Below are positions 1 to 38,221 of a DNA stretch of 38,221 bases, one piece after another (the stretch's first letter is position 1; every line of letters begins with the position of its first letter). Source of the DNA: Pseudanabaena biceps PCC 7429 (GTDB lineage: Bacteria; Cyanobacteriota; Cyanobacteriia; Pseudanabaenales; Pseudanabaenaceae); NCBI RefSeq assembly GCF_000332215.1, contig NZ_ALWB01000019.1:1-38221 (forward strand). The letters run 5' to 3'. The notes under the pieces are model-generated. The model had not been told where the DNA came from and ran no database searches. It was given only the letters and a program-made list of their open reading frames with translations. Both the position numbers and the translations under genes were made by a program.

Positions 1-20
1 CATTTCTTAACTTGGTATAA
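1..20. repeat. Family B element end fragment
   Basis: The first 20 bases closely resemble the right-hand hairpin arm and terminus of the family B elements seen elsewhere in the window (for example 13042-13061): an arm reading CATTTCTTAA followed by TTGGTATA. The rest of the element would lie outside the window. Confidence 0.5.
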
Positions 21-39
21 GAGATAGCTAGGACGAATT

Positions 40-94
40 AAAACCCCAAGGATGAGTGGCGGCGCTTTGCGCCGCCACTCATCCTTGGGGTTTT
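40..94. repeat. Family A hairpin, perfect 26-bp stem
   Basis: Arms 40-65 and 69-94 are perfect reverse complements around the loop TTT. The stem starts AAAACCCC and ends GGCGC before the loop. It lies downstream of the minus-strand nblB-like gene, so it could also stabilise or terminate that transcript, but no T-tract follows it. Short AGCTA motifs further out (24-30 and about 119-126) hint at a weak outer inverted repeat, as in the copy at 18228-18341. Confidence 0.9.
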
Positions 95-153
95 ATAACC
101 TAAGCAAACCTTACGTTGCTATAGCTGGGGTAAAGGCTAAAGCATTATTTGTC

Positions 154-831
154 TTAAAGAAGAGCTATTAAGGCTTGAGTTGATTCGGCAACTTGAGGCA
201 TTGGGTCTTTGGCTAGTTTCTCTAGGCCAGCTTTAGCTTCATCGCCTCCAATTTGGGCAAGGGATTGGGAAATACGATGGCGTATTTGCCAATCGGGATC
301 GTCTGTAAGGGGCATTAAAAGGGAGACTGCATTGAGATCCCCCAAATCGCCTAGGGAGCCGATCGCGGCAATCTTCACAAGTTCATTGGGACTTTGTAAG
401 GCTTCGGCTAGGAGATCGAATCCTTGGGGATCGCCAAGCTCACCGATCGCCGCCACAATACTAAACTGAAACATCCAGTCATTAGTAGACTCGTAGGCGG
501 TTTTCAGTAGATCGAAGGCTTGGGTAAGTTGCAGAGAACCAAGCGAAGCTGCTGCCGCCGCACGAACGTCAATTTCAGGATCGATGTTTAGGCGATCGCT
601 TAAAACTTCTAGGGATTTTTGTAAGTCGACATGACCTACGGAACCAATTTGGCTAATGGCATCGTAGCGAATGCGGGCATAGGAGTCATTCGCAGCAATT
701 AGGAGTAAAGTAAATCGTTCAGAAATGGGGAGAGAGCGACTAGCGTGGAGGGCTTTCATTCGAGTACCCATATCATCCGCAGCTAGTTGCTCTCTTAAGG
801 TGGCAAACTGAGTTTCTAATGTTTCGCTCAC
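154..831 (-). CDS. nblB: NblB-like HEAT-repeat protein
   Basis: The 225-residue product consists almost wholly of HEAT/PBS-lyase-type repeats (for example VKIAAIGSLGDLGD, WQIRHRISQSLAQIGG). Its length and the run around DWMFQFSIVAAIGELGDPQG resemble the cyanobacterial NblB family, CpcE-like proteins needed for phycobilisome breakdown under nutrient stress. No catalytic motif is expected in this fold; it is a binding scaffold acting in the cytoplasm or at the thylakoid surface. The start is GTG at 831; no strong Shine-Dalgarno site is visible. The gene lies 16 bases downstream of the small gene at 848-1096 and is probably co-transcribed with it. It could instead be another CpcE/IaiH-type HEAT protein; assignment is by recalled similarity only. 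Confidence 0.75.
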   Translation of the reverse strand: MSETLETQFATLREQLAADDMGTRMKALHASRSLPISERFTLLLIAANDSYARIRYDAISQIGSVGHVDLQKSLEVLSDRLNIDPEIDVRAAAAASLGSLQLTQAFDLLKTAYESTNDWMFQFSIVAAIGELGDPQGFDLLAEALQSPNELVKIAAIGSLGDLGDLNAVSLLMPLTDDPDWQIRHRISQSLAQIGGDEAKAGLEKLAKDPMPQVAESTQALIALL

Positions 832-847
832 AAGAAAAATCTCGCAA

Positions 848-1096
848 TTAATACGCTAACGTTTCTAGTGTCTCACGTAAGTAGCTACGCACGAGATCGT
901 CAAGAACGCTTTCTTGGAATACGACAACATCTTTGGGATCGCCTTTGGAGTCGTCATTACGCGATCGCTGCCATTTATCAAATCCCGAACTTGTCGCGAT
1001 CGCTTGCTTGAGATGACTCCAGACTTTGGGATCTTTGGTGGCTTCGGGTAAAGATAAAGCCAAGTCATTCGCTGTTGAGGATAAGTTCATAGACAT
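848..1096 (-). CDS. Small conserved hypothetical protein
   Basis: This 82-residue acidic protein has no family I can name. It looks soluble, with no signal peptide or membrane segment, and has a helical C-terminus (VLDDLVRSYLRETLETLAY). AGGAA directly abuts the ATG at 1096, which is too close to act on it; the second ATG at 1090, two codons in, has better spacing and is the likelier start (80 residues). It sits 16 bases upstream of the nblB-like gene on the same strand, so the two probably form an operon. Coding status is supported by this arrangement and by normal cyanobacterial codon use including in-frame HIP1 sites. Confidence 0.7.
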   Translation of the reverse strand: MSMNLSSTANDLALSLPEATKDPKVWSHLKQAIATSSGFDKWQRSRNDDSKGDPKDVVVFQESVLDDLVRSYLRETLETLAY

Positions 1097-1272
1097 TTCC
1101 TAAGCTTATATAGAGATTGTGTGAGGTGGCTAAATATGGAGGTAGAGTTAGTATTCAATTAACTCAAGTACATAATTAGCGCATTAATATGTATCCTATC
1201 ATTTCGATAAAGAAGCCATAGATTTAGAATTAAATGTATATCTATAGATATAAATCAACTATTTAAATCATT

Positions 1273-1677
1273 ATGACCGCTTCAAATCCTTCCATCGATC
1301 CAAAGATTGCATCGCAGACTACAGAACTAAATCCAAACTATGCAATACCTACCGTATTGCTATTGGCAGGAATCCCATTAATTTGGGTTCAACCGATTGC
1401 TGCGGGTTTAGTTGCCATTTTTGGACTATTCTTAGTTTATCAAGCAGCTACCATTCGGTTAGTATTTACAGCGACAGATTTAGAGGTTTATCGATCGCAA
1501 GAAAAGTTCCGTACTTTCCCCTATCAAGAGTGGCAAACTTGGAAAGTATTTTGGTTCTTTTTCCCCGTTTTATTTTATTTTAAAGAAGTAAAAAGCATTC
1601 ATTTCTTACCAGTTTTATTTGATGTCCAAATGTTGAAAACCTGTTTAGAAAAACATATTCCTCTCGCTAAATCTTAG
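1273..1677 (+). CDS. DUF3119 family membrane protein
   Basis: The 134-residue protein matches the cyanobacterial and plastid DUF3119 pattern: two adjacent hydrophobic segments (about residues 24-62, LLLAGIPLIWVQPIAAGLVA then IFGLFLVYQAATIRL), a short LVFTATDLEVYR strand, and the conserved tail VLFYFKEVKSIHFLPVLFD. Function is unknown. The two hydrophobic segments suggest a hairpin in the thylakoid or plasma membrane with both ends on the same side. It stands alone between a minus-strand gene pair and a family A hairpin. The ATG at 1273 fits the family start; no strong ribosome site is seen. Confidence 0.85.
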   Translation: MTASNPSIDPKIASQTTELNPNYAIPTVLLLAGIPLIWVQPIAAGLVAIFGLFLVYQAATIRLVFTATDLEVYRSQEKFRTFPYQEWQTWKVFWFFFPVLFYFKEVKSIHFLPVLFDVQMLKTCLEKHIPLAKS

Positions 1678-1766
1678 CCTTGAGTATAAAAGTGTCCCAC
1701 TTAGAGGGGACACTTTAAAAAAGTTAGGATCGCGATAAGTACCTCAGCATAATTAAAATCCAGATC

Positions 1767-1801
1767 TAAAACCTGCGGCGCAGCGTGCGCCGCAGGTTTT
1801 A
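1767..1801. repeat. Family A hairpin, 16-bp stem
   Basis: Arms 1767-1782 and 1786-1801 are perfect complements around the loop GCG. Outside them lie AATTAAAATC on the left and TTTTATATTTAATT on the right, and further out a degenerate pair based on AAGTACCTCAG/CTGAGTACCT, so the element is roughly 100 bp with layered inverted repeats. It fills most of the gap between the DUF3119 gene and the kinase gene. Confidence 0.85.
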
Positions 1802-1886
1802 GGGTTTTATATTTAATTAAGCCCACTTACTGAGTACCTATTTTTTAGCGCAGAGGAGTATATGTCGTTCAGCTTACGGACTAGTC

Positions 1887-3167
1887 ATGCATTATTTTTT
1901 AGGTATTGACTTTGGGACTTCGGGAGTGCGTGCGATCGCCATTGATCGGGAAGGCGAAATAGTTGCGCTCACCCGCTCAGACTATGACATCCGCAATTGC
2001 AAAACATGGCGGAGCGCACTTTTTGAAGTAATTACGAATTTGCCTGAGTTCGTCCGAATTCATACTAGAAAAATAGTGATTGATGGGACTTCGGCAACGG
2101 TTTTGATCTGTGATCACGCTGGCAAAGTTATCGCTTCACCAATGCTCTATAGCGATGCTTGCGAAATGGCAATTTTAGAACGAGTAACGGATATTGCCCC
2201 ACTTCACCATTCAGTGGCAAGTGCGACTTCTAGTTTTAGCAAATTAATTGCGCTAACCACAACTTGGAGCCAAATACCCGAAGAATTTTATTTCTTACAT
2301 CAGGCTGATTGGCTGGGTTATCTGCTGCATGATCGGTTGGGCGTGAGCGATTATCACAATGCCCTCAAGCTGGGTTATGAACCGTTAAGTTTGACCTATC
2401 CTGACTGGTTGCGCGCATGGGCAAAAGCCCATCCCAACGTAATTTTGCCAGAAATATTTGCCCCGAGTACAACGATCGCCAAAATTCAAGCCAAAGTTGC
2501 CAACCAGCTGGGATTACCCAAAGATTGTGAAATCGGCGCGGGCACAACCGATAGTAATGCTGGGTTTCTAGCTTGTATTGGGATGGGGAAACCTACATTG
2601 GGGACTGCGGTCACCTCTTTGGGATCAACAATGGTATTAAAGATATTAAGCGATCGCCCCATTAATGATCTGAGTTATGGGATTTACAGCCATCGCTTCG
2701 AGCATCCTGCTTGTGGGTGCTTATGGCTGGTAGGTGGAGCTTCTAATGTGGGAGGAGCAGTCTTGAAGCAGTTTTTTACAGATGTAGAATTAAGAGAACT
2801 TAGCGATCGCATTGATCCCCACATTCCTAGTGCCCTAGATTATTATCCTCTACCCAAGATTGGCGATCGCTTTCCCATTAACGATCCGCATCTGATGCCC
2901 CGATTAGAACCAAGACCTCAAGATCCCGCAGAATTTTTACATGGGCTATTGGAAAGCATGGCTAGAATTGAGGCAAGGGGATATAGCCTTTTGCAAGAAT
3001 TAGGCGCTTCGCCACTACAGCAAATTTATACCGCAGGAGGAGGAGCTAAAAATCCGACATGGACAAAAATACGCAATCGCTATTTAAAAACGCCAATGCA
3101 GAAGCCTTTAGAAACCGAAGCTGCTTACGGATCGGCATTATTAGCTAAAAGCAATTTTGAGGTTTAA
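1887..3167 (+). CDS. FGGY-family sugar kinase (D-ribulose kinase-like)
   Basis: The 426-residue product has the FGGY/ASKHA actin-like fold signature: phosphate-1 loop GIDFGTSGVR at residues 6-15, IDGTSATVLICD in domain I, GAGTTDSNAGF with a likely catalytic Asp near residue 222, and the adenosine loop YTAGGGAKNPTW near residues 375-386. It is shorter than classical xylulokinases (about 490) and resembles the cyanobacterial/plant group represented by SePSK and AtXK-1, which phosphorylate D-ribulose with ATP. It would act in cytosolic carbohydrate metabolism. The start at 1887 places the phosphate loop at the usual distance from the N-terminus. It could be annotated XylB, but the short length argues for the ribulokinase-like group. 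Confidence 0.85.
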   Translation: MHYFLGIDFGTSGVRAIAIDREGEIVALTRSDYDIRNCKTWRSALFEVITNLPEFVRIHTRKIVIDGTSATVLICDHAGKVIASPMLYSDACEMAILERVTDIAPLHHSVASATSSFSKLIALTTTWSQIPEEFYFLHQADWLGYLLHDRLGVSDYHNALKLGYEPLSLTYPDWLRAWAKAHPNVILPEIFAPSTTIAKIQAKVANQLGLPKDCEIGAGTTDSNAGFLACIGMGKPTLGTAVTSLGSTMVLKILSDRPINDLSYGIYSHRFEHPACGCLWLVGGASNVGGAVLKQFFTDVELRELSDRIDPHIPSALDYYPLPKIGDRFPINDPHLMPRLEPRPQDPAEFLHGLLESMARIEARGYSLLQELGASPLQQIYTAGGGAKNPTWTKIRNRYLKTPMQKPLETEAAYGSALLAKSNFEV

Positions 3168-3227
3168 AACTTTAAAATTGGTTTGATAATGGTTTAGGCG
3201 TAGCCGTAGCCCAGTTAATAAGAGATT

Positions 3228-3908
3228 ATGATTACTCCCCTCAAGCGCAAAAATTTTGATGAACTAATTCCCGCTGTTCCCACCTCAGAGCAGTATCAAT
3301 ACTATTGGGGCGACGGTCAGAGCGTATTTCGTCGCATTGCGATTTCCATTGCCTGTGTGATTGTTTTTACGATCCTCTATAACCGCGTTAATGAAAATAG
3401 CCCCAACAGCTTTGCAGCGGTGGCGATGTTTGTCTGTGCTGCTTTTGGCGGATTATATTGGATGCTAGAACCCGTGGCTTTAGCCAGCATTCGCAACGCT
3501 AAATTGCGGCGCTTTGCCTACTGCGGCTTTTGGCAAGCGGAAGTTCTAGACGTATATGTGTCGCAGGAAGTACTAGCCCGCGAGGAAAAGGTAGATTCGC
3601 GCGGAAGAATGGATGTTAGCTATGATGCAGAAAGCTTCCTAAACATCGAGCTTGGCGATGAAACGGAATTTGTGACAACTTTACGATTGCCGATGAAACG
3701 GGAACTCAAGAGGATTCGCCCAGAGCAAACAGTATATTTGTTGTTGTTTTCTAACGATCGCCGTTTCGGTCGGGTTAGCCGTTTAACCTCAGATGCCTAT
3801 ATCCCACAATATAAACTTTGGGTTGGTGACTACCCTTATCTGCGTCGAGATACCTTTGTCGATTTGACAAAATACATGAATAAGCGATCGCAAAGGGTCG
3901 CCAATTAG
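3228..3908 (+). CDS. Conserved cyanobacterial membrane protein
   Basis: The 226-residue protein has two hydrophobic segments (about residues 36-52, ISIACVIVFTILY, and 62-84, FAAVAMFVCAAFGGLYWML) followed by a soluble C-terminal domain of about 140 residues rich in beta strands and charged residues. I recall cyanobacterial homologues, some labelled as phosphate-transport permeases, but nothing here supports transport: two helices are too few for a permease. AAGAGATT precedes the ATG at 3228 and may be the ribosome site. It lies 60 bases after the kinase on the same strand and could be co-transcribed with it. The role is unknown. Confidence 0.75.
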   Translation: MITPLKRKNFDELIPAVPTSEQYQYYWGDGQSVFRRIAISIACVIVFTILYNRVNENSPNSFAAVAMFVCAAFGGLYWMLEPVALASIRNAKLRRFAYCGFWQAEVLDVYVSQEVLAREEKVDSRGRMDVSYDAESFLNIELGDETEFVTTLRLPMKRELKRIRPEQTVYLLLFSNDRRFGRVSRLTSDAYIPQYKLWVGDYPYLRRDTFVDLTKYMNKRSQRVAN

Positions 3909-4038
3909 AGAGATAAATAGCGATCCCAAAGCTTAAGAAACTTGGAATATGTGCGCTATATCACCGCCAGTCATGGGAGCATCACTTACTCTGGGATCAT
4001 GAATCAAGAGAGTTAGCGGCTACTCACAGGTTAAAGCA

Positions 4039-4389
4039 ATGCTTAATAAAATTACTCAAAATATTAATATTAAAAGTTCCAAAGATCAGCATCATCAAAT
4101 AACTTGCCTCTATCGTAATGAAGGTGAGACCGTAGAGATCCTGAGGATATCTCATGCTGGCATCATCTTTTGGGAAAAAGCAATCTTCCCGAATCAATGT
4201 ATTCAGTTTTCTGCACCAAGGGATGCCTTATTAGAAATTCATGCAGGATTTACCTGTAGTGCGATTCACGCAGACACTATTCCTTGTGTTCAGTTAGCAA
4301 TAATCGGTATGGATATGGGGCGGGAAGTTTCAGATATTAGGGAAATGCGTCAAGAGTTTCGCCAAGATATATTTGCTACGGTTGCCTAA
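4039..4389 (+). CDS. DUF1830 family protein
   Basis: The 116-residue protein carries the DUF1830 pattern: an N-terminal strand region (ITCLYRNEGETVEILRI), an aromatic turn (IIFWEKAIFPNQCIQFSAP), then LLEIHAGFTCSAIHADTIPC. The family is small, soluble and largely cyanobacterial, with no known function. The C-terminal 25 residues are charged and helical. No operon partner is evident: the previous gene ends 130 bases upstream and a hairpin follows about 90 bases downstream. The start at 4039 is the only ATG that leaves the domain whole. Confidence 0.8.
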   Translation: MLNKITQNINIKSSKDQHHQITCLYRNEGETVEILRISHAGIIFWEKAIFPNQCIQFSAPRDALLEIHAGFTCSAIHADTIPCVQLAIIGMDMGREVSDIREMRQEFRQDIFATVA

Positions 4390-4479
4390 ACAAATAATAC
4401 CCAAGCAAACAATAACTAATCAAGCAAGTAAATTCAAAATAACTTCAAGCTCCTGTAGTAGTTTTATTCATAGCTATAT

Positions 4480-4522
4480 CCCAAAAACAAAGAGAGCGCT
4501 TTGCGCTCTCTTTGTTTTTGGG
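4480..4522. repeat. Family A hairpin, 20-bp stem
   Basis: Arms 4480-4499 and 4503-4522 pair perfectly around TTT. The inner stem is AGAGAGCGC, different from other copies, while the loop-proximal GCGC is shared. TAGCTAT lies just outside the left arm, matching the outer terminus of the copy at 18228-18341. Confidence 0.85.
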
Positions 4523-4568
4523 AAAGCATACCTGCAAGCTTCCCAAACCTTAAGAAATAGCAAACCTC

Positions 4569-4667
4569 AAAAGAGAATAAGTAGCTAAGCTAGACGCATA
4601 GCGCCCGCTATGCTCGTCTAGGTTTTGCTTAGCTACTTAGCAGGATGAACCGTCGCTATTCTCTTTT
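4569..4667. repeat. Three-layer nested inverted repeat
   Basis: Three concentric arm pairs share one centre: AAAAGAGAATA 4569-4579 with TATTCTCTTTT 4657-4667; AGTAGCTAAGC 4580-4590 with GCTTAGCTACT 4627-4637; TAGACG 4591-4596 with CGTCTA 4615-4620, leading into CATAGC/GCTATG. The second right arm is followed by 19 unpaired bases, as if something had been inserted between layers on that side only. Confidence 0.8.
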
Positions 4668-4798
4668 AATGACTCATCACGTCCCCAAAAAACCTACAAT
4701 AAAAGTTACATTAGATAAATTTCAAAAACCTTGTGAATTAACGTTTTTAAAATTTTATCTATTCCTTATTCACTTTAAAACCGCTATAAATTAAGACT

Positions 4799-6100
4799 GT
4801 GACATATAAAGTTGGACTTCTCGGATTAGGAACTGTTGGTACGGGTGTTGCCAAAATTTTCCAAGCCCCTGCGGGTCGCCATCCTCTACTACCTGAGATT
4901 GAAATCGCGCTTGTAGGTGTGCGATCGCTAAATAAGCAACGTGATGTGGCGATCAACGCTGAAATTGTCACAGATGATTTGGAGTCTATTGTTAACGATC
5001 CCGCGATTGATATTGTGGTGGAAGTTATTGGCGGGATCGAGCCAGCAAAAAGCTTAATTTTAAAAGCGATCGCTAATGGCAAACATGTGGTCACCGCCAA
5101 TAAAGCGGTGATTGCTAGATATGGCAATGAAATTTTTACCGCCGCTAAACAAAAAGGCGTATATGTAATGCTAGAAGCCGCCGCTTGCGGCGGTATTCCC
5201 GTCATCCAAGTGCTCAAACAAAGTCTCGGTGGTAATCGCATTAGCGAATTGACGGGCATTGTCAATGGCACGACCAATTACATTTTGAGTCGGATGTATT
5301 TCGAGGGGGCAGATTTCGGGGCAACCTTGGCTGAAGCGCAGAAACTGGGCTATGCCGAAGCCGATCCCACAGCGGATGTCGATGGTTTTGACGCAGCCGA
5401 TAAGATGACAATTTTAGCGAGTTTAGCTTTTGGCGATCGCATCAAACTTGAAGATATCTATCGTGAAGGGATCCGCTCAATTACCAGCGCTGATATTAAC
5501 TATGCCAAGGAACTAGGCTTCACAATTAAGCTTTTGGGCATCGCCAGAAGGGTTGAAGCCAAGGACGCTCAAGATCGCCATCTCGAAATCCGCGTTCATC
5601 CAACCTTAATCCCAATCCAGCATCCTCTGGCGAATATCCATGGTGTCACTAATGCCGTGCGGATTGAGGGCGATCCCATTGGTGAAGTCGTGCTTTCAGG
5701 ACCAGGGGCAGGCTCAGGGGCAACTGCAAGTGCCGTAGTTGCAGACATTATTAATGTGGTGGCTGTCTTAAAATCTCTTCCCAATCAAATCAATCAACTA
5801 ATGGGTTGCTCCCACGAGCACTATGCCAAAATTGCCCCCATTGAAAATACCGTGACCCAGTTCTATGCAAGATTGTTGACCCATGACAAGCCTGGAGTCA
5901 TTGGCGATCTCGGTACAGCCTTTGGCAAGCACTCTGTCAGCCTCAACGCAATTTTGCAAAAGAATACGATCCACGATGGGCTCGCTGAAATCGTTGTGGT
6001 TACCCAGAAGGTAAGTGAATTGAACTTCCAGCAAGCGATCGCTACCATTCGTGACTTACCAACCCTGCATAGTATTCCTACGGTGTTGCGTGTGATCTAG
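4799..6100 (+). CDS. hom: Homoserine dehydrogenase
   Basis: The 433-residue enzyme reduces aspartate-4-semialdehyde to homoserine with NAD(P)H, the branch step to threonine, methionine and isoleucine. The N-terminal Rossmann loop reads GLGTVGTGV (residues 9-17); the substrate and catalytic region shows HVVTANKAVI, EAAACGGIPVIQ, NGTTNYIL and EADPTADVDGFDAADK; a C-terminal ACT domain (from about residue 355, FYARLLTHDKPGVIGDLG) indicates allosteric feedback, usually by threonine. Length is typical of bacterial stand-alone Hom. The start is GTG at 4799, giving the usual short lead before the nucleotide loop. The gene is followed by a hairpin 7 bases after its stop. Confidence 0.95.
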   Translation: MTYKVGLLGLGTVGTGVAKIFQAPAGRHPLLPEIEIALVGVRSLNKQRDVAINAEIVTDDLESIVNDPAIDIVVEVIGGIEPAKSLILKAIANGKHVVTANKAVIARYGNEIFTAAKQKGVYVMLEAAACGGIPVIQVLKQSLGGNRISELTGIVNGTTNYILSRMYFEGADFGATLAEAQKLGYAEADPTADVDGFDAADKMTILASLAFGDRIKLEDIYREGIRSITSADINYAKELGFTIKLLGIARRVEAKDAQDRHLEIRVHPTLIPIQHPLANIHGVTNAVRIEGDPIGEVVLSGPGAGSGATASAVVADIINVVAVLKSLPNQINQLMGCSHEHYAKIAPIENTVTQFYARLLTHDKPGVIGDLGTAFGKHSVSLNAILQKNTIHDGLAEIVVVTQKVSELNFQQAIATIRDLPTLHSIPTVLRVI

Positions 6101-6106
6101 CTGCTC

Positions 6107-6155
6107 CTTGGACAAGAGAAAGGCGGCGCGAAGCGCCGCCTTTCTCTTATCCAAG
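6107..6155. repeat. Family A hairpin after hom
   Basis: Arms 6114-6129 and 6133-6148 are perfect complements around GAA, with CTTGGA/TCCAAG outside separated by small bulges. It begins 7 bases after the hom stop codon, so it would form at the 3' end of the transcript, though no U-tract follows. Confidence 0.85.
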
Positions 6156-6172
6156 TAATAGACCTTGCCACT

Positions 6173-6277
6173 TATATCAATTCCCAAAATGGCATTGCCA
6201 TTTTGGGAATCTCAAAACCTTACTGGGTTTGTTTTTTAATTCACTGAAGTGAGCCAACACTTCAGTGAATTGGTATA
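6173..6277. repeat. Family B composite element (two hairpins)
   Basis: The element runs from TATATCAA to TTGGTATA. Hairpin 1 has 13-bp arms (6181-6193, 6197-6209) ending AATGGC/GCCATT; hairpin 2 has 14-bp arms (6238-6251, 6258-6271). The joining segment contains CCTTACTGGGTTT, a sequence recurring in other family B copies. It lies between the convergent hom and PHP genes. Confidence 0.85.
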
Positions 6278-6278
6278 G

Positions 6279-6977
6279 TTAAAGCCGTTTGCTAATTTTA
6301 AAGCCGTGGGAATCCGTTCCACAGGTATGGAGCAATCCATGACATTCCGCAAGATGGCGAATCTCTTCCGTTTGGCGGGGACTGGGTTTCCAAGGATCGC
6401 TATTGTCGTAGCCATAATAGGTTTCCACACCATCAATACCTAACGCAGCAGCAGCAGGAATTAGATCCTCAGGTGGTCGCCGATAACGAGCGGGATGAGC
6501 CAGAACCGCTAAGCCCCCTGCTAAATGGATCGACTTAATAACACTAATCGCCTGATAGTCTAGCCCTGCGGTAGTTTTGTTTTGCAGGTATGGGTGCATT
6601 GCCTCATGTTCGGGATCAAATCCATATCCGAGTATATGGACTTCCGTAAAAATCAAACTGGCATTAACTTCAATCCCCGACCAGAGCGTAGGCAAAGATT
6701 CAGGATTCTGCGATTGACTTAGGGTAAAGTCTAAATGCTGTTTAGCAATGTAATATCCACCGATCGCATGATGATCGGTAATCGATAGATCGGACAAACG
6801 CAAAGCGATCGCCTGTTCAATTAGGTCAATAGGCTGCATTTTGCCATCGGAATGCACCGTGTGCAAGTGAAAATTTAGCCTATGTGGACAGCTCATGGCA
6901 TCAACAGACGCAAATATTTTTCGCAGTTTACTAGTTGCGTTTGACTCGGATATCAATAGGGGAGTTTGAGTTACCAT
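6279..6977 (-). CDS. PHP-domain phosphoesterase
   Basis: The 232-residue protein has the polymerase-and-histidinol-phosphatase metal motifs: HLHTVHSDG (residues 37-45), SITDHHAIGG (66-75), GIEVNA, VLAHPARYR and CGTDSHG near the C-terminus. These ligate a tri-metal site that hydrolyses phosphoesters. The closest characterised relatives I can name are the YciV/RNase AM (3',5'-nucleotide bisphosphate phosphatase) type, which are somewhat longer. The first 27 residues look poorly conserved; ATG at 6896 (residue 28, MSCPHRLNFHLHT) is an alternative start. The stop lies 2 bases from the family B element and the gene converges on hom. Confidence 0.85.
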   Translation of the reverse strand: MVTQTPLLISESNATSKLRKIFASVDAMSCPHRLNFHLHTVHSDGKMQPIDLIEQAIALRLSDLSITDHHAIGGYYIAKQHLDFTLSQSQNPESLPTLWSGIEVNASLIFTEVHILGYGFDPEHEAMHPYLQNKTTAGLDYQAISVIKSIHLAGGLAVLAHPARYRRPPEDLIPAAAALGIDGVETYYGYDNSDPWKPSPRQTEEIRHLAECHGLLHTCGTDSHGFKISKRL

Positions 6978-7212
6978 GTCATATCTCTACATAAGCAAAT
7001 CTTTAATAATTCTTAACTTATCGATCACAATTTTGCCCAAAGAGGGAGTATTTTTAACCTTTATTGAGATGTATTCTCAACTTCAGAAAACCAAACTGGG
7101 TAAGACTACTTATTCAGCTTTAGGATTTCCCATTACTGTCAACGATAGAAGCAATGGCAAAACAATAAGTAATTTTAAACACAGGCAGAGGTGGATATTA
7201 AATCACCTAATA

Positions 7213-7261
7213 AAATCTAAGTCTAATGACAGAGCATTAGCTCTGTTATGACCTTAGATTT
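7213..7261. terminator. Imperfect hairpin over the end of the DUF2997 gene
   Basis: AAATCTAA (7213-7220) pairs with TTAGATTT (7254-7261) and ACAGAGC (7229-7235) with GCTCTGT (7240-7246). On the minus strand this forms immediately at and after the stop codon of the 7260-7481 gene, a position suited to transcript termination or 3'-end protection. A run of T is not obvious. Confidence 0.5.
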
Positions 7262-7481
7262 AGGGCTGCTCGTACTGACTTTGTTCGATCGCATGGCGAT
7301 CGACGCTTTGCTCAGCATATTCGTAATAACTTGGCAACAGTTCGCGAGTCTCGACTTTTCCCAAAGATGACTCCATTTCCGCAGTGACAGCAATACATTC
7401 ACTGCCCGATATATCAATCGCACGTTCAACGATTTTGCCATCTTTCCCGATTAAGTACTCGATACGTTGATATTGCGACAT
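7260..7481 (-). CDS. DUF2997 family protein
   Basis: The 73-residue protein fits the DUF2997 pattern: an N-terminal strand RIEYLIGKDGKIVERAIDISGSEC, then a helix with VTAEMESSLGKV and a short variable tail. The family is widespread in cyanobacteria, sometimes beside a Ycf35/DUF1257 gene, but no such neighbour is present here. It has no signal peptide or membrane segment, and its function is unknown. The ATG at 7481 begins MSQYQRIEYLIG, the usual family start. Confidence 0.8.
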   Translation of the reverse strand: MSQYQRIEYLIGKDGKIVERAIDISGSECIAVTAEMESSLGKVETRELLPSYYEYAEQSVDRHAIEQSQYEQP

Positions 7482-7824
7482 AAGTAATTTATTTTTCTCT
7501 ACAATAACAATTACTAATATTCTAGCGTCTCTCTATCCAAAATTGCACAGCATAAAGTCTAGTAATTATACCAACTCCCAAAATGGCAACACTTTTTTAG
7601 GAATCTCAAAAAAGACTTTTAGGCTTTAAATGTATTTAAAGTAATCCAATTTTATGGGTGGAATTAAATGGTTTGAGAGAGTTATCGACTAATGGGGGAA
7701 ACTCTCTCCAACCATCTAGGATTGCCATAGGCTTAAAGTTGTAAGGGACTTGCTATTAATTAAAATACCTGTGGCTTCGACTCCGTGCAGCCAAGGTTAT
7801 CTGAGCGGAGTCGAAGCTAGATAG

Positions 7825-7929
7825 TACCAATTCAGTGAAGTGAGTCAACACTTCACTGAATTAAAAAACAAGCCCAGTTATACCAATTCCCAAAATGGCT
7901 ACGCCATTTTGGGAATTGGTATAACTGGG
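7825..7929. repeat. Family B element with a perfect 27-bp stem
   Basis: The left hairpin is built on ATTCAGTGAAGTG/CACTTCACTGAAT. The right hairpin has perfect 27-bp arms, 7873-7899 and 7903-7929, around the loop TAC, and contains the element terminus TATACCAATTC in both arms. Orientation is opposite to the copy at 6173-6277. This is the longest perfect stem in the window. Confidence 0.9.
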
Positions 7930-7961
7930 TGGGATATTTTTTATCCGCAAGAGCCTAATGA

Positions 7962-7996
7962 AAATTAAAGGGGTTGTATTACAACCCCTTTAATTT
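7962..7996 (-). terminator. Hairpin downstream of the TPR gene
   Basis: Perfect 16-bp arms 7962-7977 and 7981-7996 around ATT. It lies about 50 bases past the stop of the minus-strand gene at 8048-8380 and is the likely 3' end of that transcript. The stem is GC-rich in the middle (GGGG/CCCC) and flanked by A/T runs. Confidence 0.55.
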
Positions 7997-8047
7997 GAAA
8001 ATTCCCGAAAACTCAACTCCGAAAACTCAACTCCGAAAACTTAACAT

Positions 8048-8380
8048 TTATTTTCCAGCCAAGCGTTTCTCGGTATTTTGAATTGCTTTAACTGCATAGA
8101 CATTGTTGGGGCGCAGCTCTAAAGCACTTTTAAAATTGGTCAAAGCTGTTTTGTAATCTTTTTTGTTATAGGCTGCATAGCCAGCTCTCATAAATGCATC
8201 ATATTTAATCGTGTTTGGACTCTTAGTAGCAGTTCCTTTAGTCTTATCAACCATCAGATCCTTGTTAGCGACTGAGACTTTGTTCGCGAGATAGGATTCG
8301 TTCTGAGGCTGTGCCGCATGAGACAAATCAGAAATCAAAAATGAACTGCTGGCAAGGGCAAATATTAGTAGTTTTTTCAT
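8048..8380 (-). CDS. Secreted small TPR protein
   Basis: The 110-residue protein starts with a classical signal peptide (MKKLLIFALASSSFLISDLSHAA, probable cleavage after HAA near residue 23) and ends with one TPR motif (about residues 65-98, AGYAAYNKKDYKTALTNFKSALELRPNN) plus a capping helix. The stretch between is unstructured and Lys/Thr-rich. It is probably periplasmic and could mediate a protein contact; nothing shows a specific partner. AAAGGA lies 11-16 bases upstream of the ATG. It stands alone between a repeat-rich gap and the SLH lipoprotein gene. Confidence 0.75.
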   Translation of the reverse strand: MKKLLIFALASSSFLISDLSHAAQPQNESYLANKVSVANKDLMVDKTKGTATKSPNTIKYDAFMRAGYAAYNKKDYKTALTNFKSALELRPNNVYAVKAIQNTEKRLAGK

Positions 8381-8553
8381 AGGGAGTTTTTCCTTTATTT
8401 CTAGAAATTTCTATACTTCAAAGACTTTGATAACGACTTTAATTATGTAGCAGCAGTTCCCATTATGAAACTAAATTGTTTTTGCTGCTGCGAGCGCGAT
8501 CGCCCAAATAACCAGAGCTATAAATACAATAAATTGGTTAATTAAATCAAGAT

Positions 8554-9609
8554 CTATCGTTCTGATTCTAAAGATTTAGTAACGGAGATACCATCGGTAG
8601 CTGTGCCAAAATACCAGAGTGATGCAGCAGCTTCCGCACGGGTTACGGGCTTTTGAGGTTGCAATAATGTGGTAAAGCCGAAACTACGCCGAATATTAGA
8701 AATATCTCGCAGTTGCGCATCGGCAAAAATTGCACTCAAGGCATTTTCACTAATACGATCGCTATCCTTAAATCCCCAAGCTTGGCTGACGTTCTCTAAC
8801 GTGGCATTGGGTAGAGGTTGCCTGAGATCGAGGGGGATTTTCCATTGCACTAGCTCTTCCCGTAATAGGGGATCGTTGGGACGAAAGCGATCGCCAGTTC
8901 CACCAATCAGCCCCGCGTTAGCTAGCCCTTGGATGATCGTAAAGTCTGGATGACTACTGGGAATATCGGGAAAACTCGCCATATCCGATGACTGCGCAAA
9001 CCGAATTTGGCGACTGGGCTGATTTTTGTAGAGGCGATTATTGGTTTGCATTAGCCATCGGGCATATTCTCTGCGGGAAATTAATGTATTGGGGCGAAAT
9101 TCCCGATCAACTTTAGGGGTAATCGTTCCTAGTTTATTTAAATCCTTAATCCAATCCCTCAGGGAGGAGGGCAAGGTTTCGAGATCACTAAATTCTCCAC
9201 TTTTAGGGGAAGGATTGCCAAAGCCTATATAAAATATCGACTTGAGAGAATTCTGTTCGTTGTTCGGTGTGATCAAGCCCGACAAGGCAATCTTGGACAT
9301 TTGCATGGCCGTGGAAGCCGTCAGGGGAACAGAGATTTGATCGAGATTGGTTGTGATGTCTTGGGAAGGTGGCTTGGTAATACCATCTGAATTGCCCGCA
9401 GTCTTGACAGGACTGGGCTTGGGTTCGGGCGTTGCGCTTGGCTCTAGCGACTTTGGTTGCTCGGAGCCCGCATCAGGTGAGGGCGAACTAGCAGGAGCGA
9501 TCGCATTTTCTAAGGAATTCCCAAGGTTCGACCCTTGACAAGCACCCAACGAAAAAGCTAGCGCCCCGACTAGGGAAAAATGAAAGATTTGACGAAATTT
9601 GACGATCAT
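8554..9609 (-). CDS. SLH-domain lipoprotein
   Basis: From the ATG at 9609 the protein has 351 residues: a lipoprotein signal with lipobox SLGAC (Cys at residue 24), a Ser/Pro/Glu-rich linker (about 25-95), and S-layer homology modules in the C-terminal two thirds (FPDIPSSHPDFTIIQGLANA, GDRFRPNDPLLREELVQW, FKDSDRIS, KPVTRAEAAASLWYFG). SLH domains bind pyruvylated wall polymers or peptidoglycan, so it probably tethers the envelope. A longer reading from 9645 would overlap the upstream antiporter gene and place 12 residues before the signal; I prefer 9609. The 3' end of the antiporter gene lies 13 bases upstream, so the two may be co-transcribed. Confidence 0.85.
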   Translation of the reverse strand: MIVKFRQIFHFSLVGALAFSLGACQGSNLGNSLENAIAPASSPSPDAGSEQPKSLEPSATPEPKPSPVKTAGNSDGITKPPSQDITTNLDQISVPLTASTAMQMSKIALSGLITPNNEQNSLKSIFYIGFGNPSPKSGEFSDLETLPSSLRDWIKDLNKLGTITPKVDREFRPNTLISRREYARWLMQTNNRLYKNQPSRQIRFAQSSDMASFPDIPSSHPDFTIIQGLANAGLIGGTGDRFRPNDPLLREELVQWKIPLDLRQPLPNATLENVSQAWGFKDSDRISENALSAIFADAQLRDISNIRRSFGFTTLLQPQKPVTRAEAAASLWYFGTATDGISVTKSLESER

Positions 9610-9622
9610 AACCACATTCTTA

Positions 9623-11425
9623 CTAAGCCTTGCCATCAATCTCAACCAGATCGCTGCTAGGCGGCAATAGAGGCGCGATCACTGGCAATACACAGGCAAT
9701 CTCAGGTCGGAAATTCGCATAGCGGCTGCGCCGTACAGCATTAATTTCTGCTTGAATATCCTGTGACTTTTCACCCAGACAGATCAACAGGTGCGTTGAC
9801 AACTCTAAACTAGCCTCGAAGGTCGGATGGACTACCTCCTTTGCCCCAAGTTGATAGAGCGTATCGATATCAGCATCTTTATCTGCTCTTGCCACGATGT
9901 CTATCGCGGGCGACATCCCCACGGCTCGCTGCACTGCCAGTCTAGTGGCGATCGGATCTGAAATAGCAATCAGCATTGATCGCGCATGGTCGATTTCCGC
10001 TTTTTCTAGCACCAAAGGGCTAGCGCAGTTACCATACAAGTAAGGGATATTTTGCGCCCTTAAAATCTGTACTTTAGATTCCGCCTCCTCAATCACCAAT
10101 ACAGAATAGCCCTTCGATTGCAATAAGGTCACAATGCCCTGTCCAATCCTTCCGTAGCCACAGACCACCACATGATCCTTAAGTACGGCATTCACAGAAA
10201 TTTCCTGTGGCATATCCAACTTGTTCATCCAAGTTTTGAGCAATGGGACTTTTTCCAACAGCAATAAAATCTGCGGTGTCGCCTTGAGTAAGAAAGGGGT
10301 AACCATCAGAGTTACGGCAGTTGTCCCTAAAATCAGCAAATAGACCCGCCGTGAAACTAAACCTAGTTTCTGCCCCTCACTGGCTAATACAAAGGAAAAT
10401 TCACCAATCTGGGCTAGCCCCAGTCCCGCAAAAATGGCAACTCGCAGGGGGTAGCGAAAAAAGCTCACCAAGGGGACAACGATCAGAAATTTGCCGATCA
10501 TCACGATCGCCACAAGACTGAGAATTAACTCCCAGTTTTGAATTAAAAATAAGGGATCGATCAGCATCCCGATCGCCGCAAAAAACAATGTAGCAAATAC
10601 ATCGCGCAGTGGCTCCACATAGGTGAGAGCCTGATCGGCATATTCCACCTCCGAGATCATCAAACCCGCCACAAAGGCTCCCATTTCAATCGATAAGCCT
10701 AAATGTTCGGTCAAAAGGGCAATCCCCAAGCAAAGCACGATCACACTTAATAAAAATAATTCGCGGCTCTCGGTACTCGCGACCCACCGTAAAAAGGGTG
10801 GGATCAACCAGATGCCTGCGGCGATCGCTCCACCAGCAAATAAAGCAGTTACGGACAAAGCCTTTACCACTTCAACACCAACCGTTTCAGGATGATCTAA
10901 GGCAGGTAATACCGCCAACATCAAACCCAGAGCCAAATCTTGAATGATTAACATCCCCAAAGTTACCTGTCCCTGTGCAGACTCGGTTTCATTGGTTTCC
11001 ATCAAACTTCTTAGCACTACCGCCGTGGACGATAGCGACAGGATCCCGCCCAGAAAAACACCTTGAACGGGGGTATCGACCCATCCTACGAATACCGATA
11101 GGACTGTAGTTAAGGCGATTGTGAGCAAAATCTGTAATGTACCGCCCCCAAGGGCGATCGCTCTCACCTTGTTTAATTGCTTCAGGGAAAACTCCACTCC
11201 GAGCGCAAATAACAAGAAGGCAACACCAAACTGGGCGAGGGTCTCTACCTGAATCAATTCTTTGATCAGTCCTAAACCCGTCGGACCAACGATAATGCCA
11301 CCAAAGATGTAACCCAATAAAACTGGTAATCGCAGGGCCGCCGCTAGTAATCCACCAAAGGAGGCTGCCGCAAGAACAGTTACTAAATCCACAATTAACC
11401 GAAAATCTTCTTGCACAGAAATCAA
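9623..11425 (-). CDS. Kef-type cation/proton antiporter with TrkA-N domain
   Basis: The 600-residue CPA2-family transporter has 12-13 membrane segments over about residues 8-385 (GYIFGGIIVGPTGLGLI, LSLSSTAVVLRSLME, MGAFVAGLMIS, IGEFSFVLASEGQ are family motifs), then a cytoplasmic TrkA-N nucleotide-binding domain from about residue 415 (VVVCGYGRIGQGIV, the Rossmann loop). It should exchange K+ or Na+ for H+ across the plasma or thylakoid membrane and sense NAD(H)-type ligands. Resemblance is to YbaL/KefB-type proteins. The start is unclear: TTG at 11425 and GTG at 11416 are both possible, with no strong ribosome site; an upstream ATG at about 11443 runs into a stop. Confidence 0.9.
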   Translation of the reverse strand: MISVQEDFRLIVDLVTVLAAASFGGLLAAALRLPVLLGYIFGGIIVGPTGLGLIKELIQVETLAQFGVAFLLFALGVEFSLKQLNKVRAIALGGGTLQILLTIALTTVLSVFVGWVDTPVQGVFLGGILSLSSTAVVLRSLMETNETESAQGQVTLGMLIIQDLALGLMLAVLPALDHPETVGVEVVKALSVTALFAGGAIAAGIWLIPPFLRWVASTESRELFLLSVIVLCLGIALLTEHLGLSIEMGAFVAGLMISEVEYADQALTYVEPLRDVFATLFFAAIGMLIDPLFLIQNWELILSLVAIVMIGKFLIVVPLVSFFRYPLRVAIFAGLGLAQIGEFSFVLASEGQKLGLVSRRVYLLILGTTAVTLMVTPFLLKATPQILLLLEKVPLLKTWMNKLDMPQEISVNAVLKDHVVVCGYGRIGQGIVTLLQSKGYSVLVIEEAESKVQILRAQNIPYLYGNCASPLVLEKAEIDHARSMLIAISDPIATRLAVQRAVGMSPAIDIVARADKDADIDTLYQLGAKEVVHPTFEASLELSTHLLICLGEKSQDIQAEINAVRRSRYANFRPEIACVLPVIAPLLPPSSDLVEIDGKA

Positions 11426-11581
11426 CTTAAGAACATTGCCATCTCTACTTTAGCTTGGATTTAGAACCCCTAAAGCAAAAGAAGCGGCTTCGATATTCAT
11501 TAGCCTCATCCCCCATAGCAAGGCTAAAGCATTGTTCCGTGGGGTTTTCACGTACGCAGACAAAAAAATTATTTTTTTGCT

Positions 11582-11609
11582 TGTCAATACTGCAAAGTAT
11601 GTTATTATA
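11582..11609 (+). promoter_or_regulatory. Promoter of tRNA-Arg
   Basis: TTGTCA (11582-11587) and TATTAT (11604-11609) are separated by 16 bases and lie 16 bases before the tRNA 5' end, a near-consensus sigma-70-type promoter. Confidence 0.7.
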
Positions 11610-11625
11610 AGATTCGCGAGTTAAG

Positions 11626-11699
11626 GGCTTGTAGCTCAGTGGACTAGAGCACGTGGCTACGGACCACGGTGTCGGGGGTTCGAATCCCTCCTGGCCCGT
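11626..11699 (+). tRNA. tRNA-Arg (anticodon ACG)
   Basis: A full cloverleaf fits 74 bases: D arm GCTC/GAGC, anticodon stem CGTGG/CCACG with loop CTACGGA (anticodon ACG, reading CGN Arg codons after A-to-I editing), five-base variable loop, T arm GGGGG TTCGAAT CCCTC, discriminator G, no encoded CCA (TCC follows). The acceptor stem GGGCTTG/CTGGCCC carries a G-U pair and a U-U mismatch at 6-67, unusual for this tRNA. Promoter and terminator flank it. The protein frame antisense to it contains GQEGFEPPTP, a known false gene arising opposite tRNAs. Confidence 0.92.
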
Positions 11700-11708
11700 C
11701 CTAATAAA

Positions 11709-11742
11709 CAAAAAAAGCAGCACTAGGTGCTGCTTTTTTTGT
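11709..11742 (+). terminator. Rho-independent terminator of tRNA-Arg
   Basis: Arms 11710-11723 and 11727-11740 pair perfectly (AGCAGCAC/GTGCTGCT with an A7 lead and T7 tail) around TAG, beginning about 10 bases after the tRNA 3' end. A textbook intrinsic terminator, functional in either direction. Confidence 0.85.
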
Positions 11743-11765
11743 GCCGCCTTCTAGAATTAAGACAT

Positions 11766-11820
11766 AAACCCGAAGAAGAGAAGGTTGGCGCTTCGCGCCA
11801 ACCTTCTCTTCTTCGGGTTT
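11766..11820. repeat. Family A hairpin, perfect 26-bp stem
   Basis: Arms 11766-11791 and 11795-11820 are perfect around TTC, with AAACCCG at the base and TTGGCGC at the top. It is flanked by GACATA on the left and GATTTTGTCC on the right, the same flanks as the copies at 18256-18310 and 27899-27947. Confidence 0.9.
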
Positions 11821-11937
11821 GATTTTGTCCTATTGCGAGGGGCAACAGCTATATTTTCTAAGAATTCTATCTAGGAGTTCTATTTAGTTTTGTTGTTTTC
11901 ATTAAGTAGTTCGGCATAATTAAACTTAAAACCTAGA

Positions 11938-11972
11938 AGAGCATACCGCCCGCGTAGCGGGCGGTATGCTCT
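11938..11972. repeat. Family A hairpin, CCGCCCGC/GCGGGCGG type
   Basis: Arms 11938-11953 and 11957-11972 pair perfectly around GTA, inside AAAACC/GGTTTT. TAAGTAGTTCGGCATAATTA precedes it (from about 11903), identical to the lead of the copy at 27987-28037. It ends 14 bases before the ccmN stop codon and so sits at the 3' end of the carboxysome operon. Confidence 0.85.
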
Positions 11973-11985
11973 CTGGTTTTGGTTT

Positions 11986-12909
11986 TTAATTTTGGGGATA
12001 GAGTCGTTTGATATAGCGATTAATTTGGGATTGGGCATAGGCTTTAGCCTGTGCTGAATTCACTGCAAGTGCTGACATATCTGCTTCCATCGGCTTTACT
12101 TCATCATGAATTTGCTCAATTTGTTCATTGGCAGAGGCGACAGTTTCTACCGATCGCTCACCGATCGCTTCCGTAGGAATTTCAACTTGAGTCTCGGTTA
12201 CTGTCCGCTCAATAGAATTAGCAATCACACTCTCAGGGGTAGCGGTAACGCTAGTATGCAAGTAAGTTTCCGTGGTTGAGCGTTCGATAAAGTTGTCAGA
12301 GATGGCATCCTCAGCCATAGAGTTAGCAGCATTTTGGGCAATCCCCTTTCTAAATACCGAGCCCTGCATGAACTGATTGCCTAAAGGTTGATTACTTAAA
12401 TTACCTATTAAATTATTTAAAGGTTGGCTAGCTAAGGGCTTTGCGGAGGAATAAGTGTGAGTGAAAGAATGATTTGTAGGTGAAGTGCCGCTACTGCTCA
12501 TCTCCAATTCTTGGGCGATCGCAGGGCTGGTTTCTTTTTCCGCTGCACTTTGCTCTAAGCCACTGATCAAGGAGCAAGGAGGGACGATCGCCCCTTTGGC
12601 AATCACCGCACGCACAATGGAACTCGATGCGCCTATACAGGCTCCTTCTCCGATCTTACTATTGCCATAAACCAACACCCCAGCACCCAAATTTGCCCCA
12701 GCCCCAATTTCTAATAATCCATCTTGGGCGTGAAGTACAGCCCCCATGCCAATACATGCACCCGCAGCAATGGTAATACGGCTTCCCAAATCAGCTTGAA
12801 TCAAAACTCCCGAGGCGATCGCTGCATTCTGATCGATTACTACATCCCCACAAACGTAGGAGCGAAAATCTCCGATCGGTTCTAAAGGTGGTAAGTAGTT
12901 CGATTGCAT
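11986..12909 (-). CDS. ccmN: Carboxysome assembly protein CcmN
   Basis: From ATG at 12909 the protein has 307 residues. An N-terminal left-handed beta-helix of hexapeptide repeats (VCGDVVIDQNAAIASGVLIQ, GAGANLGAGVLVYG) binds the gamma-CA-like domain of CcmM. A long variable Ser/Thr/Glu-rich linker follows, and the last 20 residues form an amphipathic helix (AYAQSQINRYIKRLYPQN), the encapsulation peptide that recruits CcmK shell proteins to the condensed RuBisCO core. Length is greater than some homologues because of the linker. A GTG at 12954 would add 15 residues that look unrelated to the family, so the internal ATG is preferred. It is the last gene of the ccm operon, separated from ccmM by a family B element. 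Confidence 0.92.
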   Translation of the reverse strand: MQSNYLPPLEPIGDFRSYVCGDVVIDQNAAIASGVLIQADLGSRITIAAGACIGMGAVLHAQDGLLEIGAGANLGAGVLVYGNSKIGEGACIGASSSIVRAVIAKGAIVPPCSLISGLEQSAAEKETSPAIAQELEMSSSGTSPTNHSFTHTYSSAKPLASQPLNNLIGNLSNQPLGNQFMQGSVFRKGIAQNAANSMAEDAISDNFIERSTTETYLHTSVTATPESVIANSIERTVTETQVEIPTEAIGERSVETVASANEQIEQIHDEVKPMEADMSALAVNSAQAKAYAQSQINRYIKRLYPQN

Positions 12910-12958
12910 TACATTAATTGTTAAATTCTTTGAATTCGATGACCTTGAGATCACCTAA

Positions 12959-13061
12959 TACCAATTCACGAAAGTGTGACCACACTTTTGTGAATTAAAC
13001 ACTAAACCTAGTAAAAGTTTTCAAATTAAGAAATGGCGTAGCCATTTCTTAATTTGGTATA
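12959..13061. repeat. Family B composite element between ccmM and ccmN
   Basis: Hairpin 1 pairs AATTCACGAAAGTGTG with CACACTTTTGTGAATT with one G-U; hairpin 2 has perfect 15-bp arms 13023-13037 and 13041-13055 around GTA. The ends are TACCAA and TTGGTATA, and the join contains ACCTAGTAAAAG. A shorter hairpin (13099-13110 with 13114-13125, one mismatch) follows before ccmM. Since both flanking genes are on the minus strand in an operon, these structures would lie in the polycistronic message. Confidence 0.85.
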
Positions 13062-13151
13062 ACTTTGTGGTCAAAGCCGATTGTATATAGGTTTGGATAG
13101 AGAACCTCGCGAAGCAAGGTTCTCTAAAACCATCATTTATCCCACTTAATC

Positions 13152-15242
13152 TTACTTAGCAGGGCGTTGGATAATGCCTTCAAATACGCGGCGCTTTGCC
13201 TTGGTATCAATACCGAGCAAACGCACATATTCATCGCCATGTTCCGCAAGACAAGCTTCTAAAGCACGAATTACTTCAGACTCATTTGCCGCTGCGATCG
13301 GCGAGCAGCTATGCCAAGAACTAGTACGGAAATGACGCTCATCCGCATGTTCTGTACCGATACGATAGCCTTGAGACAATAGCTGACGAATCCGCGCCAA
13401 CATATCCGCGCTGAGTTTGCCAGCAGCACCACCACCGTAGGAACTATTACTAGAGTTGCTGACCTTAACTGCTGTCCTTGTTGCGGCAATGGGTTGACCG
13501 CCAGGACGATGTACTAGCAATTCCAGCACCCGACGTTTTGCTTTGGTATCCACCCCAACAAGACGCACATACTCATCACTATATTCAGCAATATAGGACT
13601 CTAAAGCAGCGATCGCTGCCGATGGGCTATTGGCAGTAATAGCAGGAAGGGTTTGCCAAGAAGTTGTCCGAAAATGACGCTCATCGGCATGTTCGACACT
13701 AATGCGATGACCTTGCGCCAAAAGCTGCCCCACGGCTGTCGATACATCACTAGCAGCACCATTACCATTGCTGCTACTCCGAGGAGCGCTATAGGTCGTA
13801 GCAGTACCACCACTGGACTGACCAATACTCACCGCATTGCCATCGGCTCGTTGAATAATAGTTTCGACTACACGACGCTTAGCTTTAGGATCGACTCCTA
13901 CTAAACGTACATACTCACCTTCATGCTCTGCCAAGATATTGTTTAAAGCCGCGATGACGCTGGATTCACTTGAGGCATCGATCGCAGGACCAGTCATCCA
14001 TGCAGCCGAACGAAAACGGCGAGCATCGGCATACTCAGTACTAATGCGATAGCCTTGGGCAAGGAGTTGGCGTACTTGACCTGCAATATCAGCATTACTA
14101 CTGCTAGCTGCACCATTAGACGATGCTTTTGGGGCGCTGGAGATATGGCTAGCCCCATTGGAGGAGGCGTTGCTGATTACCGCAGGCTTGTCGCTAGGAC
14201 GTTGGATGATAGTTTCGGTAAGACGACGCTTTGCCTTGGGATCTACACCAAATAAGCGTACGTACTCGCCTTCATTTTCGACCAGCGCTGCTTGAACTGC
14301 CGAAATTACGGTTGAGGCTTCAGATGAGTGTGGAATTGCACAGGATTGCCAAGATCCAGTGCGGAATCGACGCTCATCGGCATACTCCGCCGCGACATGA
14401 TATCCCTGAGCTAAGAGTTGTCGTATTTGCTGCGCTAAATCCCCAGTCATAGGTTCGTTCCTCTGTGCGTTTGTATTTGTGCTTGGGTTTGTGCTTGGAT
14501 TTGTACTTGAGTTGGTACTTGAATTTGTAAAATTTTGATTGGTTTGATTAGTTTGATTAAAATCTTGCTTCTTAATTTGCGTGCTAGCAGCAGAGTTGCT
14601 AATGGGCGGTGACGAATTCTGTTGCTGGCGAATCGGTGTAATGCAGGCAATATCAGCAGCACAGCGATAACCCTGTCGCAAGGAATCGTTGATACCGATA
14701 ACATGACTCGCAAAGTTTTGATCTGATTCCCGTACATTCGGTAGCAGATCGGCTTGTTGCTGCGTTGTAATCACTGCACCAGAGGGAACATATCTACCCG
14801 CAGGAATTTCTACATCTTGGACGAGAGCATGTAAGGAAATAATACAGCCGTCTCCAACTCGCGCATTAAATACCGTCGAGCGGAACCCAATAAAGCAATT
14901 ATTGCCAACATATGCAGGACCGTGAATTAACGCCATGTGCGTGATTGAGGTACTATCGCCAATCCAGACGGAATATTCTTTTCCGTCATCGCCAATCACG
15001 CGACCTTTTTCGAGCCCATGGATAACAACTCCATCTTGGACGTTTGTACTATTACCAATGTGAAAAGGATTGCCCTCATCCGCACGAATTGAGGTGCCTG
15101 GAGCAATCAAAACATTAGCGCCGATATATACGTCGCCAATTAGATTGGAAAAAGAATGGACGTAGGCGGATGGATCGATTTGGGGTTCTGCCAAATTCCT
15201 AGACCAAGGTGTAGGTGGGGCAGCAAAGCTACGAACTACCAT
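13152..15242 (-). CDS. ccmM: Carboxysome scaffold protein CcmM (long form)
   Basis: The 696-residue protein organises RuBisCO in the beta-carboxysome. Residues 1-200 are a gamma-carbonic-anhydrase beta-helix: the three zinc-ligand histidines are present (H75 in VVIHG, H102 and H107 in THMALIHG), as are C194 and C200, the positions of the activating disulfide described for the Thermosynechococcus CcmM. Residues 205-264 are an Asn/Thr/Ser-rich linker. Four RuBisCO-small-subunit-like domains follow (about 269-348, 387-466, 502-580, 613-694), each with [19 protein letters not shown] and YVRLxGxDxKAKRR; they bind and cross-link RuBisCO. A ribosome site before M265 should give the short linker-free form. 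The start at 15242 places the catalytic domain correctly. It lies between ccmL and ccmN. Confidence 0.96.
14448..14464 (-). promoter_or_regulatory. Internal ribosome site for short CcmM
   Basis: On the minus strand AGAGGA (14464-14459) lies 8 bases before an in-frame ATG (14450-14448), codon 265 of ccmM, immediately ahead of the first small-subunit-like domain. Other beta-cyanobacteria make the short CcmM isoform by internal initiation. The product here would be 432 residues with all four RuBisCO-binding domains and no carbonic-anhydrase domain. Confidence 0.8.
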
Positions 15243-15513
15243 AATGAATCTGCACTTCTAAGATTTTTGCCTATATCTGGATTCGCAAAACCTAGACTAT
15301 AAGAACTTAAAAGTACTCCTCCAAATAACAACTTAATCGACAACGTTGGAGAAATATTATTGACTAGCGCTGATTGCCGAATATCTAACTTTGAATTAAC
15401 TTTGAATATTTAGTTCTGATTAGTTCTGAATATTAGGTGGTACTTACCAATAAATTATTAGTAAATTTTAATAAGTTATTAATAATTTATTAATTATTTA
15501 TTAATAAAAGCCA

Positions 15514-15822
15514 CTATTGCATTCTCTCACTATATTTTTTGCTATAGAGAGTGCGATCGCTCAGGCTTACAGTGTCGATGATCGCAATAACTGCTGCATC
15601 AATCGGACGGTTCTCGCTGTTCAGCACTTGTCTTGCTCCACTTCCACGGGTGAATAACACCCATTCATCCACGCCAGCGCCAACTGTATCAGTTGCCACT
15701 TCATAGTCTGAAAGCAACTGCCCTTGCAAATCGACAAGCTGCAAAAGCAGAAACTTGGTTCCAGATAAATTGGACTCTTTATAGGTACTGACGACCGTAC
15801 CGCAAACTTTAGCGATTTGCAT
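15514..15822 (-). CDS. ccmL: Carboxysome vertex protein CcmL
   Basis: The 102-residue protein from ATG 15822 is the pentameric BMC-P (CcmL/EutN) shell protein that caps the icosahedral vertices: MQIAKVCGTVVSTYKE at the N-terminus, LLLQLVDLQG, then DTVGAGVDEWVLFTRGSGAR and AVIAIIDTVSL. An upstream in-frame extension to 15903 adds 27 residues (MGSIAFQHL...) unlike any family member, so the internal ATG is correct. It follows ccmK1 by 114 bases and precedes ccmM by a 271-base AT-rich gap that contains no gene. Confidence 0.95.
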   Translation of the reverse strand: MQIAKVCGTVVSTYKESNLSGTKFLLLQLVDLQGQLLSDYEVATDTVGAGVDEWVLFTRGSGARQVLNSENRPIDAAVIAIIDTVSLSDRTLYSKKYSERMQ

Positions 15823-15936
15823 ATCGTTATAAGTACGTAACCATAAGTACGTAAATAGGTGTGAATACGAACAAGTCAAGTGCTGGAAAGCGATGCTACC
15901 CAAGCATAAAAAGCGACAGCGCTAGTTAAAACCTAA

Positions 15937-16278
15937 CTATGGACGATTCATAGGACGGATGGAGTTAACATTGTCACGGAATTGCTCGACTTCTTCGGTG
16001 TAGCGAATAGGTAGAACGTATTCGAGGTTTTCGTGAGGACGAGCAATGATGTGGGTGGAAAGCACTTGTCCGCCGTTTACACGTTTGACAGACTCAGTAC
16101 CAGCGGCTACAGAAGCTTGCACTTCGGATACGTCGCCACGAACGATTACGGTCACACGACCGCTACCGATCTTTTCGTAGCCAACCAAGGTTACGCGAGC
16201 AGCCTTGACCATAGCATCTGCTGCTTCTACAACGGCAGGGAAACCAAGGGTTTCAATCATTCCAACTGCGATCGCCAT
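15937..16278 (-). CDS. ccmK1: Carboxysome shell protein CcmK1
   Basis: The 113-residue single-domain BMC-H protein forms hexamers that tile the shell facets; the pore loop is KIGSGR (residues 36-41). MIETLGFPA near the N-terminus and the longer C-terminal tail ([19 protein letters not shown]) fit CcmK1 rather than CcmK2. It differs from the neighbouring 102-residue paralogue mainly in the regions after [10 protein letters not shown] and at the C-terminus. It is the second ccmK, 140 bases after ccmK2. AGGAGAACATGAATT lies just upstream of the ATG and provides a strong ribosome site. Confidence 0.93.
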
Positions 16279-16418
16279 AATTCATGTTCTCCTAAAAAAC
16301 AAATAATGAAATTAATGAAAATTTAGTCTTTTGATACCTTTTTCCGAGTGTCTTTTTGAGACAATCTTAAAAAGCATATTTAAAAGTCAACCTTAAAAGT
16401 CAACCTTAAAAGGCGACT

Positions 16419-16727
16419 TTAAAAGGCAAATTGTTCTACTTCTCGCGTATAACGAATAGGTAGCACATACTCTAGGTTCTCATGTGGTCGAGCAATGGTG
16501 TGAGTCGAAACAACTTCGCCCCCATTAACTCGATTGGCACCTTCAACACCAGCAGCGATCGATGCTTTCACCTCAGAGATATCTCCTCTAATGATGACAG
16601 TTACTCTTCCGCTGCCGATCTTCTCGTAACCCACAAGGGTGACACGAGCTGCTTTGACCATGGCATCAGCCGCTTCTACAATTGCGGGAAAGCCTCTAGT
16701 CTCGATCATTCCAATAGCGATTGGCAT
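16419..16727 (-). CDS. ccmK2: Carboxysome shell protein CcmK2
   Basis: The 102-residue BMC-H protein is the main facet hexamer. It has MIETRGFPA, the pore loop [27 protein letters not shown] and a short tail ending REVEQFAF, a combination typical of CcmK2. Being first of the K2-K1-L-M-N run matches the order in other beta-cyanobacteria. The 509-base gap upstream probably carries the main promoter. No strong Shine-Dalgarno site is evident before the ATG at 16727 (the preceding minus-strand bases read GGCTTAAATT). K1/K2 naming rests on recalled family sequences. Confidence 0.9.
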
Positions 16728-17236
16728 AATTTAAGCCAGTATCCTTACGAATCTCTAAAAAACTGAAGTTCTCGCGGTTGTATCTATCAAAAGATGTAGA
16801 TGCACGAGCGCAACTATTGATCTTAGCTACGATCGGTTCGCTTGAAACATCAAATTTCAAATTTTTAAAACAAAATAAAAAAAGAGATGACGCTTGGCGC
16901 ACTTTTGCCGCTACTTTTTAGTAGCTGGCTTTTCGCAGCTAATTTACAGATGTTTGGTGACTCCTTGTTGCAATTAATTCCTCAATCAATCATTCAAAAT
17001 AATTGATAAGTATTTATTACTACGGATATAGCCATTTTAAATCTGAATAATCAGAGAAACTGAATAATATAAATATATTCAACTCTATCTTTATATCTAC
17101 GATAACGAGTGGCGGTACATTTGACAATATAAGCCGTCATGATAAATCTAAATAATGGATATAATCTTGGCTTATTCCCATTGCCACGCGGGATTTGCGG
17201 TTAAGAATCTGGTTGGGAATTATTTGCAGTCAAGGT
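16728..17236. other. Leader/promoter region of ccmK2
   Basis: This 509-base AT-rich gap separates ccmO from ccmK2 on the minus strand and contains no gene I can support; a 68-codon antisense-type frame overlapping the ccmK2 start is rejected. The region is long enough for an independent promoter and a structured leader. No family A, B or C hairpin occurs here, in contrast to most gaps of this size in the window. Confidence 0.6.
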
Positions 17237-17983
17237 TTAGCGATCGCCGATGGCAATAGTTTCAACTTCAGCAATTTCTAAGTTGGGTAATTCGACTAGC
17301 TCTCGTTCCTGCTCTTGGAGCGCAATCATCGGAATATTTACGGGTACTGGGGTTTCAATCCAATATTCTGAGGTTGGCAAAGTTTCTTCGAGATCGTCTA
17401 GAGGACGAGGAATGATCATGAGAGTATGAAATTCACCAATACGTTCGGCTTCATACATGCCTGCTTCGATCGCGATCGCCACATCAGCGACATTACCTCG
17501 AATAATCGCCGTACATAAACCCGCACCAATGGTTTCATAGCCTGCAAGATGCACATCAGCAGATTTCAACATCATATCGGCAGCGCCAACCATCGCTGGA
17601 AATCCGCGTGTTTCTAACAGCCCGATCGCTTGGTTGCTGAGGCGACTATAGCGCCCATCGGTCAACTGGCTGAGACGGCTACTAATGGGTAAAATTGCCT
17701 CCAAATTTGGATAGGGACGTGGAATCACTATGGTTGACACTAGCTGCCCAAATTCCCTAGCGGTTTCAGCTCCTGCCTCCACAGCCATGCGAACATCCGT
17801 AATCTGTCCTCTCACAATCGCCGTACAAAAACCATTGCCGACTTTTTCATATCCTACTAGTCGCACTGTGGCTGATTTGAGCATCATATCAGCCGTGCCC
17901 ACGATCGCAGGAAAACTAATAGTTGAGACCATTCCCAAAGCACTTCCTGAGAGATCGATTCTTTGAGATGCACTACTAGACAT
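17237..17983 (-). CDS. ccmO: Carboxysome shell protein CcmO (tandem BMC)
   Basis: The 248-residue protein holds two fused BMC domains, about residues 13-100 and 116-205, forming pseudo-hexameric trimers (BMC-T) of the carboxysome shell. Each shows the fold markers SALGMVSTISFPAIVGTADMML / QAIGLLETRGFPAMVGAADM, and the pore segments KVGNGF (47-52) and TIGAGL (151-156). An acidic C-terminal tail of about 40 residues follows. It lies upstream of ccmK2 in the same orientation, separated by 509 bases, and may be transcribed separately. Direct TTTACCC repeats lie just upstream of its start. Confidence 0.93.
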   Translation of the reverse strand: MSSSASQRIDLSGSALGMVSTISFPAIVGTADMMLKSATVRLVGYEKVGNGFCTAIVRGQITDVRMAVEAGAETAREFGQLVSTIVIPRPYPNLEAILPISSRLSQLTDGRYSRLSNQAIGLLETRGFPAMVGAADMMLKSADVHLAGYETIGAGLCTAIIRGNVADVAIAIEAGMYEAERIGEFHTLMIIPRPLDDLEETLPTSEYWIETPVPVNIPMIALQEQERELVELPNLEIAEVETIAIGDR

Positions 17984-18007
17984 TAGCTAACTACGGTTAA
18001 ATACTGT

Positions 18008-18066
18008 GGGTAAATATGGGTAAATGGGGGTAAATACTTTGGGTAAATACTTTGGGTAAATACTTT
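18008..18066. repeat. Tandem GGGTAAATACTTT repeats before ccmO
   Basis: Three exact 13-base units occupy 18028-18040, 18041-18053 and 18054-18066, preceded by two shorter variants (GGGTAAATAT, GGGTAAATGG). They lie 25-83 bases upstream of the ccmO start codon and read TTTACCC on the coding strand. Confidence 0.85.
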
Positions 18067-18185
18067 GGGACTACAAAAGAGAATTAAAAGAATTCCCAAA
18101 AAATGATAAAGATGGTCGGATGAACTATCCTCACTGTCTATCCTCATTGTATTTTACTCTCTTCCTACTAAAAAATTTGGAGAGC

Positions 18186-18227
18186 GCCAAATAGGTAATG
18201 CCAAGTAGGTAATGCCAAGTAGGTAAT
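18186..18227. repeat. Three 14-base direct repeats
   Basis: GCCAAATAGGTAAT (18186-18199) is followed by two exact copies of GCCAAGTAGGTAAT (18200-18213, 18214-18227), abutting the left terminus of the family A element at 18228. Confidence 0.85.
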
Positions 18228-18341
18228 ATAGCTATCGTCAAATGTACTAAGACATAAAATCCAAGAATTGATTGGCGGCGCGGAGCGCCGCCAATCAATT
18301 CTTGGATTTTGATTTGTTCTAAGTCAAGTGACCGTAGCTAT
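18228..18341. repeat. Complete family A element with outer termini
   Basis: The core hairpin has perfect 26-bp arms 18256-18281 and 18285-18310 around GGA. Outside it, ACTAAGACATAAAATCC and GGATTTTGATTTGTTCTAAG form a second imperfect layer, and ATAGCTA (18228-18234) and TAGCTAT (18335-18341) a third. The whole looks like a 114-bp non-coding element with terminal inverted repeats and is the best guide to family A boundaries. Confidence 0.85.
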
Positions 18342-18667
18342 TAAATAGGTAAATGGGTAAAGTTAGGATTGCCATATTCGCCATACCATATTCGCCATAT
18401 AAGCATACGCCATTCGTCTAGGTTGGATGTTTTGTGTTTCCTACCGAACTATTTCCCAACCAAGATCGCGGTATTTTCGGGTTAGGATGGGCTATACAAA
18501 TTTTTGTCCAATCCCTAAAGAAATAAAAAATAGTATGACAGCCTCATATCGATCTTGGCGATCTCGGTTATAGATTGAGGCTGATATTGCTTACTGTCTG
18601 CTATCTTTTGGTTGAATAATGGTGAATAATCTACTCAATATGTTCAAGATGTCTTGACGCTAGGAAA

Positions 18668-19675
18668 ATGCAACTGCCCGAAGCCATACCTAAAAAAGAG
18701 TGCGTTTTAGTCGTAGATGATACGCCGCCTAACTTACACTTGCTAATTACCATGCTAACTCGCAAGGGATATCATGCAAGAGGTGTGGAGGATGGTTACA
18801 TGGCTCTGTCAGACATCCATAGCGATCCGCCTGATTTGGTGTTGCTAGATATTAATATGCCCCATATGAACGGGTTTCAAGTATGTCAGCAATTAAAGTC
18901 CAGCGTATTGACCCGTGATATTCCTGTAATTTTTATAAGCGCACGAGATGAAGTATTAGATAAAGTTGAAGCTTTTGCTGTCGGTGGGGTGGACTATATT
19001 ACCAAGCCATTTCAAATTGCCGAAGTGCTAGCGAGAATTGAGAATCAGTTGACATTGCGACGATTACAAAGACAGTTGCAAGAACAAAATGAACGGTTAA
19101 AGCAAGAGATTAACAGCAGAATTATCGCGGAAACATTGCTACAGGAAGCCAATGAGAAGTTAGGACGCTTGGTCAACTTAGATGGATTGACGCAATTAGC
19201 CAATCGTCGGTGTTTTGATGAGTACCTCGAACAGGAATGGCAGCGGTTAGCAAGGGATCAATTGCCACTGTCCTTGATCATGTGTGATATCGATTTCTTT
19301 AAAAACTACAACGACACCTATGGACATGTGGCTGGCGATGACTGTCTACGCAAAGTATCTTCGGTGATCAAACAATCGGTGCGTCGTCCAGCGGATTTAG
19401 CGGCCCGTTATGGGGGCGAAGAATTTGTTGTCGTTTTGCCAAATACTGACATAGAAGGTTCTATGGCAATTGCGGAAGTTATTCGCAAGGGGCTAATGGA
19501 TTTGATGATTCCCCATGATGATTCGGCAGTTAGTACATTTGTGACCTTGAGTATGGGGGTAACTTCCTTAGTACCTATGGCTGATTCCCATCCTTCGGTA
19601 CTACTTACGGCTGCTGACTACGCATTGTATCGAGCTAAAGAGTTAGGACGGAATCAAACCTACCAGATTGGTTAG
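18668..19675 (+). CDS. Response-regulator diguanylate cyclase (REC-GGDEF)
   Basis: The 335-residue protein joins a receiver domain (residues 13-125: acidic pair D17-D18, phospho-acceptor D61 in LVLLDINMP, K113 in ITKPF), a coiled-coil linker (about 125-165, RRLQRQLQEQNERLKQEI) and a GGDEF domain with an intact GGEEF active site (249-253). An RxxD inhibitory site (R240-D243, RPAD five residues before GGEEF) is present, as in PleD, so product feedback is expected. It would make cyclic-di-GMP when phosphorylated; no kinase gene is adjacent. AGGAAA directly precedes ATG 18668. Confidence 0.93.
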   Translation: MQLPEAIPKKECVLVVDDTPPNLHLLITMLTRKGYHARGVEDGYMALSDIHSDPPDLVLLDINMPHMNGFQVCQQLKSSVLTRDIPVIFISARDEVLDKVEAFAVGGVDYITKPFQIAEVLARIENQLTLRRLQRQLQEQNERLKQEINSRIIAETLLQEANEKLGRLVNLDGLTQLANRRCFDEYLEQEWQRLARDQLPLSLIMCDIDFFKNYNDTYGHVAGDDCLRKVSSVIKQSVRRPADLAARYGGEEFVVVLPNTDIEGSMAIAEVIRKGLMDLMIPHDDSAVSTFVTLSMGVTSLVPMADSHPSVLLTAADYALYRAKELGRNQTYQIG

Positions 19676-19682
19676 TCGGAAG

Positions 19683-19711
19683 TACTGGTTCACTTCGGTG
19701 AATTGGTATAA
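19683..19711. repeat. Family B fragment
   Basis: TTCACTTCGGTGAATTGGTATA matches the right end of a family B element with most of the hairpin lost; positions are approximate. It separates the convergent diguanylate cyclase and TetR genes. Confidence 0.5.
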
Positions 19712-19715
19712 AGGA

Positions 19716-20336
19716 TTACCGAACGATTAAATCAATCAATCCATCTAGCAAGCGATCGCGTTCTATCGGTACAAGATCGCCACTTTGGAGAACGTCACGG
19801 ATCATCACAAAGTGAATTAAAGTGCCAATAAATGCGCGAGCCGTAACTTCAGGATCGGCTATTTGCAGTTGTGGATGTTTGGTCAAATATTGCGTGAGAA
19901 AGTCCAAACTAACCTTCTCAAGATTCACAACAAAAGCCCTTGCTAGTTCGGGAAAGCGTCCAGATTCACCAATAATAATTCTTAAAAAGGTCAGGATTTG
20001 CGGATCTTCGGCAACATTTTCTAGCATGGCACTGGCATAGCGCTTCAAAAATACGCTCGGTGATTCTTCAAAGGATTGCTGGCTTTGAAACTCAAATATA
20101 TTTTTGCGACATGACATCTGCTGGATGAGGGCTGTAAATAATGCTTCTTTATCGGGGAAATGGCGGTAAACGGTAGCCTTAGAGACTCCTGCTGCCTCCA
20201 CAATGCGATCAATGCGAGCGCCTGCATAGCCATGTTCTAGAAATTCTTGCATTGCGCCTTCAAGGATTAATGCAGTTTTCTTGGAAGACAACTCTCTTTC
20301 TACAGGTTTGGCTTTATTCATTATTGGGGCATTCAT
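19716..20336 (-). CDS. TetR-family transcriptional repressor
   Basis: From ATG 20336 the protein has 206 residues. The N-terminal helix-turn-helix (ALILEGAMQEFLEHGYAGAR, then IVEAAGVSKATVYRHFPDKEALF) is a full TetR domain; the rest is the helical ligand-binding and dimer region. A reading from 20366 would start inside a perfect hairpin (20348-20384), so a downstream ATG (20336 or 20321) is preferred. It is divergent from devB, and two 14-base palindromes over the devB promoter are its probable operators. By analogy with TetR-type exporter regulators it would relieve repression when it binds an exported compound. Confidence 0.9.
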   Translation of the reverse strand: MNAPIMNKAKPVERELSSKKTALILEGAMQEFLEHGYAGARIDRIVEAAGVSKATVYRHFPDKEALFTALIQQMSCRKNIFEFQSQQSFEESPSVFLKRYASAMLENVAEDPQILTFLRIIIGESGRFPELARAFVVNLEKVSLDFLTQYLTKHPQLQIADPEVTARAFIGTLIHFVMIRDVLQSGDLVPIERDRLLDGLIDLIVR

Positions 20337-20347
20337 ATACTTTTTGA

Positions 20348-20384
20348 GTAAATCTGAATCGCGCAAAGCGCGATTCAGATTTAC
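20348..20384. repeat. Family A-like hairpin, 17-bp stem
   Basis: Arms 20348-20364 and 20368-20384 pair perfectly around AAA. It lies just upstream of the probable tetR start, so it would be in the 5' leader of the repressor mRNA. Confidence 0.85.
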
Positions 20385-20402
20385 TTGGCTAAATTATTTC
20401 GC

Positions 20403-20438
20403 AAGAAGGAAGAAAAGCGATCGCTTTTCTTCCTTCTT
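20403..20438. repeat. 36-base perfect palindrome centred on HIP1
   Basis: The sequence from AAGAAGGAAG to CTTCCTTCTT is a perfect palindrome without a loop, centred on GCGATCGC between 20420 and 20421. It lies between the tetR and devB promoters. Confidence 0.9.
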
Positions 20439-20457
20439 GATATTTCTATCATACCTC

Positions 20458-20517
20458 TTGACAAAACAGACGAAACTGTTTAGTTTAGTTACAAAAGAAA
20501 ACGAAACTGTTTAGTTT
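20458..20517 (+). promoter_or_regulatory. devB promoter with twin TetR operator-like sites
   Basis: TTGACA (20458-20463) is a consensus -35 box; 17 bases on, TAGTTT (20481-20486) is a weak -10. Two identical copies of AAACTGTTTAGTTT (20473-20486 and 20504-20517), each an AAACT/AGTTT inverted repeat, overlap the spacer/-10 and the start region. They are 31 bases apart, three helical turns, as expected for a dimeric repressor binding on one face. Confidence 0.75.
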
Positions 20518-20532
20518 TATTAGGGTGTCGCC

Positions 20533-21711
20533 ATGCTGCAAAGTTCTTCTGATGGTGGGTCGGGTATTAAGTCTCAACGCTGGCTTGCGGCGGCGGTTGG
20601 TGTAGTTGTAATCGGTGTTGTAGGTTATGGGGTATGGCGATCGCAGGCTAGTCCATCGGCAGTGAGTCAAACGGTCATTGCTCCCGCAAAAAGTAATACG
20701 GTGACAGCATTAGGTCGCTTAGAACCTCAGGGAGAAGTGATTAAGCTCTCGGCAAACTCAACTAATAGCAATCGATTAGAGAAATTACTAGTGCAAGAAG
20801 GCGATCGCGTACAGGTCGGACAGGTAATTGCGATTCTCGATAGTCGCGATCGCTTGCAAGCAGCCTATGAACAGGCTCAGGAAGATGTGCGAGTAGCCCA
20901 GTCAAAGCTGGCGATTACTCAGGCAGGGGCAAAGCAGGGAGAAATTAATGCTCAACGGGCGGAAATTGTCCGTTTGCAAGCTCAACGACAGGGAGACGTA
21001 GCAGCACAAGCGGCAACCGTCGATCGCCTAAATTCGGAATTACAAAATGCGGAACTGGAATTTAATCGCTATCAACAGTTAGCAAGGGAAGGGGCGATTT
21101 CCAACTCGACTCTTGATAGTAAGCGGTTGACTTTAAATACGGCTCAGCGCAATGTACAGGAAGCCAAAGCCGTATTAAATCGGATTCAGACTACTAGCCC
21201 TGCTCAAATTTATCAAGCGGAGGCAAATTTAGCACGGGTGGCGGAAGTACGGGCAGTGGATGTGGAGGCAAATCAGGCGGAGGTAGATCGCGCGATCGCG
21301 GCGATGAAACAGGCGAAGGCGAATCTCGATCAAGCCTATGTCAAAGCAACCATCGCGGGCGAGATTCTTGAAATCCATACTCGCGCTGGTGAAGTTGTTT
21401 CTGATAATGGCATTGTGTCCATTGGCAAGACGCAGCAAATGTATGCGATCGCGCAGGTCTATCAAAGTGATATTCAAAAAGTCAAGCCTAATCAAAAGGT
21501 AAAGATTTTGAGTGATTCGATCGCTGGGGAATTGCTAGGTAAGGTCGAGCGCATTGATTCGCAGGTAAAGCGGCAAACCATTGTCAATACCGATCCAAGT
21601 ACAAATATTGATGGTCGGGTTGTAGAAGTCCATGTCGTTCTGGATCGAGATTCGAGCCAAAGGGCCGCGAAGTTTACGAATCTGCAAGTGACGATGGAGA
21701 TCGAGCAATGA
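20533..21711 (+). CDS. devB: DevB/HlyD-type membrane fusion protein
   Basis: The 392-residue protein is the periplasmic adaptor of a DevBCA-type ABC exporter. It has one N-terminal membrane helix (about residues 18-37), a split lipoyl/barrel-sandwich domain (KLLVQEGDRVQVGQVIAILD and KATIAGEILEIHTRAGEVV), a long coiled-coil hairpin between them (about 105-260), and a beta-barrel domain (MYAIAQVYQSDIQKVKPNQK). It would bridge the inner-membrane permease DevC and an outer-membrane TolC-like channel. The stop overlaps the devC start by ATGA, showing translational coupling. The gene is repressed, by inference, by the divergent TetR. Confidence 0.9.
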   Translation: MLQSSSDGGSGIKSQRWLAAAVGVVVIGVVGYGVWRSQASPSAVSQTVIAPAKSNTVTALGRLEPQGEVIKLSANSTNSNRLEKLLVQEGDRVQVGQVIAILDSRDRLQAAYEQAQEDVRVAQSKLAITQAGAKQGEINAQRAEIVRLQAQRQGDVAAQAATVDRLNSELQNAELEFNRYQQLAREGAISNSTLDSKRLTLNTAQRNVQEAKAVLNRIQTTSPAQIYQAEANLARVAEVRAVDVEANQAEVDRAIAAMKQAKANLDQAYVKATIAGEILEIHTRAGEVVSDNGIVSIGKTQQMYAIAQVYQSDIQKVKPNQKVKILSDSIAGELLGKVERIDSQVKRQTIVNTDPSTNIDGRVVEVHVVLDRDSSQRAAKFTNLQVTMEIEQ

Positions 21712-22880
21712 TTACGATCCAACAAATTCAACGCCGAACTCCCTTGGGATGGCTGCAACTGAGTCGCGAACGCGGGCGATTGGTGGTAGCTCTTGCGGGC
21801 ATCGCCTTTGCTGATGTACTGATGTTTATGCAACTGGGATTTCAGAGTGCTTTGTACGACAGCAATACGAAGCTCAGCCGCGCTCTGGATGCGGACATTG
21901 TGTTGGTCAGTCCGCAAGCTCGGAACACCCAAAATTTGAGTACATTTTCACGCCGCAGGCTCTACCAATCTAAGGATATTGCAGGTGTCGATTCGGCTGA
22001 AGCCTTTTATTCCAATATCATCACTTGGAAAAATCCCGATAGTCACAAAGAAACTTCCGTACAGGCGATCGCCTTTAATCCTGAAAAGCCAGCGTTGAAT
22101 TTGCCTGAAATCAATCAGCAACTGGACAAAATCAAAATTCCCGATCGCGTGCTATTTGATCGTAAGTCGAGGGGCGATTACACAAAGGCGATCGCGATCG
22201 TGGAACAGGGCAGGCTCGTTCAAACCGAAGTCGATCGCCGTAACGTGTTAGTTACAGGGCTGTTTAGTCTGGGCGCATCCTTTGGAGCCGATGGCATTGT
22301 GGTGGTGAGTGATCAAACTTTTCTGCATTTCTTTCCCAAACGCGACGCAGCGAGTATCAGTTTAGGACTAGTTAAAGTTAAGTCTGGCTATGCCCCTAAG
22401 CAAGTTGCGACCGAATTAAAAGCCTATTTGCCGAACGATGTCCGCGTCCTCACCCATGCCGAATACATTGAGTTTGAAGAGAGCTTTTGGAAGAATGAAA
22501 GCCCCATAGGATTCATTTTTGGTTTGGGAACGGCGATGGCGTTTGTGGTGGGGGTGGTGATCGTTTATCAGGTGCTATCCACCGATGTTAATAGTCACAT
22601 TAAGGAATACGCCACCTTTAAAGCGATGGGCTATCGCAATCAATATTTGCTAGCGATCGTGTTTGAAGAGGCAATCATTCTCGCGGTCTTGGGATTTATC
22701 CCTGGGGTGATTATCCCCATTGGTTTATATAGCCTTGCCGCAGGGGCAACCGCCTTACCGATCGCTATGACTACGACAAGAGCTACCACTGTTTTTATGC
22801 TCACTGTTGCTATGTGTGTTCTTTCGGGGGCGATCGCTACGCGCCGCCTGCAATCTGCTGACCCTGCCGATATGTTTTAA
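21708..22880 (+). CDS. devC: DevC-type ABC exporter permease
   Basis: The 390-residue permease has the DevC/MacB-FtsX layout: an N-terminal membrane helix (about 28-48) after the conserved TPLGWLQLSRERGRL, a large periplasmic domain, and three C-terminal helices (about 262-285, 315-345, 350-372). It works with DevB and the DevA ATPase to export glycolipid-like or other hydrophobic cargo in this family; cargo here is unknown. It overlaps devB by 4 bases. The stop codon TAA (22878-22880) lies within the left arm of a family B hairpin, so the C-terminal codons are part of the repeat. Confidence 0.9.
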   Translation: MITIQQIQRRTPLGWLQLSRERGRLVVALAGIAFADVLMFMQLGFQSALYDSNTKLSRALDADIVLVSPQARNTQNLSTFSRRRLYQSKDIAGVDSAEAFYSNIITWKNPDSHKETSVQAIAFNPEKPALNLPEINQQLDKIKIPDRVLFDRKSRGDYTKAIAIVEQGRLVQTEVDRRNVLVTGLFSLGASFGADGIVVVSDQTFLHFFPKRDAASISLGLVKVKSGYAPKQVATELKAYLPNDVRVLTHAEYIEFEESFWKNESPIGFIFGLGTAMAFVVGVVIVYQVLSTDVNSHIKEYATFKAMGYRNQYLLAIVFEEAIILAVLGFIPGVIIPIGLYSLAAGATALPIAMTTTRATTVFMLTVAMCVLSGAIATRRLQSADPADMF

Positions 22881-22945
22881 AAGCAAAAAATGGCTATGCC
22901 ATTTTTTGCTTTTAAAACCCTTACTGGTTTTGGTTTTCAATTCAC
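22875..22945. repeat. Family B partial element at the devC 3' end
   Basis: Perfect 20-bp arms 22875-22894 and 22898-22917 around TAT, ending AATGGC/GCCATT as in other copies, then the join CCCTTACTGGTTTTGG and the start of the second hairpin (TTCACAAA), which is missing. The left arm overlaps the last two sense codons and stop of devC. Confidence 0.8.
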
Positions 22946-22963
22946 AAATAAGGATTCACGATT

Positions 22964-23206
22964 ATGGCATCATCCCTATCTTCGCCAAGTCAATCTCGAA
23001 ATTCAGGCTATCGCTTTAAACTTTCGGCAAGAGAATTTGAAGTACTTTCCATGCTTGTCGAGGGCAAGAGCAACCCTGAAATTGCTTCTCATCTCTATCT
23101 CAGCACCAATACGATTAAATCCCATGTCAATGGCATTTTCAACAAACTGGGCGTAAACGATCGCGTACAAGCCGCAGTTTTTGCCGTTCGCAATCAGTTA
23201 GTTTAA
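22964..23206 (+). CDS. Stand-alone LuxR/NarL-type HTH protein
   Basis: The 80-residue protein is essentially one LuxR-family helix-turn-helix (residues 18-78: LSAREFEVLSMLVEGKSNPEIASHLYLSTNTIKSHV...LGVNDRVQAAVFAVRNQ). There is no receiver or ligand domain, as in GerE-type regulators. AAGGA lies about 11 bases before the ATG. It is inserted between devC and devA, which are normally adjacent, and is in the same orientation. It may regulate the exporter or nearby genes; alternatively it is a truncated response-regulator remnant. Its reading frame and domain are intact. Confidence 0.85.
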   Translation: MASSLSSPSQSRNSGYRFKLSAREFEVLSMLVEGKSNPEIASHLYLSTNTIKSHVNGIFNKLGVNDRVQAAVFAVRNQLV

Positions 23207-23248
23207 GAAACCATTAAAGAATTACTTTCTGCGGTCAAAAACTCTAAG

Positions 23249-23324
23249 AGATCCCCCTCAATCCCCCTTAAAAAGGGGGAAGAATTTGATTCTCCCCCCT
23301 TTTTAAGGGGGGCTGGGGGGATCT
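23249..23324. repeat. Cyanobacterial interspersed C/G-rich inverted repeat
   Basis: AGATCCCCC at 23249 pairs with GGGGGGATCT ending at 23324, and CCCCCTTAAAAAGGGGG and CCCCCCTTTTTAAGGGGGG lie inside. This AGATCCCCC...CCCCTTAAAAAGGGG repeat is familiar from many cyanobacterial genomes. It separates the LuxR-type gene from devA. Confidence 0.85.
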
Positions 23325-23388
23325 AAAGCAATTCTTAAATAGGTTCTAAAACCAGATTTTTCACAACCCAACATCCCTACACAAACCC

Positions 23389-24120
23389 ATGCAAACATTA
23401 ATAGCCAATGAGAGCGATCGCGCTACGACCCAAGCTCCTGTGATCACTGTCCAAAATCTCAATCATTTCTTTGGGCATGGACAATTACGCAAGCAGGTTC
23501 TATTTGATATTAATTTGGAAATTAATGCAGGGGAAATTGTGATCATGACGGGTCCTTCGGGTTCAGGAAAAACCACATTATTGACCCTAAGTGGCGGCTT
23601 GCGTTCGGCTCAAGAGGGAAGTCTCAAAGTCTTAGGTCAAGAACTATGCGGAGCCAGTGCCGAAGCCCTAACCATCGCTCGTCGTCAGAATGGCTATATT
23701 TTCCAAGCCCATAACCTGCACCATAGTTTAACAGCTTTGCAAAACGTGAAGATGGGGCTGGAATTGCATAATCATCTATCCCTCGCAGAAATGCGCGATC
23801 GCGCTGCTGCCATGCTCGATCATGTGGGACTTGGTAATCGCTTAGATTATTACCCTGACGATCTATCAGGTGGACAAAAGCAAAGAGTAGCGATCGCTCG
23901 TGCGCTCGTGAGCCATCCCAAAATCGTATTAGCCGACGAACCGACAGCAGCCCTAGATAGTAAATCTGGGCGCGATGTAGTGAACTTGATGCAAACCTTA
24001 GCCAAGGAGCAGGGCTGCACAATTTTGCTCGTCACCCATGACAATCGCATTTTAGATGTCGCCGATCGCATTGTCGAAATGGAAGATGGTAATCTCACCA
24101 ATAACTCGATAAACAGATAA
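23389..24120 (+). CDS. devA: DevA-type ABC exporter ATPase
   Basis: The 243-residue ATPase has Walker A GPSGSGKTT (residues 55-63), Q-loop near IFQAHNLHHSL, signature LSGGQKQR, Walker B IVLADEPTAALD and the switch His in LVTHD. It resembles the DevA/LolD/MacB ATP-binding group and should drive the DevBC exporter. It is set apart from devC by 508 bases holding a LuxR-type gene and two repeats, so it may need its own promoter. The first 18 residues are variable; the ATG at 23389 is the natural start. Confidence 0.92.
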   Translation: MQTLIANESDRATTQAPVITVQNLNHFFGHGQLRKQVLFDINLEINAGEIVIMTGPSGSGKTTLLTLSGGLRSAQEGSLKVLGQELCGASAEALTIARRQNGYIFQAHNLHHSLTALQNVKMGLELHNHLSLAEMRDRAAAMLDHVGLGNRLDYYPDDLSGGQKQRVAIARALVSHPKIVLADEPTAALDSKSGRDVVNLMQTLAKEQGCTILLVTHDNRILDVADRIVEMEDGNLTNNSINR

Positions 24121-24178
24121 GAAATTTAAGAAGATACGGGAGAAGGAAAGAATCGCTTGGTATTTGTAGAGTGCTTCG

Positions 24179-24264
24179 GTCTAACGGTGTAGTTGAGCCG
24201 CTACAGTCAAACTTTGGATTTTAAAGATCACTTTTAAGAGGTCGGCTCCAACACAGTGTTAGAC
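24179..24264 (-). mobile_element. attC-like recombination site
   Basis: Read on the minus strand: R'' GTCTAAC (24264-24258), 6-base spacer, L'' TTGGAGCCG (24251-24243), 42-base terminal segment, L' CGGCTCAA (24200-24193), 7-base spacer, R' GTTAGAC (24185-24179). R'' and R' fit RYYYAAC and GTTRRRY exactly and are fully complementary; L'' pairs with L' except for one extra base, and the spacers do not pair. This is the architecture of integron attC sites. It lies 28 bases downstream of the minus-strand protease gene, as expected at the 3' end of a gene cassette. Confidence 0.75.
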
Positions 24265-24291
24265 GGTCTTTACCGATAACCTTTTGCTGAG

Positions 24292-24660
24292 TCATAGCGC
24301 TTCAATTGTAACGCGCCCACCTTCGACTGCCTCAATTTGAAGTTTAAAACCATACAGCAAACCCATTCCCACTAACGGATCTGCATCAGAAGCCGCCACA
24401 TCAATAATTTGCTCTTGACCATCCCAGATTACAGAAGCTTTGTATATTTCAAAAACAACTTCGCTCCCGTCACCCAATGTTCCAATATCTCGATAGTGCC
24501 AAGGCAAGCCAAGATCTGTGATTATAGAAAGCGGTAAAGACAAAAAGCTAGTGAATCCTGTGTCAATGACAGCATCAAGTGCAATTTTGGGTGAGCCGAT
24601 ACGACCGACCGCAACTTTGATAATTGCTTCACAATTACTATTGACGACACCGAACATCAT
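24292..24660 (-). CDS. Retropepsin-like clan AA aspartic protease
   Basis: The 122-residue protein has the retropepsin-fold active-site motif D-T-G in LDAVIDTGFTSFLSLP (residues 28-43) with hydrophobic residues before it, a flap-like region (IGTLGDGSEVVFEIYKA) and the second conserved hydrophobic-Gly segment (DPLVGMGLLYGFKLQIEA). It should be an aspartic peptidase active as a homodimer; substrates are unknown. The start ATG overlaps the previous stop (ATGATG at 24660-24655), giving coupled translation with the 91-residue partner. Together they form the content of the putative integron cassette. Confidence 0.85.
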   Translation of the reverse strand: MMFGVVNSNCEAIIKVAVGRIGSPKIALDAVIDTGFTSFLSLPLSIITDLGLPWHYRDIGTLGDGSEVVFEIYKASVIWDGQEQIIDVAASDADPLVGMGLLYGFKLQIEAVEGGRVTIEAL

Positions 24661-24932
24661 ACTGGCTTTCTCAGGCTGCGGCTGCCAAAACGGAAGACTG
24701 CTCTATGTCCAATCCGTATCACCCAAGGTTGGGCATCGGGTTTTCGTTCATAAAGCTTATCAACCGCTAAAAGCGTTGAGTTAGCCACCTCAAAATCTCC
24801 AGTCTCAATATCAATGGCAACTATTTTGCCGTGATTACCTGCTTCGATTTGCGGACGTATTTGCGTTTGATAAATTAGATCGCCACGTTGGGCAAATTCT
24901 TCTTTGCTATAGCGGGGTTGACGGACTGCCAT
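24657..24932 (-). CDS. Small conserved partner of the aspartic protease
   Basis: The 91-residue protein (MAVRQPRYSKEEFAQRGDLI...GKIVAIDIETGDFEVANSTLLAVDKLYERKPDAQPWVIRIGHRAVFRFG) is a type I recall as common in cyanobacteria next to clan AA proteases. It looks soluble, with an N-terminal helix and a beta-rich C-terminal half. Its function is unknown. Possibilities are protease inhibitor, adaptor or substrate, or the antitoxin of a small addiction module, but the sequence shows none of these directly. It overlaps the protease gene by 4 bases and is upstream of it. Confidence 0.8.
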   Translation of the reverse strand: MAVRQPRYSKEEFAQRGDLIYQTQIRPQIEAGNHGKIVAIDIETGDFEVANSTLLAVDKLYERKPDAQPWVIRIGHRAVFRFGSRSLRKPV

Positions 24933-25024
24933 GATTGTGAATTTTCCTCGATCATTGCCTTGTCCAGCATTATAGCTGACCAGAAATCGCTATGAATATA
25001 TTGCTTTTGTTAAAGCAAAAATAA

Positions 25025-25050
25025 GGTGCGTTACATTTCATTAACGCACC
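25025..25050. repeat. GGTGCGTTA inverted repeat
   Basis: GGTGCGTTA (25025-25033) and TAACGCACC (25042-25050) flank CATTTCAT. Hairpins of this GGTGCGTTA...TAACGCACC type are common spacers in cyanobacterial genomes. It lies in the leader of the putative cassette. Confidence 0.75.
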
Positions 25051-25163
25051 CTACAAGATCGGCTGCTTTTTTAATGGACTTTCTTAAGTTGTAAAGAACA
25101 ATTTCAATTGGTTTCTCAATTTTTTGGTGTAAATTTGTTTGGCATAACGGCTTATCGAGTTTG

Positions 25164-25253
25164 GCATAACGTTCGCAATCACCGGACTCAGATGCTCTAT
25201 GCTAATCATTAAGTATACTGCAATGTTCCGGTGCATTGCGGTTGTTGTAAGGC
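25164..25253 (-). mobile_element. Degenerate attC-like site
   Basis: On the minus strand: R'' region GCCTTACAAC (25253-25244; GCCTAAC if three bases were inserted), spacer, L'' ATGCACCGG, about 40-base terminal segment, L' CCGGTGAT, 7-base spacer TGCGAAC, R' GTTATGC (25170-25164). L'' again carries one extra G at the same position as in the site at 24179-24264. R' departs from GTTRRRY at one base and R'' is poor. A second GTTATGCCAAA lies 22 bases further on. It follows the minus-strand gene 25351-25701. Confidence 0.5.
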
Positions 25254-25350
25254 TGGCAAAATAGTGCAGCACACCTCAAATTTTCAATCACAACTTCGGA
25301 ATTTGAATCTTTACGCTGGCAATGAGACGAGTACAATCACCTTGCCATTC

Positions 25351-25701
25351 TTACTCATTCTGATTCCGCCTTGTCTGTCGTCGTTTCTTTCGGGCGGCAC
25401 ATTTCTCCTGAGAAGTCAGCTTCTTGTAGGGATCAAAAGGTGTCCAGATTTCCCCAGTTTCATCGTCAAGATAGATTTTGATCAACGTCGGGAAAAACTC
25501 GGTACCGTGTTGCTCTATTTCAGTTAGATCTTCAAAGAAGCTGCCAATCCAAGTCGCACGGTAGTTGTATTTCTGTTCTGATGATTCTTTTGAAATAAAC
25601 TTGAGGTCGAAATCACCACCTAAACAAGTGTCGGCATAAGGCTTTTGATGGAGTTGTTCTAGGTGTTCAATAATGAGTTGTCGGACAATCCTTTTTTCCA
25701 T
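25351..25701 (-). CDS. Hypothetical protein, 116 residues
   Basis: I do not recognise this gene. The product is charged and soluble, with an N-terminal helix (KRIVRQLIIEHLEQLHQKP), a beta-type middle containing aromatic residues (YNYRATWIGSFFEDL, FFPTLIKIYLDDETGEIWTPFDPYKK) and a basic Arg/Lys-rich tail (RKKRRQTRRNQNE) that could bind nucleic acid. It begins at ATG 25701 with no obvious ribosome site. It ends about 100 bases before the degenerate attC-like site and may be the cargo of a second cassette. The lack of overlap with any better frame supports coding. Confidence 0.55.
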   Translation of the reverse strand: MEKRIVRQLIIEHLEQLHQKPYADTCLGGDFDLKFISKESSEQKYNYRATWIGSFFEDLTEIEQHGTEFFPTLIKIYLDDETGEIWTPFDPYKKLTSQEKCAARKKRRQTRRNQNE

Positions 25702-25930
25702 AAAATCAAGCCAGCTAAAGTTTTAGCCTATCAGCAATTTCAGAAGAAATAGACAGCTTAGCGACTATGCCATCTCCAATAAATCAAGCGGTACAACTAT
25801 GTATTAGACGGAAACTTTCTATCTAATCTGAATATAGGCGATTTAGCCCGAAAGTCAAATTTCCGACTAATCACCCTATACGTCACATTATATTGTCTCA
25901 AACGAATAATTTAGTGATGAGCTTGGCGCA

Positions 25931-26722
25931 TTAAGTCCAGTCATCCACTAATTCACCATCTTGACCTGAACTAGTATCTCGTCTCAATAAATCATCAATC
26001 TCTTGCCAATCGATCAGACTTACCTCAGCATCCTGCACTAATTCCCCCTTATGCAAACAAATGAGGCGATCGCACCATGTTTGGACTAAATCAAGCTGAT
26101 GGTTAATCATCACTACAGTTACAGGCTGGGGTAGTTGCGTTAGCTCAGTTAAAGTATTTAACAACAAATGCGATAAACCCCGATCTAAGGCTGAAGTCGG
26201 TTCATCTAGTAAAAGTACCTCTGGCTCCATAATTAAAGCTCTGGCGATCGCAATCCATTGTCTTTGACCGAGAGATAGCTCTAGCTCTGAACGATTGAGT
26301 AACTTGCGATCGATTTGCAGTTTATCAATCCATTTTTGCGATCGCGCATCAATTTCACTCTGGAGCGAATTTTGGAGCTTGAGCGGATAGATGAGCGCCT
26401 CATGCACATTCATTCCCAGCAAACTCGGCTCCTGTGGAACCAGCATCACCCGTCGTCGCAGGGTTTGAATGGGAAGTTCTTGAATATTTTTGCCGTTTAA
26501 CAAAATCATCCCTACCGATGGATCGATTAAACGATTGAGTAAGCGTAAAAATGTGGTTTTCCCCGATCCCGTTGCCCCAATTAATGCGGTTTTGTTACCC
26601 TGTGCGATCGCTACGGAAATACCTGTCAAAAGTGTGCGAAATTTAGTTTGGTAACTAATTTGTTGCATAGCGATCGCCGCATTACTGGCGATCGGCATGG
26701 ATGTCAATGAAACCTTTTGCAT
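25931..26722 (-). CDS. ABC transporter ATP-binding protein
   Basis: From ATG 26722 the protein has 263 residues: Walker A GATGSGKTT, Q-loop LVPQEPSLLG, a signature that reads LSLGQRQ instead of LSGGQ, Walker B VLLLDEPTSALD and switch His in MINHQ. It resembles the YbbL/FetA-type and related import/export ATPases, but no permease gene is adjacent, so substrate and direction are unknown. An upstream in-frame ATG at 26794 would add 24 residues (MRQGLMNWRVRPNFS...) unlike a normal ABC N-terminus. It is divergent from the FecR-domain gene. Confidence 0.85.
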   Translation of the reverse strand: MQKVSLTSMPIASNAAIAMQQISYQTKFRTLLTGISVAIAQGNKTALIGATGSGKTTFLRLLNRLIDPSVGMILLNGKNIQELPIQTLRRRVMLVPQEPSLLGMNVHEALIYPLKLQNSLQSEIDARSQKWIDKLQIDRKLLNRSELELSLGQRQWIAIARALIMEPEVLLLDEPTSALDRGLSHLLLNTLTELTQLPQPVTVVMINHQLDLVQTWCDRLICLHKGELVQDAEVSLIDWQEIDDLLRRDTSSGQDGELVDDWT

Positions 26723-26819
26723 AATGTAACTGTCTTTGCGATTAGCGATCGAGAAATTGGGACGCACCCTCCAATTCATTAAACCCTGTCTCAAGCGAAA
26801 TTAGAGAGAACAATCACAT

Positions 26820-27878
26820 ATGTATATATGGAATCTTTTTCAAAAATTTTCTATGAAAATTTTTAGGCTACCTCTTCAAAAGCGACTTGCTCTTTTCTTT
26901 ACAGGTTTATGCATATTTGCTTTAGCTACTCCGCAACTTGCACCAGTATCCGCTCAAAGCGTCCAAGCAACCGTACAGGAAATCCTTGATGGCAATCAAG
27001 TGTTTATTCAAAATAGACGCGCATCGGTCAATGATATCGCCAACCAGCAGCAACAGGTACGCACGGGCGATTCTCGCACAGCACTCAAATTTAATTCTGG
27101 GGCTGTCGCGCGTCTGTCCGCTAATTCGGTACTAACCATCGGTCAATGTGCTCGCCTCCGACAGGGAACGATTTTAATTAATGGGGCGGTGAATGCTTGT
27201 TCCTCATCGATTACAACGGGAGTGCGCGGCACAACTTATTTATTGGCAGTCGATACATCTGGAAACCAGATGGTCAAAGTATTAGAGGGGGAAGTTGTCG
27301 TTAAGCGGAGTGCTAATCCTGAAGTTGAGCCAGAAACCCAACCAACCACAAAACCCACAAATACAAAACCCACAAATACAAAACCCACGATCGATTCCTC
27401 ATCAACCGAAACGGATAGCAGAACTTCGGTAACTCCTAAAGTTAAGCAGTTTTCGGCACCACCAACCACTCCCCCTAGCAATAACGGTAACAGACCAGTT
27501 CTCCCCCAAACCAATCCTCAAGACAGTCAGCCGCTCGATCCTCTAAACGGTCAGTTACTCAATGACAAACCCATACTCAAAATCGATCCGAATCTAAATT
27601 CTGGTACTCAGCTATCTGAAATTGTTTTAAAGGCTGGTGAAAAGGTCGAGGTCGATCCGATCGGAGCTTTGGGCATAATCCAAAAGTTAAGTGAAAATGA
27701 GTTTGTGCAACTGCTCCAAAGTGAGTTATTTAAAGGTTTTACCAATCAAATTCCTGGAATTAATAAAGTTCGCGATGTTTTTAATGGTTTATTCCCTGGC
27801 GCAAACTTCCCAATTTCGCTTCCCAATATCCCAACACCAAATATCCCTAACATTCCGATTCCGAGATTCCCATTTTAA
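26820..27878 (+). CDS. Secreted FecR-domain protein
   Basis: The 352-residue protein has a signal peptide (hydrophobic core LALFFTGLCIFALATPQL, cleavage probably near VSAQS at residues 43-47), a FecR-type beta domain (about 50-165: VRTGDSRTALKFNSGAVARLSANSVLTIG, RGTTYLLAV), a Thr/Pro/Asn-rich linker with NTKPT repeats (about 170-250), and a C-terminal region ending in IP/NIP repeats. Free-standing FecR domains in cyanobacteria are envelope proteins of unknown role. ATG 26820 or the in-frame ATG at 26853 could be the start; the latter gives a more typical signal peptide. Confidence 0.8.
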   Translation: MYIWNLFQKFSMKIFRLPLQKRLALFFTGLCIFALATPQLAPVSAQSVQATVQEILDGNQVFIQNRRASVNDIANQQQQVRTGDSRTALKFNSGAVARLSANSVLTIGQCARLRQGTILINGAVNACSSSITTGVRGTTYLLAVDTSGNQMVKVLEGEVVVKRSANPEVEPETQPTTKPTNTKPTNTKPTIDSSSTETDSRTSVTPKVKQFSAPPTTPPSNNGNRPVLPQTNPQDSQPLDPLNGQLLNDKPILKIDPNLNSGTQLSEIVLKAGEKVEVDPIGALGIIQKLSENEFVQLLQSELFKGFTNQIPGINKVRDVFNGLFPGANFPISLPNIPTPNIPNIPIPRFPF

Positions 27879-27898
27879 TGACATATATCTGTCGCCAA

Positions 27899-27947
27899 AC
27901 CCCAGAAGAGAAAGTTGGCGCTTCGCGCCAACTTTCTCTTCTGGGGT
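27899..27947. repeat. Family A hairpin, 23-bp stem
   Basis: Arms 27899-27921 and 27925-27947 are perfect around TTC; base ACCCC, top TTGGCGC. Flanks CTGTCGCCAAA on the left and TTGATCTTGTCCTAA on the right match those of the copies at 11766-11820 and at the window end. Confidence 0.9.
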
Positions 27948-27986
27948 CTTGATCTTGTCCTAAGTAGTTCGGCATAATTAAAAGCC

Positions 27987-28037
27987 AAAACCAGAGAGTG
28001 TACCGCCAGCTACGCGGGCGGTACACTCTCTGGTTTT
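27987..28037. repeat. Family A hairpin with 21-bp stem and 9-base loop
   Basis: Arms 27987-28007 and 28017-28037 pair perfectly (AAAACCAGAGAG at the base, GTACCGCC at the top). The loop AGCTACGCG is, except for its first base, the reverse complement of the corresponding stretch CGCGTAGCG in the copy at 11938-11972. Confidence 0.9.
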
Positions 28038-28050
28038 AACTTAGCTACTT

Positions 28051-28197
28051 AACGTGAGTTCGGGATAATTTGAAACGGGATTAGAGAAAGGGTTTGCTGC
28101 GCAAACCCTTTCTCTAATCCCAAAAGTAAAAGCCTTGCTACGCAAGGCTTTTACTTTTGGGATTTTAAAATTTGCCAGCTTAACCCGAACTGACGTT
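28051..28197. repeat. Family C two-hairpin element, copy 1
   Basis: Outer imperfect ends GTGAGTTCGGG and CCCGAACTGAC enclose two adjacent stems: 20-bp arms 28077-28096 with 28102-28121, and 23-bp arms 28116-28138 with 28142-28164. AATCCC (28116-28121) belongs to both stems, so the central strand can pair with either neighbour. A second copy is at 34145-34285. Confidence 0.9.
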
Positions 28198-28204
28198 AAA
28201 AAGC

Positions 28205-28260
28205 AAACCCCGTAAGGCTTTGAAATTTCCAAGATGGCATTGCCATTTTGGAAATCGGGA
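28205..28260. repeat. Family B fragment before nadK
   Basis: It contains the join AAACCCCGTAAGG and one hairpin, ATTTCCAAGATGGC with GCCATTTTGGAAAT (one mismatch), without the second hairpin or termini. It ends at the nadK stop codon. Confidence 0.7.
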
Positions 28261-29193
28261 TTATTGCGATCGATAGGGATTAGGATAACGAACCCTTGCC
28301 CCTGTCCATAGAAGCTTTTGGCGTAAAGCCTGATAGTAGGAATATTCTTCGCGCAAGACGACAAATTGAGCCTGATACTCCGACATCTGGATGTCAACTC
28401 TCTGTCCAGGGAAAATGGATGTGGCTATAACTCCATCAGTCCATAGTTTTAAACTAAAGTCATCGGTCGAGAGCGGCCAAATACTTACCGTTAATTTCGG
28501 TGGAATTACGATCGCTCGACTCGATAAACTTAATGGACAGATCGGTGTAATGGCGATCGCGTGCATTCCTGGATGCACAATGGGACCATTTGCCGCCACT
28601 GTATAGGAAGTCGAACCTGTGGGAGTAGCGACAATTAGTCCATCACCGTGGTATTGATCGACCACTTCGCCAGCAATTTCCAATTCTAGGGATGCTGTAA
28701 CCATGCGATCGAGAGAAGCAGGTTTCACGCACATCTCATTGAGACATAAGAACGGTCCGCAAGGTTGACCAAATTTTCCGCCTAAGCCCTCATCTACTGT
28801 AATCACCCTTGCCTGTAGCATCATCCTCCGCTCGATCGCAAAGAGATCGGACAGCAATCGCCGCCAAATTTCACTAGTATTTTCGCATTCCTCAATGGAA
28901 TGGGTGAGAAAGCCTAAATGTCCACCGACATTAATAGCCAGAATTGGGACTCCCAGACTCGCCAAATATCGTGCAGCCCCCAAAGTTGCACCATCTCCTC
29001 CTAGGACAACGGCAAGATCGATTTCTTGGTGCATGGATTCGAGGAATACAGGATAGGGATTATCACTGGCTCCTGTAGGTCCAATTAATACTTTGACTCC
29101 GAGTTCCTCTAACTCTTTACTACATCGTTCGGCCCATGCTTTGCCAATTTGACTACCTGACTTATAGGCAATAATTGCTTTACTAATCTTCAC
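28261..29193 (-). CDS. nadK: NAD kinase
   Basis: The 310-residue enzyme makes NADP+ from NAD+ and ATP in the cytosol. The diagnostic GGDG (65-68, in AVVLGGDGATLG), NVGGHLGFLT, the NE motif (LCLNEMCV) and DGLIVATPTGSTSYTVAANGPIVHP are all present, and length is typical of bacterial NadK. An aspartate/asparagine-rich C-terminal extension is absent. The ATG at 29193 fits the family start. Downstream lies a repeat cluster, and upstream a hairpin at 29236-29284 (11-bp arms) that may lie in the leader. Cyanobacteria usually have two NadK paralogues; I cannot say which this is. Confidence 0.93.
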   Translation of the reverse strand: MKISKAIIAYKSGSQIGKAWAERCSKELEELGVKVLIGPTGASDNPYPVFLESMHQEIDLAVVLGGDGATLGAARYLASLGVPILAINVGGHLGFLTHSIEECENTSEIWRRLLSDLFAIERRMMLQARVITVDEGLGGKFGQPCGPFLCLNEMCVKPASLDRMVTASLELEIAGEVVDQYHGDGLIVATPTGSTSYTVAANGPIVHPGMHAIAITPICPLSLSSRAIVIPPKLTVSIWPLSTDDFSLKLWTDGVIATSIFPGQRVDIQMSEYQAQFVVLREEYSYYQALRQKLLWTGARVRYPNPYRSQ

Positions 29194-29397
29194 GATTTGC
29201 CCTCAAATTGGTGTGAATGGTTAGCAGTGGTTCCCGTCAATAATTGGGGTTGTTGGGCTTCGCTCTGCACTAACAATTATTGACTTTATCATGACTATTT
29301 CATAGGGATGGGGTGGGATGGGTTAAAGCGAGTTGAGGCGTAACCCAAACAGATTAGTAAGTAGTCAGTCGCAATTACACAATTAAATGTAAAACCC

Positions 29398-29438
29398 AAA
29401 AAGCTGTGGCGCACGCTGCGCGTGCGCCACAGCTTTTT
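29398..29438. repeat. Family A hairpin, 19-bp stem
   Basis: Arms 29398-29416 and 29420-29438 pair perfectly around TGC. It is enclosed by AAAACCC on the left and GGATTTTAATTATGC on the right, then AGCTACTTA, the inverted form of the TAAGTAG...GCATAATTA lead seen at 27961. Confidence 0.85.
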
Positions 29439-29518
29439 AATCTGGATTTTAATTATGCACAGCTACTTATTAAAAATCCATTGCGGGCTTCGGGTTGCAG
29501 TTATCGCTGCTGTCAACT

Positions 29519-29569
29519 AAATCCAAAAGAGGGTTGCCGCGCGGAGCGCGGCAACCCTCTTTTGGATTT
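29519..29569. repeat. Family A hairpin, 24-bp stem
   Basis: Arms 29519-29542 and 29546-29569 pair perfectly around GGA, topped by CCGCGC/GCGCGG. The right flank TTTTGTCCTAACAAGACTGG and then GCGATAGCTAT is the outer terminus seen in the copy at 18228-18341. Confidence 0.9.
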
Positions 29570-29794
29570 TAATTTTGTCCTAACAAGACTGGCGATAGCT
29601 ATGTATTCTCAAAATCATAGGAATAAAAATATGATGGCAATATACGTATTAAATACATAATTTGTCTTTTTTACTGTCGTAATTGTCGTAATTGCCATGA
29701 TGTTTTCTCCTGTTATGAAAATTAATGATACAAAAAACAAATTTTTGAGATAAAATTTGATATTAGATAAAATTCTTGGTGTGAAGGGTAAGTC

Positions 29795-30844
29795 ATGAGT
29801 CAGGCAGGATTTGGCGATTCATCATCACAGGCGAGCATTAATCCATCGATTCCAGAACCGCAAACCCCGCTTCAAAGCGTATCTTCCAATGTACTGGGTG
29901 AGCCAACCACTCTGTTTAATGCTTTGCCAAGACAGGTTTTAGAGCAGGAGCTCCAGTTTTGCAACGAGCGCAGTCAGCAAGCGCAGGTTTTGCTTCGGCA
30001 GGCGCAAGAGCAGTTGCAACTGTCTCAGTTAGTGATCCAAAGGCAAGAAACCCTGACCCAAACCCTTCAGTCTCGGATTGACCAACTCGAACGCGAGCTA
30101 CAGGATGCCCACATAAATTGTGACGAGCTGCGCGATCGCCTCAAGCGCCAACAACACCATACTTCACAACTAAAAGCGGCTCTCGAACGCTGCCTCGATA
30201 CTTCGACACCTGCTCCTAACGACATGGCACTCTCTGCCCTTGAGTCTTGGTCAGTTGCTAAGCTTGCTGATGAAAAAATTTCTCCAGTTGAAGCGATCGG
30301 TGATTCGGCATTACAAAATGTCGTCAAAATCGTACCTGCGCCTCAGCCAATTGAGCTAGATGTCTCTCAAGAAATTGATTCTGTAGTCGGGACGGAAACC
30401 ATTGATCGATCTTCGTCATTATCATCCCTGCCTCCCAAGAGTCAGCCCATTTCCCCCTTGATTGTTAGACCTCACAAAGCCTCTCAGGGGTCACCTATTG
30501 CTCCGAATTTGCCTGCATTACACGCTGTTCAAGCCTCAGAGTCTAAAGAGACAAGGACGGCTAATTGGCGGGTCGAGTCTCAAACCGCTTCACAATCTGG
30601 GCTAGATCGAAATAATATTGGTGACGCATCGCTTGCTTCGTCATCTGCCTTAACTAATGCCTCGGTCGTTTCTACCGTCGCAACGCCAAGGTTTATTCAA
30701 GCTTTGTATGGCAATCCCAATAATCTTGTGAATCCAGAAATGCAGGATTCCGAACAGCTTGCGATCGCCAATTCTAGCCGTAAAGCTGTGACTTCCCTCG
30801 CGGCTGTGCAACTGCCCCAGTTCCCACCATTGCCACGCCGATGA
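29795..30844 (+). CDS. Coiled-coil protein of unknown function
   Basis: The 349-residue protein has a Pro/Ser/Gln-rich N-terminus, a clear coiled coil (about residues 48-128, QVLEQELQFCNERSQQAQVL onward) and a long low-complexity Ser/Pro/Ala region to the C-terminus, which ends PQFPPLPRR. No enzyme motif, signal peptide or membrane segment is visible. I recall similar proteins upstream of ruvA in cyanobacteria but cannot name a family. GTG/ATG choice is simple: ATG 29795 begins MSQAGFGDSSSQ. Its last codons overlap the ruvA start (ATGA at 30841-30844), so the two are translationally coupled. Confidence 0.75.
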   Translation: MSQAGFGDSSSQASINPSIPEPQTPLQSVSSNVLGEPTTLFNALPRQVLEQELQFCNERSQQAQVLLRQAQEQLQLSQLVIQRQETLTQTLQSRIDQLERELQDAHINCDELRDRLKRQQHHTSQLKAALERCLDTSTPAPNDMALSALESWSVAKLADEKISPVEAIGDSALQNVVKIVPAPQPIELDVSQEIDSVVGTETIDRSSSLSSLPPKSQPISPLIVRPHKASQGSPIAPNLPALHAVQASESKETRTANWRVESQTASQSGLDRNNIGDASLASSSALTNASVVSTVATPRFIQALYGNPNNLVNPEMQDSEQLAIANSSRKAVTSLAAVQLPQFPPLPRR

Positions 30845-31485
30845 TTGGGTTTCTCCGTGGTGCGATCGCAGCTTGTAAAGCCGCAGAGAGTTCTCGAAAA
30901 AATACGCCTTCCTATTGGCTTACCCTTGATGTCCAAGGTGTGGGCTACGATATGCAGATTACGGCTAGTGCTGCGGGTAGATTGCCCCCTGTGGGCCAAG
31001 AAGCACAGATGTTTACCCATCTAATTGTTCGTGAAGATCAAATGGTCTTGTTTGGATTTCCTACTCTCGCTGAACGCGAATTGTTTCGCCAATTAATTAG
31101 TGTTTCAGGGATTGGCACTCAAGTTGGTCTGGCTTTATTAAATAGTTTAGGAATTCAAGATCTGGTTAAGGCGATCGTTTCGGGCAATACGCGAGTTTTG
31201 AGCTTAACTCCTGGGGTGGGGACTAAAACTGCTGAGAGGCTTGCTTTGGAACTAAAAACAAAGCTTGCCGATGGGCGATTGGCTCAGGTTGGTACTACGC
31301 GATCGCTAGGTAGCATCTTAAGTGTGGCGCTACAAGAAGAATTAGAAATGACGTTACTAGCTCTCGGTTATACGCCTACGGAAATTAGCAATGCCCTCAA
31401 TGCGATCGTGGGGTTACCAGTTCTGGCAAAAACTCAGGATATTGAGGCATGGATTAAAGAGGCGATCGCTTGGTTGTCTAGGTAA
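30841..31485 (+). CDS. ruvA: Holliday junction DNA helicase subunit RuvA
   Basis: The 214-residue protein binds Holliday junctions and loads RuvB for branch migration. The N-terminal OB-fold region (MIGFLRG...VQGVGYDMQIT...LIVREDQMVLFGF) is followed by two helix-hairpin-helix motifs (SVSGIGTQVGLALLNSLG and LTPGVGTKTAERLALELK) and the C-terminal RuvB-binding domain (LALGYTPTEISNAL). The N-terminal strand is interrupted by a short insert (AACKAAESSRKNTPSYW) common in cyanobacteria. The gene overlaps the coiled-coil gene by 4 bases. ruvB and ruvC are not in the window. Confidence 0.94.
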   Translation: MIGFLRGAIAACKAAESSRKNTPSYWLTLDVQGVGYDMQITASAAGRLPPVGQEAQMFTHLIVREDQMVLFGFPTLAERELFRQLISVSGIGTQVGLALLNSLGIQDLVKAIVSGNTRVLSLTPGVGTKTAERLALELKTKLADGRLAQVGTTRSLGSILSVALQEELEMTLLALGYTPTEISNALNAIVGLPVLAKTQDIEAWIKEAIAWLSR

Positions 31486-31497
31486 AATGGGGCATTG

Positions 31498-31622
31498 CTT
31501 AACCCGAACTGACGTAATACCAAATTAAGAAATGGCAACGCCATTTCTTAATTTGAAAGCCCTTACTAGGATTAATTTTTAATTCACAAAAGTGTTGTCA
31601 CACTTTCGTGAATTGGTATTAC
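31498..31622. repeat. Family B element inserted beside a family C end
   Basis: GCTTAACCCGAACTGACGT (31498-31516) is the right end of a family C element without its body. It is followed by a complete family B element: hairpin arms AAATTAAGAAATGGC with GCCATTTCTTAATTT around AAC, the join CCTTACTAGGATTA, and AATTCACAAAAGTG with CACTTTCGTGAATT. The element ends GTAATACC and GGTATTAC are perfect inverted repeats, flanked by ACGT on both sides. Confidence 0.8.
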
Positions 31623-31626
31623 GTTG

Positions 31627-32808
31627 CTATAGATAATCAAGAATTGAATCCGCTACTCGGTTAATCGCGCCCTTTTCTCCTAGGCTTTCTCTTACTCTGG
31701 TATACCCATCAAGCATGGTTTGTCTTGATTGAGAATTTACTAATAGTTCTAAAGCCGCTTCAGCGATCGCCGAGGGAATCGCATCATTCTGAACGAACTC
31801 AGGAACTACCGATTCCATGTTTACCAAATTGACAGGGGAAATAAATGGTAATTGTAATTTCACAATATAGCGAGCGATCCAAGCGGTAATCGCACTGACC
31901 CGATAGAGAATTACTTGCGGCACATTCAGCAATGCTGTTTCCAGATTTACCGTACCAGATTTACTCAATACCAAATCCGAAGCACTGATGGCAATTTGCG
32001 ATTGATCCGAAATAATCGTAGCCTGAAGGTCGTATTTCTTGAGGAGCTTTTCCACATCGAGGCGATAGCGTTCTAAGGATAGAGGCAACCAAAATTTGAC
32101 ATGGGGTAATTTTGTTTGGATGATTTTTGCGGCTTCAAGAATAATCGGCATTACCGATCGCAATTCTTGGGTGCGGGATGCGGGGAGGAGTGTCACGACT
32201 AAATCATCATCGGCGATGCCCAAATGCTGCCGAGCCGCAGCGCGATCAGGCACCTGTGCCATTAGATCGACAAAGGGATGCCCCACCCACTGCACATTTG
32301 TCCCTTGCTTCTCGTAATAAATAGCCTCTTGGGGAAAAATAGCTAATAATTTATCGGTAAAAGCAGCGATCGCTTTAGTATTTTTGTCATCAAAAGACCA
32401 TACCCATTCTTGAGGGGCAATGTAATAGATCACGGGGATCTTCAATGTGCGTTTAGCATAGTAGCCAATTCCCTGATTGGGCATCATGTAATCGATTAAT
32501 ACCGCTACATCGGGAGGAGAGGTTTTGAGCCATTTTTTAGCATCCCGTTGCACCCGCAGAGTGGGCAAAATATAGGGTAACGCCTCAACTGCGCCGATCG
32601 AGCCAATACCAACCGTATTGCCTAATATCTTTACACCCGTCGCCGCCATGCGATCGCCACCAAGTCCGACAATTTCCAACTCCATGCCTCTGAGGGCAGC
32701 CCGTTCGCGCAAGGCTTTAATCAAAATTGCCCCATGCCAGTCGCCCGATACTTCCCCCGTACTAATAAACACACGGCGTTTTGTCTTAATTTCCGAACTA
32801 GATTCCAT
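31627..32808 (-). CDS. lpxB: Lipid-A-disaccharide synthase
   Basis: The 393-residue GT19 glycosyltransferase joins UDP-2,3-diacylglucosamine and lipid X to give the lipid A disaccharide, on the cytoplasmic face of the inner membrane. Motifs: FISTGEVSGDWHGA near the N-terminus, VGLGGDRMAATG, VLIDYMMPNQGIGYYAK, VIYYIAPQEWVWSF, FPQEAIYYEKQGTNVQWVGHPFVD, LPASRTQELRSVMPII and the C-terminal LSKSGTVNLETALLNVPQVILYR. Length is normal. The upstream region is occupied by a truncated AAA ATPase in another frame; ATG 32808 gives the family start. It converges on ruvA. Confidence 0.93.
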   Translation of the reverse strand: MESSSEIKTKRRVFISTGEVSGDWHGAILIKALRERAALRGMELEIVGLGGDRMAATGVKILGNTVGIGSIGAVEALPYILPTLRVQRDAKKWLKTSPPDVAVLIDYMMPNQGIGYYAKRTLKIPVIYYIAPQEWVWSFDDKNTKAIAAFTDKLLAIFPQEAIYYEKQGTNVQWVGHPFVDLMAQVPDRAAARQHLGIADDDLVVTLLPASRTQELRSVMPIILEAAKIIQTKLPHVKFWLPLSLERYRLDVEKLLKKYDLQATIISDQSQIAISASDLVLSKSGTVNLETALLNVPQVILYRVSAITAWIARYIVKLQLPFISPVNLVNMESVVPEFVQNDAIPSAIAEAALELLVNSQSRQTMLDGYTRVRESLGEKGAINRVADSILDYL

Positions 32809-33242
32809 ATTAATAAATTTTGTATTTTGTAATAGATATTAGTGACACAAAGCAGAACTAAACCTACATAAATTGCATCAGTTTGATAAGAATCCTGTAC
32901 CAACATACTTCTCAATGATTCTTCAATAAAAATATCAACTGCCTTTGAGTCGCCATTTTCTAGAATTGCCTCAATTAATATCCTATTATTCTCATTCTGC
33001 TCAAAGAAAAAGTTAGTCCAAGTTCTCTCTGGCAAAGCCTTACTAAAACTTACTTGTTCTCTCCTTACTTGTCGAAGTAAATATACTGTGTCTGAGCGTG
33101 GAGCGCTATTCAAAAAAATTGCTTCTAGTAATGCTGTCTTACCAGCATTGTTTTTACCGCTAATCAAATTAACTCTTCCAAAGCCAGATACTTTCAGATT
33201 GTCAAAGCATCTAAAGTTCTTAATTACAATTTCTTTAAGCAT
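32721..33242 (-). pseudogene. Truncated AAA (RecF/OLD-like) ATPase
   Basis: Residues 1-130 are an intact N-terminal half of an AAA_15-type ATPase: MLKEIVIKNFRCFDNLKVSG, Walker A SGKNNAGKTALLEAIF (29-44), then a conserved SFSKALPERTW segment. The full family is about 350-400 residues with a Walker B and signature in the second half, which are missing. After about residue 135 the frame becomes AT-rich junk (CVTNIYYKIQNLL) and then runs into the lpxB coding region in another frame. It therefore looks like a decayed gene whose 3' part was lost at the boundary just upstream of lpxB; it is probably not functional. Confidence 0.7.
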
Positions 33243-33409
33243 TAGAGCATACTGACTTTAAAGACAGCTTACAAAAACAAATAGCATTATACTGCGCGTC
33301 ACTTGGGCTATGCGTATTGGTCACAATAATATTATTTTTAAAATAAATGCAAAATATCGATTGACATTATGGTACACTCGTAAAGGTCAAAAATTTGGAC
33401 TAGAAAGAA

Positions 33410-33607
33410 GTGCCTAAGCTCAAAACTCGTAAATCTGCCGCCAAGCGATTCAAGGTGACGGGTAGCGGCAAGTTTGCTCGCCGCCACGCTGGTCGCAACC
33501 ATCTATTAGAGCATAAGCCCACTGTTCGCAAGAGCAGATTGGGACAAATGGCTATAGTTGATGAGACTGATAATGACAGAGTAAGCGCCATGATGCCTTA
33601 CGCCTAA
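33410..33607 (+). CDS. rpmI: 50S ribosomal protein L35
   Basis: The 65-residue basic protein is bacterial L35 ([36 protein letters not shown]). It binds 23S rRNA in the large subunit. The start is GTG at 33410. AGAAAGAA lies just upstream. It is followed 74 bases later by rplT in the same operon; infC, the usual first gene in many bacteria, is not present upstream. An 11-bp hairpin separates the two genes. Confidence 0.97.
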
Positions 33608-33614
33608 TTAAAGG

Positions 33615-33641
33615 TTTTTAGGGCGCAACACGCCCTAAAAA
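33615..33641. terminator. Hairpin between rpmI and rplT
   Basis: Arms 33615-33625 (TTTTTAGGGCG) and 33631-33641 (CGCCCTAAAAA) pair perfectly around CAACA, 8 bases after the rpmI stop. The T-tract lies on the minus-strand side, so on the + strand it is more likely an RNA processing or attenuation hairpin than a full terminator. Confidence 0.6.
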
Positions 33642-33681
33642 ATTAAATAAATAAACGACTTCACGATAAGAATTAACTGCC

Positions 33682-34035
33682 ATGACGAGAGTAAAACGCG
33701 GTAACGTAGCTAGAAAGCGCCGCAATAAAGTACTGAAATTAGCCAAGGGCTTTCGCGGATCGCACTCTAAGCTGTTCCGCACTGCTAACCAGCAGGTAAT
33801 GAAAGCTCTACGTAATGCCTACCGCGATCGCCGCAAGAAGAAGCGCGATTTCCGTAGTCTCTGGATTACCCGCATCAATGCTGCGGCTCGCCAACAAGGT
33901 TTGAGCTACAGCAAGTTTGCAGGTCTACTTAAGAAAGCAAATATTGATATCAATCGTAAGATGCTTTCTCAAATTGCCATTCTCGATCCCCAAGCTTTTA
34001 CCGCAATTGTCGAAAAGGCTAAAGCGATCGCTTAA
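33682..34035 (+). CDS. rplT: 50S ribosomal protein L20
   Basis: The 117-residue protein is bacterial L20, an early-assembly 23S rRNA-binding protein: [58 protein letters not shown] and a C-terminal globular part ([26 protein letters not shown]). In Bacillus and enterobacteria L20 represses its own operon by binding leader RNA; whether the hairpin between rpmI and rplT serves that role here is unknown. ATG 33682 is standard. It is followed by family A and C elements. Confidence 0.97.
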
Positions 34036-34070
34036 GTCAAAATTACAGAAATTTGCGCTTAAAAGAACCA

Positions 34071-34121
34071 CAAGAAAGTTTTTGAAAGTGTTGCTTCGCA
34101 ACACTTTCAAAAACTTTCTTG
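34071..34121. repeat. Family A hairpin, 24-bp stem
   Basis: Arms 34071-34094 and 34098-34121 pair perfectly around TTC, topped by GTTGC/GCAAC. AACCA lies left and GGTTTTGATTT right. It starts 35 bases after the rplT stop. Confidence 0.9.
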
Positions 34122-34144
34122 GTTTTGATTTGAGCGAAAAGCAT

Positions 34145-34285
34145 AATTCGGGATAATTTGAAATGGGCTTTGAGAAAGGGTTTGCGTAGCAAACCCTTTC
34201 TCAAAGCCCAAAAGTAAAAGCCTTGCGTAGCAAGGCTTTTACTTTTGGGCTTTTAAAACTTGCCAGCTTAATCAGAACTGACGTT
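34145..34285. repeat. Family C two-hairpin element, copy 2
   Basis: Two stems: 20-bp arms 34165-34184 with 34190-34209, and 23-bp arms 34204-34226 with 34230-34252, sharing AAGCCC (34204-34209). Outer parts TTCGGGATAATTTGAAA and CAGCTTAATCAGAACTGACGTT match copy 1 at 28051-28197. Where the copies differ in the stems, all paired segments differ together. Confidence 0.9.
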
Positions 34286-34287
34286 TA

Positions 34288-34343
34288 CTAGGTTTGGTTT
34301 TTAATTCACGAAAGTGTGACAACACTTTCGTGAATTGGTATAA
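34288..34343. repeat. Family B half element
   Basis: It has the join CTAGGTTTGGTTTTT, one perfect 15-bp hairpin (34303-34317 with 34322-34336 around GACA) and the terminus TTGGTATA, next to the stop of the pentapeptide gene. The other hairpin is absent. Confidence 0.8.
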
Positions 34344-34344
34344 C

Positions 34345-35439
34345 TTAAGGAGCGAATCCGATCGCTCCTTGCAGATTTACATCTGTCCAAATGGTGCTTT
34401 CTGTAACTATATTAGTTAAATTTGCATTAGTTAGATTTGCCTGCGTTAAGTTAGCCCCGATCAAGACGGCTTCACTCAAATCGGCACCCCCAAAATATGT
34501 TCTTTGTAAATTCGCGATCGCAAAATTTGCTTTTTTGAGAAATGCCATACTTAAATCAACTTCCTGCATCTCGGCATTGCGAAATTTAGTTTCGATACAG
34601 ATTGAATTCGATAAAATCGCTCTAAACAAATAGGCATAGCTGAGATCGGCTTCACTGAGATTAGCCTTAGTCAGGTTCGCCATGCTTAGAGAAGCATCAC
34701 TCAAAAATGCATTGCACAGCTCCGCCCCAACCATTTGGGCTCCACTAAAAATAGCGCCCCCAAGATTAGCTTTGTTTAAAATCGCCTTATTTAAGATCGT
34801 CTCGCTAAAATTCGCCATCAAACAGCCAGCCATACTAATGTCGGCAAAATCAAGGGAGGCTCCCCATAAATTGGCGCGAGTTAGTAACGCTCCTCTCATT
34901 TTGACACGGCTCATTTTGGCGTTACTTAAATTGGCATTACTTAAGTTTGCGCCACCAAAATCAGCATTCTGGAGGTTTGCGCCACTGAGGTTTGCGCCAC
35001 TAAAGTCAATATTTTTAAAAATACCACCACTCAGATTTACCCCCCTTAGGTCAGCGCCACTGAGATTTGCTGCACCGAGATTGATGCCGCGTAGTTCTAG
35101 CGATCGCAGATCTGTGTTTGTAAGGTTAACGTCTTGGAGATTTGCTTGATTGAAGTTGACCTGATGGATCAAGGCTCGGCTCAGATTTGCCCCCTGCAAG
35201 TTAGCATTCACAAAAACTGTTTCCTGTAAAACCGCCCGTGATAGATTGGCTTGAGTTAAATCGGTGCGACTAAAGTTCGCCCTACTCAAGTTAGTTTCGC
35301 TCAAGTTGATGCCTCTGAGTTTCAACGAGGACAAATCAACTTTTTGTAAATCGATCTCTGTGAGATCGGTGTTATCGCGCCAAGTATTCCAATGCTCAGC
35401 ACCATCTTTAATATGTCGAACAATTCTTAGATCAGCCAA
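34345..35439 (-). CDS. Pentapeptide-repeat protein
   Basis: The 364-residue protein is almost wholly A(D/N)LXX pentapeptide repeats from about residue 24 to 358 (for example ANFSRTDLTQANLSRAVLQ, ADLRGVNLSGGIFKNIDFSG), predicting a long right-handed quadrilateral beta-helix. The first 24 residues (MADLRIVRHIKDGAEHWNTWRDN) form an N-terminal cap seen in many cyanobacterial members. There is no signal peptide, so it is probably cytoplasmic. Cyanobacteria have many such proteins with mostly unknown roles. It converges on rplT. Confidence 0.92.
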   Translation of the reverse strand: MADLRIVRHIKDGAEHWNTWRDNTDLTEIDLQKVDLSSLKLRGINLSETNLSRANFSRTDLTQANLSRAVLQETVFVNANLQGANLSRALIHQVNFNQANLQDVNLTNTDLRSLELRGINLGAANLSGADLRGVNLSGGIFKNIDFSGANLSGANLQNADFGGANLSNANLSNAKMSRVKMRGALLTRANLWGASLDFADISMAGCLMANFSETILNKAILNKANLGGAIFSGAQMVGAELCNAFLSDASLSMANLTKANLSEADLSYAYLFRAILSNSICIETKFRNAEMQEVDLSMAFLKKANFAIANLQRTYFGGADLSEAVLIGANLTQANLTNANLTNIVTESTIWTDVNLQGAIGFAP

Positions 35440-35542
35440 AATGATTTACTCAAATTGATGTTTAGACATGCTTCTAATTTAAGCTGTTTTTCCAGATAAA
35501 TCTAGACAAGCCAAATAGCGCAGAACCAAGAACTTGAGGAAA

Positions 35543-36532
35543 TTATGTGGGATTACTATCTAAATTACTGTCTAAATTACTGTCTAAATTATTGACAACA
35601 TTATGGATAACAGTTTGAGCATTTCGTTGCCAGCGATCGCGTTTAATCCTTCTCAATGCTGACCCCGTAAAATATTGATTCCATTGCTCGTCAGTCATGG
35701 TTGCTAAATCTGTTAACTGCGGATTGAGATTGTGAGGAAAAGGTTGAAAATCAGTTTCCAAAGTCTCTTGGGCAAAACGTTGATTCCAAGGACAAACATC
35801 TTGGCAGATGTCACATCCAGCTACCCAATTTTGTAAATTAGCACCGATCGCTTGGGGGATCTGTTCTGACTTATTCTCAATGGTATGGAAAGCGATGCAG
35901 CGATTGGCATCAACCACAAAGGGCTGAGCGATGGCTCCCGTCGGACAGGCCTCGATACAGCGTGTACAAGTACCGCAGTGATCAGTATGGGGGCGATCGG
36001 GCTCGATCTCCAGATTAGTTAGTAATTCTCCCAAAAATAACCAAGAACCATAGTCGCGGGTAATCACATTGCTATGCTTCCCAACCCAACCGATGCCCGC
36101 TCTCTGTGCTAAGGCTTTTTCGGCAATCGGTCCCGTATCTACATAATAACGAGTTTGAATGTCTTCCCCTTGCGTCGTTAGCCAAGCGGCGAGAGCTTTA
36201 AGCTTCTTCGTCAAAACCTTGTGATAGTCCCTTCCCCAGCCATAGCGGGAAATTTTACCGATCTGGCGATCGCTGGAATGTTGGTTTGGGGTGTAGTAAT
36301 TCAGAGCCACGCAAATGACTGACTTTACACCTGGCATCACCGCTGTAATATCTTGCCGTTTAGGATTTGCCATCCAATCCATATCCGCTTGATATCCGAG
36401 TTTGAGCCATTCTTGCAAACGTTCTGCCTCAATCCCAGACTCGGCTCTGGCAATGCCAACTTTGCTAAAACCGAGAGCGATCGCTTTTTGTTGAATCGCT
36501 TGTTTAATTTCTGCTTGCGACAAATTTTCCAT
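35543..36532 (-). CDS. queG: Epoxyqueuosine reductase QueG
   Basis: The 329-residue cobalamin- and iron-sulfur-dependent enzyme reduces epoxyqueuosine to queuosine in tRNA. Two [4Fe-4S] motifs are present: CGTCTRCIEACPTG and CDICQDVCPWNQ (Cys ligands visible). Upstream are the family segments KVGIARAES, RGDYHKVL-type SRYGWGRDYHKVLTKKL, YYVDTGPIAEKALAQRAGIGWVGKHSN and GSWLFLGELLTNL. The C-terminus ends in three tandem NLDS copies encoded by a 12-base repeat (35559-35594). The start ATG 36532 is standard. It lies 64 bases downstream of the J-domain gene. Confidence 0.95.
   Translation of the reverse strand: MENLSQAEIKQAIQQKAIALGFSKVGIARAESGIEAERLQEWLKLGYQADMDWMANPKRQDITAVMPGVKSVICVALNYYTPNQHSSDRQIGKISRYGWGRDYHKVLTKKLKALAAWLTTQGEDIQTRYYVDTGPIAEKALAQRAGIGWVGKHSNVITRDYGSWLFLGELLTNLEIEPDRPHTDHCGTCTRCIEACPTGAIAQPFVVDANRCIAFHTIENKSEQIPQAIGANLQNWVAGCDICQDVCPWNQRFAQETLETDFQPFPHNLNPQLTDLATMTDEQWNQYFTGSALRRIKRDRWQRNAQTVIHNVVNNLDSNLDSNLDSNPT
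35559..35594. repeat. Three 12-base repeats in the queG 3' end
   Basis: TCTAAATTACTG occurs at 35559-35570 and 35571-35582, with a third diverged copy to about 35594. On the coding strand it encodes repeated NLDS just before the stop codon and adds about 12 residues to the usual QueG C-terminus. Confidence 0.85.
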
Positions 36533-36596
36533 AATATCGACTAATTGGCTAATCGGCTAATCGGCAGAGCCAACTGCGATCGGCAACTAGCCACCA

Positions 36597-37871
36597 CTAA
36601 CCACCACCTAACCAACCAAAAAATCCACTTTTCTTGTCATTTTTGGCTTTAGGATCTGGTTTTGCTGGATTTGCAGCAGAACCTGTACCACCAACTTGAT
36701 CGATGTATTGATTTGCCAGAGGCTCGTTAGGATTTAGTTTCAAGGCTTGCTGAAAACTCACTTTAGCCATGCCTGATAACTTTTGATTCATATACACAAG
36801 CCCTAACAATGCATGGCACTTACTATTATTGCAATCAAGTTGAATGGCACTCCGCAATTCTTTTAACGCTGATGTCCATAATTTTTGATTGATGTAGCTT
36901 TCAGCTTGACGAATGTACTGCTTGATTGCCGCATCATTAGGCTCCTTGCTGCCATCTTGGTTCACATTGCCAGTTTGGTTCTGGCGTTGTGCCTGACTAT
37001 TGCTGGCTTGACTAGCACTTCTCGCCGCCGTATTGCCGTTAGTATTACTACTGGTATTACCTGTATTACTGGCACTTCTCGCCGCCGTATTGCCGCTAGT
37101 ATTACCACTGGTATTACCTGTATTACTGGCACTTCTCGCCGCCGTATTGCCGCTAGTATTACCACTCGTATTATCTGTATTGCTGGCATTCCGCAACGAC
37201 TCACTCCGCATTTGGTAGGCATTGCCACTGGCATAGGTTGAGCTTGGTCTCGCTCCTGTGTTAATGCCTGTGTTGCCTGTATTACCACTTGTATTGTTGG
37301 AGGCGTGATGGTTAATGCTAGGATTAGGAGGAGGGGCAATAGGAGGTTTAATGCCAGTATTAACTACGGGGTTAGGTGAATGACTGTAACCCTCTTGCAA
37401 CAAAATATGGACTAAATTTAGTTCGCTTAATAAACCAATGTTTTCTAAAGCTTGTTCTAAATTTTGATACTGGACTTTTGCTATTTCTTGAACTGTTTGT
37501 TCGTAATTTACTTCTTTAGATGAAACTAAATATTTTTTAGCGATTTCTGACTGTGGAGAAAATTTTTGGTTGCGTTTCATCAATCGTTTACCCAGCAATT
37601 TTAAGATTGCTGAATACTCAGTCCGCTCTCGCTCTTGGGACAGCACATTGTAGGCTGGGTTAACTAATTTGGATAAATATTGGGTTGCTACTTGCTTTTC
37701 GGAATTCGATCGCCCATGAACATCGGGATGCAAGCATTTGGCAATTAAGAGATATCGTCTGCGCACAAGGGAGGATTCAGCTGTTAATGGTAAGCCCAAT
37801 ACAGCGTAATAATCGTTAAAGTCATATTGACCGATGCCGCGATCTATACGAAATGTCTTTGGATGTTCCAC
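36597..37871 (-). CDS. J-domain protein with C-terminal TPR
   Basis: The 424-residue protein has a J domain at residues 17-88 with the HPD motif at 48-50 (AKCLHPDVHG), which should stimulate an Hsp70 (DnaK). A helical stretch (about 95-165) and a Pro/Asn/Ser/Thr-rich low-complexity linker (170-305) follow, including three 19-residue repeats (229-285, ASNTGNTSGNTSGNTAARS type). Residues 316-392 contain two TPR motifs (YINQKLWTSALKELRSAIQL, GLVYMNQKLSGMAKVSFQQALKLNP). There is no zinc-finger or substrate-binding domain of classical DnaJ. A Gly-rich end (GFFGWLGGG) may be a binding tail. It lies upstream of queG on the same strand. Confidence 0.9.
   Translation of the reverse strand: MEHPKTFRIDRGIGQYDFNDYYAVLGLPLTAESSLVRRRYLLIAKCLHPDVHGRSNSEKQVATQYLSKLVNPAYNVLSQERERTEYSAILKLLGKRLMKRNQKFSPQSEIAKKYLVSSKEVNYEQTVQEIAKVQYQNLEQALENIGLLSELNLVHILLQEGYSHSPNPVVNTGIKPPIAPPPNPSINHHASNNTSGNTGNTGINTGARPSSTYASGNAYQMRSESLRNASNTDNTSGNTSGNTAARSASNTGNTSGNTSGNTAARSASNTGNTSSNTNGNTAARSASQASNSQAQRQNQTGNVNQDGSKEPNDAAIKQYIRQAESYINQKLWTSALKELRSAIQLDCNNSKCHALLGLVYMNQKLSGMAKVSFQQALKLNPNEPLANQYIDQVGGTGSAANPAKPDPKAKNDKKSGFFGWLGGG
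37017..37187. repeat. Three 57-base coding repeats
   Basis: Residues 229-247, 248-266 and 267-285 of the J-domain protein are near-identical 19-residue units, and the DNA is almost as similar (GCACTTCTCGCCGCCGTATT recurs). Such repeats are prone to copy-number change. Confidence 0.85.
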
Positions 37872-38221
37872 AATCTATCCTCGGCGTTGCGCTACTCAGA
37901 AAAGAGCTTTCAGGCTTTAAGAGTTTCTAAACCAGATAAGTAATGATAGCTTACCCACTAATAATACAGGTACGATCTCGACAATCATATATTTTCTAGA
38001 GATAAAACAGTGAAAATTCAGAAATAATTGTCAAATTATAAAGATGATTAGAAATTAATAATTACTAATTTCTATAGCTGTCGCCAAATGTCCTACTCCC
38101 TTCCCACCAAAGAAATAGACATCAAAAACCAATAATTAGCGTTGCGGCGCTTCGCGCCGCAACGCTAATTCTTTACTGGGAAGGGAGTAGGACATAAAAC
38201 CCCAAGAATAAATTGGCGGCG
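37872..38221. other. Intergenic region with nested palindromes at the window end
   Basis: No gene is seen in these 350 bases. The first 200 are AT-rich. From 38081 the sequence is a nested family A structure: TAGCTGTCGCCAAA, then outer arms 38089-38106 and 38177-38194, enclosing an inner hairpin 38134-38150 with 38154-38170. A further family A left arm (38195-38221) is cut by the window edge. Confidence 0.75.
38089..38194. repeat. Nested family A palindrome
   Basis: Outer 18-bp arms 38089-38106 (TGTCCTACTCCCTTCCCA) and 38177-38194 are perfect complements. Inside them lies a separate hairpin with 17-bp arms 38134-38150 and 38154-38170 around TTC, flanked by AAAAACC. A new AAAACCCCAAG arm starts right after the outer arm. 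Confidence 0.9.

Follow-up and report, generated by a model that had tools for sequence, protein, structure and literature searches.

An attC site in the chromosome of Pseudanabaena biceps PCC 7429 and the probable remains of a sedentary integron around it

The inverted repeat at 24179–24264 (minus strand) of the window, the 38,221-nt stretch of P. biceps DNA analysed here, is a genuine integron attC site (attC-B) and, at a probability of about 0.93, the last attC in a small, sedentary chromosomal integron located between two convergent genes for ABC transporters and now devoid of its integrase gene (intI). Integrons are bacterial gene-collecting systems, and attC is their docking site. The array is read on the minus strand from 25892 to 24179 and consists of an attI remnant, cassette A with a second site (attC-A), cassette B and attC-B, flanked on the left by an ABC transporter ATP-binding gene (25931–26794, minus strand) and on the right by the gene for a DevA-family ABC exporter ATPase (TIGR02982; 23389–24120, plus strand). 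A preliminary description of the sequence had recognised attC-B as an attC in a cyanobacterial chromosome, which the present analysis supports; it had named this one site, while the window also holds the second attC and attI, with intI deleted.

The attC site and its homologues in the genus

The minus strand of attC-B, from 24264 to 24179, reads GTCTAAC-ACTGTG-TTGGAGCCG-...-CGGCTCAA-CTACACC-GTTAGAC (86 bases), with R'' at 24264–24258, L'' at 24251–24243, L' at 24200–24193 and R' at 24185–24179, the crossover being expected at G24185^T24184. As first described, R'' and R' (GTCTAAC/GTTAGAC) are exact complements and match RYYYAAC/GTTRRRY, and L'' and L' pair apart from one extra base in L''. Spacers of 6 and 7 bases were also read correctly, and their description as unpaired holds in part, since the predicted fold of the DNA pairs GTG with CAC. 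Among the elements that define attC (PMC2727003) are L''/L' pairing, an extrahelical base on the R''-L'' arm and a central spacer left mostly unpaired; attC-B has all three. The site stands in cassette orientation and begins 27 bases past the stop codon of the gene at 24292–24660.

As single-stranded DNA, both strands of attC-B fold better than shuffled sequence, with z-scores of −2.7 for the minus strand and −4.0 for the plus strand, which is the attC bottom strand. Under a plain score of R''/R' motif plus arm pairing it reached 43–44.5, the sole match that strong in the window, with the best score per window at or below 35 in 40 first-order Markov-randomised windows. A covariance model built from 29 attC-like sites of the genus scored it at 108.2 bits (E 3.5e-30), attC-B being itself one of the 29 training sites. 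Both scorings place it far above random sequence, against the possibility, raised at the outset, of a score no better than shuffled. Rfam at gathering thresholds returned only one tRNA, with no attC family match. Genus-wide column shuffles found no strong covariation in the attC stem, an expected outcome where R' is part of the following cassette and there is little variation in the L boxes.

Homologues of attC-B were found by blastn in 19 of the 26 genus genomes, in up to 12 copies per genome and often in same-strand arrays, where they adjoin unrelated genes and also intI. Matches to the genus covariance model extend to 24 of the 26, with 56 in the single-contig genome G006. Thirteen of the 26 carry a complete IntI above the TIGR02249 curated cut-off (464 bits in G006), and that of several congeners has the IntI-specific region LPFAL..KYPNA.KEWIWQYVFPS. 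In several of them intI lies divergent beside an array, with an attI block between it and the first cassette, so that homologues of attC-B occur in cassette arrays next to an integrase gene. Across the phylum, intI above cut-off was found in 22 of 386 sampled cyanobacterial genomes (~6%); the initial view of such sites as uncommon in cyanobacteria is correct only in part. The main IntI clade of the genus falls inside a cyanobacterial clade (support 96/91). A second, separate IntI type is present in G019 and G020 (L045, L046, L062), the G019 protein being 53% identical to the main type. G006 also has a long array (L245/L246; G006:C1:3500000-3537500) of many near-identical cassettes of ~215 bp, too small to hold an ordinary gene, the distance from one attC to the next being 130 bp; they recur one at a time or a few in a row among larger cassettes.

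Integron cassettes recombining at G^TT would be expected to have, at their 3' end, an R'' that fits their own 5' end; a fit to the R' downstream, which is part of the following cassette, is not required. Of 28 informative unique site pairs in the genus, 22 have an R'' that fits its own cassette start better and four one that fits the downstream R' better (p=5e-4), which is the signature of recombination. Inside the window cassette A conforms, whereas cassette B, which is chimeric, does not.

attI, the scar of intI and the two cassettes

The attI remnant (25795–25892, minus strand) ends ...TCTAATACATAG^TT, with the crossover at G25797^T25796, and is conserved beside intI in many congeners. This 98-bp block has the same end in nearly all genomes (one copy in G007 has GCT), and past it (ATAG^TT) a different cassette start follows in every genome; a conserved block with differing continuations is what attI and its crossover should give. 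Two elements of a complete integron can be compared here: an attI with an insertion at G^TT is present, its outer part removed by deletion, and intI in cis is absent. Within the remnant lies a candidate cassette promoter (TTGACT-16-TATATT; 25831–25858, minus strand), proposed from its consensus match, which is kept in the attI of other genomes and reads into the array.

At 25888–25898 is the scar of the intI deletion, where the 3' flank of the ABC-transporter gene (GAGACAAT) is joined directly to inner attI (ATAATGTGACG) at ~25892. In G006 the order is the ABC-transporter tail (130 bp), intI, attI and array. The junction of G018 is identical to that of the window and is followed by another cassette, which is most simply read as one intI deletion common to both genomes. 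In G007 the ABC/attI junction differs, and the simplest reading is a separate loss of intI there. Between the two ABC genes of G003 and G023 there is no integron; it either never inserted there or was wholly lost. One G007 array (L096; G007:C504) contains two copies of the attI block (2560–2657 and 6142–6237), with a copy of the ABC-gene tail standing before the second, so the locus has been partly duplicated there. In G006 a gene-end fragment of DevA, the right flank of the window locus, lies inside the second array (L095:5979-6204), a sign of rearrangement between integrons.

The genome of P. biceps itself gave no TIGR02249 match over cut-off; it is 99.9% complete in 464 contigs, and a gap could in principle hide intI. 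A PF13495 match on contig C33, considered as IntI, was rejected as an XerC/XerD-like recombinase.

Cassette A (627 bp; 25170–25796, minus strand) runs from attI to attC-A and starts with TTGTACC, which fits its own R'' (TACAAC). Its gene (25351–25701, minus strand) encodes 116 aa without a family match over cut-off; Pfam and PADLOC searches gave nothing over cut-off for any of the cassette genes. attC-A (25164–25250, minus strand), ~0.9 kb from attC-B, is of another sequence type, with R'' TTACAAC, the stem CGCAAT-G-CACCGGA / TCCGGTG-ATTGCG carrying one extrahelical G, and R' GTTATGC. It is only the third-best match in the window to the genus attC model (14.7 bits, E 0.066), a weakness that follows from the difference in sequence type; its DNA fold has a z-score of −3.28, and a site 75% identical to it lies beside an intI remnant in G003. 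At 25148–25169 (minus strand), ..CTCGATAAGCC precedes a second GTTATGCC; comparison with sites of congeners suggests that this is probably the end of a third attC, since deleted.

Cassette B (963 bp; 24185–25147, minus strand) is a chimera of two neighbouring cassettes of G010: its first 88 bases correspond to the beginning of one of them, apart from an internal deletion, and everything after them to the body and attC of the other, the join lying at an interspersed repeat (25054–25021). This accounts for the R'' of attC-B not fitting the present cassette start. The first of its two genes (24657–24932, minus strand) encodes 91 aa, with no function assigned, and the second (24292–24660, minus strand) a 122-aa protein of the clan AA aspartic protease family, which scored 56.5 bits against TIGR03698, just under the cut-off of 57.35. 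A candidate promoter of its own (TTCATA-16-TATAAT; 24969–24996, minus strand) was again identified from consensus match. The gene pair recurs in many cassettes of the genus, where attC follows 6 to ~30 bases past the stop codon, and attC-less chromosomal copies are found in five congeners (L074, L075, L076, L078, L244), with ~87–89% DNA identity to the cassette B pair and the upstream region in common. We doubt that this locus family shows the birth of a cassette. If the attC-less chromosomal copies were ancestral, the step that added attC could be reconstructed, and a gene pair with and without attC is useful for the open question of cassette origin.

One further attC is present in the P. biceps genome, on contig C6 (L004:861-945; 83.5 bits with the genus model); it follows a PIN-domain gene pair, and a methyltransferase gene comes directly after it. 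The sequence ahead of that methyltransferase gene is a different one in G003 and G023, with the change at roughly this G^TT point, and the C6 site could represent an insertion at a secondary site, an attG-like case. At L004:1-63 is a ~60-bp repeat with many copies in both orientations in this genome and in G007.

Origin of the locus and competing readings

From the sites, the arrays and intI genes of congeners, the deletion junctions and the fit of R'' to cassette starts, read against known integron biology, we infer the following course. A tyrosine recombinase, IntI, with its gene opposite the array, would once have inserted circular cassettes at attI (25797^25796), the folded bottom strand of attC recombining at G^TT, and would have excised them through recombination between two attC sites. 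Later, intI and outer attI would have been lost in a deletion of ~1.1–1.2 kb. The two remaining cassettes are presumably now fixed unless an outside integrase arrives, and what transcription remains would come at most from the candidate promoters in attI and cassette B.

The position of attC-B between two convergent genes, and its better than random fold, are also what an ordinary transcription terminator would present, and the hairpin might be nothing else. However, a scan gave no terminator-like site at 24179–24264, and homologous sites stand behind many different genes, in arrays next to intI. Nor is the position conserved as a simple terminator at the same place in all relatives would be: two congeners have an empty locus, without the site, and in two more the locus is occupied by other cassettes. 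We regard the terminator as very improbable. Even less credence is given to a dispersed palindromic repeat, MITE- or REP-like, spreading without an integrase. The P. biceps genome has two similar copies of the site and many other interspersed repeats, but the sites stand in arrays of uniform orientation next to intI and attI, the junctions fall at G^TT, and R'' agrees with the first bases of its cassette, a match that a self-spreading repeat would not give.

Insertion of cassettes at genomic sites other than attI (attG) has been described (PMC12901181), and a lone cassette at such a site, with no resident integron, would agree with the single strong attC of the window and with the failure to find intI in the genome. 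This is a highly unlikely account of the locus, in that attI heads the array in the same window, next to the ABC tail found beside intI in G006. We prefer to read the locus as what is left of a resident integron whose intI was deleted.

Like the sedentary chromosomal integrons of Vibrio, Treponema and Xanthomonas, the locus has attI, an attC array in one orientation and, in relatives, a divergent TIGR02249 intI; it differs from them in that intI is missing and only two cassettes are left. Clusters of attC sites lacking an integron-integrase are known as CALIN (IntegronFinder, PMC9024848). The window resembles these in having attC sites without integrase, and has the two sites less than 4 kb apart that such a cluster requires (at least two attC, no integrase), attC-A being weak with the genus model; in contrast to a CALIN, it still has a recognisable attI, and its deletion scar records how the integrase was lost. 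Integrons and attC sites of cyanobacteria have been described before (PMC8352920, PMC8618304), and the phylum is listed in PMC8618304 and PMC2426708. Cyanobacteria-type attC sites have a covariance model of their own (Ghaly et al. 2021, PMC8352920), and attC-B, which may belong to this type, shares with it the canonical architecture and the place in a cyanobacterial chromosome. In Treponema the chromosomal integron has been lost in some branches of the genus (PMC3607928), a likeness to the loss within one genus seen here, although at the Pseudanabaena locus two separate deletion junctions can be read base by base.

The locus adds a new and readable case of integron decay to a type of system already known. 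It provides a base-level record of that decay in a cyanobacterial genus, in which an empty locus, a relative with flank-linked intI and two different intI deletions can be compared, and it shows that a resident integron can be recognised as the source of an isolated attC found in this genus.
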